A program made the position numbers and the translations under genes. A stretch of 64,000 nucleotides of DNA from Xanthomonas sacchari (GTDB lineage Bacteria > Pseudomonadota > Gammaproteobacteria > Xanthomonadales > Xanthomonadaceae), in the NCBI RefSeq assembly GCF_040529065.1, contig NZ_CP132343.1, forward strand, positions 682,001 to 746,000. The letters are read 5' to 3'. Shown one piece after another: positions 1 through 64,000 of the stretch (its first letter is position 1; the number at the start of each line of letters is the position of its first letter). The notes beneath the pieces are model-generated. The model was not told the origin of the DNA. It saw nothing but the letters and a program-made list of their open reading frames with translations, and did not search any database.

Positions 1-1034
1 GCTGCGGCGTCGATCTGCTGCTGTTCGATGCGCCGCCGCAGGCGCTCGGCGAGGTCGCGCACCTGCGCCTCGTCGCCATGCGGCATCAGCACCATGAACT
101 CCTCGCCGCCGATGCGCGCGAGCAGGTTTGGGGTATGGATGTGCTGCGCCAGCGTCTGCGCGATGGCGACCAGCACCTGGTCGCCGATCGCATGGCCGAA
201 GCGGTCGTTGATCGCCTTGAAATGGTCCACGTCGATCATCAGCACCGCGATCGACGCCTGCCTGCGCGCGGCATCGTGGGTCGCCGCCTCGCCACGCTCC
301 CACATCACCCGGCGGTTGGTCACCCCGGTCAGCGGATCCTGCGAGGCGTGCCGCCGCAGTTCCGCGTTCATTTCGCGGGTCAGCATCCACAGGAAGCCGG
401 GGGTGATGCTGGCGGTCAGCACGATGCGCGAGAGCAGGCCGAAGTTGGTGGTCGGGTCGTAGCTGGTATCGGCATCGGGATGCAGCGCCCACCAGGCGAT
501 CCGCAGTCCCACCATGCCCGCCCACAGGAAATGGCAGACGGCGGTGAAGCGCGCCGCCGAGCGCACCACGCTGTCGGCATAGCGCCACAGCGCAACGGCC
601 GTGGCGGCGGTCAGCAGGCCGCGCACCATGCCGCCGAAGATCACCATGATCCGGTGATCGTGGTTGGCGTAGTACAGGCTGTACAGTTCCAGTGCGCACA
701 GCAGCGCGACCGGCAACAGCAGCGTCCATTGCAGCAGCGGACGCCGCAGATAGGCGTTCACCGCCACCAGCGTCAGCATGGTGGCCACGTCCAGGATGAC
801 GTTGCCGATGTGGTTGACCCAGAAGTTGGTGACGTTCCAGGCCGGCGCCAGCAGGATGCCGAAACCCAGGGCGAACACGCCGTAGCTCAGCGCCAGCAGC
901 AACAGGCTGCGCGCGTGCCGTTCCTTGCGGCCGGTGACGTACAGGGCCAGGAACATCGCCGAGGACACTGCCGCGAGCAACGCGTTGACGATCAGCAGGG
1001 TGCCGGCATGGGCCAGATGCGCAATCCATTCCAC
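1..1034 (-). CDS. Membrane-bound GGDEF protein, probable diguanylate cyclase (3' end beyond window)
   Basis: The product would synthesise cyclic di-GMP from two GTP at the inner membrane. The reading frame starts at GTG (1034-1032) and runs off the left edge, so the C terminus is missing; about 344 codons are present. The N-terminal half is hydrophobic, with several predicted membrane segments (for example around LLIVNALLAAVSSAMFLALY). It is followed by a GGDEF domain with the usual DPLTGVTNRR entry motif and an intact RIGGEEF active-site loop, so catalysis is plausible. No in-frame ATG precedes the GTG, and an ATG five bases inside is out of frame. No PAS or EAL domain is visible in the part present. 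The gene is on the same strand as the biosynthetic operon upstream of it but is separated by about 140 bases and a weak terminator-like hairpin. Confidence 0.85.
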   Translation of the reverse strand, partial: MEWIAHLAHAGTLLIVNALLAAVSSAMFLALYVTGRKERHARSLLLLALSYGVFALGFGILLAPAWNVTNFWVNHIGNVILDVATMLTLVAVNAYLRRPLLQWTLLLPVALLCALELYSLYYANHDHRIMVIFGGMVRGLLTAATAVALWRYADSVVRSAARFTAVCHFLWAGMVGLRIAWWALHPDADTSYDPTTNFGLLSRIVLTASITPGFLWMLTREMNAELRRHASQDPLTGVTNRRVMWERGEAATHDAARRQASIAVLMIDVDHFKAINDRFGHAIGDQVLVAIAQTLAQHIHTPNLLARIGGEEFMVLMPHGDEAQVRDLAERLRRRIEQQQIDAA

Positions 1035-1153
1035 AGATGTTCCGGGCCGCAGCGGCGATGGGGTGTTGCAGGTGCGGCAAAGTATAAGGCAGCGTGTGTG
1101 CCTGGAATTCGGCAAGGCACGCCGAGTTCGTGCTGAAAACGGTTACGGAGTGC

Positions 1154-1174
1154 AAAACGCGGGGTGCGGACCCC
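1154..1174 (-). terminator. Weak terminator-like hairpin
   Basis: On the minus strand a short stem (GGGGT/ACCCC, loop of four) is followed by GCG and four T residues. It lies just after the stop codon of the last operon gene. The stem is only five base pairs, so the call is tentative. Confidence 0.35.
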
Positions 1175-1176
1175 AG

Positions 1177-2292
1177 TCACAGCCGATAGCGGCGCATCAG
1201 CGGCACGCCGATGCGCCGGGTCAGCGTGCCGAGCGCGGCGATCGGCTGGCGCCGTCGCAACGGTAGATGCCGCGCATCGACCGCGCTGTACTCGATGACC
1301 GGCACGCCGCCGCGCTGGCGCTTGAAGCTGGCTGCGCCGGCGCTCTGGTTGAGGCGCTGGCCGTACCGGCGCGCATGGTCGATGCCGCAGGCGGTGAGGG
1401 TGCGGTACAGCGCCAGCCGCTGCGGCAGCTGCAGGTCGTAGCCGACGATCGGTGCGGTGACGGTGCCGCCGATGCCGAACAGCCCGGTGATGCACACCAG
1501 CTGTCCGTCGCCATCGCGGAAGCCGTCGAAGCGCAGCAGCCCGGCGCGGTGCCAGGCGCGCAGGAAGCCGGCGTGGTAGGCCGGATTGCAGCGCGAATAT
1601 TTTTCCAGATACAGCTGCGCATACAGCGCGGCGATGCGCGGGTAGTCGGCCTCGCCGATGGCGTCGTTGCCGCAGCGCTGCAGGTCGCGCCGGTCGACCA
1701 GCTTGAGGTCGCGGGCCAGGTCGCGATGGCGCAGCAACTGCGGCCAGTCCTCGTACAGATAGACCTGGCGGCTGCCGATCAGGGTGAAGCCCTCGGCCTG
1801 CAGCGCGTGCAGCCACTGCGGCGTGTCCACCGCGTTGAGCGAGCGGAACCACAGCGCGTGGTCGGGCCAGCGCGTGCGTGCGGCGTCCAGCAGGGTGCGC
1901 AGCCCGGTCGGCGGCAACGGCGGGTACAGGTTGGTGGACAGCAGCCAATTGTTGAGGGTGACTGCGCGGTCGATCCGTGCCCAGTCCAGCCAGGCGCCGA
2001 TGCCGCCGCACAGCCCGCGCACCGGCGCGGCCAGTGCGCCCGGCAGCAGCCGTGCGGCTTCCTCGGCGGCGTAGTCGGCGTAGGTGGTACGCGGCGAGCA
2101 CACCCAGGCGTTGCCGCGGTGGCGTTCGCCGACCGTCACCGGCAGCGCCAGGTCGCCCGCCTGCAATACCTCGATGCGGGCATGTGCGTTGTCGGCCAAC
2201 TGCTGCGCGTCACCGCCGGCGTGCAGCGCGGCGAAGCGTTGCAGCTGCGCGGCGTAGTCGGCGGCTGCGGCGGCGACGTCGCCATGGCTCAT
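1177..2292 (-). CDS. Last gene of the ketosynthase operon, GNAT-like protein of unknown function
   Basis: The 371-residue product has no motif I can assign firmly. The C-terminal part (QSAGAASFKRQRGG and a following arginine-rich tail) and the central alternation of short strands and helices resemble GNAT/FemAB-like acyltransferases, but this is a weak impression. No signal peptide or membrane segment is seen. The ATG at 2292 overlaps the stop of the ATP-grasp gene in an ATGA, so the two are translationally coupled. A longer open frame continues upstream to about 3030, but it would lie entirely inside the ATP-grasp gene, so the short start is preferred. Its position as the terminal member of a five-gene operon suggests a tailoring or transfer step on the operon product. 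Confidence 0.6.
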   Translation of the reverse strand: MSHGDVAAAAADYAAQLQRFAALHAGGDAQQLADNAHARIEVLQAGDLALPVTVGERHRGNAWVCSPRTTYADYAAEEAARLLPGALAAPVRGLCGGIGAWLDWARIDRAVTLNNWLLSTNLYPPLPPTGLRTLLDAARTRWPDHALWFRSLNAVDTPQWLHALQAEGFTLIGSRQVYLYEDWPQLLRHRDLARDLKLVDRRDLQRCGNDAIGEADYPRIAALYAQLYLEKYSRCNPAYHAGFLRAWHRAGLLRFDGFRDGDGQLVCITGLFGIGGTVTAPIVGYDLQLPQRLALYRTLTACGIDHARRYGQRLNQSAGAASFKRQRGGVPVIEYSAVDARHLPLRRRQPIAALGTLTRRIGVPLMRRYRL

Positions 2293-3470
2293 GGCGGCGG
2301 CAGTGCCTCGCCGTCCCACTCGGTATCGCGGGTGGCGGCTTCGCGCACGCTGCAGCGTTGTGCCAGCGCCAGGCGCGCGTGGCTGCCCAGGTCGCACAGC
2401 GTGCCGACCAGCGGCCAGCGGTCGCCGCGCGGCGCCAGCACGTCCTCGGCGCGTGCGTAGTCGTGGCGCCACTGTCGCAGCCGGCCCTGGCCCAGCGCCG
2501 CCGGCAAGGCCGCGCCGAGCATCAGCATGCCCAGCATCGCTGCGCGGTCGTCGGCCGGGCGCAACGGCGCCGGCGCCGCGCCCGCGTCGCCGCACAGCAA
2601 GGCCACCAGCGGATCGGCCGCGGCGAACAGATGCAGGCCGCTGGTCGCACGCGGATTGCATTCGATCACGCTGCAGCGCCCTTCCGAGGACACCATCCAG
2701 TCGAAGGAGATCTGCCCGGTGAAGTGCAACGCCCGCACCAATTGCGCGGTGAAGCGCTCGATCTGCGGATCCGGGGCCGTGTCGAAGTAATAGCTGGAAC
2801 TGCGCCGCAGCCGATAGCGCGGGCGGTACACCGCATGCGCCAGCAACATGCCGTCGCGCGCCAGCGCATACGAGCAACGTTCCTCGCCCGCACAGTAGCG
2901 CTGCGCGACCCAGTCGCCCTGCGCCGGCAGCGGTGCGGCATCGGCGGGCACGCCTTGCGGGTACAGCCGCACGTGCACGCCGAAGCGCGAGAACTCCGGT
3001 TTGAGTACCAGCGGTTGGGAACCGGCCCATTCGCGTGCCTGCGCCAGGCTACGCACGCGCACGCTGGCGGGCACCTCCACATCGCTGCCGAGCCCGCGCG
3101 CCAGTTCCATGAAGTGGTACTTGCTGTGCAGCGTGCGCAACGTGTCGAAGTCGTGCAACGGCAGCTGCAACTGCGCCGGCAGCGCACTGCGATAGCGGGC
3201 CAGGTAGAACACTTCCTCGCAGGTCGGCACCAGCACGTCGATGCGCTGGCGCGCGAGCAGGGCGTTGAGATCGGCCAGCCACGCGCGTGGCGCATCGCGT
3301 GCCGGTGCGATGCGGTGATGCCCGGCCACCGCGCGCGACCAGCCGGAGATGCGGCTGGCGACGCTGTCGGCCAGGTGCACCCGCCATCCCTGCGCGGCGA
3401 AACGGCGCGCCAGATCCAGGGCGACCGGCGCGCGCGCGCCAGTGATCAGCACGCCGGGTGCGTCAGCCAT
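2289..3470 (-). CDS. ATP-grasp family ligase
   Basis: A 393-residue protein with the layout of stand-alone carbamoyl-phosphate-synthase-like ATP-grasp enzymes, which activate a carboxylate with ATP and join it to an amine or another nucleophile. It opens with a nucleotide-binding-like segment (VLITGARAPVALDLARRF). A lysine-containing strand follows (QPLVLKPEFSRFG, where ATP-grasp enzymes bind ATP). The metal-binding strand with Glu and Asn (SVIECNPRATSGLH) comes next, and this E-x-N pattern is the best family marker. The start overlaps the end of the hydrolase gene by eight bases, and its stop overlaps the next start. In context it could ligate the acyl product of the ketosynthase/reductase pair to an amino compound; the substrate is not predictable from sequence alone. 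Confidence 0.8.
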   Translation of the reverse strand: MADAPGVLITGARAPVALDLARRFAAQGWRVHLADSVASRISGWSRAVAGHHRIAPARDAPRAWLADLNALLARQRIDVLVPTCEEVFYLARYRSALPAQLQLPLHDFDTLRTLHSKYHFMELARGLGSDVEVPASVRVRSLAQAREWAGSQPLVLKPEFSRFGVHVRLYPQGVPADAAPLPAQGDWVAQRYCAGEERCSYALARDGMLLAHAVYRPRYRLRRSSSYYFDTAPDPQIERFTAQLVRALHFTGQISFDWMVSSEGRCSVIECNPRATSGLHLFAAADPLVALLCGDAGAAPAPLRPADDRAAMLGMLMLGAALPAALGQGRLRQWRHDYARAEDVLAPRGDRWPLVGTLCDLGSHARLALAQRCSVREAATRDTEWDGEALPPP

Positions 3471-4311
3471 GCGTGTGCTCCGCCGATCTCGGCCGCCATT
3501 GCCGGCAGTGCGAGGGCACCAGGCGCACCTGCGGCGCGGCCTGGCGCAGCGCATGCAGCCGCGCCAGCGTGTCGCGGTACACGCGATGCTCGCCGAGCAG
3601 ATGGGTGACCAGCGCCGGCGGTGGCGTGCCGTCGGCGAGCGCGGCGCTGGACCAGGCCGCATCGGCGATCAGGAACACCGGGCCGTGCGCGTCCTCGAAC
3701 CACAGCCCGTAATGGCCGGGCGCATGTCCGGGCAGCGGCACCAGCAGCACGCTGGCGTCGCCGAACAGGTCGCGTGGGGTGCCGAAGTCGCGCAGTTCCG
3801 TGGGCACCGATGCCGCGGGCAGTGCCTCGATCCAGTGCATGCGCGGACGTGCGCCGTGCAGCAGTGCCGGCAGGAAGCCTTCGCGCAGCGCGGCCAGCCG
3901 GCCGCGGCGCTGCAGATCGTCCCAGGCCTGCTGTGCGCAGGACAGGCGCGCGTGCGGGAAATCGGCGACGCCGCCGACGTGGTCGCCATGGAAATGCGAC
4001 AGCACGATCCAGCCGATGCGGTCCGCATCCACGCCGTCGCGGACGAGTTGTTCGCGCAGCGATTGCCCGGGTGCCAACTGCACCGGGGTCAGCCAGCGAT
4101 ACAGGCGCTCGGGAAAGCGCGCGGTGGCGTCGAAGAAGTGCGGCGAATAGCCAGTGTCGAACAGCAGGTCGCCATGCTGCGGATGCTGCAGCAATGCCGC
4201 CAGCGCCGGAAACGGACACGGCGCCAGCGGCGCGCCGCGGCGCGTGGCGCGCTCCGGATGCGTGCAGTGGCCGGCTTCGTACAGCCGCCACTGCAGCCTG
4301 GGCGCGCTCAT
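3463..4311 (-). CDS. Metallo-beta-lactamase-fold hydrolase (lactonase/thioesterase type)
   Basis: A 282-residue MBL-fold protein. The metal-binding motif HFHGDH is at residues 106-111, with a downstream histidine in PLPGHAPGHYG, an aspartate in FLIADAAW and a C-terminal VPSHCRQW histidine, so a complete dinuclear zinc site is likely. The pattern of spacing is like N-acyl-homoserine lactonases and related esterases, but quorum-quenching activity should not be assumed. There is no signal peptide, so it acts in the cytoplasm. Its ATG overlaps the stop of the SDR gene (ATGA at 4311-4308). Within the operon it may release or edit a thioester, or open a lactone made by the upstream enzymes. Confidence 0.82.
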   Translation of the reverse strand: MSAPRLQWRLYEAGHCTHPERATRRGAPLAPCPFPALAALLQHPQHGDLLFDTGYSPHFFDATARFPERLYRWLTPVQLAPGQSLREQLVRDGVDADRIGWIVLSHFHGDHVGGVADFPHARLSCAQQAWDDLQRRGRLAALREGFLPALLHGARPRMHWIEALPAASVPTELRDFGTPRDLFGDASVLLVPLPGHAPGHYGLWFEDAHGPVFLIADAAWSSAALADGTPPPALVTHLLGEHRVYRDTLARLHALRQAAPQVRLVPSHCRQWRPRSAEHTHG

Positions 4312-5285
4312 GGCCGCCCCAGCGCGGCCAGCCCGGCCTCGGTCGACAGCACCGGCGCGTAGCCGAGCTCGCGGCGCGCGCGGCCGATGTCCAGCGTCTG
4401 CGAATAGCCGAGCACGCCGATGCCGTAGCGGCTGAGCCGCGGCTCCGGCTGACCGCGTCGGCGCAGCGCGATCTGCTCGCCGAGCGTGGCCAGCGCCAGC
4501 GCCGGCCCGCGCGGCACCGGCAGCAGCCGCACGCGCAGGCGCAGCACCGCGAAAAGTTCGGTCAGCAGGTCGCGCACGGCGATCGGCACGCCGTTGCTGA
4601 TGTTGTAGGCGCGGCCGTCGCCGATGTGTTCGGCGCGCAGTGCGGCCAGCGCCGCAGCCACCGCATTCTCCACGCAGCACACGTCGATCATCGCGCGGCC
4701 GCCGTGGACCAGCGGGAACCAGCCGCGCTGCGCCACCGCCAGCAAGCGCGGCACGATCGCGTTGTCGCCCTGGCCGAACACCGCGCGCGGACGCAGCACC
4801 ACCGCCGGCAGTCCGGCCGCTGCGGCGGCGCGCACCTTCTCCTCGGCTTCCCACTTGGTCTGCGGGTAGCCGCCGATCCAGCGTGCCGGCGGGGTGAACT
4901 CCTCACGCACCTGGTATTGGTCGGCGAAACGAAAGTAGATGCTCGGCGAACTGAAATGCACGAAGCGGCGCACGCGTGCGGCCAGCGCGGCGGCGAGCAA
5001 ACGCTCGGTGGCGACCACGTTGGCCAGGCGGAAGGTCTCGGCGCTGGCCCACGGCGCCGACAGCGCGGCGCAGTGAATCACCGCATCGCAGTCGCGCAGC
5101 AACGGCGCCAGGTCGTCGTGGCACAGTTCGGCGGGCGAGACCTCGATGCGCGAATCGCCGGCAAAGGCCCCCAGCTTGGCGGCGTCGCGTCCGCTGGCAC
5201 GCACCGGCACGCCGGCCTCGGCCAGGGCGCGCACGATATAGGCGCCGATGAACCCGGACGCGCCGGTGACCAGGACGCGGGCCAT
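4308..5285 (-). CDS. NAD-dependent epimerase/dehydratase family protein (extended SDR, OleD-like)
   Basis: A 325-residue extended short-chain dehydrogenase. The N terminus carries the Rossmann motif TGASGFIG. The catalytic Tyr-Lys pair is seen in GYPQTKWEAE, preceded by a serine-containing strand (VHFSSPSIYF). Family members closest in layout are 3-beta-hydroxysteroid-dehydrogenase-like SDRs and OleD, which reduces 2-alkyl-3-ketoacids. Next to a ketosynthase III, a ketoreductase role on the condensed beta-keto product is the natural inference. The start lies two bases after the end of the ketosynthase gene, and the stop overlaps the hydrolase start. The window has no OleB-type dehalogenase-fold enzyme or OleC-type ligase beside it, so this is not a standard olefin cluster. 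Confidence 0.85.
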   Translation of the reverse strand: MARVLVTGASGFIGAYIVRALAEAGVPVRASGRDAAKLGAFAGDSRIEVSPAELCHDDLAPLLRDCDAVIHCAALSAPWASAETFRLANVVATERLLAAALAARVRRFVHFSSPSIYFRFADQYQVREEFTPPARWIGGYPQTKWEAEEKVRAAAAAGLPAVVLRPRAVFGQGDNAIVPRLLAVAQRGWFPLVHGGRAMIDVCCVENAVAAALAALRAEHIGDGRAYNISNGVPIAVRDLLTELFAVLRLRVRLLPVPRGPALALATLGEQIALRRRGQPEPRLSRYGIGVLGYSQTLDIGRARRELGYAPVLSTEAGLAALGRP

Positions 5286-5286
5286 G

Positions 5287-6303
5287 TCAGTAGCGCAACA
5301 CAGCGCCGCCGAACGCCAGCCCGGCGCCGGAGCCGACCAGGCCGATCAGGTCGCCGCGCACGATGCGGCCGCTGGCGATCGCCTGGTGCAAGGCGCCGGG
5401 AATCGACGCGGCCATCTGGTTGCCGCGGTGGCCGATCACCTCGATCAGCGCATCCGGCGCAAGCCCCAGCGCCACGCGCAGATGGCGCAGCGCCTTGGCG
5501 CTGGCCTGGTGCGGCACGATCCGCCGCAACTGCGCCAGCTCGACCCCGGCCTGCGCCAGCAGCCGCTGCAGGAAGCCGGGCAGCTTCGCCGCGGCCAGCC
5601 GGTAGGTGGCGCGTCCGTTCATTTCGAACTGCGAGCCGGCGCGCAGCGCGTCGACGCCGTGATCCAGGCGCAGCCGGGTACCGCCAGCGCGCACGCGGCA
5701 GTGGTCGATGCCTTCGGAATAGGTTTCCAGGCGTGCGGTCAGCAACTGCGAATCGTTGCTGCCGTCGTCGGCGCCGAGCACCACCGCGGCGGCACCGTCG
5801 CCGAACAGCGGCGCGGTGTCCGCATCGTCCGGGTTGAGGCCGACGCTGGCGATCTCGCTGGCGACGATCAGCACGCGGCGATGGCGGCCGGCGGCGATCG
5901 CGCAAGCGGCCAGGTCGAGTGCGGCGATGAAGCTCAGGCAGGTGGCGTTGATGTCGAAGGCCGGGATGCCGCTGCCCTGCAGGCCCAGCCGCGCGTGCAG
6001 CAGCGCTGCGCTGCACGGGATCGCCTGTTCCATCAGACTGCAGGCGCTGATCACGCAGTCGATCTCGTGCGGCTGCAGTTGCGCCGCGTCCAGCGCCGCG
6101 CGCGCGGCGCGTTCGCCCATGAAGGTGGCCGGCTCGTCGGCGCCCGCATAGTGGCGCGTGGCGACCCCGGTATGCCGCAGGGTCCAGCCGGCGGGCTTGC
6201 CCCAGCGCCGGTCGAAGGCCTCCGCCTGCACCTGCTGCGTGGGCAGATACTCGCCCGTGCCGAGGATGCGCAGCGCGATGGGCCTGCTGGTGTGGACGCT
6301 CAT
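5287..6303 (-). CDS. Ketosynthase III (FabH/OleA-like) family enzyme
   Basis: A 338-residue thiolase-fold ketosynthase III. The catalytic triad is readable: Cys122 in INATCLSF, His in VPHQAS and Asn in GHRGNQMAASIP, plus the glycine-rich C-terminal GLVGSGAGLAFGG. Such enzymes condense an acyl-CoA with malonyl-ACP or with a second acyl group. It is probably not the housekeeping FabH, because it sits alone as first gene of a reductase-hydrolase-ligase operon rather than in a fab cluster, and the N terminus (ILGTGEYLPTQQV) belongs to the broader KASIII-like group. The ATG at 6303 is preceded by about 110 bases of non-coding DNA, which is where the operon promoter is expected. I infer that it makes the carbon-carbon bond that defines the operon product. 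Confidence 0.88.
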   Translation of the reverse strand: MSVHTSRPIALRILGTGEYLPTQQVQAEAFDRRWGKPAGWTLRHTGVATRHYAGADEPATFMGERAARAALDAAQLQPHEIDCVISACSLMEQAIPCSAALLHARLGLQGSGIPAFDINATCLSFIAALDLAACAIAAGRHRRVLIVASEIASVGLNPDDADTAPLFGDGAAAVVLGADDGSNDSQLLTARLETYSEGIDHCRVRAGGTRLRLDHGVDALRAGSQFEMNGRATYRLAAAKLPGFLQRLLAQAGVELAQLRRIVPHQASAKALRHLRVALGLAPDALIEVIGHRGNQMAASIPGALHQAIASGRIVRGDLIGLVGSGAGLAFGGAVLRY

Positions 6304-6412
6304 CCGTAAAGCTCGCACAAGGGGCGCGCAGCGTACTGCCAGCGCCTCGGCGCCGGCAACCGCCCTTGCGAAGACCGCGCCGCGGTCTGCGGCTGGCGAC
6401 CCCAGACAATCC

Positions 6413-6859
6413 TCAATCGCGCAGCGACTTGGCGAAATACTTGGGCGCTTCGACAAAGCCTTCCCGCCGATAGAAGGCGTGCGCGCGTTCCCGTCGGCTG
6501 TGGCAGTGCACCTCCAGGCGGTCGCAGCCGCGCCGCCGCGCCAGCGCCTCGCCCTCTGCCAGCAAACGCTGTCCCACCCCGGCGCCGCGCGCGCGATCGT
6601 CGACGCAGAAATAGCTGATGCGGCAGATGTCGCCGGCCAATGCCAACTGCGGCAGAAAGTGCAGCGACAACACACCCAGGACGTCGTCCCCTGCGGCGGC
6701 CACCAGCAAGGCCGCGTCCGGATGCGCCAGGAGGTGCGCCAGGCGGGCCTCGATGAAATCTTCGGTTCCGGCATAGTCCAGCGCCGCCATCAGCGTCACG
6801 ATCGCCTGCCGGTCCGCCATCCCCGCGTTCCTGATGTCCAGGGTGCTGTTCTCGCGCAT
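6413..6859 (-). CDS. GNAT family N-acetyltransferase
   Basis: A 148-residue GNAT protein, typical in length. The acetyl-CoA-binding motif A is clear (RGAGVGQRLLAEGEALA, a variant of R-x-x-G-x-G/A). The ISYFCVDDRAR strand precedes it and a C-terminal AHAFYRREGF segment follows, where GNATs carry the Tyr that protonates the CoA thiolate. The acceptor cannot be predicted. The start used gives MRENSTLDIRNAG; a second Met at residue 14 is possible. It is on the same strand as the ketosynthase operon but about 110 bases upstream, so it may be an independent gene. Confidence 0.85.
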   Translation of the reverse strand: MRENSTLDIRNAGMADRQAIVTLMAALDYAGTEDFIEARLAHLLAHPDAALLVAAAGDDVLGVLSLHFLPQLALAGDICRISYFCVDDRARGAGVGQRLLAEGEALARRRGCDRLEVHCHSRRERAHAFYRREGFVEAPKYFAKSLRD

Positions 6860-6945
6860 TTGCAGAGATTAGGGAGCCGCCCGCGTCGGGCGCAACCGCT
6901 TTGCCGACCCGACGCAACCTGCTGTGCGGAAAAGGGCGGAGCGCC

Positions 6946-7647
6946 CTAGCGTCCGCGGCGCTGCCCGTACCAGAAGCCGAGCGCGTCGCGCGAGCGCAGC
7001 ATGCCGCGGCCGCGACGCAGCAACTGCAGCAGCAGCCCCAGGTGCTCGCGCTTGCTGAAGCTGCGCAGCTTGCGGTCGGAGGTGTGCACCGGCTCGCGCA
7101 GGATCACGAAGCGTCCCTGCCGCGCCAGCGCGCGGCTCAGCGCCACGTCCTCGCCGGCGTAGTAGCGCTCGTCGAAGCCGCCGGCGGCGACGAAGGCGCT
7201 GCGCGTGCAAAACAGGAAGCAGCCGGGCGCGATGCCGGTGCAGCGGAACAGCCAGCCGAACAGCGTCTGCGCCAGGCGCTCGTACCAGGCGATGTCGCCG
7301 AGCAGGCGCACCTGCGCGCCGCCGCCGACCGCGCCGGTGCCCAGCGCGCGCAGCGCGGCGGCCAGCAGCGGCGTGTTGACCCGGGTGTCGGCATCGACGA
7401 ACAGCAGGTGGCGGCCACGGCTGGCGGCGGCGCCGGCATTGCGCACGGCGGCGATGTGCCGCAACTCCACCTCCAACACCTGCGCGCCGTGGCGGCGCGC
7501 GATCTCGGCGGTGGCGTCGCTGCAGGCATCGGCCACCACCAGGGTCTCGCAATCCAGCCGCAGCGCCTGCGCGGCGACATGCAGCGACGCCAGCGTGTCG
7601 CCAATCAGGGCGGCTTCGTCGTGCGCGGGGACGATGAAGGAGATCAC
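6946..7647 (-). CDS. Family 2 glycosyltransferase
   Basis: A 233-residue GT-A fold glycosyltransferase. The nucleotide-sugar-binding start is FIVPAHDEAALI, the metal-binding DXD-type motif is in FVDADTRV, and the acceptor-side GGFDERYYAGEDVALS carries the ED pair usual for GT2 enzymes. It is short and lacks membrane segments, as in the group of small GT2 proteins often found outside polysaccharide clusters; donor and acceptor are unknown. The start is GTG at 7647, because upstream in-frame codons would run into the neighbouring aldo/keto reductase gene. A palindrome sits immediately 5' of this GTG and could hide its weak ribosome-binding site. Confidence 0.82.
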   Translation of the reverse strand: MISFIVPAHDEAALIGDTLASLHVAAQALRLDCETLVVADACSDATAEIARRHGAQVLEVELRHIAAVRNAGAAASRGRHLLFVDADTRVNTPLLAAALRALGTGAVGGGAQVRLLGDIAWYERLAQTLFGWLFRCTGIAPGCFLFCTRSAFVAAGGFDERYYAGEDVALSRALARQGRFVILREPVHTSDRKLRSFSKREHLGLLLQLLRRGRGMLRSRDALGFWYGQRRGR

Positions 7648-7664
7648 CCCCGCATCATGCGGGG
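7648..7664. repeat. 17-base palindrome abutting the glycosyltransferase start
   Basis: CCCCGCATCATGCGGGG is a perfect inverted repeat around a central C. In the glycosyltransferase mRNA it can form a six-base-pair stem whose 3' arm (GCGGGG) is directly next to the GTG start. It may be an operator or a translation-limiting hairpin. Confidence 0.5.
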
Positions 7665-7711
7665 CCGGCGCGGCGCGGGCAATCGACCCGCGCCGCGGCC
7701 GGGGGCGCGGT

Positions 7712-8707
<996 letters not shown>

Positions 8708-8761
8708 GGAGGATGCTCCTGAGGGGGAGGGGAGGGAAAGCGTGGCCGCCGGGCGGTTCGC

Positions 8762-9181
8762 TCAGGGTGAGGACGGGCCCAGCGTGCCGCGGGCGACGGA
8801 CAGGGCGTTGAGCGCGGTGGGGAAGCCGACGTAGGCGTACAACTGGTCGAGCACGGCGAAGATCTCCGCACGGCTGGCGCCTGCCGCCTGCGCGGCGCGC
8901 AGGTGCAGGCGCAATTGCGGTTCCGCGTGGCCGAGGCTGGCCAGCACCGCCACCGTGACCAGTTCGCGGGTCCGCAGGTCCAGCGCGCTGTCGGCGCGGT
9001 AGATCTCGGCGAAGGCGATGGCGGCGCCGCGGCCGCTCAGCGCGGTGTCCGCGTCGTCGGCCAGGGCGCGGATCGCCGCGCCCTGCTGCGGACCCATCAG
9101 CGCGGCGATCTGCGCGATGCCGGCCGCTTCGGCCTCGGCCAGGGTCATGTTACTCGGCAACGCGTTCGCGGTGGATGCCAT
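8762..9181 (-). CDS. Carboxymuconolactone decarboxylase-like (AhpD-fold) protein
   Basis: A 139-residue all-helical protein matching the CMD family by the pattern ELVTVAVLASLGHAEPQLRLH, then AAGASRAEIFAVLDQLYAYVGFP. The active-site region carries His but no CxxC pair, so it is not an AhpD-type peroxidase. Genuine protocatechuate-pathway decarboxylase (PcaC) is possible by fold, but no pca genes are adjacent. Many such proteins sit with aldo/keto reductases, as here. The start ATG at 9181 was chosen because it gives a normal N terminus; there are 38 bases to the reductase upstream, so co-transcription is likely. Confidence 0.82.
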   Translation of the reverse strand: MASTANALPSNMTLAEAEAAGIAQIAALMGPQQGAAIRALADDADTALSGRGAAIAFAEIYRADSALDLRTRELVTVAVLASLGHAEPQLRLHLRAAQAAGASRAEIFAVLDQLYAYVGFPTALNALSVARGTLGPSSP

Positions 9182-9219
9182 GGAATGGTGCTCGTGTGCG
9201 AAGGGGACGGTGGCCAAGA

Positions 9220-10287
9220 TCAGCGCCGCTGGATGCGGGTGCCGCCGCTCAGCAACGCCTGCGGGTTGGGCGAGGCCAGGAAGTCGTGCGGGAAGCCCAG
9301 TTCGATCGCGCTGGCGGCGTCCAGCCGCTGCAGCGCCTCGGCGTCCAGGTGCAGGGTGAGTGCGCCCAGGTTGTCCTGCAGTTGCGTCACGCTGCGTGCG
9401 CCGACGATCGGCATCGCCCCGCGCGCCAGCAGCCAGGCCAGCGCCACCTGCGCCGGCGAGCGCTGCAGCTCGGCGGCCAGTGCCACCACCGCCTCGGCCA
9501 CCGCCAGCGCGTGCTCGTTGAACGTGCGTTGCGAATGCGCGACCTCGGCGCGGCCCACGCCATCGACCTGCGCGCCGCCCGAGGCGGCCGCACGCACCCG
9601 CGCCAGATCGGCGGCGCCGTACTTGCCGGTCAGCACGCCCATCGCCAGCGGCGACCAGGCCAGCACCGACATGCCCAGCGCCTCGGCCATCGGCACCAGT
9701 TCGCGCTCGACCGTGCGCTGCGCCAGCGAGTACTCGATCTGCAGGGCGACGAACGGCGTCCAGCCGCGCAGGTCGGCCAGGGTCTGCATGCGCGCCACCT
9801 GCCAGGCGGGCGTGTCGGAGATGCCGGCGTAGAGGATCTTGCCGGCACGCACCAGATCGTCGAAGCCGCGCATGACCTCGTCGATGCCGGTTGTGCCGTC
9901 CCAGGCATGCAGGTACAGCAGGTCCAGATAATCGGTGCCCAGCCGCGCCAGGCTGGCGTCGACCGAGCGCAGCAGCGCCTTGCGGTGGTTGCCGCCACCG
10001 TTGGGGTCGCCGGGGAAGGGGTTGAGCGCGAACTTGCTGGCGATCACCAGGCGGTCGCGGCGGCCGGCGACGAAGCGGCCGAGCAGCGTCTCGGCGCTGC
10101 CGTTGGTGTAGATGTTGGCGGTGTCGAGGAAGTTGCCGCCGGCATCGACGTACAGGTCGAACAGGCGGCGCGCCTCGGCTTCGTCCGCGCCCCAGCCCCA
10201 GTCGGCGCCGAAGGTCATGGTGCCCAGGCACAGCGGGCTGACGCGAAGGCCGGAACGGCCGAGCAGGCGGTAATGGTCGAGGGCCAT
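9220..10287 (-). CDS. Aldo/keto reductase
   Basis: A 355-residue NADPH-dependent aldo/keto reductase of the longer Tas/YghZ-like type. Asp and Tyr of the tetrad are in LDTANIYTNG, Lys in IASKFALNPFPGDPNGGG and His in LLYLHAWDGTTG. The C-terminal cofactor-binding segment is PIVGARSVTQLQDNLGAL. It is about 30 residues longer than its neighbour at 7712-8707 and only distantly similar, so the two are not a recent duplication. It diverges from a LysR gene at 10433, and a LysR-type palindrome lies between them, so it is the probable target of that regulator together with the two genes downstream. Confidence 0.88.
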   Translation of the reverse strand: MALDHYRLLGRSGLRVSPLCLGTMTFGADWGWGADEAEARRLFDLYVDAGGNFLDTANIYTNGSAETLLGRFVAGRRDRLVIASKFALNPFPGDPNGGGNHRKALLRSVDASLARLGTDYLDLLYLHAWDGTTGIDEVMRGFDDLVRAGKILYAGISDTPAWQVARMQTLADLRGWTPFVALQIEYSLAQRTVERELVPMAEALGMSVLAWSPLAMGVLTGKYGAADLARVRAAASGGAQVDGVGRAEVAHSQRTFNEHALAVAEAVVALAAELQRSPAQVALAWLLARGAMPIVGARSVTQLQDNLGALTLHLDAEALQRLDAASAIELGFPHDFLASPNPQALLSGGTRIQRR

Positions 10288-10373
10288 CGCGGCGATCTCC
10301 AGGTGAGGGTGCGGGGCACTGTAGGCGCCGCGGTGCCCTGGATAAATCCTGGTAATCCGCATGGGCTTTGAAG

Positions 10374-10386
10374 TTGTGCTACACAA
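10374..10386. promoter_or_regulatory. LysR-type operator candidate (T-N11-A)
   Basis: TTGTGCTACACAA is a perfect 5-3-5 inverted repeat and fits the T-N11-A rule for LysR-family binding. It lies in the 145-base divergent region between the aldo/keto reductase (start 10287) and the LysR gene (start 10433). Confidence 0.6.
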
Positions 10387-10432
10387 TGACCGGCGCCTGC
10401 CGCGTCCGTCCTTCCCTTGCTGCCCGCCCGCC

Positions 10433-11344
10433 ATGCACCGTCCCTCGCCGCTGTCCGCCGTCGTCGCCTTCGTCCGCGTTGCCCACCATGGCAGCTTCAC
10501 CCGCGCCGCGGCGGAGCTGGGCGTCTCGCCCTCGGCGCTGTCGCAGACGCTGCGCGCGCTGGAGGCGCAACTGGGCGCGCGCCTGCTCAACCGCACCACC
10601 CGCCGGGTCGGCCTGAGCGAGCACGGCGAGCGCTTCCTGCAGCGGGTGGCGCCGGGCCTGGCGCAGATCGACGCGGCCTTCGCCGACCTGGATTTCCTGC
10701 GCGACCGCCCAGCCGGCACGCTGCGCATCAACCTGCCGCTGGTGGCCGCCGAGCAACTGGTGTGCCCGCACCTGCCGGCGTTCCTGGCGCGCTATCCGGA
10801 AGTCAGCGTGGAGCTGTATTCGGACCGGACCCTGGCCGACATCGTCGCCGGCGGCTTCGACGCCGGCATCCGCCTGGGCGAGAGCCTGGCGCGCGACATG
10901 ATCGCGGTGCCGGTGGGCCCGGCGCAGCGGCAGACGGTGGTGGCCGCGCCGGCCTACTTCGCCGCGCACGGGACGCCGCACACGCCGGCAGAACTGGCCG
11001 AACACGACTGCATCCGCTGGCGGCGCACCGACGGCCGCCTGCAGTCCTGGGAGTTCACCCGCGACGGCCACGATTTCCTGGTCGAAGTGACAGGGCGGCT
11101 GGTGGTCAACGACACCGCGGTCGGCCTGGACGCCGCGCGCCGTGGGCTGGGCCTGGGCCAGGCGTTCGAATGGCAGGTGGCCGCCGACGTCGCCGCTGGG
11201 CGCCTGCAGCGGGTACTGGACGACTGGCACGCGCCGTTCGCCGGCTGGCACATCTACTACCCGGCACGCGATCACCTGCCGCCGAAGCTGCGCGTGTTCA
11301 TCGATCATCTGCGCGCGGCGCATGCAGTCGGTGGCATGGCGTAG
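10433..11344 (+). CDS. LysR family transcriptional regulator
   Basis: A 303-residue LysR regulator. The N-terminal winged helix-turn-helix is intact (FTRAAAELGVSPSALSQTLRALEAQLGARLLNRTTRRVGL), and a periplasmic-binding-protein-like effector domain follows from about residue 90. The ATG at 10433 starts the conserved SAVVAFVRVAHHGSF helix, as usual for the family. It is transcribed away from the aldo/keto reductase, with a T-N11-A palindrome between, so it probably autoregulates and controls that operon. The effector is unknown. RTTRRVGL is the signature of the large subgroup that often regulates reductases next door. Confidence 0.9.
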   Translation: MHRPSPLSAVVAFVRVAHHGSFTRAAAELGVSPSALSQTLRALEAQLGARLLNRTTRRVGLSEHGERFLQRVAPGLAQIDAAFADLDFLRDRPAGTLRINLPLVAAEQLVCPHLPAFLARYPEVSVELYSDRTLADIVAGGFDAGIRLGESLARDMIAVPVGPAQRQTVVAAPAYFAAHGTPHTPAELAEHDCIRWRRTDGRLQSWEFTRDGHDFLVEVTGRLVVNDTAVGLDAARRGLGLGQAFEWQVAADVAAGRLQRVLDDWHAPFAGWHIYYPARDHLPPKLRVFIDHLRAAHAVGGMA

Positions 11345-11426
11345 CGATGGCGCTGGCCGAGGGCAGGCGGGTGAAGTGGGAATAGAGGGAACAGGCGGCG
11401 GTGCCGCAGCCGCGGTCGCGGTGTCG

Positions 11427-11455
11427 AAAAGCGCCCGACCGGCAAGGCCGGGCGC
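11427..11455 (-). terminator. Rho-independent terminator of the flavodoxin-family gene
   Basis: Read on the minus strand: a ten-base-pair GC-rich stem (GCGCCCGGCC/GGTCGGGCGC, one G-U), a five-base loop and then TTTT. It lies 80 bases past the stop of the gene at 11535-12104, in a convergent intergenic region. Confidence 0.7.
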
Positions 11456-11534
11456 CAAAGGGGCATCGCGTCGCCGCAGGCATCGCGGCAGTCGCGATGC
11501 AGGATGCCGCCCTGCGCGGGCGGCACCGAAGGGC

Positions 11535-12104
11535 TCAGCCCTTGAGCTTGGCCGCGAACTCGGCCACGCGCTTGCCGAGCAGGCGCGCGGTCTCCAGGTC
11601 GCCGCTGCGCGGCGCCTCGTCCGGGGACGCGTCGGACGGCGAGATCGCCAGCGCGCCGCCGGAGCCGGCGGTCCAGTTCACGTCGTTCGGGCCGTGCGCC
11701 TTGGTGTTGGACGGCAGCAGGCCGGTGCCGACCCAGATCTGGCCGTGCTGCTGGGCCAGGGTCCAGAAGTATTCGATGGTGGCGAACTTGTCGCCGTTGA
11801 CCGAGGCCGAATTGGTGAAGCCGGCGGCGATCTTGTCCTTCCAGGCCTGCGCAAACCACGGCTTGGAGCTGGCGTCGGCGAACTTCTTGAACTGCCAGGC
11901 CGGGCCGCCCATGTAGGTCGGGCTGCCGTAGACGATGGCGTCGGCCTGGCCGATGGCCTCCCAGGCGCCGTCGGGCAGGTTGCCGTCCTGGTCGATGCGG
12001 TACAGCGTGGCTTCGCCGACGCTGGCGGCGCCGGCGTGCACGGCTTCGGCCTGCTTGACGGTGTGGCCGTAGCCGCTGAAGTAGACGATCGCGATCTTGC
12101 TCAT
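11535..12104 (-). CDS. Flavodoxin/WrbA-like NAD(P)H:quinone oxidoreductase family protein
   Basis: A 189-residue FMN-binding flavodoxin-fold protein. The N-terminal phosphate-binding loop is IAIVYFSGYGHTVKQAE, and the flavin-stacking segment YGSPTYMGGPAWQFK is typical of WrbA and related quinone or azo reductases that carry out two-electron reduction and avoid semiquinones. It lies just upstream of, and on the same strand as, a LysR regulator (12212-13120). That regulator itself diverges from a dioxygenase, so this gene may be a separate unit. No signal peptide is present, so it is cytoplasmic. WrbA proper is close in length (about 198 residues), but the assignment to that exact subgroup is uncertain. 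Confidence 0.82.
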   Translation of the reverse strand: MSKIAIVYFSGYGHTVKQAEAVHAGAASVGEATLYRIDQDGNLPDGAWEAIGQADAIVYGSPTYMGGPAWQFKKFADASSKPWFAQAWKDKIAAGFTNSASVNGDKFATIEYFWTLAQQHGQIWVGTGLLPSNTKAHGPNDVNWTAGSGGALAISPSDASPDEAPRSGDLETARLLGKRVAEFAAKLKG

Positions 12105-12211
12105 GCGCGGACTCCTGAAGGTGAGGGGGAAAAGCGCGGGCATTGTGCGCATGCCCGGCCGCCCCGATCAGCGCCATCGGCGGGATGTTGTGTCCGACCG
12201 CCCGCCGCGGT

Positions 12212-13120
12212 TCAGCTCTCGGCCGGGGAGGAGCGCATCGTGCGGTCGATGCCCACTTCGACCAGGTAGTCGATGAAGCTGCGCACCTTCGGCGCCAGGT
12301 GGCTGCGGCTGGCGTACACCGCGTACACGCCGATCGGCCCGATCTCGTGGTCGGGCAGCACCCGCACCAGGCGGCCGTCCTCCAGCGCCGCCTCGGCCAT
12401 GAAGTCCGGCTGCACGGTGATGCCCATGCCGGCGATGGCCGCCTCGCGCAGCACGTCGCCGCAATTGGCGCGCAGGGTGCCGGCCACCCGTACCTGGGTC
12501 GCGCCGTCGGGGCCGTGCAGGGTCAGGTCGTCCTGCACGTAGCTGTAGCTGAGGAACGGGTGGCCGGCCAGGTCGGCCGCCAACTGCGGGGTGCCGGCGC
12601 GGGCCAGGTAGGCCGGCGCCGCGCACAGGAACGCCTGCACTTCGCCGAGCTTGCGTGCGATCAGGGTCGGCGCCACCTGCCGGGTGATGCGGATCGCCAG
12701 GTCGTAACCTTCCTCGACGATATCCACCAGGCGGTCGGACAGCGACAGATCCAGGGCGACCTGCGGGTAGCGCGCGCTGTAGCCGGCCAGGCGCGGCCCG
12801 AGCCGGGCGACGCTGAAACTGAAGGGCGCGTTGATCCGCAGCGTGCCGGAGGGCGTCAGCGCCTGCTCGCCGACCGCGGCCTCCATGTCGTCGAACTCGG
12901 CCAGCAGCAACTGGCAGCGCTGGTAATAGGCGGCGCCGACGCTGCTCGGGCTGACCCGGCGTGTGGTGCGATTGAGCAGGCGCGAGCCCAGGCGCTGTTC
13001 CAGCCACGCCACCTGGCGGGTGACGCTGGCCGTGGAGATGCCCAGCGCGTCGGCGGCGGCGTTGAACCCGTTGCGGTCGACCACGGCGACAAAGACCCGC
13101 ATCGCCTCCAGCGTGTCCAT
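12212..13120 (-). CDS. LysR family transcriptional regulator
   Basis: A 302-residue LysR protein of the DsdC/AaeR-like subgroup. The helix-turn-helix is FNAAADALGISTASVTRQVAWLEQRLGSRLLNRTTRRVSP, followed by an effector domain with the usual LRINAPFSFSVARLGP linker. It starts with MDTLEAMRVFVAVVDRNG, a standard N terminus. It diverges from the dioxygenase at 13261, with an 9+9 base palindrome centred between them, so control of that gene is likely. The inducer is unknown; phenolics are plausible given the target. Confidence 0.9.
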   Translation of the reverse strand: MDTLEAMRVFVAVVDRNGFNAAADALGISTASVTRQVAWLEQRLGSRLLNRTTRRVSPSSVGAAYYQRCQLLLAEFDDMEAAVGEQALTPSGTLRINAPFSFSVARLGPRLAGYSARYPQVALDLSLSDRLVDIVEEGYDLAIRITRQVAPTLIARKLGEVQAFLCAAPAYLARAGTPQLAADLAGHPFLSYSYVQDDLTLHGPDGATQVRVAGTLRANCGDVLREAAIAGMGITVQPDFMAEAALEDGRLVRVLPDHEIGPIGVYAVYASRSHLAPKVRSFIDYLVEVGIDRTMRSSPAES

Positions 13121-13161
13121 TGTTTCGGTTCCTGAAATGGATCGTCGGCGGCAGGGTAATT

Positions 13162-13184
13162 TATTCCCGCAGATGGCGGGAATA
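13162..13184. promoter_or_regulatory. Palindromic operator candidate between LysR and dioxygenase genes
   Basis: TATTCCCGC and GCGGGAATA form a perfect nine-base inverted repeat around AGATG. It is the only strong dyad in the 140-base divergent promoter region, and its arms fit the T-N11-A rule. Confidence 0.65.
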
Positions 13185-13260
13185 CCCTGGTCACCTGCAC
13201 GAACGCCCGGCGCTGGCCGCGCCCGCCACCGTGCCATCCCCCACTGTGTGGAGACCTGCC

Positions 13261-14067
13261 ATGGCGCGTTTGCCTTCCCTGTACATCTCGCACGGTTCGC
13301 CGATGACCGCGCTGCAGCCCGGCCTGGTCGGCACGCGGCTGGCCGAACTGGCGGCGACGCTACCGCGGCCGCGCGCCATCGTGCTGGCCTCGGCGCACTG
13401 GCTGGGCCGGCGGCCGCTGGTCGGCGCCGCCGCGCAGCCGCAGACCATCCACGATTTCGGTGGCTTCCCGCAGGCGCTGTACGCGATGCAGTACCCGGCC
13501 CCGGGCGCGCCGGCGCTGGCCCACCAGGTGGCCGAGCTGCTGGCGCAGGCCGGGCTGGCACCAGTGCTGGACGAGCGCCGCGGCCTGGACCATGGCGTCT
13601 GGGTGCCGCTGTCGCTGCTGTACCCGCAGGCCGATATCCCGGTGGTGCCGCTGTCGATCCAGCCCGAACTGGGGCCGGAGCACCACCTGGCGCTGGGCCG
13701 CGCGCTGGCGCCGCTGCGCGAGGACGGCGTGCTGGTGATCGGCTCGGGCAGCATCACCCACAACCTGCACGACTTGGGCCGCTACGCCGAGGGCAAGGAG
13801 GTGCCCTACGTGCGTCCGTTCATCGAGTGGACCGAGCAGGCGTTGCGCCGCGACGACGTGCCGGCGATGCTCGACTACCGCCGCCAGGCGCCGTTCGCCG
13901 CGCGCGCGCATCCCACCGACGAGCACTGGCTGCCGATCTATGTGGCGATGGGCGCGGCCGGGGCGGATGGGCTGGGCGCGCAGCGCATCGACGCCGGCAT
14001 CGATGCCGGCCTGCTGGCGATGGACATCTACCGCTTCGACGGCGCCGCCGCGCGTGCGGCGGCCTGA
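13261..14067 (+). CDS. Class III extradiol ring-cleavage dioxygenase (DODA/YgiD family)
   Basis: A 268-residue LigB-superfamily enzyme. Members of this group cleave catecholic rings next to the diol, DOPA being the model substrate, with a single divalent metal in the cytoplasm. Metal and acid-base histidines are visible in LYISHGSP (N terminus), ASAHW, RGLDHGVWVPL, GSGSITHNLHDLG and AHPTDEHWLP. Length and motif order match the YgiD/DODA family. An ATG directly follows a short leader. It is divergent from a LysR gene with a palindrome between them, suggesting regulated expression. Its real substrate is not known; a role in handling plant catechols would fit the cat cluster elsewhere in the window, but there is no direct link. 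Confidence 0.88.
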   Translation: MARLPSLYISHGSPMTALQPGLVGTRLAELAATLPRPRAIVLASAHWLGRRPLVGAAAQPQTIHDFGGFPQALYAMQYPAPGAPALAHQVAELLAQAGLAPVLDERRGLDHGVWVPLSLLYPQADIPVVPLSIQPELGPEHHLALGRALAPLREDGVLVIGSGSITHNLHDLGRYAEGKEVPYVRPFIEWTEQALRRDDVPAMLDYRRQAPFAARAHPTDEHWLPIYVAMGAAGADGLGAQRIDAGIDAGLLAMDIYRFDGAAARAAA

Positions 14068-14098
14068 GCGGTTCATCGCGGTGAAGGCCGCAGCGCAT

Positions 14099-14123
14099 CC
14101 GCGTCTCACCGTTTGAGACGCGG
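14099..14123. repeat. Ten-base-pair hairpin before the radical SAM gene
   Basis: CCGCGTCTCA and TGAGACGCGG pair perfectly around the loop CCGTT. It lies between the dioxygenase stop (14067) and the radical SAM start (14142). There is no T run, so it is not a classical terminator; it may be a processing site or operator. Confidence 0.5.
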
Positions 14124-14141
14124 ACCCGGCATCGTCGGCCG

Positions 14142-15386
14142 GTGAATACCCTCGAGAAACTCGCCGTGCTCGCCGACGCGGCCAAGTACGACGCGTCCTG
14201 CGCCTCCAGCGGCGCCGACAAGCGCCATTCGCTGCGCAGCGGCGGGATCGGCAGCACCGAGGGCATGGGTATCTGCCATTCGTACACGCCCGATGGGCGT
14301 TGCGTGTCGCTGCTGAAGATCCTGCTGACCAACTTCTGCGTGTTCGACTGCGCGTACTGCGTCAACCGCGTGTCCAGCAACGTGCGCCGCGCGCGCTTCA
14401 CCCCGGCCGAAGTGGTCAAGCTGACCCTGGATTTCTACAAGCGCAACTACATCGAAGGGCTGTTTCTTTCCAGCGGCATCATCCGCAACAGCGACTACAC
14501 CATGGAGCAACTGGTGGAAGTGGCGCGGCTGCTGCGCGAGGAGCACCGCTTCGCCGGCTACATCCATCTCAAGACCATTCCCGATGCGGCGCCGGAACTG
14601 CTGGCCGCCGCCGGCCGCTACGCCGACCGGCTCAGCATCAACGTGGAGTTGCCGACCGAGCGCGGCCTGGCGCAACTGGCGCCGGAGAAGAACGTCGGCG
14701 GCATCCGCGCGGCGATGGGCGAGTTGCGCTGGCGCATCGAGGAAAGCAAGGAGGCGCGCAAGGCGGAAACCCGCGTGCGTGCCAAGCCGCCGCGTTTCGC
14801 CCCGGCCGGACAGAGCACGCAGATGATCGTCGGAGCGGACGGCGCGGACGATCGCGCGATCCTGCACACCAGCCACAATCTCTACGGCAATTACCGCCTG
14901 CGCCGGGTCTACTACTCCGCGTTCAGCCCGATTCCCGACGCCTCGGCCAAGCTGCCGCTGCTGGCGCCGCCGCTGCAGCGCGAACACCGCCTGTACCAGG
15001 CCGACTGGCTGCTGCGGTTCTACGATTTCTCGGTGGAGGAGATCGCCCCGCCCACCACCAGCGGCATGCTCGATCTGGATGTGGACCCCAAGCTGGCCTG
15101 GGCGCTGCGCAACCCCGAACGGTTCCCGGTGGATCTCAACACCGCCGCGCGCGAGATGCTGCTGCGGGTGCCGGGGCTGGGCACGCGCAACGTCGAGCGT
15201 CTGCTGCTGGCGCGGCGGCATGCGCGGCTGCGGGTCGAGGACCTGGCGCGGTTGCGGGTGCCGCTGAAGAAGCTGCTGCCGTTCGTCAGTGTGCTCGACC
15301 ATCATCCGCGGCAACGACTGGACGATCCGCAGCGGCTGCGCGCGCAACTGGCGCCGGCGCCGCGGCAGGGGGGCTTGTTTGATTGA
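14142..15386 (+). CDS. Putative DNA modification/repair radical SAM protein
   Basis: A 414-residue radical SAM enzyme. The 4Fe-4S cysteines are C66, C70 and C73 (CVFDCAYC, a C-x3-C-x2-C motif), so it should cleave S-adenosylmethionine to a 5'-deoxyadenosyl radical. Around residues 330-380 there is a helix-hairpin-helix DNA-binding motif (NTAAREMLLRVPGLGTRNVERLL). The family is known from comparative genomics (TIGR03916) as a constant partner of a DUF4130-type protein and a UdgX-like glycosylase; its reaction is, as far as I know, not established. The start is GTG at 14142 giving NTLEKLAVLADAAKYDASC, the conserved N terminus. Only eight bases separate it from the next gene, which is exactly that partner, so the two form a functional pair probably acting on damaged or modified DNA. 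Confidence 0.88.
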   Translation: MNTLEKLAVLADAAKYDASCASSGADKRHSLRSGGIGSTEGMGICHSYTPDGRCVSLLKILLTNFCVFDCAYCVNRVSSNVRRARFTPAEVVKLTLDFYKRNYIEGLFLSSGIIRNSDYTMEQLVEVARLLREEHRFAGYIHLKTIPDAAPELLAAAGRYADRLSINVELPTERGLAQLAPEKNVGGIRAAMGELRWRIEESKEARKAETRVRAKPPRFAPAGQSTQMIVGADGADDRAILHTSHNLYGNYRLRRVYYSAFSPIPDASAKLPLLAPPLQREHRLYQADWLLRFYDFSVEEIAPPTTSGMLDLDVDPKLAWALRNPERFPVDLNTAAREMLLRVPGLGTRNVERLLLARRHARLRVEDLARLRVPLKKLLPFVSVLDHHPRQRLDDPQRLRAQLAPAPRQGGLFD

Positions 15387-15394
15387 CGCGGTGA

Positions 15395-16885
15395 GTGCGG
15401 CCCGTCGCGTTCGACGCGCTGGTGCGAGGCAGGGAGCGGACCGTGTTCCAGGCTGAGGTGCTGCCGCCGTGGAGCCTGGAGGCGTGGCGGGCGGTGGCGC
15501 GGGCGGCGTGGTGTGCGCAGGTGGCGCCGGAGACGCTGGCCTGGGACGGCGATGCGCAGGGTGGTCTGCTCGCCGGGACCGATGTCGCCACGTTGCCGGC
15601 GCAGCTGCCGCCGCCGCGGGTGTCGGCCGAGTTCCTTGCGCTGGCCGGTGCGGTGCTGTGCCATCGCGCTCCGCAGCGGCACGCGCTGCTGTACCGCCTG
15701 CTGTGGCGCATCGCCGACGGCGAGCGCGCGCTGCTGCAGCGGGTCACCGATGCCGATGTGCACCGCGCCCAGCAGTGGGCGCAGGCGGTGCGCCGCGACA
15801 GCCACAAGATGAAGGCGTTCGTGCGCTTCCGCGAGGTGCCGGGCGAGCAGGAGGCCTACATCGCCTGGTTCGAGCCGGAACACCACATCGTCGATCGGGT
15901 GGCGCCGTTCTTCGCGCGGCGCTTCGCCGGCATGCGCTGGGCGATCCTCACCCCGTACCGCAGCGTGCGCTGGGACGGCGAGACGCTGCAGTTCGGCGCC
16001 GGTGCGCAGCGTGCCGATGCGCCGGCCGACGACGCGCAGGACACGCTGTGGCGCACCTACTACGCCAACATCTTCAACCCGGCGCGGCTCAATCCGACGA
16101 TGATGCGCCAGGAGATGCCGCAGAAATACTGGAAGCATCTGCCGGAAGCGCAGCTGCTGCCCACGCTGATCCGCGACGCCGGGCTACGCGTGCGCGAGAT
16201 GGCCGAGCGCGCGCCCGAACCGGTGCGCCGGCGCATTCCCGCGCCGGCACCGACGCCGGCGGTGGCAGCCGACGACAGCCTGGACGCGTTGCGCGCGGCG
16301 GCGCGCGACTGCCGCCGCTGTCCGCTGTGGCAGCCGGCCACCCAGACCGTATTCGGCGAAGGCCCGCAGGACGCCGCGGTGATGGTGGTCGGCGAGCAGC
16401 CCGGCGACGAGGAGGACCTGAGCGGGCGTCCCTTCGTCGGCCCGGCCGGGCGCCTGTTCGATCGCGCGCTGCAGGAACTGGGGGTCGAACGTGCAGGCAT
16501 GTACGTGACCAACGCGGTCAAGCATTTCCGTTTCGAGCAGCGCGGCAAGGCGCGGCTGCACCGCAATCCCGAGCGCGCGCATGTCGAGGCCTGCCGGATG
16601 TGGCTGGCCGGCGAACTGGCACGGGTGCGCCCGCGCATCGTGCTGTGCCTGGGCGCGACCGCGGCGCGCGCGGTGCTGGGAAGCGGCTTCAGGCTGATGG
16701 CCCAGCGCGGGCAGTGGCAGGCGCTGGACGACGGCACCCGCGCGCTGGCCACCGTGCATCCGTCGTGGGTGCTGCGCCAGCGTGGCGGCGAAGCGGGCGA
16801 TGAAGCCTATCAAGGCTTCGTGCGCGACCTGCGCGTGTTGGCGGCGCAGGTGCCGATGCTGCACACGGGAAATTCCGGCAACTGA
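15395..16885 (+). CDS. DUF4130 domain fused to a UdgX-type uracil-DNA-binding domain
   Basis: A 496-residue two-domain fusion. Residues 1 to about 250 match the partner domain of the radical SAM family (RFREVPGEQEAYIAWFEPEHHIVDRVAPFF and YYANIFNPARLNP region). From about residue 290 an iron-sulfur uracil-DNA glycosylase-like domain begins. It has the cluster cysteines of DCRRCPLW, the motif GEQPGDEEDLSGRPFVGPAG and the C-terminal HPSWVLR. UdgX proteins bind uracil DNA covalently through a histidine in a KRRIH loop; here the loop reads GKARLH with His389, so the key histidine is kept but the basic residues differ. The start is GTG at 15395. It is expressed with the radical SAM gene upstream. 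I infer a lesion-recognition plus radical-chemistry repair unit. Confidence 0.88.
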   Translation: MRPVAFDALVRGRERTVFQAEVLPPWSLEAWRAVARAAWCAQVAPETLAWDGDAQGGLLAGTDVATLPAQLPPPRVSAEFLALAGAVLCHRAPQRHALLYRLLWRIADGERALLQRVTDADVHRAQQWAQAVRRDSHKMKAFVRFREVPGEQEAYIAWFEPEHHIVDRVAPFFARRFAGMRWAILTPYRSVRWDGETLQFGAGAQRADAPADDAQDTLWRTYYANIFNPARLNPTMMRQEMPQKYWKHLPEAQLLPTLIRDAGLRVREMAERAPEPVRRRIPAPAPTPAVAADDSLDALRAAARDCRRCPLWQPATQTVFGEGPQDAAVMVVGEQPGDEEDLSGRPFVGPAGRLFDRALQELGVERAGMYVTNAVKHFRFEQRGKARLHRNPERAHVEACRMWLAGELARVRPRIVLCLGATAARAVLGSGFRLMAQRGQWQALDDGTRALATVHPSWVLRQRGGEAGDEAYQGFVRDLRVLAAQVPMLHTGNSGN

Positions 16886-16952
16886 CCACGCGTGCGCGTG
16901 CTGCGGTTGTCGCCATCGGGGCGGGACCGCGCGGTGGCATGCGTGGACGTGC

Positions 16953-16980
16953 AAAACGGGGACGGCCGCAGCCGTCCCCG
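16953..16980 (-). terminator. Rho-independent terminator of the fasciclin gene
   Basis: On the minus strand a perfect ten-base-pair stem (CGGGGACGGC/GCCGTCCCCG, loop of four) is followed by TTTT. It is 25 bases past the stop of the fasciclin gene. Confidence 0.8.
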
Positions 16981-17005
16981 CGATGCCAATGCACCCCCGA
17001 TGTGC

Positions 17006-17596
17006 TTACGGCATCAAAACCTTGTCCACCACATGGATCACGCCATTGCTCTGCATCACGTCGGCGGTGGTGACGTGCGCGGTATTGCCCTTGCTGTCGG
17101 TGAGGGTGATCTTGCCGCCGCGGGCCTTGGCGATCAGCGTTTCGCCCTGCACGGTGGTGAGCTTGGCGCTGCCGCCGCCGGCCTTGATCTGCGCCAGCAA
17201 CGCCGCCGCGTCGAGCTTGCCCGGGACCACGTGGTAGGTCAGCACCTGGGTCAGCTTTTCCTTGTTCTCCGGCTTGAGCAACGTGTCCACCGTGCCGGCC
17301 GGCAGCGCGGCGAAGGCGGCATTGGTCGGTGCGAACACGGTGAACGGGCCGGCGCCCTTCAACGTGTCCACCAGGCCGGCGGCCTTGACCGCGGCGACCA
17401 GTGTGGTGTGATCCTTGGAGTTGACCGCGTTGTCGATGATGTCCTTGGTGGCGTACATCGGCGCGCCGCCGACCATCGGATTCGGCTTGGCCTCGCTCAT
17501 CGCGGCGTGGTCGTGCATGGCGGCCTGGCTGGGGGCGGCCATGGCGGGCAGGGAGACGAGGCCGGCGAGGGCCAGGGACAGCAAGTGGAGTTTCAT
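17006..17596 (-). CDS. Secreted fasciclin (FAS1) domain protein
   Basis: A 196-residue exported protein. The first 25 residues form a signal peptide (MKLHLLSLALAGLVSLPAMA then APSQA). A single FAS1 domain follows, with both conserved boxes: H1 (GPFTVFAPTNAAFAALP) and H2 (TADVMQSNGVIHVVDKVLMP), and the central YHVVPGKL. FAS1 proteins are adhesive or surface-binding domains; some bacterial ones influence attachment and biofilm. A histidine- and methionine-rich linker (AAMHDHAAMSEAKPNPM) between signal and domain could bind metal. It is monocistronic with its own terminator. The ATG at 17596 gives the signal peptide directly and was preferred. Confidence 0.9.
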   Translation of the reverse strand: MKLHLLSLALAGLVSLPAMAAPSQAAMHDHAAMSEAKPNPMVGGAPMYATKDIIDNAVNSKDHTTLVAAVKAAGLVDTLKGAGPFTVFAPTNAAFAALPAGTVDTLLKPENKEKLTQVLTYHVVPGKLDAAALLAQIKAGGGSAKLTTVQGETLIAKARGGKITLTDSKGNTAHVTTADVMQSNGVIHVVDKVLMP

Positions 17597-17898
17597 GGGC
17601 TTGGCTCCTGGAAAGGGATGCACGGCCAGTCGACCGTGCACCTGCCTTTACGCGCCCTGCGCCGGCGCGGTTGCATCACGCCGCCCAGATAATGATGAAC
17701 GCGCTGCGCCGGCCTTGTCGCCGCTCGGGTCTTGCGCGGTCAAGCCGGTCTCCCTGTGTGCTGAAACACACGCGGCGACAGGCCGTGCGATGCAGCGGCG
17801 CCTGTGCACGCTGTGCCCAACCGCCTGTGGTGCGTCATCGACGCGTCCGTAGACGCCGTCGCCTGGCAGCGCCGGTCAGCGCAAGGCGGCGTATCGGC
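17597..17898. other. Non-coding stretch between fasciclin and methyltransferase genes
   Basis: No gene is supported here. It should hold the fasciclin promoter and the 3' end of the methyltransferase transcript. Two small dyads are visible: GTGTG/CACAC at 17756-17771 and GCGTC/GACGC at 17832-17844. Neither has a T run. Confidence 0.5.
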
Positions 17899-18567
17899 TC
17901 AGCGGCGCTGCAGCACGTAGCTGTTCTCGAAGCCGTGGGCGCAGCCGAGCACATGGAAGTCGCCGAAGTAGCCGGCGGCGCGCAGCAGGTCCACTGCCGG
18001 GCCGACCTCCGGCGAGTACTCCCAGTCGCCGTAGTCGTCGAACACCACGAATCCCCCCGAGACGACGCTGGGCGCGTACAGCAGGAAATCCAGCAGCACG
18101 TTGCGCCCGGTGTGGCCACCGTCGATGTGCAACAACGCCACCTTCGGCTCCATGGCGTAGAAATGCTCGGCGCAGAATTCGGAATAACCGCGGATGAACC
18201 GCGCATTGGGCAGCAACTGCTGCCGATAGTGGTTGAACTCCTCGAACTGGTTCGGCAGCGCGAACGGATCCATGCCGATCACCCGGCGCTGGCGGCCAGA
18301 CACCTCGTTCATCAGCACCAGCGACTTGCCCTTCCACACCCCGATCTCCACCAGGTCGCCCGGCACGCCCTCCAGCAGCAGGCACAGGTAGCCCAGCAGC
18401 CGCACGTGGTCGTGGAAGGACAGCTCGCGCCGCTCCATCGCGTGTTCGGCCGGCAGGCCGGCCTGGGCCTGCACGAAGTGCTCGCCGATCAGCTCCCAGA
18501 TCCGCGGAATGCTGCCTTCGGCCGCGTGTTCGTCGATGAAGCGGTTGAGTTCCTGGATGGTGAGCAT
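17899..18567 (-). CDS. Class I SAM-dependent methyltransferase
   Basis: A 222-residue protein of the Methyltransf_24/TylF-like group. The SAM-binding glycine motif is LVEIGVWKGKSLVLM, the following acidic strand is RRVIGMDPFALP, and the metal- or substrate-side motif is VALLHIDGGHTGRNVLLDF, with VVFDDYGDWEYSP further on. Such enzymes often methylate sugars or other small molecules, for instance in cell-surface or antibiotic glycan synthesis; no such cluster is adjacent, so the acceptor is open. No transmembrane segment is seen. The ATG at 18567 (MLTIQELNRFIDEHAAEG) was chosen over upstream codons because the N-terminal extension would be arginine-rich low-complexity sequence. Confidence 0.82.
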   Translation of the reverse strand: MLTIQELNRFIDEHAAEGSIPRIWELIGEHFVQAQAGLPAEHAMERRELSFHDHVRLLGYLCLLLEGVPGDLVEIGVWKGKSLVLMNEVSGRQRRVIGMDPFALPNQFEEFNHYRQQLLPNARFIRGYSEFCAEHFYAMEPKVALLHIDGGHTGRNVLLDFLLYAPSVVSGGFVVFDDYGDWEYSPEVGPAVDLLRAAGYFGDFHVLGCAHGFENSYVLQRR

Positions 18568-18829
18568 GCGGTCTCCGGCGAAAAGGCGCCGGTGTCCGCC
18601 ACCGGCTCTGCCGCCGGATAGTAGCCTCCTCGGGACACGCCTGGACGCCCGCGCGGGGGCGTGTCGGGTCACGATGCGTCCCGCGGCGCCCGGTCGTCCG
18701 CGCGTGGCGACGCAGAGGCATGCATCGCCCATGGAATCAGTCCTGGTCCGATGGCCGTGGCGTGAGCGTCCGCCGATGCTGCGGTTGTACCGCGATGGGC
18801 GCGGTGCAGCCCAACCAGGAGAAAGGACG

Positions 18830-19267
18830 ATGGTCGCACTGCGCGGCAGTCGCAACAATTATCAGCTATCGGCCCACGATGAAGATCTGCAGGACGCCCC
18901 GCCGCTGACCCAGAGTGCGGCACGGATGCGCAACAAGGAGGGTACGGCGAAGGGGCGCGCCATCGCACGGTTGTCGGCGGCGACCGGCCTGACGTTGTCG
19001 CTCAGCCAGTTTTCGGTGACCAGGACCGCCGTCGGCGACACAGGTCCCTCCACGCCGGTGGAGTGGCGCTACGAGGTCACCACGGGGCAGGGCGCGCGGG
19101 CGCGGCACTGGACGCTGATGGTCGACATGGACGACGTGCCCGCAGGTGCGCAGGGCAATGGTCCGGACCGGCCGCACGTGGGCTATTCCTACTGGTGCAC
19201 CGGCTACGACCCGGTGGCGCGGGTGAACGGACATATCTTCGTGGAGTACGTGTCCGCCTCTCGCTGA
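18830..19267 (+). CDS. Hypothetical protein
   Basis: A 145-residue protein I do not recognise. The start ATG at 18830 has a good ribosome-binding site (AGGAGAAAGGA). The N terminus is polar (NNYQLSAHDEDLQD). The middle and C-terminal parts alternate short hydrophobic strands with polar residues (VEWRYEVTTGQ, WTLMVDMDD, YSYWCTGYDP, HIFVEYVSASR), which suggests a small beta-rich fold. It has no signal peptide or membrane segment and a single cysteine. It diverges from the methyltransferase gene, and the next gene is nearly 300 bases away, so it is probably monocistronic. Confidence 0.6.
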   Translation: MVALRGSRNNYQLSAHDEDLQDAPPLTQSAARMRNKEGTAKGRAIARLSAATGLTLSLSQFSVTRTAVGDTGPSTPVEWRYEVTTGQGARARHWTLMVDMDDVPAGAQGNGPDRPHVGYSYWCTGYDPVARVNGHIFVEYVSASR

Positions 19268-19519
19268 GGGCGGCGTGGTGGGACGGCGGCACGCATGCCG
19301 GGACCGGCGCGACCGCACCGGCATGGCCGCCGTCGGAGCCTGGACGGACCGGCATCTTGAGACGGGCGGCAGTGGCTCGATCAGGGTGAAGCCCCGCGTC
19401 GGTGCGATTGTGTCCGCGGCGCCGCCTGCCGACCCGGCAGCACGGCCGGACACCGCGCCGCCCGCCCCACTGGACATCGCCGCCGCGGTGCGCTTTGCTT
19501 GCAGGCTCCCCCATTCATG

Positions 19520-19545
19520 GGCGGCGCCGCCGGCGTGGCGCCGCC
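19520..19545 (+). repeat. GC-rich hairpin in the leader of the antiporter gene
   Basis: GGCGGCGCC and GGCGCCGCC pair perfectly over nine bases around an eight-base loop, ending 12 bases before the antiporter ATG. It could limit translation initiation. It does not match a riboswitch class known to me. Confidence 0.5.
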
Positions 19546-19557
19546 GTCCGGACGAGC

Positions 19558-21195
19558 ATGCATTCGATCGAAGTGGTCTTGGCGATGTTGCTGGCGGTGG
19601 TGGCCAGTGGCTACCTCGTGCGTGTCCTGCCGTTCTCGCTGCCATTGCCGCTGGTGCAGATCGGCCTGGGCGCGATCATCGCCGGCGTGTTCAAGAAGGG
19701 CTATGCGCTGGAGCCGGAGCTGTTCTTCCTGCTGTTCCTGCCGCCGCTGCTGTTCCTGGACGGCTGGCGCATCCCCAAGCAGGGCCTGTTCCGCGACAAG
19801 GGCGTGATCCTGGAACTGGCGCTGGGCCTGGTGGTATTCACCGTCATCGGCGCCGGCTTCCTGATCCACTGGATGATCCCGACCATGCCGCTGGCGGTGG
19901 CGTTCGCGCTGGCCGCGGTGGTGTCGCCGACCGATCCGATCGCGGTGTCCTCGATCGCCGCGCGCGCACCGATCCCCAAGCGGCTGATGCACATCCTGGA
20001 AGGCGAGTCGCTGCTCAACGACGCCTCCGGCCTGGTCTGCTTCCAGTTCGCGGTGGCCGCGGCGATCACCGGCACGTTCTCGCTGGCCGACGCCTCGCTG
20101 ACCTTCCTGTGGGTGGCGCTGGTCGGCGTGGCCGCCGGCATCGCGGTGGTGGTCGGCACCAGCCTGGCGCAGCGCTGGGTGTGGCGCCAGGTCGGCGAGG
20201 AGCCGGGCGCGGCGATCCTGGTCAACCTGTTGCTGCCGTTCGCCGCCTACCTGCTGGCCGAGGCGATCAACGCCTCGGGCATCCTCGCTGCGGTCGCCGC
20301 CGGCATCGCCATGAGCTACGTGGAGCTGAGCGGTCGCGCCCCGGGCAGCATGCGCGTGCAGCGCTCGGCGGTGTGGGACATGGTGCAGTTCACCCTCAAC
20401 GGCATCATGTTCGTGCTGCTCGGCGAGCAGTTGCCGGGCATCGTGCAGGGCGCCATGCACAACATGGACGAAGCCGGGCACCTGGACCCGTGGTGGCTGC
20501 CCGCCTACGCGCTGGCGATCTACGTCGGCCTGCTGCTGCTGCGCTTCCTGTGGGTGTGGCTGTCGCTGCGCTGGACCCTGCTCAAGGCGCGCCGCCGTGG
20601 CGAGGACCGGCAGAGCCCGCCGTGGCGGATCGTGGTGGCGACCTCGCTGGCCGGCGTACGCGGTGCGATCACTCTGGCCGGCGTGCTGACCCTGCCGCTG
20701 GTCCTGCCCAGCGGCGCCGCGTTCCCGGCACGCGACCTGGCGATCTTCCTGGCCAGCGCGGTGATCGTCACCTCGCTGCTGGTCGCCAGTATCGGCCTGC
20801 CGCGGCTGCTACGCGGGCTGGAGCTGCCGGAAGAGCCTAGCGACCGCCTGGAAGAAGACCTGGCCCGGCGCGAGTCCTCGCGCGCGGCGCTGGCGGCGGT
20901 GGAGAAGCTGCGCCAGCGCCTGGTGCAGGACAGCGAGCACGCCGACCTGTACAACGAGGCGGCCAACCGGGTCAGCGCGCTGTACCAGCGCCATCTCGAC
21001 CACGGCGAGGCGATGGAGAGCGATCCGGAGGAGGCGCGGCGGCTGGATGCGGTGCTGCGCCAGCTGCGCCATGCCGGCCTGCAGGCCGAACGCCAGGAAC
21101 TGTTCAAGCTGACCCGCCAGCGCAAGATCTCCGACGAGATCGCGCGGCGGCTGATCCGCAACCTGGATCTGCTGGAGGCGCGGCGCAAGAGTTGA
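19558..21195 (+). CDS. CPA1-type Na+/H+ antiporter
   Basis: A 545-residue inner-membrane antiporter that exchanges cytoplasmic Na+ (or K+) for protons. The first about 410 residues form ten or more hydrophobic helices with the family's ion-binding motifs SPTDPIAVSS and GESLLNDASGLV, the arginine-containing AGVRGAITLAGVLTLPL, and the conserved ELFFLLFLPPLLFLDGW early on. A charged cytoplasmic tail of about 130 residues (rich in Glu, Arg and Leu, probably helical or coiled) follows, as in YjcE/NhaP-type proteins, and may be regulatory. The ATG at 19558 was preferred because the sequence upstream would be an arginine-rich extension. A strong hairpin lies in its leader. Confidence 0.9.
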   Translation: MHSIEVVLAMLLAVVASGYLVRVLPFSLPLPLVQIGLGAIIAGVFKKGYALEPELFFLLFLPPLLFLDGWRIPKQGLFRDKGVILELALGLVVFTVIGAGFLIHWMIPTMPLAVAFALAAVVSPTDPIAVSSIAARAPIPKRLMHILEGESLLNDASGLVCFQFAVAAAITGTFSLADASLTFLWVALVGVAAGIAVVVGTSLAQRWVWRQVGEEPGAAILVNLLLPFAAYLLAEAINASGILAAVAAGIAMSYVELSGRAPGSMRVQRSAVWDMVQFTLNGIMFVLLGEQLPGIVQGAMHNMDEAGHLDPWWLPAYALAIYVGLLLLRFLWVWLSLRWTLLKARRRGEDRQSPPWRIVVATSLAGVRGAITLAGVLTLPLVLPSGAAFPARDLAIFLASAVIVTSLLVASIGLPRLLRGLELPEEPSDRLEEDLARRESSRAALAAVEKLRQRLVQDSEHADLYNEAANRVSALYQRHLDHGEAMESDPEEARRLDAVLRQLRHAGLQAERQELFKLTRQRKISDEIARRLIRNLDLLEARRKS

Positions 21196-21204
21196 TCGAC
21201 GGCC

Positions 21205-21232
21205 GGGAATGGGGAGTCGGGAATGGGGAGTC
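21205..21232. repeat. Tandem direct repeat downstream of the antiporter
   Basis: GGGAATGGGGAGTC occurs twice in tandem without a spacer. Related GGGATTCGGGA units occur at 43194-43266. This kind of short G-rich repeat is common between genes in xanthomonads. Confidence 0.7.
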
Positions 21233-21304
21233 GTAAAAGCGGGTTCGTCGCGCCGTTCCAGATTTTTCGCCGTGTCGTTGCTCGCGCCCGGCCAGCGCGC
21301 CGGA

Positions 21305-21784
21305 CTAGGTCTCTTCGGCCAGCGGCGGCAGCCGTCGCGGCACCGGGGTCGATTTCACGATCGCGGTATTGGTTTCGGCGCGATCGGTGACTTTCGCCAG
21401 GATGCTGTCCAGGTGCGCGATGGTGCGCAGGTACAGCCGGCAGATGAAGCAGTCTTCGCCGGTCACCTTGTCGCACTCGACGAACTCCGGGATGCGCTGC
21501 AGCAGTTCCTCCACCAGGTGCAACTGCCCCGGCAACGGTTTGACCCGCACGATCGCCTGCAAGGTGTAGCCGAGCGGGCGTGGGTCGAGTTCGACCGTGA
21601 ACCCGGCGATCACGCCCTGCTGCTGCAGCCGGCGCACGCGGTCGGCGGTGGCGGGCGCCGACAGGCCGATCTGCCGGGCCAGTTCGCTGGTCGCCATGCG
21701 CGCGTCCTGCGCCAGGGCGGCCAGGATGGCGCGGTCGATCGCATCGAGCGTGGTAGCAATTGGGGCGGAAAGGCGATTTTGCAT
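21305..21784 (-). CDS. Lrp/AsnC family transcriptional regulator
   Basis: A 159-residue regulator. An N-terminal helix-turn-helix (MATSELARQIGLSAPATADRVRRLQQQGVI) is followed by an AsnC-type ligand-binding domain (RAM domain) with the signature VTGEDCFICRLYLRTIAHLDSIL. Such proteins sense amino acids and bind as dimers or octamers. It diverges from an EamA-family transporter at 21896, and the shared 110-base region holds an AT-rich palindrome. Control of that transporter, likely an amino-acid exporter, is the simplest reading. The ATG at 21784 gives QNRLSAPIATTLDAIDRAIL; an extended start upstream is possible but would cover the palindrome. Confidence 0.88.
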   Translation of the reverse strand: MQNRLSAPIATTLDAIDRAILAALAQDARMATSELARQIGLSAPATADRVRRLQQQGVIAGFTVELDPRPLGYTLQAIVRVKPLPGQLHLVEELLQRIPEFVECDKVTGEDCFICRLYLRTIAHLDSILAKVTDRAETNTAIVKSTPVPRRLPPLAEET

Positions 21785-21789
21785 GATGA

Positions 21790-21804
21790 CCTTTTTTAAA
21801 AAGG
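21790..21804. promoter_or_regulatory. AT-rich palindrome, AsnC operator candidate
   Basis: CCTTTTTTAAAAAGG is a seven-plus-seven inverted repeat around a single T, directly upstream of the Lrp/AsnC start codon. AT-rich dyads are typical Lrp-family sites, and it stands out in this GC-rich DNA. A TACAAT -10-like box for the divergent transporter is at 21858-21863. Confidence 0.5.
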
Positions 21805-21895
21805 GAAGTGCTGCATCCTTCCTAAGTTTATGCATGTCTTCGAGCGGTTGTGGTTCCTACAATGACGACCATTCGCAGCATTGCAAGGAACCGGG

Positions 21896-22825
21896 ATGGC
21901 TTCCAACGAAATTCGCCGGGGGGCGGCCGAGATGGTCGTGGCCATGCTCATGTCCGGCACGATCGGTTGGCTGGTGGTGTCGTCGGGGCAGTCGCCGTTC
22001 AACGTGGTGTTCTTCCGCTGCCTGTTCGGCGCCGCCACGTTGCTCATCGTCTGCGCGGCACTGGGCCTGTTGCGGCGCAAGGCGTTTTCGCCGCGGATGC
22101 TGGGGCTGGTGCTGCTCGGCGGGGTGGCGATCGTGGGGAACTGGCTGCTGCTGTTCGCCTCTTACGGTCGCGCCTCGATCTCGATGGCCACCGCCGTCTA
22201 CAACACGCAGCCGTTCATGCTGGTCGGACTCGGCGCGCTCGTGTTCCGCGAGCGCATCAGCGCCTCCACCGTGGCGTGGCTGGCGGTGGCCTTCGTCGGG
22301 CTGGTGGGCGTGGTGCGTATCGCGCCGGCAGTGCTCGCCGTGCCGGGCGAGTACCTGCAGGGCGTCGCCCTGGCGCTGGGCGCGGCGTTTCTGTACGCGG
22401 TGTCGTCGCTCGTCACCAAGCACCTGAAAGGCACGCCGCCGCACCTGCTCGCGCTGCTGCAACTGGGCATCGGCATCGTGTTGCTGGCGCCGTTCGTGCA
22501 CTTCGACGCCTTGCCCAGCCGTCCCGGCCAATGGCTGGATCTGGTCGTGCTCGGCGTGGTCAACACCGGGGTGATGTACGTGCTGCTGTACGGCGCCATC
22601 CAGAAACTGCCCACCGCGATGATCGGCGCGCTGTCGTTCATCTACCCGGTGGTGGCGATCGCGGTCGATCGCATCGCCTTCGGGCAATCGCTGGCGTGGA
22701 CGCAGGTGCTCGGGGCGATGCTGATCCTGCTGGCGGCGGCCGGGGTCAATTTCGGCTGGCGTGTGTGGCCGTGGCCGCGCGCGGCGCGGGAGGCCGCCGG
22801 CGGGCTCAAGACCGGCGAGCGCTAG
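21896..22825 (+). CDS. EamA (DMT) family transporter, probable exporter
   Basis: A 309-residue inner-membrane protein made of two EamA repeats, giving about ten transmembrane helices. Helices alternate from [19 protein letters not shown] through to [18 protein letters not shown]; the first half ends near residue 150 and the second begins at [21 protein letters not shown]. Members of the superfamily export amino acids and metabolites such as aromatic amino acids (YddG) or threonine. Divergent orientation from an AsnC regulator supports an amino-acid-related substrate, but this is inference. The ATG at 21896 has AAGGAACC upstream as a ribosome-binding site. Confidence 0.85.
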
Positions 22826-22987
22826 GCCACGGCGCCACGACGGCGTCGCCCGGCGTTTGCGGGCCCCTGGCTGGCGCACTGTCCCGCATCCGGGAGAGTG
22901 CTTCCGCCGGATCGGGATTTATCCATCACGATCGGGCTTCTACCCTGGGGGCCGTTTCCGCAGCCGCCGCGCGCCCAGGGAGTTCCC

Positions 22988-23931
<944 letters not shown>

Positions 23932-23935
<4 letters not shown>

Positions 23936-24693
23936 ACCTGCACGCGATCGCCGCGATCTACCGCTTCGAGATGGCGCGCACCTTCCGCACGCTGACCCAG
24001 TCCATCGCTTCGCCGGTGCTGTCGACGTCGTTGTACTTCGTGGTGTTCGGCGCGGCGATCGGCTCGCGCATGGGCGACATCGACGGCATCCGCTACGGCG
24101 CCTACATCATCCCCGGGCTGGTGATGCTGTCGCTGCTCAGCGAAAGCATCTCCAACGCCTCCTTCGGCATCTACATGCCGCGCTGGGCCGGCACCATCTA
24201 CGAGGTGCTGTCGGCGCCGGTGGCGTGGTGGGAGGTGGTGATCGGCTACGTCGGCGCGGCGGCGAGCAAGTCGGTGCTGCTGGGCCTGCTGATCCTGCTC
24301 ACCGCGCGCGCCTTCGTGCCGTACGAGATCGCGCATCCGCTGTGGATGTTCGGTTTCCTGGTGTTGACCGCGCTGACCTTCAGCCTGTTCGGTTTCATCA
24401 TCGGCGTGTGGGCCGACGGCTTCGAGAAGCTGCAGGTGATTCCGCTGATGGTGATCACGCCGCTGACCTTCCTCGGCGGCAGCTTCTACTCGATCAACAT
24501 GCTGCCGCCGCTGTGGCAGAAAATCAGCTTGTTCAACCCGGTGGTGTACCTGATCAGCGGCTTCCGCTGGGCGTTCTACGGCAAGGCCGACGTGCACATC
24601 GCGACCAGCCTGGGCATGACCCTGGCGTTCCTGGCGCTGTGCCTGGGCGTGGTCTGGGCGATCTTCCGCAGCGGCTACCGGCTCAAGCCCTGA
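23932..24693 (+). CDS. ABC-2 type exporter, permease subunit (YadH-like)
   Basis: A 253-residue membrane subunit with about six transmembrane helices, expected to form a homodimer with the ATPase encoded just before it. Characteristic ABC-2 permease motifs are the long amphipathic start ([28 protein letters not shown]), [12 protein letters not shown], and the late [18 protein letters not shown] then [13 protein letters not shown]. The length and these segments resemble YadH. The substrate is not known. It begins four bases before the ATPase gene ends. Confidence 0.88.
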
Positions 24694-24738
24694 GCGCGGC
24701 CCAAGGGTCGCGCCGCGTGCGGCCGCGCATCGCAACGT

Positions 24739-24763
24739 GCCGGCGGGCGCTGTGCCTGCCGGC
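24739..24763. terminator. Terminator-like hairpin between convergent genes
   Basis: GCCGGCGGGC and GCCTGCCGGC pair over ten bases (one G-U) around GCTGT, with an outer G-C. It lies between the converging exporter and DUF3297 genes. There is no T run on either side, so the mechanism is uncertain. Confidence 0.4.
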
Positions 24764-24771
24764 GCTCGCGC

Positions 24772-25014
24772 TTACTTGGCGTCGAGCCAGAACGCCTCGA
24801 CCGTGCCCTTGACCTTCATGGTCATCGGGTTGCCGCGGCGGTCGCGCGCCTTGCCGACCTGCACGCGGATCCAGCCTTCGCTGATCGAGTACTCCTCGAC
24901 GTTGTCGCGCTCCACGCCGTTGAAACGGATGCCGACGCCGCGCGACAGCGTCTCGGCATCGTGGAACGGGCTCTGCGGGCTGACCGCCAGGCGGTCGGGG
25001 GGCGTGTCGGACAT
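24772..25014 (-). CDS. DUF3297 family protein
   Basis: An 80-residue conserved protein of unknown function. It reads SDTPPDRLAVSPQSPFHD at the N terminus, then GVGIRFNGVERDNVEEYSIS and EGWIRVQVGKARDRRGNPM, ending MKVKGTVEAFWLDAK. The whole length belongs to one small family found mainly in proteobacteria; it looks like a compact beta-rich domain with no membrane or signal sequence. It is transcribed divergently from the acidic DUF6630 protein. No function can be assigned. Confidence 0.82.
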   Translation of the reverse strand: MSDTPPDRLAVSPQSPFHDAETLSRGVGIRFNGVERDNVEEYSISEGWIRVQVGKARDRRGNPMTMKVKGTVEAFWLDAK

Positions 25015-25160
25015 CGTGGTGGCTTCGCGTGACGGCGGACAGCGCCGTCTTCCGGGCTGCGAAGGATAAACGCCCGCGGCGCCGTTGCCGAGTTCCGCGC
25101 TTCCGTCGCCGCGCCGGGCGCGGCACACTGGCGCTCCCCCGTGCTGCCCGATGCGCCGCC

Positions 25161-25700
25161 ATGCCCGACAACAGCGCCGACTACGACGATCCCGACGACC
25201 TGTTCGACGACGACGACGATCCGGACACCCAGCAGGGCCTGATCTGGAACCTGCTGCTGCTGATCAATCCCGGCGACGAGGAAAGCGCGCTGCGCCAGTT
25301 CGATGCCTACCGCGAGGCCGCCGGCGAAGCCGAGCGCGAGGACGCGGACTGGCTGTGGACGCTGAAGGACGCGATCGACTGGCGGGCGGGCTTCTACGTC
25401 GACAGCCACGACCGCGAGGCGCTGATCGGTGCGATCGACGAACTGGCCGCGCGCTGGAACCTGCGCATCGACTGGGGCGGGGACATCGACGATGCCGATT
25501 TCCTCGAGGACCACGACAGCGCCTCGCTGCTGGCGGTGGCCTACGACCGCCTGCGCGAGCACGGCTACAGCATCTGGTGCTGGGACGCCGGCAGCGAGAT
25601 CCGCGCCGGCTGGATGGCGCTCAGCCGCGACGACCAGGACATGCAGCGCCTGGCCGCGATCCTGGGCATCGACCTGCGCCCGGGCAGCGATCCGTTCTAG
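25161..25700 (+). CDS. Acidic conserved protein (DUF6630-like)
   Basis: A 179-residue very acidic protein. The first 25 residues are almost entirely Asp and Glu (DDPDDLFDDDDDPD). The rest is a globular domain with a conserved LIWNLLLLINPGDEESALRQFD start and the aromatic segment GYSIWCWDAGSEIRAGWMALSRDDQDM, which fits the DUF6630 family as I recall it. It has no membrane segment. The ATG at 25161 was chosen because it begins at the acidic stretch; a longer upstream frame is arginine-rich and implausible. The insertion element and its REP target lie immediately downstream of its stop. Confidence 0.7.
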   Translation: MPDNSADYDDPDDLFDDDDDPDTQQGLIWNLLLLINPGDEESALRQFDAYREAAGEAEREDADWLWTLKDAIDWRAGFYVDSHDREALIGAIDELAARWNLRIDWGGDIDDADFLEDHDSASLLAVAYDRLREHGYSIWCWDAGSEIRAGWMALSRDDQDMQRLAAILGIDLRPGSDPF

Positions 25701-25730
25701 GCAGACGTCCGCCGACACGGAGGGTGTGCC

Positions 25731-25734
25731 GTAG
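25731..25734 (+). repeat. Left remnant of the REP target interrupted by the IS110 element
   Basis: GTAG is the head tetranucleotide of the local REP family. Joined to the sequence starting at 26969 (GAGCGGCTTC) it rebuilds a normal REP head, so the element entered here. Confidence 0.7.
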
Positions 25735-25749
25735 ATACCGTCTTACCCC

Positions 25750-26721
25750 CTAGCAGGCAAGGCCCCTTTTCGGATCGAACGCCGTGCCCGACTTGAGAAC
25801 CCCGTAGGCCAGGTGCAGGAGCTTGCGCATGGCGGCGCACACGATCTGCTTGCCGGCTTTGCCGCGTTCGCTCAGTCGCTGTTTCAGCGTCCGGATGATC
25901 GGGTTGTGGGTCATGGCCACCAGGGCCGGCATGAACAGGCCCGCGCGCAGGCGGGGCGAGCCGGTGCGCGAGATGCAGGCGTGGCCTTTGCGCTCGCCCG
26001 ACTGCTGCAGGCACGGATTCAGGCCCGCGAAGGCGGTCACCGCCGAGGCATCGGCGAAGCGCCTCACATCGCCAAGTTCGGCCAGCATCAAGGCCGCGCT
26101 GGTGTCGGCAATCCCCTGGATGCTCACCAGCAACTCGCGCTGCCCACGCAAGGTCGGATCCTGGTCGATATGGTCATCGATGGCCTGCTCGATCTGGGCG
26201 ATGTGGTGTTGCAGATCGGCCAGATGGACCTGGATCGAGTCCTTTACCTGGGCCGGAGCGACCTCCAGCCGGTTGCGCTCCATCTGCAGCATCTGTTGCA
26301 GGTCCTGGCGCCGGCGCACCAGCGCTTTGAGCTGCTTGAGCGCCGGCGGATCAGGGTGCCAACGGCGTAACTGTTCGCGGTGACGCAAGGCATAGCTGGC
26401 GATCAGCTTGGCATCGCTGCGATCAGTCTTGACCCGGCTGAGCTGGCTGCGTGCGTACGCGGCCGTCTGCGCCGGGTTGAGCACGCACACCCGATAGCCG
26501 CGTGCGTGGAGGAACTCGGCCAGCGCCTGGTGGTAGGTGCCGGTGGCCTCCATGGCGATCCAGCTATCGGGCTGCGCATGCGTCTGCAGCCATGCCTGCA
26601 GGGCCTGGAAGCCCTTGGCATCGTTGGACAACTTGGCCTTGGTACGGTGCTTGCCATTGGTCAGATCGATGGCCACATCGAAACTGCGTTTGGCGACGTC
26701 GATGCCGATGACGGGAGACAT
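25750..26721 (-). CDS. IS110 family transposase (bridge-RNA-guided recombinase)
   Basis: A 323-residue recombinase. The RuvC-like N-terminal domain has the DEDD residues D8 (VIGIDVAK), E58 (WIAMEATG), D100 and D103 (VKTDRSDAK). The C-terminal Tnp domain has the conserved serine S241 in NPCLQQSGERKG, followed by RTGSPRLRAGLF. From memory, IS621 uses a serine at the same position as its DNA-attacking residue. A coiled-coil-like region (about 125-185) separates the two domains. The reading frame is complete, so the element may be active. The ATG at 26721 gives the usual MSPVIGID start; an open frame continues upstream but covers the bridge-RNA region. Confidence 0.93.
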   Translation of the reverse strand: MSPVIGIDVAKRSFDVAIDLTNGKHRTKAKLSNDAKGFQALQAWLQTHAQPDSWIAMEATGTYHQALAEFLHARGYRVCVLNPAQTAAYARSQLSRVKTDRSDAKLIASYALRHREQLRRWHPDPPALKQLKALVRRRQDLQQMLQMERNRLEVAPAQVKDSIQVHLADLQHHIAQIEQAIDDHIDQDPTLRGQRELLVSIQGIADTSAALMLAELGDVRRFADASAVTAFAGLNPCLQQSGERKGHACISRTGSPRLRAGLFMPALVAMTHNPIIRTLKQRLSERGKAGKQIVCAAMRKLLHLAYGVLKSGTAFDPKRGLAC

Positions 26722-26744
26722 ACGCGATTCCTCCATCGTGTCAG

Positions 26745-26925
26745 GGTCATGATCGGCGCTGGGCCCGGTCCTGCCTTGTCGATGCGAGTTCACGCCCGGG
26801 GGGCGGACTCTGGATACCGTTCGGACACACAAGGGCCAGCATGTGGAGGGCGGAGCCGATCTACGATGCAAGCTCGAAGCTTTAGGAGCGACTGGACCTC
26901 CCACACCTCCTCCGATGATCAGTCG
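26745..26925 (-). ncRNA. Candidate bridge RNA of the IS110 element
   Basis: Read on the minus strand from the element's 5' end, three structures appear in the order expected for IS621-type bridge RNAs. First is a hairpin (CCGA/TCGG). Second is a stem closed by GTGTGG and CCACAT enclosing an internal loop with an inner hairpin AGCTTCGAGCT. One side reads CGCTCCTA, identical to the target left of and through the core; the other reads CGTAG, complementary to CTACG right of the core. Third is a stem GCTGGCCC/GGGCCCAGC enclosing a second loop with an inner CGCCC/GGGCG hairpin. One side there reads ACGGTATC, as at the element's 3' end, and the other ACAAG, complementary to CTTGT at its 5' end. The exact transcript ends are not known. 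Confidence 0.75.
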
Positions 26926-26966
26926 GAAGACATGACGCCTGTTTAGGGGCGACATGTCCAGATACA

Positions 26967-27031
26967 AGGAGCGGCTTCAGCCGCGATGGGCGTTCCCGGG
27001 AACGCCTGTCGCGGCTGAAGCCGCTCCTACG
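26967..27031. repeat. REP dimer (right part, interrupted by the IS110 element)
   Basis: GGAGCGGCTTCAGCCGCGA and its inverted copy TCGCGGCTGAAGCCGCTCC face each other across a short spacer containing the palindrome GTTCCCGGGAAC. The outer right end keeps the CTAC form of the GTAG head; the left head was cut by the insertion. Confidence 0.85.
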
Positions 27032-27062
27032 AAACGCGTGGCGGCGAACGGGCCGCCACCGG

Positions 27063-27347
27063 TCACTGCGCCTCGCCCCGCGCCTGCGCACGCGCATTGC
27101 GGATCAGCGCTTTCAGCAGTTCGCGATCGCTGTGCCGCGAGACCGGCACCGCACCCAGGCGGATCGCTTCGTCGCGCAAGGCGGCGGGCACGTCGTAGTG
27201 CGCGCCGCTGAGTTTGTTCTGGAAGGCGCGGCGGGGGATGCCCAGCCGCGCCGCCATGGCGTGCAGTTCGTCCAGCGTGTCGGCGAGCAGGTGGCCCCAG
27301 CGCTGGCCGCGCCAGGGATGCACCGCATCGTCGATGTAGACCGCCAC
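27063..27347 (-). CDS. DUF4031 domain protein
   Basis: A 94-residue conserved protein of unknown function. The family start AVYIDDAVHPWRGQRWGHL is intact, with the later conserved LGIPRRAFQNKLSGAHYDV and a C-terminal ELLKALIRNARA helix. The DUF4031 family is small, cytoplasmic and widespread in actinobacteria and proteobacteria, with no established role that I know. The start is GTG at 27347, eight bases after the stop of the upstream hypothetical gene, so they are probably co-transcribed. Confidence 0.82.
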   Translation of the reverse strand: MAVYIDDAVHPWRGQRWGHLLADTLDELHAMAARLGIPRRAFQNKLSGAHYDVPAALRDEAIRLGAVPVSRHSDRELLKALIRNARAQARGEAQ

Positions 27348-27355
27348 GCGCCAGG

Positions 27356-27880
27356 TCAGGCCGGCTTGTGCGTGCTGTCGGCATCGGCCGCGGGTTCCGC
27401 GGTGGCGCTGCCGTCGGCCTCGGCCGGAGCGGCATCGTCCGTCTCCGCCGCGGCGTCCGCGTCGGCCACGTCCTCGTCCGCATCCTCCGCCGCGCCATCG
27501 CCCGCGGCGAACTCGGCAACCAGCGCGTCCAGGTACTCGGTCGGGGTCTGGCCGGCTTCGGCCGCCAGTGCGTCGATCATCTGCTGCAGCTGCACCGAGT
27601 AGTCCAGGGTGATGGTGTTGCCTTCCTGCTCCTGCAGGTTGGCCAGGTGCTTGAGCATCGCCAGCATCGGCACCGGATTGTCGGCATTGCCCATGGTCTG
27701 GCCGCCGACCGACAGCAACCACTGGCGACCCTGCAGGCCGATCGCGGCCAGCACGCGGCCGCTCTCGTTCTGCAGCACGGCGTGGTTGGCGATGGGCTGC
27801 TCGCGGCCCAGGCGGGCGAAGGGACGCGGCGACTGCTGCTTCTTGCGCTTGTCGCGCTTGGCTTTGGATTGCTTGGACAC
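27356..27880 (-). CDS. Hypothetical protein with acidic Ala-rich tail
   Basis: A 174-residue protein I cannot name. The N terminus is strongly basic (SKQSKAKRDKRKKQQSPRP). A central region from about residue 25 to 115 looks globular (NHAVLQNESGRVLAAIGLQ, GRQWLLSVGG, LKHLANLQEQEGNTI). The last 50 residues are a low-complexity Ala-Asp-Glu stretch. The charge layout, basic head and acidic tail, suggests nucleic-acid or protein interaction, but that is speculation. It lies directly upstream of the DUF4031 gene on the same strand. Confidence 0.6.
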   Translation of the reverse strand: MSKQSKAKRDKRKKQQSPRPFARLGREQPIANHAVLQNESGRVLAAIGLQGRQWLLSVGGQTMGNADNPVPMLAMLKHLANLQEQEGNTITLDYSVQLQQMIDALAAEAGQTPTEYLDALVAEFAAGDGAAEDADEDVADADAAAETDDAAPAEADGSATAEPAADADSTHKPA

Positions 27881-27986
27881 GGCGGTCTCGTTGGCGAAGT
27901 GGCGGCCATTGTAAGCGCCGCGCCGTGTGCGGTCCCGCCGGCGCCTCTTTGCCTGGCCGCCGGCGGCACAGCGAGCACTGCCGCGA

Positions 27987-29186
27987 TCAGCGTGCGCTGG
28001 TCGCCTCGGTTCCGCCTGCGCCTGCGCCGGCGGCAGCCGTCACCGGTGCCCCGCCGTTGATGCTGCGCAAGGCATCGCGCGCAGCGGCGGCGGCCGCCTC
28101 CGGCGAGGTCGTGCGCGGTTCGACGATCTGTACCGAGGCCTTGCCGGACGTCGCGGCCGGGGCTGTCGGGGCAGTGCCGTTCGTGGCGGCAGGCGCTGCC
28201 GCGGGCGCGCCCTTGCCAGCGGCCGGCGCTGCGGCCGCTTCGGTCGCTGCCGCGCTCAGGTCCGGCACCTTGGTGTCGGCGTCGGGCTGCACCGTGCCCA
28301 GGGCGACGCTGTGGTCGCCATCGGCGGTGGCGGCGTCCTCGGCATCCTTGGTCATCACCACGATGCTGATGCGGCGGTTGATCGGATTGTTCGGCACCTG
28401 CTTGTCGAACAGCACCGAGGAGGACAGCCCGACCACGCGCGAGACCTTGTCCTCGCCCATGCCGCCGGCGACCAGCTCGCGGCGCGCGGCATTGGCGCGG
28501 TCCGCGCTCAGCTCCCAGTTGCTGTAGCCGTTCTTGCCGCTGTACTGGGTGACGTCGGTGTGGCCGGTGATGCTGATGTGGTTGGGCACCTGGTTGATGA
28601 AGCCGGACAGCTCGTGGAGGATGCCGCGGGTATAGGGCTTGAGCACCGCGCTGCCGAGGTCGAACATCGGCCGGTTCTCCTTGTCCACGATCTGGATGCG
28701 CAGGCCGTCCGGGGTCAGGTCCAGCAGCAACTGGTCCTTGAACGGTTCCAGCGCCTGGCTCTTGTCGATGGCTTCCTTCAGCTCCTGCATCAGCGTTTCC
28801 AGGCGCTCCTTTTCCTTCTCGCGCTGCGTGGTCTTGCTGTCGTCGCCCTTCAGGCTCTTGCTGCCGAACGGATCCTTGTTGTTGCCGCGCTGCATCTCGC
28901 CGGCGCCGCCGAGCTTGATCATCGAGGTGCTGGCGCCGCCGGGGCCGGCCATGCCGGGACTCGGCGCCGGGCTCTTGCCGGCCAGCGGACTGGGATTGCG
29001 GAAGTATTCGGCGATCGCCGCGCGCTGTTCCTTGGTGGTGGCCGCCACCAGCCACAGCACCAGGAAGAACGCCATCATCGCGGTCACGAAGTCGGCATAG
29101 GCCACCTTCCACGCGCCGCCGTGGTGGCCGCCGCCCTGGACCTTCTTGACCCGGCGGATGACGACGGTGGATTTGGTCTCGGCCAT
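27987..29186 (-). CDS. motB: Flagellar motor stator protein MotB
   Basis: A 399-residue stator subunit that anchors MotA to the peptidoglycan and conducts protons to drive flagellar rotation. A short cytoplasmic N terminus is followed by one transmembrane helix, WKVAYADFVTAMMAFFLVLW, with the essential proton-carrying Asp32. The periplasmic region ends in an OmpA-like peptidoglycan-binding domain (residues about 180-300: ISITGHTDVTQYSG, then LSADRANAARREL and NNPINRRISIVV). A long Ala/Pro-rich tail of about 90 residues after that domain is unusual in length but common in this group. The start is eight bases from the motA stop, so the pair is one operon. Confidence 0.93.
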   Translation of the reverse strand: MAETKSTVVIRRVKKVQGGGHHGGAWKVAYADFVTAMMAFFLVLWLVAATTKEQRAAIAEYFRNPSPLAGKSPAPSPGMAGPGGASTSMIKLGGAGEMQRGNNKDPFGSKSLKGDDSKTTQREKEKERLETLMQELKEAIDKSQALEPFKDQLLLDLTPDGLRIQIVDKENRPMFDLGSAVLKPYTRGILHELSGFINQVPNHISITGHTDVTQYSGKNGYSNWELSADRANAARRELVAGGMGEDKVSRVVGLSSSVLFDKQVPNNPINRRISIVVMTKDAEDAATADGDHSVALGTVQPDADTKVPDLSAAATEAAAAPAAGKGAPAAAPAATNGTAPTAPAATSGKASVQIVEPRTTSPEAAAAAARDALRSINGGAPVTAAAGAGAGGTEATSAR

Positions 29187-29193
29187 GACCGCG

Positions 29194-30048
29194 TTACTTG
29201 ATCGTCTTCAGATGCGATTCGAAGTCGGCGAAGCTCGGCCGTACGTCGGTCGGCAGGGTCTTGCGCGCGAATTCGAGGGCGATCTTCGGGTTGTAGCCGC
29301 GCAGGCAGGCCAGCAGCGCGGTCTTCACCGATTCGAAGATGCGGCTGTCCTGCTCGGCGCGCGCTTCCATCGCCGCCGACAGCGGCGCGACGAAGCCGTA
29401 GGCCAGCAGGATGCCGAGGAAGGTGCCGACCAGCGCCGCGCCGACGTGGTGGCCGATCTCCTCGATCGGGCCGCCGATCGAGCCCATGGTGATGACGATG
29501 CCCAGCACCGCGGCGACGATGCCGAAGCCGGGCAGGCCGTCGGAGACCTTGCTCAGCGCATGCGCCGGCGCCATCGCCTCATGGTGGTGCTTCTCCAGCT
29601 CCAGCTCCAGCAGCGGTTCCAGCTCGTGCGGTTCGATGTTGCTGCCGATCATCAGGCGCAGGCAATCGGTGATGAAGTCGAGCAGGTGGTGGTCGGCCAG
29701 CACCTTCGGGTAATTGCCGAAGATCGCGCTGTCGGCCGGCCGCTCGACGTGGTCTTCCAGGGCCATGAAGCCGTCGCGGCGCGCCTTGTTGAGCAGTTCG
29801 TAGATCAGGGTCAGGGTGCTGCGGTAGTCGTCGGCCTTGTACTGCGGGCCCTTGAACACGCCCAGCACGCCGCCGATGGTGGCCTTGACGATCTTGCCCG
29901 GGGTGCTGACCAGGAACGCGCCCAGCGCTGCGCCACCGATGATCATCAGCTCGTACGGCTGCCACAGTGCGCCAAGTTTGCCGTGCGACAGCACGTAGCC
30001 GCCGACCACGCTGATGATGACGACGATGAAGCCAACGATGATGAGCAT
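29194..30048 (-). CDS. motA: Flagellar motor stator protein MotA
   Basis: A 284-residue inner-membrane protein with four transmembrane helices: two near the N terminus (IIVGFIVVIISVVGGYVLS and PYELMIIGGAALGAFLVS) and two around residues 170-230. The long cytoplasmic loop between helices 2 and 3 (charged, ELLNKARRDGFMALEDHVERP) is where MotA meets the rotor protein FliG. The conserved proline-containing segment SDGLPGFGIVAAVLGIVITMG, then GPIEEIGHHVGAALVGTFLGIL, identify the proton-stator type. No other flagellar gene is in the window, which is normal for the motAB locus in xanthomonads. Confidence 0.93.
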   Translation of the reverse strand: MLIIVGFIVVIISVVGGYVLSHGKLGALWQPYELMIIGGAALGAFLVSTPGKIVKATIGGVLGVFKGPQYKADDYRSTLTLIYELLNKARRDGFMALEDHVERPADSAIFGNYPKVLADHHLLDFITDCLRLMIGSNIEPHELEPLLELELEKHHHEAMAPAHALSKVSDGLPGFGIVAAVLGIVITMGSIGGPIEEIGHHVGAALVGTFLGILLAYGFVAPLSAAMEARAEQDSRIFESVKTALLACLRGYNPKIALEFARKTLPTDVRPSFADFESHLKTIK

Positions 30049-30161
30049 GGCGGAGCAGCCTGCGGGCCGGAACGGGGACGCTCTAGATGTCGGCCCGGCG
30101 CCGCCGTTCTGAAGGTGTGAACCGTGCCGGGTTTTTGGCGGCCCCGCGGCGGCCCGCCCGC

Positions 30162-30563
30162 TCAGCCGGTCATGCCGCTGTCATGCCGGACGCATTTGAG
30201 CGTCTCGCCCAGGCCTGCCAGGGTCAGCGTCGCCTGGTCCGGCTGCGACTGCCAGAAGGTATTGCCCAGCGCGTCGGCGTAGCGCGCGCCGGTGGCGGCG
30301 CCGGCATCGGTGCGCTGCATGTCCAGGCGCGTTCCGCGCACCTGCAGGGCCAGGCGCTCGCGCGCCGGATCGGCGGCCGCCTGCACCAGTTCCTCGCCGC
30401 AGCGCCACTGCATGGGCAGCGCATCGGCCTGCAGGCCGGGGGCGCTGGCGGGCGACGGCGCGGCGGCGACGGGCGCGGCCTGCGCCGGCGGCGGGGTGGG
30501 GCTGCGCTGGCAGGCGCCCAGAGTGAGCGGCAGCAGCAAGAGGGGAAGCAACGAGCGACGCAT
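30162..30563 (-). CDS. Lipoprotein with MliC-like lysozyme-inhibitor domain
   Basis: A 133-residue lipoprotein. The signal peptide ends in the lipobox LTLGAC with the modified Cys at residue 18, followed by a Pro/Ala linker. The rest resembles the MliC/PliC family: WRCGEEL near the start, GARYADALGNTFWQS in the middle and LKCVRHDS with a second cysteine at the end, which suggests one disulfide. MliC proteins bind C-type lysozymes and protect the cell wall. The similarity is short, so the call is moderate. It is on the same strand as the methionine sulfoxide reductase gene 40 bases upstream. Confidence 0.65.
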   Translation of the reverse strand: MRRSLLPLLLLPLTLGACQRSPTPPPAQAAPVAAAPSPASAPGLQADALPMQWRCGEELVQAAADPARERLALQVRGTRLDMQRTDAGAATGARYADALGNTFWQSQPDQATLTLAGLGETLKCVRHDSGMTG

Positions 30564-30602
30564 ACCGGTGGTCTCCCTGTGGCGGCGCGGCTGCGCCGGG
30601 AA

Positions 30603-31067
30603 TCAGGCCGGTTCGGTCTCGCCGCCGCCGCGGTGCAGCGGGTTGGGCAGCGCCTGGCCCTGTTCGGTGAATTGCAGCGAGACCGAATTCAGGCAGTGGC
30701 GCTCGCCGCTCGGCGGCGGGCCGTCCGGGAACACGTGGCCGAGATGGCTGTCGCAGCGGGCGCAGACGATCTCGGTGCGGATCATGCCGTGGCTGGTGTC
30801 GCGCAGTTCGCGCACGTGGTCGGGGTGGTAGGGCGCGAAGAAGCTCGGCCAGCCGGTGCCGGAATCGAACTTGGCGCTGGAGCGGAACAGCGGCAGCCCG
30901 CACAGCCGGCAGGTGTAGACGCCCTCCAGCTTGTTGTCCAGGAACACGCCGCAGAACGGCGCCTCGGTGCCGTGCTGCAGCAGCACCCGGCGTTCCTCCG
31001 CGTTCAGTCCGCCGATGAGGTGCTCGCGCTCGGCAGCGGTGGGAGGCGTGAGGTCGAAACGGCTCAT
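30603..31067 (-). CDS. msrB: Peptide-methionine (R)-S-oxide reductase MsrB
   Basis: A 154-residue MsrB that reduces methionine-R-sulfoxide in proteins. The zinc site has both pairs of cysteines, C53/C56 (YTCRLCG) and C102/C105 (VCARCD). The active-site motif GTGWPSF is intact, and the catalytic Cys125 lies in GERHCLNS. There is no signal peptide, so it is cytoplasmic, and no MsrA domain is fused to it. The start at 31067 (MSRFDLTPPTAAEREHL) is the standard N terminus for the short form. Confidence 0.93.
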   Translation of the reverse strand: MSRFDLTPPTAAEREHLIGGLNAEERRVLLQHGTEAPFCGVFLDNKLEGVYTCRLCGLPLFRSSAKFDSGTGWPSFFAPYHPDHVRELRDTSHGMIRTEIVCARCDSHLGHVFPDGPPPSGERHCLNSVSLQFTEQGQALPNPLHRGGGETEPA

Positions 31068-31204
31068 GGCGTGGCCCGTGGCGGAAGAGGAGAAAAACAA
31101 CATGAGGGCTGTACGGGGCGGATCAAGCGCACCGCCTGGCGTCGACGCGGCCGGATCGATGCGCTAGCGTGGAATTCTCTTGCCGGCCCATCGATGGAGC
31201 CACC

Positions 31205-31651
31205 GTGAACCGCTTGCTGCCCTGCGTTGCCATCGCCCTGCTCGTGCCGGCGCTTGCCGCCGCGCAGCAGCTTCAGCCAGTCCCCGGCGCACCGGCCAGC
31301 GATCGCGACGCCAACACCCTGCGGTCCGCACCGGCGCCGGCGCCCTCGGTGGCCAGCCGCCTCGACGAGCGTGCGCCGGCATCGGCCTCCGCTCCCAAGG
31401 CGACGCCAGTCCCCTCCAACCTGGACGACCGGCCGCAAGGAAAGGCCCGGCACACGCGTCCGGCCAGTCCAGCGGTACCGGCCGCCGCGCTCGCCGACCC
31501 GTCCGCACGCCGCCCGGTCCGCCTCTACGACCGCCGCGGCCAGCTGGTGCCCGGGGCGATGCAGGTCGGGCCCAATCGCGCGCTGGATACCCGCACCGGC
31601 CGTTACTACACCACCGTGCCCAGCGGCGACGGGGTGCGCATCCAGGACTGA
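31205..31651 (+). CDS. Hypothetical exported protein
   Basis: A 148-residue protein with a signal peptide when started at GTG 31205 (NRLLPCVAIALLVPALAAA then QQLQP). The mature part is a Pro/Ala/Ser-rich, probably unstructured region, ending in a short basic domain (ARRPVRLYDRRGQLVPG, then GPNRALDTRTGRYYTTVPSGDG). I do not recognise it. An ATG at 31169 would place 12 polar residues before the signal and is less likely. It is divergent from msrB and followed by the host-attachment-family gene. Confidence 0.55.
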   Translation: MNRLLPCVAIALLVPALAAAQQLQPVPGAPASDRDANTLRSAPAPAPSVASRLDERAPASASAPKATPVPSNLDDRPQGKARHTRPASPAVPAAALADPSARRPVRLYDRRGQLVPGAMQVGPNRALDTRTGRYYTTVPSGDGVRIQD

Positions 31652-31774
31652 GGCGCCTGCGCGCGGGCGGCGAACGCGCGGCGAACGCCACGTGGCCGCC
31701 ATCCTCACAAATCGGTTCCTAGACTGGCGGACCGGCCGCGACTGCCGCGGCGCCATGTTTTCGCAGGAGAACCG

Positions 31775-32155
31775 ATGAGCAAGCTTCCCGACAACACCCT
31801 GATCGTCGTCGCCGACCGCACCACTGCGCGCCTGTTCCGGGTCAACCTGGCCGGCGAGACCGCGCTGCTGGAGCAGACCGAAGTGCTGAACCCGACGCCC
31901 ATCGAGGGCGTGGAGGACGGCGACCGGCCGATGACCATGGATGAGGCCGGGTTCGTCCGTCAGATCGCCGAGCGGCTGTACCAGGACGCGCTGCGCGGGC
32001 AGGTCGAGCACCTGATGCTGGTCGCCGATCCGCACACACTGGGGCAGTTGCGGCCGCTACTGCACAAGGAGGTCCAGAAGCGGGTGGTGGCCGAACTGGC
32101 CAAGAACCACGCCAATTCCTCGCGCGACGATCTGGAGAAGCTGCTGGTCTCCTGA
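31775..32155 (+). CDS. Host attachment family (baeRF-related) protein
   Basis: A 126-residue protein of the family labelled protein required for attachment to host cells. The core is NTLIVVADRTTARLFRVN, then RPMTMDEAGFVRQIAERLYQDA and LVADPHTLGQLRPLLHKEV, ending VVAELAKNHANSS. The family is now viewed as related to archaeal release-factor-like (eRF1) RNase folds; its role in attachment is an early annotation and its function in bacteria is not settled. It has no signal peptide. A good ribosome-binding site (AGGAG) precedes the ATG at 31775. Confidence 0.82.
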   Translation: MSKLPDNTLIVVADRTTARLFRVNLAGETALLEQTEVLNPTPIEGVEDGDRPMTMDEAGFVRQIAERLYQDALRGQVEHLMLVADPHTLGQLRPLLHKEVQKRVVAELAKNHANSSRDDLEKLLVS

Positions 32156-32179
32156 CCCGCATGCATCCGCGCGGAACGC

Positions 32180-32659
32180 TCAGTCGGCGATCGGCAGGCT
32201 GAGCGTTTCCTTCACTTCTTCCATCACGATGTAGCTCTTGGATTCGCGCACGTGCGGCAGGGTCAGCAGGGTGCTGCCCAGCAGCTTGCGGTAAGACGCC
32301 ATCTCGCTGATGCGGGCCTTGAGCAGGTAGTCGAAGTCGCCCGAGACCAGGTGGCACTCGAGCACGTTGGGCAGCTTCAGCGCGGCGCGGCGGAATTCCT
32401 CGAAGATGTCGCCGGACTTGTAGGCCAGGCTGATCTCCACGAACACCAGCAGGCTGGCCTTGAGGTAGTGCGGGTCCAGCCGCGCGTAGTAGCCGGTGAT
32501 GGCGCCGTCGCGTTCCAGCCGGCGCACCCGCTCGGTGCAGGGCGTGGTCGACAGGCCGACCCGCTCGCCCAGTTCGGTGAAGGAGATGCGCCCTTCCTGC
32601 TGCAGGATGCGCAGGATCTTGCGATCGATCTTGTCCAGTTCGCGGGGGCGTGCGGCCAT
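32180..32659 (-). CDS. Lrp family regulator of the dad genes
   Basis: A 159-residue Lrp protein. The helix-turn-helix is ISFTELGERVGLSTTPCTERVRRLERDG, close to classical Lrp. The effector domain contains HLVSGDFDYLLKARISEMASYRKLL, the signature of leucine-responsive regulators. It diverges from dadA (start 32796), and regulation of alanine catabolism by an adjacent Lrp-type protein is well known in gammaproteobacteria. It likely binds in the 136-base divergent region and responds to alanine or leucine. Whether it is also a global regulator cannot be told from sequence. Confidence 0.9.
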   Translation of the reverse strand: MAARPRELDKIDRKILRILQQEGRISFTELGERVGLSTTPCTERVRRLERDGAITGYYARLDPHYLKASLLVFVEISLAYKSGDIFEEFRRAALKLPNVLECHLVSGDFDYLLKARISEMASYRKLLGSTLLTLPHVRESKSYIVMEEVKETLSLPIAD

Positions 32660-32729
32660 GCGGGCAGGTCTCAGGGGTTTGGCCTGCCGGGTCGGCAGAA
32701 GTCAGGGGAAAATCCTGGGTTGTGCTGCC

Positions 32730-32735
32730 TATACT
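32730..32735 (+). promoter_or_regulatory. dadA -10 box candidate
   Basis: TATACT lies 60 bases before the dadA start. No clear -35 box is seen at 17 bases, consistent with an activator-dependent promoter. Confidence 0.35.
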
Positions 32736-32795
32736 GCACCGAACTTCTGCCCTGGTGCCATCCAGCCAGGGAATTGATCCAAGCGGAGTAGGCGC

Positions 32796-34103
32796 ATGCG
32801 GGTTCTGATTCTCGGCAGCGGTGTGATCGGCACCACCACGGCGTGGTATCTGGCCCGCAGCGGCTGCGAGGTGACGGTGGTCGACCGCCAGCCGGCGGCG
32901 GGGCTGGAGACCAGCTACGCCAATGCCGGGCAGGTCTCGCCCGGCTATGCATCGCCATGGGCCGCGCCCGGGGTGCCGCTGAAGGCGCTGAAGTGGCTGT
33001 TCCAGCGCCATGCGCCACTGGCGATCACGCCCACCGCCGACCTGCAGCAGTACCTGTGGCTGGCGCAGATGCTGCGCAACTGTACGGCCGAGCGCTATGC
33101 GATCAACAAGGCGCGCATGGTGCGCCTGTCCGAGTACAGCCGCGACTGCCTGGACCAGTTGCGCGCCGAGACCGGCATCGCCTACGAAGGCCGCCAGCTC
33201 GGGACCACCCAGCTGTTCCGTACCCAGCAGCAACTGGACGGCGCGGCCAAGGACATCGAGGTGCTGCGCGAGTACGGCGTGCCCTATGAACTGCTCGACC
33301 GCGCCGGCATCGCCCGGGTCGAGCCGGCCTTGGCCAGCGCGCCGGCCAGCCTGGTGGGCGCGCTGCGCCTGCCCAACGACCAGACCGGCGACTGCCGCCT
33401 GTTCACCCAGCGCCTGGCGGCGATGGCCGCCGCGGCCGGCGTGCAGTTCCGCCAGGGCGAGACCATCGAGGCGCTGCAGGCCGATGGCGACCGCATCGAC
33501 GGCGTGCGCATCGGCGGCCGGGTCGAGCGCGCCGACCGCTACGTGGTCGCGCTGGGCAGCTACTCGCCCGGCCTGCTGGCGCCGCTGGGCATCCGCCTGC
33601 CGGTGTACCCGCTGAAGGGCTATTCGCTGACCCTGCCGATCCGCGACGCGGCGCTGGCGCCCACCTCCACCATCCTCGACGAGAGCTACAAGGTGGCGAT
33701 CACCCGCTTCGACGAGCGCATCCGCGTCGGCGGCATGGCCGAACTGGCCGGCTTCGACCTGTCGCGGCCGGCGCGCCGCCGCGCCACCCTGGAGAAGGTG
33801 GTCAACGACCTGTACCCGCGCGGCGGCGACCTGGCCGCGGCCGAGTTCTGGACCGGGCTGCGCCCGGCCACTCCCGACGGCACGCCGGTGGTCGGCGCCA
33901 CCGGCTACCGCAACCTGTTCCTCAACACCGGGCACGGCACGCTGGGCTGGACCATGGCCTGCGGCTCCGGTCGCTACCTGGCCGACCTGATGGTCTCGCG
34001 GCAGCCGCAGATCAGCGGCGAGGGGCTGGACATCTTCCGTTATTCCCGCGGTTCCGCCGCGTCCGTTGCCGAGGCCGTCGCGTGCGCCCAGCCCGTGCAG
34101 TGA
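32796..34103 (+). CDS. dadA: D-amino acid dehydrogenase DadA
   Basis: A 435-residue FAD enzyme that oxidises D-alanine and other D-amino acids to the keto acid at the membrane surface, passing electrons to quinones. The dinucleotide-binding fold is at the very start ([18 protein letters not shown]). The family signature [22 protein letters not shown] lies at residues about 40-60, and [19 protein letters not shown] with [16 protein letters not shown] near the end. Length is as in Escherichia coli DadA. The start has a GGAG-containing leader. It overlaps the alanine racemase by 22 bases, and the pair converts L-alanine to pyruvate through D-alanine. The Lrp-type gene is divergent upstream. Confidence 0.95.
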
Positions 34104-35155
34104 TCGATCTCGGCGCGCTGCGCCACAACTACCGCCTGGCCCGCCAACTGAGCGGTGGCAAGGCGCTGGCGGTGGTCAAGGCCGATGCCTATGGGCACGG
34201 CGCGGTGGCCTGCGCGCGCGCGCTGGACGGCGAGGCCGACGGCTTCGCGGTGGCCTGCATCGAGGAGGCGCTGGAACTGCGCCAGGCCGGCATCGCCGCG
34301 CCGATTCTGTTGCTGGAAGGCATCTTCGACGCCGACGAACTGCCGCTGGTCGCCGAACACCGGCTGTGGTGCGCGGTGGCCTCGCCCTGGCAGGTGGAGG
34401 CGATCGCCGCCTTCGCCGCGCCGCAGCCGCTGTGCCTGTGGCTGAAGCTGGACAGCGGCATGCACCGGCTTGGGCTGGCGCCGGACGAATTCCGCGCCGC
34501 GCATGCGCGGCTGAGTGCCTTGCCGCAGGTCGAGCGGCTGGTGCTGATGAGCCACTTCGCCCGCGCCGACGAACTGGACAGCGCGCGCACGCGCGAGCAG
34601 GTGGAGGTGTTCCGCCAGGCCACCGCCGGCCTGGCCGGCGAGACCAGCCTGTGCAACTCGCCGGCGCTGCTCGGCTGGCCGGAGCTGCGCAACGACTGGG
34701 GACGGCCAGGGCTGATGCTGTACGGCGCCGACCCGTTCGCCGCCGCGGCCACGCTGCCCGGCGAACTGCGCCCGGTCATGACCCTGCAGTCCAGGATCAT
34801 TTCCGTGCGCGACATCGCACCGGGCGAGCCGGTCGGCTACGGCGCGCGCTTCGTCGCGACGCGGCCGACCCGGGTCGGGGTGGTGGCGATCGGCTATGCC
34901 GACGGCTATCCGCAATTCGCGCCCAACGGTACGCCGGTGCTGATCGACGGCGCGCCCGGCGAGCTGATCGGACGCGTGTCGATGGACATGCTGACCGTGG
35001 ACCTGACCGACCACCCGCAGGCCGGCCTCGGCAGCGAGGTGCGGTTGTGGGGCGAGCAGCCGCGCATCGACGCGCTGGCCGGGCGCTGCAGCTCCAGCGC
35101 CTACCGCTTGCTGTGCGGCCTCAAGCGCGCGCCGCGCGTCTATCTCGATGCGTAA
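34082..35155 (+). CDS. dadX: Alanine racemase (catabolic DadX type)
   Basis: A 357-residue PLP-dependent alanine racemase. The cofactor lysine is K33 in [10 protein letters not shown]. The second catalytic tyrosine lies in PVGYGARF, and the signature [13 protein letters not shown] with [13 protein letters not shown] follows. Started at GTG 34082 it gives [18 protein letters not shown], the normal N terminus; a second GTG at 34100 is possible. Overlap with dadA indicates coupled translation and the catabolic isozyme rather than the cell-wall one, though it also supplies D-alanine. Confidence 0.93.
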
Positions 35156-35203
35156 GCCAATGGCTGACGGCGCCGGCGCGATGCCGGCGCCGCGCGCCGG
35201 GCC

Positions 35204-35773
35204 TCAGCGCTCGGCGACCGTGCTGTCCTTGCGCAACTGCCGGCGCAGCCACTCGTCGAGCATGCGTTTTTCGTAGCGCAGCGGATCGGTGCTCAGGCCG
35301 ACCGAGCTGTTGTACAGGTAGCTCGGGTCCATCAGTTTCGGCTGGCCCTGCGCCAGCACCTGGCCGTCGGCGCCGTACAGGGTGAAGTCGAAGCTGATCC
35401 GCGGCGGGTACAGGTCGCGCATCACCCGCACGTCGTTCCAGTTGGGGCCGTGCCATGGCTCGAAGTCGCCGGCGCGCTTGATGTCGGTCAACTTGATGTC
35501 CAGGCGCTGCCCGGGCTGCAGTTGCTTCGCTGCCTGCTTCTGCAGGTAGGCGGCCAGGTCCTGTACCCAGTCGCCGCGTTCGGCTTCCCAGCGGTTGCGG
35601 CTCTGCCGCAGTTCGCTGAAGGTGGCCGGGTCGGCCCAGCTCACCTGCACCGGGCCATCGCTGGCCAGGCTGCGCGGGGCCTGCGGGTCGGTGACGTTGC
35701 GGATCTCGGCGGAGGCGCCGCCCGCCCACAGGCAGGCAACAGCCAGCGCCGTCCAGGCATAGCGGATCTTCAT
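35204..35773 (-). CDS. DUF3016 domain exported protein
   Basis: A 189-residue periplasmic or envelope protein. The signal peptide is MKIRYAWTALAVACLWAGGASA. The mature part fits DUF3016: VSWADPATFSELRQS near the beginning, LDIKLTDIKRAGDFEPWHGP in the middle and PPRISFDFTLYGADG later. The family has no known function and is common in xanthomonads. The ATG at 35773 is preferred because it gives a perfect signal peptide. It is convergent with the dad genes and likely monocistronic. Confidence 0.82.
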   Translation of the reverse strand: MKIRYAWTALAVACLWAGGASAEIRNVTDPQAPRSLASDGPVQVSWADPATFSELRQSRNRWEAERGDWVQDLAAYLQKQAAKQLQPGQRLDIKLTDIKRAGDFEPWHGPNWNDVRVMRDLYPPRISFDFTLYGADGQVLAQGQPKLMDPSYLYNSSVGLSTDPLRYEKRMLDEWLRRQLRKDSTVAER

Positions 35774-35965
35774 GGCGGATCTCCAGGAGGCGTACGCGCA
35801 GTGTGTGCCTGTGCCGGCGCGCCCGCAATCGCGGCGAGCCGCGCGGCCGCGACCGTTGACCGCGGATTCATCCGCCCGGGCATGACGGACGGCTCACATC
35901 GCCTCGCCGCCTGCTTCACGGTGCGCGCGCGAGCATGGCAGCCACTCGAGCACGACGGGGATCGC

Positions 35966-36436
35966 ATGAAGACGCCGCTGTTCCACCAGGCCCACACCGG
36001 CAGCGATGTGCGCCTGCAATTCATCGACTGGGCCAAGCGACACGGGCACAGCCCGGCCAGCGGTGCGGCCGCGTTCGTCGAGCATCAGGCCAACCTGGAC
36101 GAGGCGGCACGCCAGTTGCGCCTGAATCCGGGCGACGACGTGCGGCATCTGCTGCGGCGCTACCTGGTCTCGCTCGGCGAGGCGCAGGACGTGGCCGTGC
36201 AGTTCCCGCCCAGCTACCACTACCGCAGCCCGCAGGGGCAGAGCTTCCGCTACACGCTGACCCTGGTGCTGGCCGAGGACGGTGTGGAGTGGAAGGCGCG
36301 AGTCTGGACGGGCCTGGAGTACCTGGGCCTGATTGTCGGCCGCGGTGCTGGCCCGCGTGCCAACTACACGCGCCTGGCGCGGATGGCGGTGGAGCACGAA
36401 CTGGCCAGCGACGCTCCGCGTTTCACGCTCGGCTGA
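35966..36436 (+). CDS. Hypothetical protein
   Basis: A 156-residue cytoplasmic protein that I do not recognise. The N-terminal half is helical and polar (LQFIDWAKRHGHSPASGAAAFVEHQANLDEAARQL). The C-terminal half looks beta-rich with aromatic residues (PPSYHYRSPQGQSFRYTLTLVL, WKARVWTGLEYLGLIVG). The ATG at 35966 gives KTPLFHQAHTGSD. It is followed by a small membrane protein gene 19 bases later, so the two probably share a transcript. Confidence 0.6.
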   Translation: MKTPLFHQAHTGSDVRLQFIDWAKRHGHSPASGAAAFVEHQANLDEAARQLRLNPGDDVRHLLRRYLVSLGEAQDVAVQFPPSYHYRSPQGQSFRYTLTLVLAEDGVEWKARVWTGLEYLGLIVGRGAGPRANYTRLARMAVEHELASDAPRFTLG

Positions 36437-36455
36437 GCAATTCAGGAACCTTGGC

Positions 36456-36701
36456 ATGTCCGTCGTCAGCGCCCCCGAGCGAATCGCCGTCCCAGAAGAC
36501 TTCCGCCGACAATGCCGGCAGTTGGGGCCGGCGCGCGTGCAGCAATTGCTGGAGGCGTCGCCGCCGCCGTGGCGCGAAGAAGCCGAGCGCTGGCTGGAAG
36601 AGCAGGCCTTGCGCAATGCGCGCCTGACCCAGTGGATGGTGCTGGCGGGCATCGGTCTGTCGCTGCTGGGCATCGTGCTGGTGATCGCCTTCTATTGGTG
36701 A
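36456..36701 (+). CDS. Small membrane protein, one C-terminal helix
   Basis: An 81-residue hypothetical protein. A soluble helical N-terminal part (VPEDFRRQCRQLGPARVQQLLEAS, then WREEAERWLEEQALRNA) is followed by one transmembrane helix near the C terminus (WMVLAGIGLSLLGIVLVIAFYW), so it is tail-anchored in the inner membrane. The start ATG at 36456 has a CAGGAA ribosome-binding site. It lies just after the hypothetical gene at 35966-36436. No family is recognised. Confidence 0.65.
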   Translation: MSVVSAPERIAVPEDFRRQCRQLGPARVQQLLEASPPPWREEAERWLEEQALRNARLTQWMVLAGIGLSLLGIVLVIAFYW

Positions 36702-36862
36702 CCATTGGGCGACGGCCGGTCGGTGCGGCGGCTTGACGTCGGCGGAGTGGCTTAACAAGATGGGCGTTCCGCCTCGCCGTTCCTAGCGCGTCGTTGTTGC
36801 GCCGCGGATGCCGGGCACTGTCTTCATCCGTTGCCGTAGGCCGCTTCCAGAGCTACTCCGTC

Positions 36863-38863
36863 ATGCATGCCAGTCCAGACTCCACCGCGTCTTCTTTCGT
36901 GCAGGCGACGGACCTGCAGTATCGCGAGATCTTCGACAAGATCGATTCCGGCTTCTGCGTCATCCAGATGCTGTTCGAGGGCGAGCGCGCGGTCGATTAC
37001 GTGTTCCTGCAGGTCAATCCGGCCTTCGAGCGCGAGACCGGCCTGCGCGATGTGGTCGGGCGGCGCATGCGCGACATCTCGCCGACCCACGAAGAGCACT
37101 GGTTCCAGCGCTACGGCGCGGTCGCGTTGACAGGCCGTCCGGACAAGTTCGAGAACTTCGCCACCGCGCTGGACCGCTGGTGGGCGGTGGATTCGTTCCG
37201 CGTCGGCGCGCCGGAACTGCGCCAGGTCGCCGTGCAGTTCCTCGACATCACCGAGCGCAAGCGGATGGAGCGCGACCTGGCCGAGAGCGAGGCGCGCTTC
37301 AGCGCGCTGGCCGAGGGCCTGCCGATGCCGGTGTGGGTGCTGGACGCCCAGGGCGAACTGCGCTTCACCAACACCGCCTATGCCGATTTCTTCGGCATCG
37401 ATCCGGGCGCCGAGGCGGCGCGCCCGGGCTGGGGCGACGTGCTGCATCCGGAAGACGCCGGCGTGTTCGCCTACGAGCTGCGCAACGCGCTGCACGACCA
37501 GCGCAACCTGCGCGCCCTGGTGCGCGCGCGCCGCCACGATGGCGAGTGGCGCTGGCTGGAAATGACCGCGGTGCCGCGGTATGCCGCCGAGGGCCAGTTC
37601 ATCGGCCTGGCCGGCAGCAGCCCGGACGTCACCGAACGCCGCGACATCGAACTGGCGCGCGAGCAGTTGCTGGAATCCGAGCGCAGCGCGCGCAATGCCG
37701 CCGAGAGCATGGCGCGGCTGAAGGACGAATTCCTGGCGACGCTGTCGCACGAACTGCGCACGCCGCTGACCACCATCCTCGGCTGGAGCGATCTGCTGCT
37801 GCAGCGGCTGCCGCCGGGCGATCCGAGCAGCAAGGGCCTGTCGGTGATCGCCAGCAGCGCACGCGCGCAGCAACGGCTGATTTCCGACATGCTCGATCTC
37901 AGCAGCATGCTGCTGGGCAAAGTGCAACTGGAAGTGGAAGCGCTGGACCTGGCCGAGCAGGTGCGCGAGGCGATGCGTGCGCAGGAGCCGGTGGCCGAAG
38001 GCAAGGACCAGGCGCTGACCCTGCAGGCACCGTCGCAGCCGTGCATGGTGCTGGGCGACGCCACGCGCCTGCAGCAGGTGTTCTGGAACCTGCTCTCCAA
38101 CGCGATCAAGTTCACCCCCGCACACGGGCGCATCGCCCTGGCGATCGACCTCGAGGACGATGGCGAGCACGTCAGCGTGGCGGTGCGCGATTCCGGCGAC
38201 GGCATTCCCCCGGAATTCCTGCCGCATCTGTTCGGCCGCTTCCGCCAGGCCGACAGCACCACCACGCGCCTGCACGGCGGCCTGGGCCTGGGCCTGGCGA
38301 TCGTGCAGCAACTGGTGGAGATGCACGGCGGGCAGATCAGCGCGGCCAGCGAAGGCCGCGGCTGCGGCTCGGTGTTCACCGTGCGCCTGCCGCTGCACCG
38401 CGATGCGCCGGGCTCGCGCCCGCTGCGCGAGGTGCGCGCCTTCGCGATGGCCGAGCAGGTGGTCGAGGCATATTCGCTCAAGGGCGTGCGCCTGCTGGCG
38501 GTGGAGGACCAGCCGGACATGCTCGACTACCTGCGGCGCCTGCTCGAGGAGCAGGGCGCCGAGGTGGTCGCGGTGGGCTCGGCCAGCGAGGCGCTGGAGG
38601 TGCTCGACAGCGGCGGCCATGCGGCGATCGACGTGATGGTCACCGACATCGGCATGCCGGGCATGGACGGCTACGGCCTGATCCGCACCGTGCGCGAGAA
38701 CATGGGCCTGGGTGCGGACGACCTGCCGGCGGTGGCGGTGACCGCGCTGGCGCGCGCCGACGATCGCCAGCGCGCGCTGCAGGCCGGCTTCCAGGAACAC
38801 CTGGCCAAGCCCTACAGCGTGGCGCAGTTGGTCTCCGCGGTGCGCTTCGCGCGACAGCGCTAG
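36863..38863 (+). CDS. Soluble hybrid histidine kinase: PAS-PAS-HisKA-HATPase-REC
   Basis: A 666-residue sensor kinase with an attached receiver. Two PAS-like domains occupy residues about 18-140 and 145-270. The dimerisation/phosphoacceptor box LSHELRTPL has His296. The ATP-binding region has [17 protein letters not shown] (N box), [13 protein letters not shown] (G1) and [18 protein letters not shown] (G2). The C-terminal receiver has the phospho-acceptor Asp595 in [15 protein letters not shown] and the conserved Lys in EHLAKPYS. There is no transmembrane segment, so it senses a cytoplasmic signal. No response regulator with an output domain is adjacent, which makes it an orphan. An upstream TTG start would add 23 residues without clear benefit. 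Confidence 0.88.
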
Positions 38864-39006
38864 GGAGCGTCCTCGATCGACGGGCACGCCGCGCCCGCGC
38901 GAGCCAGCGCGGCATGTGCGGCAACCGAGCGGATGTCCCGGCGCTCTTGCCCGCTGGCTCACGCCGGCGGCGCTAGGCTGCAGCGGTCCCCACACGGAGT
39001 CCGCCG

Positions 39007-39327
39007 ATGACCCAGTTTACCGAGCGTGTCCACACCGACCAGGCGCAGATCCAGGCGCTGGAAGCGTTGATCCTGCAACTGCCCGGGCAGGCGCATGTGC
39101 GCATCGAATTGCACGATGGCAGCGTGTGCTTCGGCACCGTGTCGGTACGCCCCAGCATCCAGCAGTTCCGCGACGCCGAGGGCAAAGAGGGCAGCAATGC
39201 GCAGGTGCGCATCGACGACCTCGACGACCCGGCCAAGCATCGCTATCTGTGGCTGGACCAGATCCGCAGCGTACGTCAGCTTCCCCCACGGCCCTGGGAT
39301 GTCGATCCGCGCGACGCCGCCTCTTGA
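39007..39327 (+). CDS. DUF3247 family protein
   Basis: A 106-residue small conserved protein of the xanthomonad DUF3247 family, function unknown. The core is [43 protein letters not shown], then [12 protein letters not shown], a compact Sm-like beta barrel by appearance. No signal or membrane segment is present. The ATG at 39007 has a GGAG box nine bases upstream. It stands alone between the hybrid kinase and the sugar dehydrogenase. Confidence 0.82.
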
Positions 39328-39401
39328 CGCATCTTTCACTTTTTCCAAGCCATGGCTGGGCATCATCGGCGTTCCCCCGTGTTCCCGGATATCCAAGACG
39401 C

Positions 39402-40736
39402 ATGGCCATGTCTTCGCAGATTCGTGCCCGTTGGGTGTTGTGTGCACTGAGTGCCGCCCTGCTCGCCGCCTGCGGCGATACCGCCAAGCACGCCATCGAG
39501 GACGGCATGGGGCCGGATCCGGTGCTGCCCGATCCGGTCAAGCGCATGATCCCCACGGTCAAGGTCGCCGAGGTCAAGCGTTGGGCTGATGGCGCCGCGC
39601 CGGTGCCGGCCGCGGATCTGGCAGTGCAGGCCTTCGCCCGCGACCTCGATCATCCGCGCTGGCTGTACGTGCTGCCCAATGGCGATGTGCTGGTCGCCGA
39701 AACCGCCGAGCCGCCCGCCCCGGAAAAGGAGAGCAGCGGCCTGCGCGACAAGATCCAGGGCGCGATGATGTCCAAGGCCGGCGCCAGCGTGCCCAGCGCC
39801 AACCGCATCACCCTGCTGCGCGATGCCGACGGCGACGGCGTCGCCGAGGTGCGCACGCAGTTCCTCAAGGGCCTGTATTCGCCGTTCGGCATGGCCCTGG
39901 TCGGCGACCGCCTGTACGTGGCCAATGCCGATGCCCTGGTCAGCTTCCCGTACAAGGACGGCGACACCCAGATCACCGCCGCACCCAGCTTCGTCGCCAA
40001 CCTGCCCGGCGGCATCAACCACCACTGGACCAAGAGCCTGCTGGCCAGCCGCGACGGCAAGAAGCTGTACGTGGGCGTCGGCTCCAACAGCAATGTCGCC
40101 GAGAACGGCATGGACCAGGAACTCAACCGCGCCGCGATCCTGGAAGTGGACGCGGCCAGCGGCGCCACCCGCGTGTTTGCCAGCGGCCTGCGTAATCCGG
40201 TGGGCCTGGCCTGGCAGCCCGGCACCGACACGCTGTGGACCGTGGTCAACGAACGCGACGAACTCGGCAGCGACCTGGTGCCCGATTACCTGACCTCGGT
40301 GCGCGAGGGCGGCTTCTACGGCTGGCCATACAGCTACTACGGGCAGCATGTGGACGAGCGGGTGCAGCCGCAGAACGCGGAGATGGTGGCCAGCGCCATC
40401 AAGCCCGACTATGCGCTGGGCCCGCACACCGCCTCGCTCGGCCTAGCCTTCTACGAGGGCGCACTGCTGCCGCCGACCTACCGCGGCGGCGCCTTCATCG
40501 GCCAGCACGGTTCCTGGAACCGCAACCCGCCCTCCGGCTACAAGGTGATCTACGTCCCCTTCGTCGACGGCAAGCCCAGCGGCAAGCCGCTGGACGTGCT
40601 GACCGGCTTCCTCGACGCCGAAGGCCGCGCGCAGGGCCGCCCGGTCGGCGTGGCGGTGGACAAGCCCGGCGCGCTGCTGGTCGCCGACGACGTTGGCAAC
40701 GTGGTGTGGCGGGTGACGCCGAAGCCGGGCAAGTGA
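39402..40736 (+). CDS. PQQ-type sugar dehydrogenase-like lipoprotein
   Basis: A 444-residue lipoprotein with lipobox LLAACG (Cys24). The mature part is a beta-propeller of the glucose/sorbosone dehydrogenase family (L-sorbosone dehydrogenase type). Seen in order are [75 protein letters not shown] and [18 protein letters not shown]. Enzymes of this family oxidise sugars in the periplasm with PQQ, but many such propellers do not have demonstrated activity, and no pqq genes are in the window. Two ATGs in frame lie close together (39402 and 39408). REP elements follow its stop. Confidence 0.85.
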
Positions 40737-40754
40737 CGGCAGGCGTTGTCGGTC

Positions 40755-40813
40755 GTAAGAGCGGCTTCAGTCGGGGGATTTTTGAATCCCGTCGCGGCTG
40801 AAGCCGCTCCTAC
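40755..40813. repeat. REP dimer B
   Basis: GTAAGAGCGGCTTCAG and the inverse CTGAAGCCGCTCCTAC flank a short spacer. The left arm diverges from the consensus (GTAA rather than GTAG). Confidence 0.82.
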
Positions 40814-40902
40814 GAAAGTCCTGTCCCGCGGTGCGGCACATAACCCAGGTATTCCGCATCCCTCTGTGCTTCGAACAGGATACGGATGCACTCATAGCAC
40901 TC

Positions 40903-40968
40903 GTAGGAGCGGCTTCAGCCGCGACAGGCTTTCTCGGGAACGCCCATCGCGGCTGAAGCCGCTCCTAC
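40903..40968. repeat. REP dimer C
   Basis: GTAGGAGCGGCTTCAGCCGC and its inverse face each other; the outer ends carry the GTAG and CTAC heads. It lies about 90 bases from dimer B, giving a small BIME-like cluster between the sugar dehydrogenase and a hypothetical gene. Confidence 0.88.
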
Positions 40969-41005
40969 ACATCAAATTCGGAAGGACGACGCCAACCGCC
41001 TGGCG

Positions 41006-41269
41006 TCAGTGCCCCACCGGCGCCGGCTCCACGCCGAAACGGCGGGCGTAGCCGCGTTCGTCGAACACACGCTGCACTTCGCTGTCGCCCAGTTCCGGCG
41101 CGGCGTAGACGGCGTAGACCACGCTGCCGTCGTCGCGTGCGCCACGCTGGTGCAGGCGGTAGCGCGGGCGCCCGGTGCCGGTGTTCTCCGGGTAGTGCAA
41201 CGGCGGCTGGCTGCCATCCAGATCCACTTCGCTGTTGTCGACGACGCCGCCGATGAACACTGCGCGCAT
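41006..41269 (-). CDS. Hypothetical protein
   Basis: An 87-residue cytoplasmic protein I do not recognise. It starts MRAVFIGGVVDNSEVDLDGSQ, has GRPRYRLHQRGARDDGSVVYAVYAAPELG in the middle, and ends with basic residues. It looks like a small beta-rich domain. It ends just past REP dimer C. The reading frame is intact and has the codon usage of its neighbours. Confidence 0.6.
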   Translation of the reverse strand: MRAVFIGGVVDNSEVDLDGSQPPLHYPENTGTGRPRYRLHQRGARDDGSVVYAVYAAPELGDSEVQRVFDERGYARRFGVEPAPVGH

Positions 41270-41412
41270 GCTGCCTCTCCAGTCATTGGGTGCCTTGCAG
41301 CCTAGGCGCGGCGATGTTGCCGAAACATCAATGATGCGTTGGATTCGCGCAAAACCGGGCCCGCCGCCGGCTGCCGGTAGAATGCGCGTCCCTGTTCCGA
41401 CGACCACGCCCG

Positions 41413-42483
41413 ATGCCGGCTGCGCAAGACGCCCCCCTCGAGACCCTGTTCCTGCCCTTTGCCCAGGGCGTGCTGCGCTGGCCTGCTGGCAAGGTGCTGT
41501 TCCTGCGCGCCCGCGACGGCTGGGCGCTGCGCCAGCACGCGCAGCCGGCGCACCTGGTCTGCGAACAGGATTACCGACCCTTCGCCAGCGCGCTGCAGCA
41601 AGGCGGCTGGACGGTGCGCGCCGAGCAGGACGGGGATACCGATGCCGGCGGCTACGCGCTGGTGCTGGTGTTGCCGCCGCGCCAGCGCGAGGAAGCGCGG
41701 GCGTTGCTGGCGCGCGCAGTGGCGCTGGCTGCGCCGGGCGGCGTGGTGGTGGCCTGCCAGGCCAACAACGAGGGCGCGCGCTCCGGCGAGGACGATCTGC
41801 AGCAACTGGCCGGCCTCGGCGGCAAGCTGACCAAGCATCACTGCCGGGTGTACTGGACCGCGCCGCTGCAGGGCGGCCACGACACCGCGCTGCAGCAGCG
41901 CTGGGTCAAGCTGGACGCGGTGCGGCCGATCCTGGATGGGCGCTTCCGTAGCCGCCCGGGCGTGTTCGCCTGGGACCGCATCGACCCGGCCTCGGCGCTG
42001 CTGGCCGAGCACCTGCCCGCCGACCTGCGCGGCCGCGCCGCCGATCTCGGCGCCGGCTACGGCTACCTGTCGGCCGAACTGCTGGCGCGCTGCCCGCAAC
42101 TGACCGCGCTGGATCTGTTCGAGGCCGACGCGCGCGCGCTGGCGCTGGCGCGCGCCAACCTGGCGCCGGCGCCGGCTGCGGTCACCCTGGGCTTCCACTG
42201 GCACGACGTGACCACCGGATTGCCCGGGCAGTACGACGTCATCGTCAGCAATCCCCCGTTCCATGCACCAGGACGGATGGAACGGCCGGACATCGGCCGG
42301 CGCTTCATCGCGGTGGCGGCGCAGGCGCTGGCGCCCGGCGGGCGGCTGTTCCTGGTCGCCAACCGGCATCTGCCCTACGAGGCGGTGCTCGACGCCAGTT
42401 TCGGCGAAACCGAGGTGCTCGCCACCCGCGACGGCTTCAAGCTGATCCACGCAGTGCGCAGCCGCGCCGGAGCGCGCCGATGA
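41413..42483 (+). CDS. rsmC: 16S rRNA methyltransferase RsmC-like
   Basis: A 356-residue SAM methyltransferase with the two-domain plan of RsmC/RlmG: a degenerate N-terminal methyltransferase-like domain (residues 1-170) and a catalytic C-terminal one. The SAM motif is AADLGAGYGYLSAELL. The catalytic target-binding motif is VIVSNPPFHAPG, as in N2-guanine RNA methyltransferases. RsmC methylates G1207 of 16S rRNA in the small subunit; RlmG on 23S is the alternative. The ATGA overlap with the rsuA gene makes a rRNA-modification operon and supports a small-subunit target. Confidence 0.85.
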   Translation: MPAAQDAPLETLFLPFAQGVLRWPAGKVLFLRARDGWALRQHAQPAHLVCEQDYRPFASALQQGGWTVRAEQDGDTDAGGYALVLVLPPRQREEARALLARAVALAAPGGVVVACQANNEGARSGEDDLQQLAGLGGKLTKHHCRVYWTAPLQGGHDTALQQRWVKLDAVRPILDGRFRSRPGVFAWDRIDPASALLAEHLPADLRGRAADLGAGYGYLSAELLARCPQLTALDLFEADARALALARANLAPAPAAVTLGFHWHDVTTGLPGQYDVIVSNPPFHAPGRMERPDIGRRFIAVAAQALAPGGRLFLVANRHLPYEAVLDASFGETEVLATRDGFKLIHAVRSRAGARR

Positions 42484-43187
42484 AACTGGTCAAGCACCTG
42501 GCCAACCTGGGCTACGGTAGCCGCAAGCAGGTGGCGCTGATGTTCCGCGAGGGCCGCATCACCGACGCCGAGGGCGAGGTGCTGTATGCCGACGACCAGG
42601 TGCCGCACGCGGCGATCCGGGTCGACGGCGAAGCGCTGGATCCGCCGCCCGGGCTGATCCTGGCGCTGCACAAGCCGGTCGGCTACACCTGCTCGACCAA
42701 GGATCCGGGGCGCATCGTCTACGACCTGCTGCCGCCGCGCTTCCGCCTGCGTTCGCCGTTGCTGTCCACCGTCGGGCGGCTGGACCGCGACACCAGCGGC
42801 CTGCTGCTGATGACCGACGACGGCGCGCTGCTGCATCGCATCGTCTCGCCGAAGGCGCGGCTGGCCAAGGTCTACGAGGCCACCCTGGCCGAGGACCTGC
42901 GCGGCGACGAAGCGGCGCAATTTGCCAGCGGCACGCTGCTGCTCGACGGCGAGACCACGCCGCTGCTGCCGGTGGAACTGGAGACGCTGGGGCCGCGGCA
43001 GGTGCGTGTCGCCCTGCACGAAGGCCGCTACCACCAGGTGCGGCGCATGTTCGCCGCCGTCGGCAACCACGTGGCGGCGCTGCACCGCTGCCGCATCGGC
43101 GGTTTCGCGCTGGGCGATCTGCCCTCAGGACAGTGGCGGGTGCTGGAGGCGGCGGACGTGGCGGTGTTGTTCGAGGGCGGGGATTAG
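42480..43187 (+). CDS. rsuA: 16S rRNA pseudouridine synthase (RsuA family)
   Basis: A 235-residue pseudouridine synthase. An N-terminal S4 RNA-binding domain (residues 1-50, VKHLANLGYGSRKQVALMFREG) precedes the catalytic domain with the family motif GRLDRDTSGLLL, catalytic Asp102. ALHKPVGYTCS and HEGRYHQVRRMFAAVGNHV complete the signature. RsuA makes pseudouridine 516 in 16S rRNA; RluE/F-like alternatives are possible but the length favours RsuA. It overlaps the methyltransferase gene by four bases. Confidence 0.85.
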   Translation: MKLVKHLANLGYGSRKQVALMFREGRITDAEGEVLYADDQVPHAAIRVDGEALDPPPGLILALHKPVGYTCSTKDPGRIVYDLLPPRFRLRSPLLSTVGRLDRDTSGLLLMTDDGALLHRIVSPKARLAKVYEATLAEDLRGDEAAQFASGTLLLDGETTPLLPVELETLGPRQVRVALHEGRYHQVRRMFAAVGNHVAALHRCRIGGFALGDLPSGQWRVLEAADVAVLFEGGD

Positions 43188-43193
43188 GGATTG

Positions 43194-43266
43194 GGGATTC
43201 GGGAGTGGCAAAGGCGCGATGCTCCTCGCACCGCGGCGAATCCCGCTTTTACGAATCCCGAATCCC
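43194..43266. repeat. Inverted GGGATTCGGGA repeats after rsuA
   Basis: GGGATTCGGGA (43194-43204) and TCCCGAATCCC (43256-43266) are perfect inverted copies, embedded in GGGATT/AATCCC tandem units. It lies between convergent genes, so it may also terminate transcription. Confidence 0.75.
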
Positions 43267-43272
43267 GAATGC

Positions 43273-43836
43273 CTAATCCCGGCTGTCAAGCGCCCGCTTC
43301 CAGCCCTCCAGCCCTAGCTTCTCCAGGGTCTGCAGATTGCGCTCGACGATCACGTCCGCGTCCGGGAACGCTGCTACTGCGCGTTCCACGCTGTCCTCGC
43401 GCAGCAGGTGCAGGGTGGGGTAGGGCGCGCGGTTGGTGTAGTTGCCGATGTCGTCCGGCGCGGTGCCGGCGAACTGGTACTGCGGATGGAAGCTGGCCAC
43501 CTGCAGCACGCCCTGCAGGTCCAGCGCCTCGACCGCGGCGTCGGCGTTGTCGAGGAAGTCGTTGTAGTCGAGGAAATCCTGCAGCACGTCCGGATGCACG
43601 ATCAGCGTGGTGTCGATCTGCTCGGCCGGGGTGTCGCGCAACAGCACCAGTTCCTCGGCCAACTGTTCGAGCAGCGCCTCCGGCGTGCTCGCATCGCTGA
43701 GCACGTAGCGGATCTGCTGCTTGACGTGCACCGCCTTGGCGAAGGGGCACAGGTTCAGGCCGATCACGGCGCGTTCCAGCCAGCGGCGGGTGTCGCCCAG
43801 GTAGTCGGGCGCGTCGCCAGGAGTCTCGTCGTGCAT
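43273..43836 (-). CDS. DUF1415 family protein
   Basis: A 187-residue conserved cytoplasmic protein. The family motifs are present: TRRWLERAVIGLNLCPFAKAVH near the N terminus, LIVHPDVLQDFLDYNDFLD in the middle, and VASFHPQYQFAGTAPDDIGNYTNRAPYPTLHLLRE, a strongly conserved histidine-rich segment. The function is not established. It is downstream of a LysR gene on the same strand, so it may be co-transcribed with it, but the family is usually found as an independent gene. Confidence 0.85.
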   Translation of the reverse strand: MHDETPGDAPDYLGDTRRWLERAVIGLNLCPFAKAVHVKQQIRYVLSDASTPEALLEQLAEELVLLRDTPAEQIDTTLIVHPDVLQDFLDYNDFLDNADAAVEALDLQGVLQVASFHPQYQFAGTAPDDIGNYTNRAPYPTLHLLREDSVERAVAAFPDADVIVERNLQTLEKLGLEGWKRALDSRD

Positions 43837-43852
43837 CGGTCGCGGAAATCGC

Positions 43853-44782
43853 CTAGGGAAGGTGCAGGCGATTGTAGGCGGTGTCCAGCCACGCCGGCGT
43901 TTCCGCGTACATCTGGCGAATCAGCTGCTTGATCAGCGGCAGCAGGTCGGAACTGTCGTTGCGGCGATGGCTGAGGATGATCGGCGAGGTGGCGTGGGCG
44001 TCGTCGAGCAGGCGGTAGTGCAGGTCGCGACGCAGCACCCGCACCGAGGCCGGGATGACGCACAGGCCCATCTCGGCAGCGACCAGGCCCAGCGCGGTCT
44101 GCAGTTCGCGCACCTCCTGCACCGCCAGCGGGCGGATGCCGCGGTCGCGCAGCAGTGACAGCACCTGGTCGGCAAAGCTCGGCCGCGGCTGGTTGGGGTA
44201 GACGATCAGGCGCTGCGCATTCAGCGCGTCCGGCGCCAGTGGGGCGTTGGACGCGGCCAGCGGATGCTCCATCGGCAGCGCGACCACCAGACGTTCCTCG
44301 CGTAGCACGAACCGCTCCACCATCTCGTCGTCGTGACGGATGCGGCCCACGCCCAGGTCGATGCGGCCGGTCTTCAACGCCTCGATCTGCTCGCCGGACA
44401 TCAGTTCCAGCAGGCGGATGTCCAGCTCCGGGCGCTGCTGGCGCAGCCGCCGCACCAGCATGGGCAGGCCGCCGTACAGCGCGGACGCGACGAAGCCGAT
44501 GGCGAACACCCGCTGCTCGCTGCGGCCGAGCCGGCGCGCGGCATCCTGCATCTGCTCGACCCGGCCCAGTACCTGCAGCGCTTCTTCGTAGAACAGCTTG
44601 CCGGCGTCGGTCAGCCGCAGCGGGCGGCTGCTGCGCACGATCAGGCGTGTGCCCAGTTGCTCCTCCAACTGCTGGATCTGTCGGCTCAATGGCGGCTGCG
44701 CGATGTGCAGCAGCTCGGCGGCGCGGGTGAAGTTGCGCTCGCGGGCGACGGCGACGAAGTAGCGGAGTTGGCGCAGGTCCAT
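43853..44782 (-). CDS. LysR regulator of the catechol cluster (CatR/CatM type)
   Basis: A 309-residue LysR protein close in pattern to CatM/BenM/CatR: MDLRQLRYFVAVARERNFTRAAELLHIAQPPLSRQIQQLEEQLG. Those regulators respond to cis,cis-muconate and activate catBCA. It diverges from catB, and the shared region carries an exact ATAC-N7-GTAT site, the known CatM/BenM recognition pattern. The effector domain contains the normal LRINAP-like segment replaced by RRLGRSEQRVFAIGFVASA. I infer muconate-dependent activation of the cluster. Confidence 0.9.
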   Translation of the reverse strand: MDLRQLRYFVAVARERNFTRAAELLHIAQPPLSRQIQQLEEQLGTRLIVRSSRPLRLTDAGKLFYEEALQVLGRVEQMQDAARRLGRSEQRVFAIGFVASALYGGLPMLVRRLRQQRPELDIRLLELMSGEQIEALKTGRIDLGVGRIRHDDEMVERFVLREERLVVALPMEHPLAASNAPLAPDALNAQRLIVYPNQPRPSFADQVLSLLRDRGIRPLAVQEVRELQTALGLVAAEMGLCVIPASVRVLRRDLHYRLLDDAHATSPIILSHRRNDSSDLLPLIKQLIRQMYAETPAWLDTAYNRLHLP

Positions 44783-44802
44783 CGGAATTTGTGTTCGTTG
44801 GA

Positions 44803-44810
44803 GGTATGTT
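44803..44810. promoter_or_regulatory. Outer half-site matching the cat operator
   Basis: GGTATGTT here is the exact inverse of AACATACC at 44851-44858. A second site at this distance may take part in LysR tetramer binding and looping. Confidence 0.5.
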
Positions 44811-44853
44811 GCGCTGCGGTAAAGTCAGCAACCATGCGGATTGTGCCAAGAAC

Positions 44854-44868
44854 ATACCAAAAAGGTAT
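44854..44868. promoter_or_regulatory. CatM/BenM-type operator (ATAC-N7-GTAT)
   Basis: ATACCAAAAAGGTAT fits the ATAC-N7-GTAT recognition pattern of CatM/BenM regulators exactly; the full dyad is CATACC-AAAAA-GGTATG. It lies between the divergent LysR and catB starts. Confidence 0.78.
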
Positions 44869-44925
44869 GGAGCGAGACTGAGAGAGTCTTGGACGTGGCC
44901 ACGCGGCCGGCGCAGTGTGGGCCGC

Positions 44926-46110
44926 ATGGACCCGTTGCCGACTCCCACCCGCCGTACCGCCCCCACCGTCGAACGCGTCGAGACCCTGCTGCTCGACCTG
45001 CCGACCATCCGCCCGCACCGCCTGTCGGTGGCGACCATGCAGGGGCAGACCCTGATGCTGGTGCGCCTGCACTGCTCCGATGGCGTGGTCGGCCTGGGCG
45101 AAGGCACCACCATCGGCGGCCTGGCCTACGGCGCGGAAAGTCCGGAAGGCATGAAGCTGGCAATCGACCGCTACCTGGCGCCGCTGCTGGCCGGCGCCGA
45201 CGCCACCGGCGTGCAGGCGCTGATGCAGCACATCGGCAAGCAGGTCAAGGGCAATCACTTCGCCAAGTGCGCCGTGGAGACCGCGCTGCTGGACGCGCAG
45301 GGCAAGCGCGTCGGGCTGCCGCTGTCCGAGTTGTTGGGCGGGCGCCTGCGCGAGCGCCTGCCGGTGGCCTGGACGCTGGCCTCCGGCGACACCGCGCGCG
45401 ACATCGCCGAGGCCGAGCAACTGCTGGACCTGCGCCGGCACCAGGTGTTCAAGCTGAAGATCGGCGCGCGGCCACCGGCCGAGGACATCGCCCACGTGGC
45501 CGCAATCAAGCGTGCGCTGGGTGCGCGTGCCGCGGTGCGGGTCGACGTCAACATGGCCTGGAGCGAGGCCGAGGCGGTGCGCGCGCTGCCGGCACTGGCC
45601 GATGCCGGCTGCGAGCTGGTCGAGCAGCCTGTGGCCTCGCGCGAGGCGATGCAGCGGCTGATGCAGCGCTTCCCGCTGGCGTTGATGGCCGACGAGATCC
45701 TGGCCGGGCCGGAGAGCGCGTTCCTGGCCGCGCGGGCGCCGGCGGCCGACGTGTTCGCAGTGAAGATCGAGCCGTCCGGCGGGCCGATCGCCGCGCAGAA
45801 GGTCGCTGCCATCGCCGAGGCGGCCGGCATCGGCCTGTACGGCGGCACCATGCTGGAAGGGCCGATCGGCACCATTGCCTCGGCGCAGGTGTTCGCCACC
45901 TTCCCGCAACTGCAGTGGGGCACCGAACTGTTCGGGCCGCTGCTGCTCACCGAGCACCTGCTGACCGAGCCGCTGCGCTACGCCGATTTCCATCTGCAGC
46001 TGCCCACCGGCCCCGGCCTGGGTATCGCGCTGGACGAGGCGCAGGTGCAGGCCTTCCGCCGCGATCGCGGCCGCAGCGTGGTGGCGGTCAGCGCCACCGC
46101 GGAGGACTGA
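44926..46110 (+). CDS. catB: Muconate cycloisomerase CatB
   Basis: A 394-residue enolase-superfamily enzyme that converts cis,cis-muconate to muconolactone. The catalytic lysine pair is in HQVFKLKIGARP. The metal-binding acids follow in RVDVNMAWSEAEA, LVEQPVASRE and LMADEILAGPE. The C-terminal GGTMLEGPIGT is typical. The ATG at 44926 was chosen; longer starts would extend into the operator region. It is first in a run with catC (two bases between) and catA. Confidence 0.92.
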   Translation: MDPLPTPTRRTAPTVERVETLLLDLPTIRPHRLSVATMQGQTLMLVRLHCSDGVVGLGEGTTIGGLAYGAESPEGMKLAIDRYLAPLLAGADATGVQALMQHIGKQVKGNHFAKCAVETALLDAQGKRVGLPLSELLGGRLRERLPVAWTLASGDTARDIAEAEQLLDLRRHQVFKLKIGARPPAEDIAHVAAIKRALGARAAVRVDVNMAWSEAEAVRALPALADAGCELVEQPVASREAMQRLMQRFPLALMADEILAGPESAFLAARAPAADVFAVKIEPSGGPIAAQKVAAIAEAAGIGLYGGTMLEGPIGTIASAQVFATFPQLQWGTELFGPLLLTEHLLTEPLRYADFHLQLPTGPGLGIALDEAQVQAFRRDRGRSVVAVSATAED

Positions 46111-46112
46111 CC

Positions 46113-46403
46113 ATGCTGTTCCACGTGACCATGGATGTGAACCTGCCCGCCGACATGCCGCCCGAGCGCGCCGAGCAGCTCAAGCGCGACGAAAAGGCGC
46201 GTTTCCAGGCGCTGCAGCACGATGGCCGGTGGCGGCACATCTGGCGGGTGGTCGGGCAGTACGCCAACGTCAGCATCTTCGACGTGGCCGACAACGCCGA
46301 ACTGCACGCGCTGCTGCTGTCGCTGCCGCTGTTCCCCTACATGCGCATCGCGGTCACCCCGCTGTGCCGCCACCCCTCGTCGCTGCACGAGGACGATCGC
46401 TAG
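46113..46403 (+). CDS. catC: Muconolactone delta-isomerase CatC
   Basis: A 96-residue protein, the usual CatC size. It converts muconolactone to 3-oxoadipate enol-lactone. The family pattern LFHVTMDVNLPADMPPERAEQLKRDEKARFQALQ is clear, with the expected conserved WRVVGQYANVSIFDV in the middle and SLPLFPYMRIAVTPLCRHPSS at the end. It begins two bases after the catB stop. Confidence 0.92.
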   Translation: MLFHVTMDVNLPADMPPERAEQLKRDEKARFQALQHDGRWRHIWRVVGQYANVSIFDVADNAELHALLLSLPLFPYMRIAVTPLCRHPSSLHEDDR

Positions 46404-46479
46404 TTCCGCTGCGGACGCTCCCTCGGGAGGGGACGTGTCTCGGCCGCCATCGCCACCACGAGAAAGGAAGGGCATCACC

Positions 46480-47418
46480 ATGAGCGTCAAGATCTTCGCC
46501 ACCCCCGATGTGCAGGCGTTCCTGCGCCAGGTCAGCGGGCTGGACATGCCGGGCGGCGCGCCGCGGGTGAAGCAGATCGTGCACCGCGTGCTCTCGGATC
46601 TGTTTCGCAGCATCGACGAGTTGGAGATCACGCCGGACGAGTACTGGGCGGCGATCGCCTGGCTCAACGACCTCGGCGCGGTCGGGCAGGCCGGACTGAT
46701 TTCGCCCGGGCTGGGCCTGGACCACTTCCTGGACCTGCGCCTGGATGCCATCGACACGCAGTTGGGCATCGACAATCCGACCCCGCGGACCATCGAAGGG
46801 CCGCTGTACGTGGCCGGCGCGCCGGTGGCGCACGGCGTCGCCCGGCTCGACGACGGCAGCGACGAAAACGGCCAGACCCTGGTCATGCACGGCACCGTGT
46901 ACGGCGCCGACGGCCGCCCGCTGCCCGGCGCCAGCGTCGAGGTCTGGCACTGCGACACGCGTGGCTTCTATTCGCACTTCGATCCGACCGGCAAGCAGGC
47001 GCCGTTCAACATGCGCCGCACCATCATCGCCGATGCCCAAGGCCGCTATCGCTTCCAGAGCATCGTGCCCAAGGGCTACGGTGTGCCGCCAGGCAGTCCG
47101 ACCGAACGCCTGCTGTTCGCGCTCGGCCGGCATGGCCAGCGCCCGGCGCACATCCACTTCTTCATCGGTGCCGACGGCCATCGCAAGCTGACCACGCAGA
47201 TCAACATCGCCGGCGACCCGTTGGTCGACGACGACTTCGCCTACGCCACCCGTGATGGCCTGGTGCCGGCGATCGTCGAGCACAGCGACCCGGCCAGCAT
47301 CGCTGCCAACGGTGTGGACGGCCCGTTCGCCGAGATCGCCTTCGATTTCCACCTGACCCCGCTGGTCGACGGCGTCGACAACCAGGCCAATCCGGCGCGG
47401 CGCCGCGCCGCCGCCTAG
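46480..47418 (+). CDS. catA: Catechol 1,2-dioxygenase CatA
   Basis: A 312-residue intradiol dioxygenase that opens catechol to cis,cis-muconate. Ligands to the non-haem ferric iron are Tyr in GPLYVAGAP, Tyr in PKGYGVPPGSP and two His in RPAHIHFFIG. The N-terminal helical dimerisation domain precedes them. A strong ribosome-binding site (AAAGGAAGG) lies before the ATG at 46480. It is transcribed after catBC, an order seen in many proteobacteria. Confidence 0.94.
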   Translation: MSVKIFATPDVQAFLRQVSGLDMPGGAPRVKQIVHRVLSDLFRSIDELEITPDEYWAAIAWLNDLGAVGQAGLISPGLGLDHFLDLRLDAIDTQLGIDNPTPRTIEGPLYVAGAPVAHGVARLDDGSDENGQTLVMHGTVYGADGRPLPGASVEVWHCDTRGFYSHFDPTGKQAPFNMRRTIIADAQGRYRFQSIVPKGYGVPPGSPTERLLFALGRHGQRPAHIHFFIGADGHRKLTTQINIAGDPLVDDDFAYATRDGLVPAIVEHSDPASIAANGVDGPFAEIAFDFHLTPLVDGVDNQANPARRRAAA

Positions 47419-47589
47419 CCGAGTTCGCGCCACGGCGACGTTGCGGCGACGTGGCGGCCGCGGCGCAGCGACAACGCCGTCTTCAGTTCCTGGCATCCCG
47501 CTGCCGCCGCTTCCGGTGGCGGTACGGATCCCTGCGCGCCGCCGGCCGGCGGCCGCATCCACGCATCGGCTCGGAGGGAGGGCCCGATC

Positions 47590-48783
47590 ATGCAGCAGTT
47601 CGCACATCCAACGCGCCGCAGGGCGCAACGACAGGGCGCGCCACGCTGGACCACGCTGCTGTGGACCGTGGCGGCGGTTTCCGGCGGTGCCGCCGCCAAC
47701 AATGGCGTCGCCTTGCCCGGCTACGGCGCGCAGACCCAGGGGCTGGCCGGCACGTCGATCGCCCTGCCGCTGGACGCGGCGGCGTCGGCCAACAACCCGG
47801 CCGGCATGGGCGCGGTCGGCGACCGCGTCGATGCCGACCTGACCCTGATCTCGGCGCCGGTGCGCAGCCAGGTCGGCACGGCGCGCTACAAGGACGATGC
47901 GCTGATCCCGGTGCCGACCGCCGGCTACAACCGCCAACTCAACGACGACCTGAGCCTGGGCGTGTCGGTGTTCGGCCATGGCGTGGCGCTCGACTACGGT
48001 GCACCGGTGTACGGCAGCCACGACACGCTGTCCAAGCTGCAGCAGGTGGTGCTGGCGCCGACCCTGGCGTGGCGCGTGGGCGAGCAGCAGTACCTGGGCG
48101 TCTCTCCACGGCTGGCCTATCAGCGCCTGCACATCGCCGGGCTGGAGGGCATCGGCTTCCAGTCGGCCGGGGCCGACGCCGCGTACGGCTATGGGGTGGC
48201 GCTGGGCTGGTACGGCCAGTTGGCGCCGGGGTTGAACGCCGGCATTACCTGGTCCAGCCGCATCCGCTTCGGCCGCCTGCAGCGCTACCGCGGGTTGTTG
48301 CCGGAAGGCCGCCTGGATCTGCCGCAGCAGGCCGGTGCCGGCCTGGCCTGGCAGCCCAAGGCGGGGCTGACCCTGGCCGCCGACTGGCTATGGATCGACT
48401 GGTCCGGCGAGCGTGCCTACGGCAACCGCATCGACCAGGGCGGCGCACTCGGCGACGCGGACGGCCCCGGCTTCGGCTGGCACAGCCAGCGCGTGTTCCG
48501 GTTCGGCGCCGATTACCGCCTCAACGATGCCTGGTCGCTGCGGCTTGGTTACTCGCGCGCCAGCCAGCTGATCCCCGACAGCCAGGCGCAACTCGCGGTG
48601 CTGGCGCCGTTGGCGCAGTACCGCCACTACGCGCTTGGCGCGACCTGGCGGCTGTCGCCGCAGCTGTCGCTGACCGGCAGCGTCACCCACGCACCGGGCG
48701 GTTCGGTCGCCAGCGGCGGCGTGCAGGCCGGGACCCGCGACCTCACCTATCTCACTTTCGGCCTCGGCTGGACCTTCCGCTGA
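47590..48783 (+). CDS. Outer-membrane protein of the FadL/TodX transport family
   Basis: A 397-residue protein with a long basic N-terminal signal region (cleavage expected near GGAAANN). The mature start NNGVALPGYGAQTQGLAGTSIALPLDAAASANNPAGM is the conserved hatch-domain plug of FadL-type porins. Beta-strand-like repeats continue to the C terminus, which ends TFGLGWTFR rather than in phenylalanine. FadL/TodX porins carry hydrophobic compounds, including aromatic hydrocarbons. Its location between catA and an aromatic-degradation hydrolase and hydroxylase suggests uptake of an aromatic substrate. Confidence 0.85.
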   Translation: MQQFAHPTRRRAQRQGAPRWTTLLWTVAAVSGGAAANNGVALPGYGAQTQGLAGTSIALPLDAAASANNPAGMGAVGDRVDADLTLISAPVRSQVGTARYKDDALIPVPTAGYNRQLNDDLSLGVSVFGHGVALDYGAPVYGSHDTLSKLQQVVLAPTLAWRVGEQQYLGVSPRLAYQRLHIAGLEGIGFQSAGADAAYGYGVALGWYGQLAPGLNAGITWSSRIRFGRLQRYRGLLPEGRLDLPQQAGAGLAWQPKAGLTLAADWLWIDWSGERAYGNRIDQGGALGDADGPGFGWHSQRVFRFGADYRLNDAWSLRLGYSRASQLIPDSQAQLAVLAPLAQYRHYALGATWRLSPQLSLTGSVTHAPGGSVASGGVQAGTRDLTYLTFGLGWTFR

Positions 48784-48802
48784 GCCACACGGAGACGACC
48801 CC

Positions 48803-49522
48803 ATGCAAACCTATCTGTTGCTGCACGGTTCCTGGCACGACGGCCACGCCTGGGACGGCGTCGCCGCCCATCTGCGCGCGCACGGCGTGCAGGTGCACGC
48901 TCCGACCATCGCCGGGCATGGCGTGGGCGCCGACAAGCGCGTCTCGCACGCCGATTGCGTGGCCTCGGTGGTGGACTACGTGCGCCGCCACGACCTGCGC
49001 GACCTGGTCGTGCTCGGCCACAGCTGGGGCGGCAGCATCGTGCAACGCCTGGCCGAGGAGGAGCCGGAGCGCTGCAAGCGGCTGATCTTCCACAACGCCT
49101 TCGTGCTGCGCGACGGCGAGGCGCTGTTCGACCTGTTGCCGCCGCACTACCAGGCGCTGTGGAAGAACGCGGTCGATGCCGACGGCGGCATCATGCTGCC
49201 GTTTCCGATCTGGCGCGACGGCTTCATCGGCGACGCCGACCTGGCGCAGGCGCAGCAGGCGTACGCGCAGTTGAGCCCGACCCCGGCGCGCAGCCATTTC
49301 GACGCGGTACCGCTCAAGCGCTTCCACGAGCTGCAGATCCCGCGCAGCTGGCTCTATGCCACCGACGATGTGGCACTGCCGCCGGGCGAGTACGGCTGGC
49401 ATCCGCGGCTGAGCGCGCGCCTGGGCGCCTATCGTCTGGTCAGCCTGCCGGGCAGCCACGAAGTGTGCTTTAGCGCGCCTGCGCTGCTGGCCGAGAAAAT
49501 CCTGCTGGCCGGCCGCGACTGA
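48803..49522 (+). CDS. Alpha/beta hydrolase resembling methyl esterases (SABP2/MES-like)
   Basis: A 239-residue alpha/beta hydrolase. The nucleophile elbow is GHSWGGS, the oxyanion region LLLHGSWHDGHAWD sits at the very start, and the catalytic His is in LPGSHEVCFSAPALLAEKIL. The acidic member is likely in YATDDVALP. These segments follow the pattern of the plant methyl-salicylate esterase/hydroxynitrile lyase group, although 3-oxoadipate enol-lactone hydrolase (PcaD/CatD) is the alternative given the context. It begins 19 bases after the porin gene stop and lies 22 bases before the hydroxylase start, so all are one transcript. Confidence 0.72.
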   Translation: MQTYLLLHGSWHDGHAWDGVAAHLRAHGVQVHAPTIAGHGVGADKRVSHADCVASVVDYVRRHDLRDLVVLGHSWGGSIVQRLAEEEPERCKRLIFHNAFVLRDGEALFDLLPPHYQALWKNAVDADGGIMLPFPIWRDGFIGDADLAQAQQAYAQLSPTPARSHFDAVPLKRFHELQIPRSWLYATDDVALPPGEYGWHPRLSARLGAYRLVSLPGSHEVCFSAPALLAEKILLAGRD

Positions 49523-49544
49523 CCTTCCCCACCGGAGACTCCAG

Positions 49545-50831
49545 ATGAATCCTGCATCCCCCCTGCGCATCGGCATCGTCGGCGGCGGCATCGCCGGCGT
49601 CGGTCTGGCCCTGGGCCTGTGCCGGCACCGCCATCTCGACGTGCAACTGTTCGAATCGGCGCCGGCCTTCGGCGAAATCGGCGCCGGCGTCTCGTTCGGC
49701 CCCAACGCGGTACGCGCGCTGGCCGGCCTGGGCATGGGCGAGCCCTATGCCGAACTCGCCGACCGCACCCCCGCTCCATGGCAGGACGTCTGGTTCGAAT
49801 GGCGCCGCGGCGAGGACGCGCGGCTGCTGGGGCAGACCCTGGCGTACGGCGTCGGCCAGTCGTCGGTGCACCGCGCCGACTTCCTCGACGCGTTGGCCAC
49901 CCGCCTGCCGTTCGGGCTGGCCAGGTTCGGCAAACGCGCGGTCGCCGTGGAGCAGGACGCCGACGTGGCGCGCGTGCGCTTCGCCGACGGCAGCCAGTAC
50001 GAGGGCGATGTGCTGATCGCCGCCGACGGCATCAAGTCCGCCTTGCGCGGCGAGGTGCTGCGCGCGCTCGGCCACGCGCCGGCGGAACCGCGTTTCACCG
50101 GCACCTGCGCCTATCGCGGCCTGATCGACGCCGCGCGGCTGCGCGCCGCCTTCGCCGCCCGCGCCGTGGACGCGCACCTGGTCGACGTGCCGCAGATGTT
50201 GCTGGGCCTGGACGCGCACATCCTCACCTTCCCGGTGAAGCAGGGCCGGCTGATCAACGTGGTCGCCTTCGTCTCCGACCGCAGCGAGCCGGCGCCGCAA
50301 TGGCGCGCTGGCCAGGCCTGGGTGCGCGAAGCCAGCCGTCGCGAGATGCTGGAGGCGTTCGCGCACTGGGGCGAGGCCGCGCGTACGCTGCTGGAGTGCA
50401 TCGACACGCCCACGCACTGGGCGCTGCACGATCTGGCCGAGCTGCCTGGCTACGTGCACCGGCGGCTGGCGCTGATCGGCGATGCCGCGCACGCGATGCT
50501 GCCGCACCAGGGCGCCGGCGCCGGGCAGGGGCTGGAGGACGCCTATCTGCTGGCGCAGTTGTTGGCCACGCCTGGCCTGACGCGCGGCGATCTGCCGGCC
50601 CTGCTGCAGGTCTACGAGCGCTTGCGCCTGCCGCGCGCCTGCCGCGTGCAGCGCACCTCGCGCGAGGCCGGCGAGCTGTACGAGCTGCGCGATCGGCAGG
50701 CCGGTGCCGACGATACGCGGCTGGCGCAGACGCTGGCGCAGCGCTTCGACTGGATCTGGGAGCACGACCTGGAGGCCGACGTGGCGCAAGGGCGGCGGAT
50801 GCTGGCCGCGGGCGTCACCGAGGGCGCCTAG
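49545..50831 (+). CDS. Salicylate hydroxylase-like FAD monooxygenase
   Basis: A 428-residue class A flavoprotein monooxygenase. The FAD-binding GxGxxG is IGIVGGGIAGVGLALGL, a mid-protein DG motif lies in VLIAADGIKSALR, and the second FAD motif is LIGDAAHAMLPHQGAGAGQGLEDA. The closest recognised pattern is salicylate 1-monooxygenase (NahG/SalH), which decarboxylates salicylate to catechol with NADH. Placed at the end of the catBCA-porin-hydrolase run, it would supply catechol from salicylate. 3-hydroxybenzoate 6-hydroxylase is a related alternative, but its product would not feed the cat enzymes. Confidence 0.8.
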   Translation: MNPASPLRIGIVGGGIAGVGLALGLCRHRHLDVQLFESAPAFGEIGAGVSFGPNAVRALAGLGMGEPYAELADRTPAPWQDVWFEWRRGEDARLLGQTLAYGVGQSSVHRADFLDALATRLPFGLARFGKRAVAVEQDADVARVRFADGSQYEGDVLIAADGIKSALRGEVLRALGHAPAEPRFTGTCAYRGLIDAARLRAAFAARAVDAHLVDVPQMLLGLDAHILTFPVKQGRLINVVAFVSDRSEPAPQWRAGQAWVREASRREMLEAFAHWGEAARTLLECIDTPTHWALHDLAELPGYVHRRLALIGDAAHAMLPHQGAGAGQGLEDAYLLAQLLATPGLTRGDLPALLQVYERLRLPRACRVQRTSREAGELYELRDRQAGADDTRLAQTLAQRFDWIWEHDLEADVAQGRRMLAAGVTEGA

Positions 50832-50991
50832 CCCGCAACTGCGGTGCTAGGCTTCGAGCGCCTACGTACACCCACGCACCACGGCGACGGCATCGTGTGA
50901 TCGAGTGCAAGGCGATCCATCGCCACGCGGTGGTCGTCCTGCACCCTCGCACCGGCATGGCGAGGGCGCGCGAGGCGTTTGCGCGGCGGCC

Positions 50992-51474
50992 TCAGTCGCG
51001 GAAATTGTCGAACTGCAGCGGCAGCTCGAAATCGCTCTTCTTCAGCAGCGCGATCGCGTCCTGCAGGTCGTCGCGCTTCTTGCCGCTGACCCGTAGCTTG
51101 TCGCCGTTGATCTGCGCTTCCACCTTGAGCTTGGCTTCCTTAAGCGTGGCGACGATCTTCTTGCCCAGCTTCTGTTCGATGCCCTGCTTGACGGTGATCT
51201 TCTGCCGCGCGCCGCCCAGGTTGGTCTCCAGGTCGCCGAATTCCAGGCAGCGCACGTCGATGCCGCGCGCCAGCAGGCGTGCGCGCAGGATGTCGGTCAT
51301 CTGCTTGACCTGGAAATCGCTGGGCGCCGATTGCGTGATGACCTGGTCGTCGAGCGCGAACTTGGCGTCCACGCCCTTGAAGTCGAAGCGCGTCGACAGC
51401 TCGCGGTTGGCCTGATCGACGGCATTGGTCAGTTCGTGCTTGTCGACTTCGGACACGATATCGAAGGAAGGCAT
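50992..51474 (-). CDS. yajQ: YajQ family c-di-GMP-binding protein
   Basis: A 160-residue protein of two alpha/beta ACT-like domains. The family start MPSFDIVSEVDKHELTNAVDQANRE is intact, with FDFKGVDAKFALDDQVI and VKQGIEQKLGKKIVATLKEAKLKVEAQI further on, and the conserved C terminus KSDFELPLQFDNFRD. Members bind nucleotides, and in Xanthomonas campestris a YajQ protein was shown to bind cyclic di-GMP and affect virulence. It is divergent from an EamA transporter, with a long REP-like inverted repeat between them. Confidence 0.92.
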   Translation of the reverse strand: MPSFDIVSEVDKHELTNAVDQANRELSTRFDFKGVDAKFALDDQVITQSAPSDFQVKQMTDILRARLLARGIDVRCLEFGDLETNLGGARQKITVKQGIEQKLGKKIVATLKEAKLKVEAQINGDKLRVSGKKRDDLQDAIALLKKSDFELPLQFDNFRD

Positions 51475-51567
51475 GGGCAAGTCCTCGGCAAAGATGCCTA
51501 TCGTAGAACGTGCGGGCGCTGCGTGGGGACGTGCATGTGCGCAATGCCGTGCGTCGGTTGGGACCGC

Positions 51568-51654
51568 GCGTCGGGACTGAAGTCCCTCCCACATGGCTCC
51601 AGCCAGCCTATCGGCCGATACCGCTTCATGTGGGAGGGACTTCAGTCCCGACGC
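51568..51654. repeat. 28-base perfect inverted repeat (variant REP family)
   Basis: Two arms of 28 bases (51568-51595 and 51627-51654) pair perfectly around a 31-base loop. Each contains GGGACTGAAGTCCCTCCC or its inverse, itself palindromic. This is a second REP-like family in the window (GTGGGAGGGACTTCAG form), distinct from the GTAGGAGCGG family. Confidence 0.9.
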
Positions 51655-51702
51655 GATGTCCCCCGCACCACGCACGTCGCCGATCGCGGCGATAATGCGC
51701 CG

Positions 51703-52599
51703 ATGCCCAGTTCCCGTTCCAATGCCGCCGCCGCTGCGTGGATGATCGCCGCGGTCGCGTTCTTTTCGCTGATGGATGCGTCGATGAAGCAGCTGAGCAC
51801 GCACTATCCGGCGCTGCAGGTCGCGGCGCTGCGTGGCGGTGCCTCGCTGCCGTTCGTGCTGGTGTGGGTGCTGGCCAGCGCCGGGCCGCGCGCGATCTGG
51901 CCGGTGCGCTGGGGTTTGCACCTGCTGCGCGGCGTGCTCGGCATCGCCATGATCGGCTGCTTCGCCTGGGCCTTGCGCAGCCTGCCGCTGTCCACCGCCT
52001 ACACCATCTATTTCGTCGCACCGCTGCTGGTGGCCGCCCTGTCGGTGCCGCTACTGGGCGAATACGTGGGCCCGCGGCGCTGGGCGGCGATCGGCGTCGG
52101 CCTGGTCGGCGTGCTGGTGGTGCTGCGCCCCGGTATGGACGGGTTCGTCTCGTTGCCGGGGTTGATGGTACTGCTGGCGGCCATCGCGTACGCGGTGGCC
52201 TCGGTGCTGGTCAGCCTGCTGGCGCGCACCGACACCTCGCAGTCGCTGGTGGTGTGGTTCCTGCTGATCATGGCGCTGGGCGCCGGTGCGCTGGCGTTGC
52301 CGGAGTGGACCCCGCTGCGCCCGGCCGACGCCGGCTGGATCGCCGGCATGGGCCTGGCCGGGGCGCTGGGCCAGGTGGCGCTGACCCAGGCGTTCCGCCG
52401 CGGCGACGCCTCGCTGGTCGCGCCGCTGGAGTACAGCGGCCTGCTGTGGGTGATTCCGTGGGACTGGCTGCTGTGGCGCAAGCTGCCCGATGCCTGGACC
52501 TGGGTGGGCGGGGCGATCATCGTCGCCAGCGGCCTGTACCTGCTGCATCGCGAGCGGGTCCGCGCGGTGGCGCATCCGCCGCCGCAGGCGCGGCCCTAG
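51703..52599 (+). CDS. EamA (DMT) family transporter
   Basis: A 298-residue inner-membrane protein with about ten transmembrane helices in two EamA repeats (AAAWMIAAVAFFSLMDASMKQLS at the start, then VLLAAIAYAVASVLVSLLA and IAGMGLAGALGQVALTQAFR in the second half). The family members are mainly exporters of metabolites or amino acids; the second EamA gene in the window at 21896 is only distantly similar. No regulator is adjacent. It follows the REP repeat, so its promoter may lie in or next to that structure. Confidence 0.82.
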   Translation: MPSSRSNAAAAAWMIAAVAFFSLMDASMKQLSTHYPALQVAALRGGASLPFVLVWVLASAGPRAIWPVRWGLHLLRGVLGIAMIGCFAWALRSLPLSTAYTIYFVAPLLVAALSVPLLGEYVGPRRWAAIGVGLVGVLVVLRPGMDGFVSLPGLMVLLAAIAYAVASVLVSLLARTDTSQSLVVWFLLIMALGAGALALPEWTPLRPADAGWIAGMGLAGALGQVALTQAFRRGDASLVAPLEYSGLLWVIPWDWLLWRKLPDAWTWVGGAIIVASGLYLLHRERVRAVAHPPPQARP

Positions 52600-52696
52600 G
52601 CCCCGCGATGTGCGCGCACGTTAGAATCGAATGGAATAACGCACGCCATCTCGGCCTGCTAGGCTTTGCGCCCCCTGTCGCTGCCGGTCCCGCGCG

Positions 52697-53704
52697 TTGA
52701 TCCAGTTCGAGCGCCTGCACAAGTCCTATTCCGTCGCCGGCCAGCCGGTCGTGGCGCTGCATCCGCTCGACCTGCGCATCGAGGCCGGCGAGGTGTTCGG
52801 CATCATCGGCCATTCCGGCGCCGGCAAGTCGACCCTGATCCGGCTGATCAACCGGCTCGAGGAACCCAGCGGCGGTCGCCTGATCATCGACGGCGAGGAC
52901 GTCACCGCGCTGGACCGTGCCGGGCTGCGCACGCTGCGCCAGCGCGTGGGCATGATCTTCCAGCACTTCAACCTGCTGTCCTCGCGCACGGTCGCCGGCA
53001 ACGTCGCGTTCCCGCTGGAACTGGCCGGCACGCCGCGCGCGGAGATCGACGCGCGCGTGGCCGAACTGTTGGAGCGGGTCGGGCTGGCCGCGCATGCGGA
53101 CAAGTACCCGGCGCAGCTGTCGGGCGGGCAGAAGCAGCGCGTCGGCATCGCCCGCGCCCTGGCCACGCGCCCGCGGATCCTGCTGTGCGACGAGGCTACC
53201 AGTGCGCTGGACCCGCAGACCACCGCCTCGGTGCTGGCGCTGCTGGCACAGATCAACCGCGAGCTGGGCCTGACCATCGTGCTGATCACCCACGAGATGG
53301 AAGTGATCCGCCGCGTCTGCGATCGCGTGGCGGTGCTCGATGCCGGGCACCTGGTCGAGAGCGGGCCGGTCACCGAAGTGTTCCTGCATCCGCAGCATCC
53401 GACCACCAAGCGCTTCGTCTCCGAAGCCGAGCACGTCGACGAGGGCGAGTTGTACCGCGACCTCGCTGCGGTGGACGGCCGCATCCTGCGGCTGACCTTC
53501 CTCGGCGCCGACACCTACGCGCCGCTGCTCGGGCGCATCGCCCGCGCCACCGCGGTGGACTACAACATCCTGTCCGGGCGCATCGACCGGATCAAGGACA
53601 CCCCCTACGGCCAGCTGACCGTGGCCCTGGTCGGCGGCGACATGGATGCGGCGCAGGCCGAATTCGTCGCGGCCGGCGTGCATGTGCAGGAGCTGCGCCG
53701 ATGA
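52697..53704 (+). CDS. metN: Methionine ABC transporter ATP-binding protein MetN
   Basis: A 335-residue ATPase of the D-/L-methionine importer. Walker A is GHSGAGKST, the signature [15 protein letters not shown], and Walker [12 protein letters not shown] followed by ITHEMEVI. The C-terminal NIL domain (residues about 250-335) binds methionine and causes trans-inhibition. The start is TTG at 52697 ([10 protein letters not shown]), with no in-frame ATG or GTG nearby; the resulting length equals the family norm. The metI start overlaps its stop in ATGA. Confidence 0.92.
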
Positions 53705-54396
53705 GTCCGTTCGCCACCGCCGCCACCGGCTTCTTTCGCAATCTCGATGCCGGCAAGTGGAGCGAGATCGGCCGCGCCACCGTCGATACGCTGCTGATGC
53801 TCGGCGGCTCGCTGCCGCTGACCCTGCTGATCGGCCTGCCGCTGGGCGTGCTGCTGTTCCTCACCGGCCCGCGCCAGACCCACCAGAAGCCGCTGCTGTA
53901 CGGCGGCCTGGCGCTGGTCATCAACGTGCTGCGCTCGGTGCCCTTCATCATCCTGATGATCGCGATGATCCCGCTGACGCTGTGGGCGATGGGCACCTCG
54001 CTGGGCGTGCGCGGCGCGATCCTGCCGCTGGTGGTGGGCGCGGCGCCGTTCTACGCGCGGCTGGTGGAGACCGCGCTGCGCGAAGTGGACCGCGGCGTGG
54101 TCGAGGCCAGCCTGGCGATGGGTGCGACCACCTGGCAACTGGTGACGCGGGTGCTGCTGCCGGAAGCGCGGCCTGGGCTGATCGCCGGCGCCACGGTGAC
54201 CACCATCGCCCTGATCGGCTTCACCGCGATGGGCGGCGCGATCGGCTCCGGCGGCCTCGGCGACCTGGCCTACCGCGACGGCTACCAGCGCTCGCACGCC
54301 GACGTGGCCCTGGTGACGGTGGTGATCCTGTTGCTGCTGGTGCAGGCGCTGCAGATGCTCGGCGACCGCCTGGTCGCGCACTACAGCCGGCGCTGA
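53701..54396 (+). CDS. metI: Methionine ABC transporter permease MetI
   Basis: A 231-residue permease with about five transmembrane helices. The cytoplasmic EAA motif region is [35 protein letters not shown], which contacts MetN. Other conserved segments are [19 protein letters not shown] and [25 protein letters not shown]. It imports methionine through the inner membrane with MetN and MetQ. A REP dimer separates it from metQ, so expression of metQ relative to metNI may be uneven. Confidence 0.92.
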
Positions 54397-54412
54397 TGTC
54401 CTGCGTACCGCG

Positions 54413-54474
54413 GTAGCAGCGGCTTCAGCCGCGACCCCGACCGGTGAGCGGTCGCGGCTGAAACCGCTCCTGCG
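54413..54474. repeat. REP dimer D, inside the met operon
   Basis: GTAGCAGCGGCTTCAGCCGC and the inverse GCGGCTGAAACCGCTCC are opposed. Both arms carry single mismatches to the consensus. It lies between metI and metQ, where it could act on mRNA stability. Confidence 0.8.
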
Positions 54475-54573
54475 CGCATGGATCGCCCCGCCTGCACGGC
54501 CGTCTGCTAGCGTGCACGCATCGCGGCCGCGGGTCGCGCTCCTCCACTCCCCCCGTTTCTCCGGATACCTGCC

Positions 54574-55377
54574 ATGACCCGATTCCCGTTCCGCCTCCTG
54601 CTCGCCAGCGCCGTGCTCGTGCTCGGCGGCTGCGGCAAGCCCGATGCCGGCGCCGCCGGCGACCACCTCAGCGTCGCCGCCACCGCGGTGCCGCACGCCG
54701 AGATCCTGGAGGTGGTCAAGCCGATGCTGGAGCAGCAGGGGCTGACCCTGGACGTGCGCGTGTTCAACGACTACGTGCAGCCCAACGACCAGGTGGTGCA
54801 GAAGCAGATCGACGTGAACTACTTCCAGACCGAGCCCTACCTGCAGGCCTACAACCGCGACCGCAAGAGCGACCTGGTCACCGTGGTCGGCGTGCACATC
54901 GAGCCGTTCGGCGCCTATTCGCGCCGCTACAAGTCGCTGGACGCGCTGCCGCAGGGCGCCGACGTGGTGATCCCCAACGACCCCAGCAACAACAGCCGCG
55001 CGCTGATCCTGCTGGACAAGGCCGGGGTCATCAAGCTCAAGGATCCGAGCAATGCGCTGTCCACCCAGCGCGACATCGTCGCCAATCCCAAGCAGCTGAA
55101 GTTCCGCGAGCTGGATTCGGCGATGCTGCCGCGGGTGCTGGACCAGGTCGACCTGGCGCTGATCAACACCAACTACGCGCTCGACGCCGGCCTCAATCCG
55201 ACCCGCGACGCGCTGGCGATCGAGAGCAAGGATTCGCCGTACGTGAACTTCCTGGTCGCACGTCCCGACAACAAGGACGATCCGCGCGTGCAGAAGCTGG
55301 CCAAGGCGCTGACCAGCCCGGAAGTGAAGGCCTTCATCCAGCGCAAGTACCAGGGCGCCGTACTGCCGGCGTTCTGA
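54574..55377 (+). CDS. metQ: Methionine-binding lipoprotein MetQ
   Basis: A 267-residue periplasmic lipoprotein with lipobox LVLGGC (Cys20). The NlpA/MetQ fold is clear: LSVAATAVPHAEILEVVKP, then VRVFNDYVQPNDQVVQKQIDVNYFQTEPYL, the GVHIEPFGAYSRRYKSL segment and INTNYALDAGLNPTRDAL near the end. It delivers methionine to MetNI. About 180 bases and a REP lie between metI and this gene. Confidence 0.93.
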   Translation: MTRFPFRLLLASAVLVLGGCGKPDAGAAGDHLSVAATAVPHAEILEVVKPMLEQQGLTLDVRVFNDYVQPNDQVVQKQIDVNYFQTEPYLQAYNRDRKSDLVTVVGVHIEPFGAYSRRYKSLDALPQGADVVIPNDPSNNSRALILLDKAGVIKLKDPSNALSTQRDIVANPKQLKFRELDSAMLPRVLDQVDLALINTNYALDAGLNPTRDALAIESKDSPYVNFLVARPDNKDDPRVQKLAKALTSPEVKAFIQRKYQGAVLPAF

Positions 55378-55390
55378 TCGGCCTGCGCGC

Positions 55391-55954
55391 ATGCCGCTGC
55401 TGCTGGCCATTCCGCTGGCGATCGTGATCGCGCTGGCGGTGACCGCGGTGCTGTTGCCGCTGTCGCTGCTGCAGCGCTTTCGTGTCGGTACTGCGCGGCG
55501 TCAGGCGCGTGGCTGGCTGGTCGCGGTGCAGCTATGGTCGGCGCTGCTGTCCAGCGGCGTGCTGCTCGTCTTTGCCGTGATCGCCGGGCACTGGTGGCCG
55601 GACGCCGCTATGTACGCACTGGCGGGCTGGGGCTGCGGCGTGCTGTTGGGTGCGCTCGGCATCGGCGTCACCCGCTTCGAACCGCTGCCGCACGGCCTGC
55701 ACTACACGCCGAACCTATGGTTGGTGTTGGGCCTGACCGCGCTGGTGGCGGTGCGCATCGGCGCCGGGCTGTGGCAGGGCTGGCGCAGCCTCGTCGATGG
55801 CGCGGCCTGGCCGACGCAGGGCTGGATGAGCCACGCCAGCCTGCTGGCCGCCGCCGCGTTGCTGCTCGGCTATGCCTGCGCCTACGCCTGGTTGTTGCGG
55901 CGGCGCCTGCGTCGTTTCGACCGCTACCGCGGTTTCGATCGCTCGCCGCGCTGA
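55391..55954 (+). CDS. DUF1453-like multi-pass membrane protein
   Basis: A 187-residue inner-membrane protein of about five transmembrane helices (LLLAIPLAIVIALAVTAVLLP at the start, VQLWSALLSSGVLLVFAVIA, YALAGWGCGVLLGALGIG, LWLVLGLTALVAVRIGAGL and LLAAAALLLGYACAYAWLL), with an arginine-rich C-terminal tail. The layout fits the DUF1453 family of small proteobacterial membrane proteins, function unknown. It starts 14 bases after metQ, so it is probably transcribed with it. Confidence 0.7.
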   Translation: MPLLLAIPLAIVIALAVTAVLLPLSLLQRFRVGTARRQARGWLVAVQLWSALLSSGVLLVFAVIAGHWWPDAAMYALAGWGCGVLLGALGIGVTRFEPLPHGLHYTPNLWLVLGLTALVAVRIGAGLWQGWRSLVDGAAWPTQGWMSHASLLAAAALLLGYACAYAWLLRRRLRRFDRYRGFDRSPR

Positions 55955-56020
55955 CGGCGAGCGCGCCTGCGGGCTCGCGCGATGCCGTTTTGCTGATCGC
56001 GCTCCAATCCAGCGCACGCA

Positions 56021-56052
56021 CAAAAACAAACGGGCCCTTTCGGGCCCGTTTG
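56021..56052 (-). terminator. Strong rho-independent terminator of ompW
   Basis: On the minus strand an 11-base-pair stem (CAAACGGGCCC/GGGCCCGTTTG, loop of four) is followed by TTTTT. It lies 24 bases past the ompW stop and may also stop transcripts from the left. Confidence 0.88.
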
Positions 56053-56075
56053 CGTAAGCACTGGAGACGGAACGC

Positions 56076-56705
56076 TTAGAAGCGCGCGCCGACGCCGAAG
56101 CTGAACAGCCACGGATCCAGCTTCAGGTCTTCGCCGGTGCCTTCGCCGGCGACCTTCAGCTCCGGACGCGAGCGCATGTAGCGCGCGTCGGCACGGGCGA
56201 ACCAGGTGGAGTTGATGTTCATGTCCACGCCGACGGTGCCGATGGCGCCCTTGGCGGTGTCCAGGCTGACGTGCTGGTCGGCGTTGAGGCCGGCGAGCTT
56301 CTCGTTGCTGAAGTTGGACTCGTAGTAACCGACGCCGACGAACGGACGGAACACGTTGTCCGCCTGGCCGAAGTGGTACTGGCCGCTCAGCGCGATCGGC
56401 TGCTGCTCGACGGTGCCGACCTTGCCGATGCCGTCGGCCTTGACGCGGTGGTTGAACTTGTCGGCAGCGCCCCACAGTTCGACCGCCCAGTTGTCGTCGA
56501 TCAGCCAGCTGGCGCTGATGGTCGGCGCCGGGCCGCCATCGACGTCGAGGCCGGCCGCCGGCTTGGAGTGCGGGTCGAGCAGGGTCGCGCTGCCGACGAC
56601 GGAGAAGTGCTTGCCGGACGCGGTATCGGCATCCTGTGCGAATGCGGCGGGCGCAAACGCAAGGGCGGACACGACAGCCAGGCTCAGGATCTGAATGGAC
56701 CGCAT
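56076..56705 (-). CDS. ompW: Outer-membrane protein OmpW
   Basis: A 209-residue eight-stranded beta-barrel protein. The signal peptide is MRSIQILSLAVVSALAFAPAAFA. Family features are GKHFSVVGSATLLDPHS at the first strand, NWAVELWGAADKFNH, the periplasmic turn PFVGVGYYES, and the C-terminal SFGVGARF ending in phenylalanine, as needed for BAM-mediated insertion. OmpW proteins carry small hydrophobic molecules or respond to stress. The start has good signal-peptide properties at 56705. Confidence 0.9.
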   Translation of the reverse strand: MRSIQILSLAVVSALAFAPAAFAQDADTASGKHFSVVGSATLLDPHSKPAAGLDVDGGPAPTISASWLIDDNWAVELWGAADKFNHRVKADGIGKVGTVEQQPIALSGQYHFGQADNVFRPFVGVGYYESNFSNEKLAGLNADQHVSLDTAKGAIGTVGVDMNINSTWFARADARYMRSRPELKVAGEGTGEDLKLDPWLFSFGVGARF

Positions 56706-56887
56706 GGGATATCTCCTCATCTTTTTCTTGTGGGGCCACGGGAGTGGGCGCGCACACCGTATCGATGAGAAGATGAATCGTTGCCGACCCTCGCCGGACC
56801 AATGCAGACGACGTTCAGCCACATGCGCTCTGCGCTTGAAATAACGAGGTTTTAAGACTTTTGGCTGTTCATCCAGATGCGCACGAC

Positions 56888-57424
56888 GTGACGACGCAGC
56901 CGTTGCTGCAGGGTCTGCCCGCGCAAATACGCGACGATTGCCGGGTGCTGCTGCTCGGCTCCATGCCCGGTGCGGCATCGTTGCAGCAGGCGCGCTACTA
57001 CGCGCATCCGCGCAATCGGTTCTGGCCGCTGATGGCGGCGCTGTGCGGTTTCGATCCGGCACTCGACACAGAAGCGCGCATGCAGGCATTGCACGAAGCC
57101 GGCGTCGGCCTGTGGGATGTCATCGGCCAGTGCCGGCGCCGCGGCAGCCTGGATGCGGCGATCGTGCGCGGCAGCGAAGTGCCCAATGCCTTGCCCGAGC
57201 GTATCGCACAGTTGCCGCAACTGCGCGTCATCGCCTGCAATGGCGCGGCGGCGGCGCAGGCGTTCGCGCGCTTCGTGCAGCCGCAGTTGCCGCCGCGCGA
57301 TCCGCCGCTGGTGCTGTTGTCGTTGCCTTCGAGCAGTCCGGCCAATGCCGCCTTCGCCTGGTCACGCTTGCTGCAGGCGTGGGCTCCGCTGCAGCACTGG
57401 CTGTGCGCGTCGAAGGTCCGCTAA
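56888..57424 (+). CDS. DNA-deoxyinosine (hypoxanthine) glycosylase, UDG family 6-like
   Basis: A 178-residue small UDG-superfamily protein that would remove hypoxanthine from deaminated DNA. The family-6 motif is LLLGSMPGAASLQQARYYAHPRNRFW, with the NxFW-type substrate pocket. The second motif near the C terminus reads VLLSLPSSSPANAAF, the place of the SPS signature. GTG at 56888 is used here; a TTG at 56861 would add nine residues and is an alternative. It lies beside ompW in divergent orientation. Confidence 0.82.
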   Translation: MTTQPLLQGLPAQIRDDCRVLLLGSMPGAASLQQARYYAHPRNRFWPLMAALCGFDPALDTEARMQALHEAGVGLWDVIGQCRRRGSLDAAIVRGSEVPNALPERIAQLPQLRVIACNGAAAAQAFARFVQPQLPPRDPPLVLLSLPSSSPANAAFAWSRLLQAWAPLQHWLCASKVR

Positions 57425-57455
57425 TTGAAGGGTGCCTCCCGCAGGCGGCACCTGC

Positions 57456-57521
57456 GTAGGAGCGGCTTCAGCCGCGGCGAGGCTCTCCCCGCAACGCTGT
57501 CGCGGCTGAAGCCGCTCCTAC
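57456..57521. repeat. REP dimer E
   Basis: GTAGGAGCGGCTTCAGCCGC and its inverse CGGCTGAAGCCGCTCCTAC face each other, each with an intact head. It lies 31 bases after the glycosylase stop. Confidence 0.88.
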
Positions 57522-57585
57522 GCGAGACGGCGCGCTGTACGGGAAAAACAGGTGATTGGCGGTGCTCTGGCGTCGCGCCGATCGA

Positions 57586-58329
57586 TCAGCGCCGCGCGCG
57601 CAGGCGCAGCCACAGGGTCTGCAGCGCCAGCACGGCGGCGAGCAGCAAGGCCACCCATGCCGCGGTCTGCGCACCCGCCAGCGTGCTCTCGGCCTGCTTG
57701 ACGTAGACCGCCGCCAGCGCCCACAGCGCCGCCGCCGCATAGGCGAGGTTGCCGCGCATCGCCCGGTTCACGCCCAGCAGCAGCGCCGCCGCCAGCGCGA
57801 ACAGCACCAGGCTCCACGGCAGCATCCGCTCGGTCGAGAGCCAGCGATAGGCCACGATGACCTGCGCGGTGTTCAGGAACGCCGCCAGCGACAGCCAGCC
57901 GGCATGCAGCGACAGCGGCAGCCACGCCCACAGGGTCTGGCCGGGCTCGGCTGACGGATCGCGCGACAGCCGCAGCGCGGCCAGCAGCGTCGCCGCCAGC
58001 GCGGTCCAGATCACCGCCAGCGCCAGCAGGAAGTGCTGTTGCGAGAACACCGGCATCCACGCCGCGGTCAGCGCGAAGCCCAGCGCCGCCGGTCCCCGCA
58101 CCTGCGCCAGCGCGCTGCCGCGACGGCGCCGCCCGCTGCATTGCCACAGGCCGAAGGCCAGGTCGAGCAGGAAGATCACGCCCCAGATCGCGAAGGCATA
58201 GCCTGCGGCGACGATCAGGGTGGGGTAGCGGTCGGAAATGGCGCCATTGGTCGGGCCGAAGGCGCCGCGTTGCCCGAACCAGGCGACCAGCGGCATCGCC
58301 AACGCCATCAACAGCACCAGGATCCGCAT
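57586..58329 (-). CDS. Multi-pass membrane protein (tryptophan-rich sensory protein-like)
   Basis: A 247-residue inner-membrane protein with seven or eight hydrophobic helices (MRILVLLMALAMPLVAWFGQ at the start, AGYAFAIWGVIFLLDLAFGLW, AAWMPVFSQQHFLLALAVIW, LPLSLHAGWLSLAAFLNTAQV). Tryptophans cluster in the helices (WGVIF, AWMPV, WAWLPLSLHAGW), as in the TspO-related and larger tryptophan-rich groups. The precise family is not certain. It is convergent with the glycosylase gene. Confidence 0.72.
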   Translation of the reverse strand: MRILVLLMALAMPLVAWFGQRGAFGPTNGAISDRYPTLIVAAGYAFAIWGVIFLLDLAFGLWQCSGRRRRGSALAQVRGPAALGFALTAAWMPVFSQQHFLLALAVIWTALAATLLAALRLSRDPSAEPGQTLWAWLPLSLHAGWLSLAAFLNTAQVIVAYRWLSTERMLPWSLVLFALAAALLLGVNRAMRGNLAYAAAALWALAAVYVKQAESTLAGAQTAAWVALLLAAVLALQTLWLRLRARR

Positions 58330-58549
58330 GCCCGCCCTCCGGAAATCTGCGGCGAGCCTAGCCGCGGCGCCGTGAAGGCGGCGCACCGGCGGCGGGCGCC
58401 GCGGGTGCGCAACATGCGCCGGCGTACTGTCCGCCGGCAGCGCCCGCGCCCGCTGGCGATCGGGCTTTTTTGCCCGGCAAAGGTTGGCGCTGCGGCTGCG
58501 GGCCGCCACAATAGGGGTTTCCCCCTCATCAGTTGCCGGAGTTCCCCGC

Positions 58550-60304
58550 ATGGCCGAAATCAAGGAAGCACTTGTCCCCGATATCGGTGACTACAGCGAC
58601 GTCCCGGTAATCGAAGTGCTGGTGGCCGTCGGCGACACGGTGAAGAAGGACCAGAGCCTGGTCACGCTGGAGTCGGACAAGGCGACGATGGAAGTGCCGT
58701 CGCCGTTCGCCGGCGTGGTCAAGGAGATCAAGGTCAAGGTCGGCGACAGCCTGTCCGAGGGCAAGGTGGTGGCGCTGATCGAAGTGGCCGAGGGCGGCGC
58801 CAGTGCCGCAGCCGCCGCGCCTGCGGCCGCCAAGGCCACGCCCGCGCCGGCCCAGCAGGCCGCCGCCCCGGCCGCCGCGCCCGCGCAGAACGCGGTCAAG
58901 CCGGCCCCGGCCGCTGCCGCGCCCGCCGGTGTGGTCGAGGCGCGGGTGCCGGACATCGGCGACTACAGCGACGTGCCGGTGATCGAGGTGCTGGTCGCGG
59001 TCGGCGACACGGTCAAGAAGGACCAGGGCCTGGTCACCCTGGAGTCGGACAAGGCGACGATGGAAGTGCCCTCGTCGGTGGCCGGTGTGGTCAAGGAGCT
59101 CAAGGTCAAGGTCGGCGACAGTCTGTCCGAGGGCAAGGTGGTGGCGCTGATCGAGGTAGCCGGCAGCGATGCCGACGCGCTGGCCGCGTCCGCGGTCCAG
59201 CCCAGCGCCGAGACCGGCGGCGGCGTGGAGCCGGTGCCGACCTCGTCCGCGCCGGACAAGCTGGCCCAGCGCGAGATCGCCCAGGTCCAGGCGACGGCGC
59301 CGGCCAAGGCCGCCGCGCCGTCCGCCACCCAGAGCAGCCCGCCGGTGGCGTTCGACGCCGACAGCGTGCTGCCGCAGAAGGTGCCCTACGCCAGCCCGGC
59401 GGTGCGCGTGTTCGCCCGCGAACTCGGCGTGGACCTGTTCCAGGTCAGCGGCTCGGAGCAGGGCGGCCGCATCACCAAGGACGACGTGCAGCGCTACGTC
59501 AAGGCCGCGCTGTCCGGCGCCGCGCCGGCCGCCGCCGGTGCCGCGCCCGCCGCAGGCGGCAATGGCCTGAACCTGCTGCCGTGGCCGAAGGTGGACTTCG
59601 CCAAGTTCGGCGAGGTCGAGGTCAAGCCGCTGTCGCGGATCAAGAAGATCTCCGGCGCCAACCTGGCGCGCAACTGGGCGATGATCCCGCACGTCACCCA
59701 GTTCGAGCAGGCCGACATCACCGACCTGGAAGCGCTGCGCGTGGCGCTGAACAAGGAAAACGAGAAGGCCGGCATCAAGCTGACCATGCTCGCCTTCCTG
59801 CTCAAGGCCAGCGCCGCGGCGCTGAAGCAGTTCCCCGAGTTCAACGCCTCGCTCGATGCCAGCGGCGAGAACCTGACCCTGAAGAAATACTTCCACATCG
59901 GGTTTGCCGCCGACACCCCGAACGGGCTGGTGGTGCCGGTGATCCGCGATGTGGACAAGAAGGGCGTGGTCGAGCTGGCGCGCGAGAGCGGCGAGCTGGC
60001 CAAGAAGGCGCGCGACGGCAAGCTCGGCCCGGCCGACATGAGCGGCGGCTGCTTCTCGATCAGTTCGCTCGGCGGCATCGGCGGCACCGCCTTCACCCCG
60101 ATCGTCAATGCGCCGGAGGTGGCGATCCTGGGCGTGTCCAAGTCGTCGATCCAGCCGGTCTGGAACGGCAAGGAATTCGCGCCGAAGCTGATGCTGCCGC
60201 TGTCGTTGAGCTACGACCACCGGGTCATCGACGGCGCCGCCGCCGCGCGCTTCACCACCTACCTGAGCCAGGTGCTGGCGGACATGCGCCGCGTGCTGCT
60301 GTAA
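58550..60304 (+). CDS. aceF: Pyruvate dehydrogenase E2, dihydrolipoyl acetyltransferase
   Basis: A 584-residue E2 core protein. Two lipoyl domains occupy residues about 1-85 and 130-212, each with the lipoylated lysine in ESDKATMEVPS. Ala/Pro-rich linkers separate them. The peripheral-subunit-binding domain is VPYASPAVRVFARELGVDLFQVSGSEQGGRITKDDV. The catalytic domain ends with YDHRVIDGAAAARF (HxxxDG). The two lipoyl modules are almost identical in the DNA, so recombination between them is possible. E1 (aceE) is not in the window, unlike in enteric aceEF-lpd operons. Confidence 0.95.
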   Translation: MAEIKEALVPDIGDYSDVPVIEVLVAVGDTVKKDQSLVTLESDKATMEVPSPFAGVVKEIKVKVGDSLSEGKVVALIEVAEGGASAAAAAPAAAKATPAPAQQAAAPAAAPAQNAVKPAPAAAAPAGVVEARVPDIGDYSDVPVIEVLVAVGDTVKKDQGLVTLESDKATMEVPSSVAGVVKELKVKVGDSLSEGKVVALIEVAGSDADALAASAVQPSAETGGGVEPVPTSSAPDKLAQREIAQVQATAPAKAAAPSATQSSPPVAFDADSVLPQKVPYASPAVRVFARELGVDLFQVSGSEQGGRITKDDVQRYVKAALSGAAPAAAGAAPAAGGNGLNLLPWPKVDFAKFGEVEVKPLSRIKKISGANLARNWAMIPHVTQFEQADITDLEALRVALNKENEKAGIKLTMLAFLLKASAAALKQFPEFNASLDASGENLTLKKYFHIGFAADTPNGLVVPVIRDVDKKGVVELARESGELAKKARDGKLGPADMSGGCFSISSLGGIGGTAFTPIVNAPEVAILGVSKSSIQPVWNGKEFAPKLMLPLSLSYDHRVIDGAAAARFTTYLSQVLADMRRVLL

Positions 60305-60436
60305 GCCCTGTCGTCACGGCGCCGCGTCCGTCGCGGCGCCGGTTTTCCCCCACCTGCGCGCGCCGCCTGTTTGCGCGGTCGCGCCGACGAACTGCAAACG
60401 CCCCTCGCCGCGGCGAAGGGCCACAGGAGAAGCTGC

Positions 60437-62236
60437 ATGGCGGTCATTGAGGTCAAGGTCCCGGATATCGGCGACTACAGCGACGTTCCGGTCATCGAGG
60501 TGCTGGTCGCCGTCGGCGACACGGTGAAGAAGGACCAGGGCCTGGTGACGCTGGAGTCGGACAAGGCCACGCTGGAAGTGCCGTCCGCGGCCGCCGGCGT
60601 GATCAAGGAGCTGAAGGTCAAGCTCGGCGACACCCTGTCCGAGGGCGCGGTGATCGCGCTGCTGGAGACCGCCGATGGCGCCGCTGCCGGCGCGCCCGCC
60701 GCGGCCCCGGCCGACGTGCCGGCCAGCAAGCCGCCGGTGGCGCCGTCGCACCGCGCCCCGGCCGAGCCGCCGGCACCGAAGCCGGCGCTGGCCAGCGGTA
60801 AGCCCGCCGACATCGAATGCAAGATGGTGGTGCTCGGCGCCGGCCCCGGCGGCTACACCGCCGCGTTCCGTGCCGCCGACCTGGGCCTGGACACGGTGCT
60901 GATCGAGCGCTACGCCAGCCTCGGCGGCGTCTGCCTCAACGTCGGCTGCATCCCCTCCAAGGCGCTGCTGCATGCGGCCGCGGTGATCGACGAGGTCGCC
61001 CATGCCGGCGACTTCGGCGTGGACTTCGGCAAGCCCAAGATCACCCTGGACAAGCTGCGCGAGTACAAGGAGAAGGTGGTCGGCAAGCTCACCGGCGGCC
61101 TGGCCAGCATGGCCAAGCAGCGCAAGGTGCGCACAGTCACCGGCGTGGCGTCGTTCGTGTCGCCGAACGAGCTGGAGATCGTGGGCGCCGACGGCAAGAC
61201 CCAATTGCTGCGCTTCGAGCACTGCATCGTCGCCGCTGGCTCGCAGGCGGTGAAGCTGCCGAACTTCCCGTGGGACGACAAGCGGATGATGGACTCCACC
61301 GACGCGCTGGAACTGCAGGAGATCCCCAAGACCCTGCTGGTGGTCGGCGGCGGCATCATCGGCCTGGAAATGGCCACCGTATACAGCGCGCTGGGCAGCA
61401 AGGTCACCGTGGTCGAGTTCATGGACCAGTTGATGCCGGGCGCCGACAAGGACCTGGTCAAGCCGCTGGCGGACCGCTTGAAGAAGCAGGGCGTGGAGGT
61501 CCATCTCAAGACCAAGGCGGCCGAGGTCAAGGCCGACAAGAAGGGCATCACCGTCTCCTTCGAGGCCGCCACCGCGGGCGAGACGCCGGCGCTGGCCGCC
61601 ACCACCTACGACCGCGTGCTGGTCGCGGTGGGCCGCGCGCCCAACGGCAAGAAGATCGGCGCCGACAAGGCCGGCATCAACGTCACCGAGCGCGGCTTCA
61701 TTCCGGTCGACCGGCAGATGCGCACCAACGTGCCGCACATCTTCGCCATCGGCGACATCGTCGGTAACCCGATGCTGGCGCACAAGGCCACCCACGAGGG
61801 CAAGCTGGCCGCGGAAGTGGCTGCCGGCGAGAAGAAGGAGTGGGTGGCGCGGGTGATCCCGTCGGTGGCTTACACCAACCCGGAAATCGCCTGGGTCGGC
61901 GTCACCGAGACCGAGGCCAAGGCCAAGGGGCTGAAGGTCGGCGTGGCCAAGTTCCCGTGGGCGGCCAGCGGCCGCGCCATCGGCATCGGCCGCACCGAGG
62001 GCTTCACCAAGCTGATCTTCGACGAGGAGACGCACCGCATCATCGGCGGCGCGATCGTCGGCGTGCACGCCGGCGACCTGCTGGCCGAGATCGGCCTGGC
62101 GATCGAGATGGGCGCCGAGGCCGAGGACATCGGCCACACCATCCACGCGCATCCGACCCTGAGCGAGTCGGTCGGCATGAGCGCCGAGGTCTACGACGGC
62201 ACCATCACCGACCTGTACATCCCCAAGAAGAAGTGA
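60437..62236 (+). CDS. lpdA: Dihydrolipoyl dehydrogenase with N-terminal lipoyl domain
   Basis: A 599-residue E3 subunit. The first about 80 residues are a lipoyl domain (MAVIEVKVPDIGDYSDVPVIEV, lipoyl Lys in ESDKATLEVPS), followed by a Pro/Ala linker and a full flavoprotein. FAD-binding is MVVLGAGPGGYTAAFRAADLG, the redox-active disulfide GGVCLNVGCIPSKALLHAA, the NAD-binding LLVVGGGIIGLEMATVYSALG, and the C-terminal catalytic HAHPTLSES. E3 with its own lipoyl domain is seen in several proteobacteria. The ATG at 60437 has a CAGGAGA site. Confidence 0.95.
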   Translation: MAVIEVKVPDIGDYSDVPVIEVLVAVGDTVKKDQGLVTLESDKATLEVPSAAAGVIKELKVKLGDTLSEGAVIALLETADGAAAGAPAAAPADVPASKPPVAPSHRAPAEPPAPKPALASGKPADIECKMVVLGAGPGGYTAAFRAADLGLDTVLIERYASLGGVCLNVGCIPSKALLHAAAVIDEVAHAGDFGVDFGKPKITLDKLREYKEKVVGKLTGGLASMAKQRKVRTVTGVASFVSPNELEIVGADGKTQLLRFEHCIVAAGSQAVKLPNFPWDDKRMMDSTDALELQEIPKTLLVVGGGIIGLEMATVYSALGSKVTVVEFMDQLMPGADKDLVKPLADRLKKQGVEVHLKTKAAEVKADKKGITVSFEAATAGETPALAATTYDRVLVAVGRAPNGKKIGADKAGINVTERGFIPVDRQMRTNVPHIFAIGDIVGNPMLAHKATHEGKLAAEVAAGEKKEWVARVIPSVAYTNPEIAWVGVTETEAKAKGLKVGVAKFPWAASGRAIGIGRTEGFTKLIFDEETHRIIGGAIVGVHAGDLLAEIGLAIEMGAEAEDIGHTIHAHPTLSESVGMSAEVYDGTITDLYIPKKK

Positions 62237-62297
62237 CGCCCCTGCATGCGACCGTGCCGCCAGGTGCGGTGCGGTCGCCACCGGGGTGAACCGACGC

Positions 62298-62585
62298 ATG
62301 GAGGTTGACGTGGGGCAGGGCACCCTGTGTCCCGAACTGCAGGCGCTGCTGCAGCGCGAACTGGCCGGCGGCAACCGCATCGCCGAGCCGCCGCGCCGGA
62401 CCGACTGGCCGCATCCAGGCTCGGTGTTCGTCTCGCTGAAGCGCGACTTGCGCAGCGACGTGGCGTCGCTGCCGGCATCGGTGCAACACGCGATCTGCAC
62501 CGACCCGCACTACGGCTGGCACGACGAGTGCTACTGCACGACGCACCGGCACCTGCTGGTGGCCGGGGCGACCAAGCCGCCCTGA
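62298..62585 (+). CDS. Hypothetical protein
   Basis: A 95-residue protein following lpdA. It reads MEVDVGQGTLCPELQALLQREL, then WPHPGSVFVSLKRDLRSDVASLP and a Cys/His-containing end (HAICTDPHYGWHDECYCTTHRHLL), which may bind metal through four cysteines or histidines. GGTGA precedes the ATG at 62298; a GTG at 62286 would add four residues. No family is recognised. It may be transcribed with aceF-lpdA. Confidence 0.6.
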   Translation: MEVDVGQGTLCPELQALLQRELAGGNRIAEPPRRTDWPHPGSVFVSLKRDLRSDVASLPASVQHAICTDPHYGWHDECYCTTHRHLLVAGATKPP

Positions 62586-62623
62586 ACTCGCCGAATCGGC
62601 GACATTGCATGCCTGCAGGAACG

Positions 62624-62655
62624 CGAAAGGCCCGCACATGGCGGGCCTTTCGTTT
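62624..62655. terminator. Bidirectional terminator between lpdA-side genes and the barrel protein
   Basis: CGAAAGGCCCGC and GCGGGCCTTTCG pair over 12 bases around ACATG, with TTT following on the plus strand. It lies between convergent genes and probably ends both transcripts. Confidence 0.82.
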
Positions 62656-62689
62656 ACAACGCGCGCTTGCGGCGCGCGTGGGGCGTCGA

Positions 62690-63502
62690 TCAGAACGCGA
62701 AGGTCACGCCCGCGACCGGGCCCTTGAACTCCTGCTTCAGGCCGACGCTGGCGTTGTCGCGCTTGCGGTCCACGTCCAGCTTGAACCAGTCGTAGCCGGC
62801 GAAGATGCCGAAGTTGCGGGTGAAGCGGTACTCGACGATGGCGTTGGCGCGGCTCAGGTCGCCGTCGTAGTCGCCGAAATCGCCCCACTTGGTGTTGAGG
62901 TACTGGCCCTGGATGTTGAACAGCCAGTGCTCGCTCGGGTGCGCGGTGAAGCGCAGGCCGACCACCGGCGCGGCGCCGTCCTCGCTTTCGTCCAGGAAGG
63001 TGCCGGTGTAGACAGGGCCCAGGTCGGCGTAGGCATTGGACTCCACCTTGGCCCACTCGGCACCGATCTGCAGGCCCATGCTGAACTGCGGGTTGTCGAT
63101 CACCGAGTAGTCGTACACCAGGCTGGCGACCTGGTACTTCAGTTCGCCCTTGACGAAGCTGCCCGACGGCACGGTCACGCCGCCCAGGCTGACGTCCTCG
63201 CCCAGTTCCTCGCGGCGATCCTTGTCGAACTTGAAGTAGTCGAAGATCAGGCGCTGGCGAGTGCTGAGGCGGAACACGCCGTCCACGCGCGGCTCCCATT
63301 CCTTGCCGCCGAAGTTGAAGTCCTGCGAGCCGGAAATGGCATTGCCGTTGATCACGGCATTGCCGCGCAGGGTGTTGTCGTTGTCGACGTTCATCGCGCC
63401 CACACGCAGGGTGAAGCGGTCGTCGCCGTCTTCGGCGTGGGCGGGCAGGGCGTAAGCGGCGGCGAGCGCGCAGGGCAGCGCCAGGGCAAGCAGGTGTTTC
63501 AT
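62690..63502 (-). CDS. Outer-membrane beta-barrel protein
   Basis: A 270-residue exported barrel protein. The signal peptide is MKHLLALALPCALAAAYALPAHA. The mature protein consists of alternating strands (FTLRVGAMNVDNDNTLRG, DGVFRLSTRQRLIFDYFKF, KYQVASLVYDYSV, FGIFAGYDWFKLDVD) and ends in VTFAF, a C-terminal phenylalanine suitable for BAM recognition. It is probably a ten- to twelve-stranded barrel, function unknown. A leader of more than 100 bases carries a complete terminator structure upstream (see 63652-63677). Confidence 0.78.
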   Translation of the reverse strand: MKHLLALALPCALAAAYALPAHAEDGDDRFTLRVGAMNVDNDNTLRGNAVINGNAISGSQDFNFGGKEWEPRVDGVFRLSTRQRLIFDYFKFDKDRREELGEDVSLGGVTVPSGSFVKGELKYQVASLVYDYSVIDNPQFSMGLQIGAEWAKVESNAYADLGPVYTGTFLDESEDGAAPVVGLRFTAHPSEHWLFNIQGQYLNTKWGDFGDYDGDLSRANAIVEYRFTRNFGIFAGYDWFKLDVDRKRDNASVGLKQEFKGPVAGVTFAF

Positions 63503-63651
63503 GGGGGACAAGCTCCGTCGTCTTGGGATTTTTTTTGGATGAGGCGTCGATGGCAATGCCAACGCGTGCCGTCACTATCCTTAAATTTGCGTCCACCATT
63601 CGTGAAAGTATGGTGGCTCGAGCCGCCACGGCTGTCCCAAAACGCGCCACG

Positions 63652-63677
63652 AAAAAAGCCCCGGAAGGACCGGGGCT
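63652..63677 (-). terminator. Orphan rho-independent terminator
   Basis: On the minus strand AGCCCCGG/CCGGGGCT pair over eight bases around a five-base loop and are followed by TTTTTT. No minus-strand gene lies to its right, and it is 150 bases upstream of the barrel protein start. It ends an unannotated minus-strand RNA or acts as an attenuator. Confidence 0.78.
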
Positions 63678-63720
63678 CGGCGGGGCTGCGCTGTGGGCCG
63701 ACGAGGATGGGCGCAGTCCC

Positions 63721-63734
63721 TGTCCGATCGGACA
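63721..63734. repeat. Perfect 14-base palindrome
   Basis: TGTCCGATCGGACA is a perfect inverted repeat with no spacer. It lies in the non-coding stretch 63503-63950, between the orphan terminator and the promoter at 63863, where no gene is supported. Confidence 0.6.
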
Positions 63735-63862
63735 GCGCGGCGGACAGAAAGTTCCCCCGCAAACACGTGCTGCAACGCCGCATTCGGTGCCGGTGGAGGA
63801 CGGCTGCCGTGCTATCGTCTACGGGCGGACGGGGACCCGGACGCTGTCAGGACTCCTGGCGG

Positions 63863-63892
63863 TTGTCTCGCAAATTGTCCCATTGCTATAAT
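63863..63892 (+). promoter_or_regulatory. Sigma-70-type promoter for the gene at the right edge
   Basis: TTGTCT (63863-63868) and TATAAT (63887-63892) are separated by 18 bases. The perfect -10 box is rare in this GC-rich DNA. Transcription would start near 63900, about 50 bases before a GTG start with an AGGA site. Confidence 0.7.
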
Positions 63893-63950
63893 TCCGCGGC
63901 TCGACGGACGCGAAGACGTCCTCAATCCACCACCAATTGCAGGATTTTCT

Positions 63951-64000
63951 GTGCTGAACTCCGTTGATGCGGGTCGGCGGCTGATGCTGCGCGCAGCGAT
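63951..64000 (+). CDS. N-terminal fragment of a gene, possibly ATP synthase subunit I
   Basis: Sixteen codons remain before the window ends. It starts at GTG 63951 with AGGA six bases upstream, and reads LNSVDAGRRLMLRAA after the start residue. The AGRRLxxRA pattern resembles the start of proteobacterial AtpI proteins, encoded first in atp operons, but the fragment is too short for a firm call. Confidence 0.35.
   Translation, partial: MLNSVDAGRRLMLRAA

Follow-up and report, generated by a model that had tools for sequence, protein, structure and literature searches.

Introduction

In IS621 of Escherichia coli, as described by Durrant et al. 2024 (PMC11208160), the bridge RNA lies in the long left end of the element with the target loop before the donor loop; its four guides include the core, the core is CT and the target is a REP sequence. 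ISPpu9 and ISPpu10 of Pseudomonas putida are IS110 elements located in host REPs, in all seven copies of each in strain KT2440, with a 2-bp repeat (PMC1525189), and ISPpu10 is one of six elements whose bridge RNA was drawn by Durrant et al. (PMC11208160). Going by these accounts, REP-directed IS110 elements (PMC1525189) and bridge RNAs (PMC11208160) are both already known, and the two occur together in IS621 and ISPpu10. Siddiquee et al. 2024 described target-selecting RNAs from non-coding regions, namely the seekRNA of ISEc21 and those of IS1111 elements such as ISPa11; in their account the RNA of IS1111 elements is usually downstream, with subterminal inverted repeats and two target-matching regions in reverse order (PMC11187229).

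Here we describe an IS110 element in a 64,000-nucleotide stretch of DNA (the window), in the leader of which a preliminary description had read a bridge RNA by eye from the raw sequence. We are nearly certain that this leader specifies the bridge RNA of an insertion sequence of the IS110 group. The locus resembles the bridge-RNA arrangement already described for IS110 elements, here in a different host, and seems to provide guides both for the landing repeat and for the element's own ends. Judged by the published description of the RNA, it shares with IS621 the place of the RNA, the loop order, four core-including guides, the CT core and a REP target, whereas the REP itself, the guides and the donor letters are different and the protein has diverged. 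Its resemblance to ISPpu9 and ISPpu10, also by description, is that of a REP-sited IS110 element with a 2-bp repeat, and relatives from P. shirazensis and P. putida (L083–L088) are 57–58% identical. Like ISEc21 and the IS1111 elements, it would select its target by an RNA from the non-coding region, which lies upstream as in the IS110 type (PMC11187229). Among the open papers searched, none dealt with this element or, in a search not aimed at that point, with guides tracking host REP variants.

The element and its recombinase

The complete element occupies positions 25733–26968 on the minus strand and has a CT core at each end, at 26967–26968 for the left (5') junction and at 25733–25734 for the right (3') junction. 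Its boundaries were obtained from the flanks of 18 copies in the same genome (one contig of 4,957,212 bases) and from empty sites in two relatives. The window copy is 1236 bp long including both cores, and the remaining 17 copies are 1235 bp. One of the 18 (G000 C1:115962–116930) has a TAG within the recombinase gene. More multi-copy IS110 elements, distantly related at 26–28% identity, were seen in genomes G134, G111 and G006.

The recombinase gene (25750–26721, minus strand) encodes a protein of 323 aa with RuvC-like DEDD and Tnp domains. The protein matched Pfam families PF01548 (DEDD_Tnp_IS110, 2.4e-35) and PF02371 (Transposase_20, 1.1e-21), the NCBIfam model NF033542 'IS110 family RNA-guided transposase' (2.3e-72) and, in the PDB, the recombinases of IS621 (1.1e-64) and ISCro4 (6.4e-63). 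The alignment with the solved IS621 recombinase spans residues 5–319 (PDB 8wt6), which supports the earlier reading of the element. A DEDD recombinase domain followed by a C-terminal Tnp domain is the arrangement of the IS110 group. Candidate catalytic residues were placed at D8, E58, D100, D103 and S241.

The distance from core to ATG is 245 nt and that from stop codon to core is 15 nt, giving the long non-coding left end and short right end of IS110 elements. Location of the RNA in the right end, as in IS1111 elements, was not found: the right end extends 15 nt past the stop codon, and the RNA model described below matches the window only in the leader. The recombinase frame of the window copy is open through the leader (25750–26967; a 405-aa ORF from TTG). 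In a 66% identical homologue from G018 the frame is open for 327 aa only, so conserved coding sequence does not seem to extend into the leader.

Insertion sites

Each of the 18 copies has the dinucleotide CT of a REP arm as its insertion point, so the REP specificity predicted in the preliminary description holds for every copy in the genome. The target consensus is GC(A/G)GCT(G/A)AAGCCGCTC-CT-AC(G/A), where hyphens delimit the core, and the junctions are identical in 18 of 18 copies (...AAGCCGCTC-CT...GACGGTAT-CT-AC(G/A)). In the window, the left target is AGCCGCTC, an arm of the REP, at 26969–26976 and the right target is ACG at 25730–25732 (both minus strand, read from the window and the flanks of the 18 copies). 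The orthologous empty site in relatives G202 and G204 consists of an intact REP in which CT is present once. As CT stands at both element ends and once in the empty site, we conclude that it is a dinucleotide core, with no longer duplication. The letter after CTAC is A in both empty sites and G beside the window copy. The REP targeted by the window copy and another of opposite orientation form a BIME-like arrangement (26968–27030), in which this second REP (27008–27030) is intact.

In the collections searched, the nearest named copy was found in rice-seed Xanthomonas sacchari and is 97.3% identical across the full element; its insertion point is GAAGCCGCTC-CT, followed by ACC. Contig-end fragments of 33–35 codons at 97% were present in Xanthomonas sp. 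NCPPB 1128. Judging from these kin alone, the host is probably plant associated.

Guides in the leader

Four guides can be read on the minus strand of the 5' leader in the order left target, right target, left donor, right donor. The left target guide, AGTCGCTC plus core CT (26884–26893), matches the left target with one U-G wobble and co-varies with it in relatives; overlapping it, CGCTCCTA lies at 26890–26883. Further out this guide is readable as AGTCGCTCCT, which pairs with the REP AGCCGCTCCT with the same single wobble, and two copies in relatives (L143 and L203) are at AAGTCGCTC sites that match the extended guide fully. The right target guide CGTAG (26865–26861), assigned from the comparison of guides and flanks in relatives, pairs with CTACG. 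The left donor guide ACGGTATC (26820–26813) equals the 3' element end, which reads GATACCGT on the plus strand at 25734–25741 and constitutes, with the core, the left donor ACGGTATCT (25733–25741, minus strand). The right donor guide ACAAG (26779–26775) complements the right donor CTTGT, the 5' element end including the core (26968–26964). On rereading of the window, the letters and places quoted for these four matches in the preliminary description were all correct.

To estimate how often the motifs arise by chance, the 244-nt leader was dinucleotide-shuffled 20,000 times. The target-left, target-right, donor-left and donor-right motifs were contained in 55, 2767, 51 and 2193 shuffles, respectively, and none of the 20,000 contained all four, in agreement with the earlier remark that the four matches were hard to explain by chance.

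In one copy (L003, G000:C1:3585880–3590129) the first 83 bp of the element are duplicated in tandem, from CGCTCCT of the REP to CGCTCCT of the left guide; with the same sequence in guide and target, the guide DNA can serve as a repeat. That one copy had inserted into the guide of another was considered for this locus and set aside, because a tandem duplication of 83 bp between 7-letter repeats is the simpler account.

Covariation of target guides with insertion sites

We collected 81 element copies with readable ends from the fetched loci (81 of 90 rows were kept after removal of exact repeats) and aligned 49 distinct leaders. Rows were limited to these loci and to elements with ends resembling CTTGTATCTCGAC and, at the 3' end, AAGACGGTATCT, so that elements with other ends could not appear. 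Guides were compared with flanks in 80 of the 81 rows, the nested L003 row being excluded, and on the right side in 74 of the 80, six having no full right flank. Relatives in Pseudomonas, Stutzerimonas and others kept the donor ends, occupied different sites and had left guides that differed accordingly, for example TTCGCCCCT, ACCCATCCT, CGACCGCCCT and GCAGCGGCT.

Among 17 distinct left guides, 114 of the 119 letters before the core were identical to the guide's own left target, compared with a mean of 3.4 of 7 for unmatched pairs; here each distinct guide is represented once, so that the weaker matches of L081 and L178 do not show, and the guides of L172, L176 and L179 were shifted by one letter by eye. 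None of 200,000 permutations reached the observed sum, the highest being 92. At every one of the seven positions preceding the core, 15–17 of the 17 guides agreed, and at the eighth 7 did; this drop suggests how long the guide is. Little can be learned from the first position before the core, which is nearly invariant (16 of 17, with a shuffled mean of 14.2). The weaker matches were those of L081 (4 of 7), L172 and L178 (5 of 7) and L061, L170 and the group of the window element (6 of 7), and the L088 guide has CG in place of the core CT. Recombinase pairs that are 77–85% identical have guides differing at two or three of the seven letters, and their flanks differ with them. For the right target, the letters CTAC agree nearly without exception (73 of 74 rows at letter 3 and the same at letter 4). 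The fifth letter agrees in 59 of 74 rows, a count in which the REP consensus of the respective host is a confounder, and later letters agree in at most 30. At the position where the right guide reads G, the empty sites in G202 and G204 have A and the site of the X. sacchari copy has C, which counts against the bridge-RNA reading.

A second comparison used 26 elements that the RNA model described below had found without the use of flanks, four of which (L172, L176, L178 and L179) were also part of the first. The sum of best matches was 208 of 260, the best match being sought anywhere in leader positions 46–140 and falling in some cases outside the expected guide, and the highest value in 100,000 permutations was 187. 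Own flanks matched at least 8 of 10 letters in 18 of these elements; the other 8 matched 7 or fewer, within the range of foreign flanks, and only 9 of the 26 elements matched their own flank better than any foreign one. Both comparisons lead us to conclude that the target guides correspond to the insertion sites and co-vary with them, as bridge RNAs of IS110 elements do. Re-addressing of the guides in nature is unusually clear among these relatives, which are compact elements with many target guides and almost a single donor; the set may interest specialists and could be useful for choosing programmable recombinases.

Covariation of donor guides with element ends

Almost all close relatives share one set of donor letters, and donor covariation therefore rests on few changes. 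L170 has ACAG in place of ACGG at its 3' end (ACAGTAT) as well as in its guide (ACAGTATC), and its 5' end CTTAT is accompanied by ATAAG in the guide, compared with CTTGT and ACAAG in the window element. The same pair, CTTAT with ATAAG, occurs at the 5' end and in the right donor guide of L169, and L179 has ATGGTAT in both 3' end and guide. A single donor mismatch was found in L178 (guide ACGGTAAC, end ACGGTATC). The donor guides thus match the element ends and co-vary with them in L170, L179 and L169.

Structure of the leader RNA

Rfam gave no match at gathering score in the whole window, and membership therefore had to be tested by covariation. RNAalifold analysis of 24 leaders yielded 33 pairs, of which 18 have changes on both sides. 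Paired cells made up 97.4% of the alignment positions concerned (88.9% in shuffles) and there were 84 double-change cells (20.9 in shuffles), counts that use a structure derived from the same alignment, which favours itself. Four of five such measures were reached by none of 500 shuffles; the fifth, further pair types, was not distinguished from them (39 against 37.0, with 90 of 500 shuffles as high). Structures slid along the alignment were at most 46.6% paired. The folding energy of the single sequence was not stronger than that of shuffles (z −0.94) and is not informative. These data indicate a conserved two-loop fold, in which the outer stem of the target loop belongs to the single fold and not to the counted consensus.

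A covariance model built from the 24-leader alignment was run on the window and 50 loci, for which E-values are rough. It matched the window, itself a seed member, at 26754–26968 (minus strand; model R1, 185.8 bits), and this match, as distinct from a mapped transcript, defines the bridge RNA region. The minimum-energy fold has two 5' stem-loops within 26911–26959 (minus strand), at 26959–26928 and 26927–26911; the second is helix 1 of the consensus and the first is absent from the consensus structure. The structured leader thus extends further 5' than 26925, the limit given in the preliminary description (26745–26925). A match at E ≤ 0.001 was obtained in 29 of 49 non-seed IS110 loci, the other 20 giving a weaker match or none. 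Three of the 29 were partial (L036, L189 and L192) and were excluded; the other 26 were full length and just upstream of recombinase genes 32–52% identical to the query. Example scores are 119 bits for L169, 91 bits for L176 and 61 bits for L173.

Alternative explanations

Absence of covariation between loops and flanks among homologues had been named at the outset as grounds for abandoning the bridge-RNA reading; covariation was present for the left target guide, for the donor guides with few independent changes, and for the stems. This result bears on three other explanations. The leader could be no more than a structured 5'-UTR, or a small RNA regulating recombinase translation, with the protein alone reading the REP. 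There is precedent in the REP-sited ISPpu9, for which two regulatory small RNAs and a folded 5'-UTR were described and regulation was proposed before bridge RNAs were known (PMC8450116), and the two roles could coexist. A regulator nevertheless leaves unexplained that loop letters track the target and the ends across relatives, and we regard a purely regulatory leader as very unlikely.

Likeness of guide and target by descent would require that leaders and flanks are both host repeats, e.g. through a captured piece of REP, and that they do not pair. Many targets are indeed host repeats, the guide has the DNA sequence of its target, and in L003 the two even delimit an 83-bp duplication. However, agreement falls from 15–17 of 17 over the seven letters before the core to 7 of 17 at the next; moreover, left and right guides match opposite strands, L176 matches 12 of 12 letters (after the shift by eye) at a site that is not REP-like, and the donor guides bear the same relation to the element ends. 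Descent is thus extremely improbable. Chance matches in one leader, which gain some plausibility from the fact that two of the four motifs are 5-mers present in 14% and 11% of shuffles, have a negligible probability given that no shuffle held all four motifs and that relatives co-vary.

Proposed mechanism

With the leader read as a bridge RNA, the steps from transcription and circle formation to loading and catalysis can be proposed by analogy. As in IS621, the element would be excised as a circle, joining its 3' end (GACGGTAT) to its 5' end (CTTGT) across CT, and a promoter-like pair across this joint may drive the RNA. The first RNA loop would pair with the REP, the left guide with the bottom strand of AGCCGCTCCT and the right guide with the top strand of CTACG, while the second loop would pair with the circle joint. 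The recombinase would then swap strands at the shared CT, so that the element would land in fixed orientation in one REP arm and leave CT at both ends.

The circle joint carries TTGCCT-17-TATCTT. The best promoter-like pair was TTGN..-(16–17)-TATCTT in all 13 elements scored, 10 of them in one register, with only 4 matched by 1.2% or fewer of plain shuffles; the pair of the window element is weak singly, 6.4% of shuffles being as good. These pairs are suggestive of a promoter rebuilt at the circle joint. The guide DNA equals the left target and is followed by AAA, not AC(G/A), so the right guide should keep the element from becoming its own target.

The right guide and host REP variants

The right guide reads CTACG in the group of the window element and CTACA in G201, G206, G207 and the P. 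shirazensis and P. putida relatives. We counted exact REP ends followed by G or A in 16 hosts, of which 10 were usable; REP sites were too few in G578 (2:1), G579 (1:0) and G583 (0:0), and G580, G581 and G582 were searched only with a foreign repeat type. The G:A counts were 221:122 in G000, 139:154 in G202, 12:429 in G201, 2:343 in G206, 9:550 in G207, 59:62 in G018, 16:67 in G574, 0:446 in G575, 45:20 in G576 and 66:9 in G577. The 12-letter pattern was noisy in G018 (the reversed control gave 44 for G); a 14-letter pattern was then used, which gave 116 sites with 1 in the control, and 49 of the 100 matches listed had G.

A-type REPs made up 81–100% in the five hosts with guides for A, and G-type REPs 47–88% in the five with guides for G. 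The guide letter was the commoner REP letter in 8 of the 10 hosts, with near-ties in G202 and G018. Guides for A come from one Xanthomonas subgroup and Pseudomonas, which are few lineages for a claim of adaptation. Copies carried G in 14 of 18 cases in G000, against the REP background of 221:122, and in 9 of 14 in G202, against 139:154; preference for the guide-matching variant within genomes was not significant (combined p = 0.059). Our tentative view, held at slightly less than even confidence, is that the bridge RNA has been re-addressed in nature on a nearly frozen donor end and that this re-addressing follows host REPs down to single letters. If this were general, IS110 guides would be under host-specific selection and would record the co-evolution of element and REP repeats. 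The hint of guides following host repeats adds to the specialist interest of the element set, which could serve for testing guide-RNA evolution towards such repeats.

The REPs themselves vary within one genus. Counting G and A only, the letter after AAGCCGCTCCTAC is A in 97–99% of cases in G201, G206 and G207, compared with 36% in G000 and 53% in G202, a strong difference between species that constitutes a lineage-specific REP variant.
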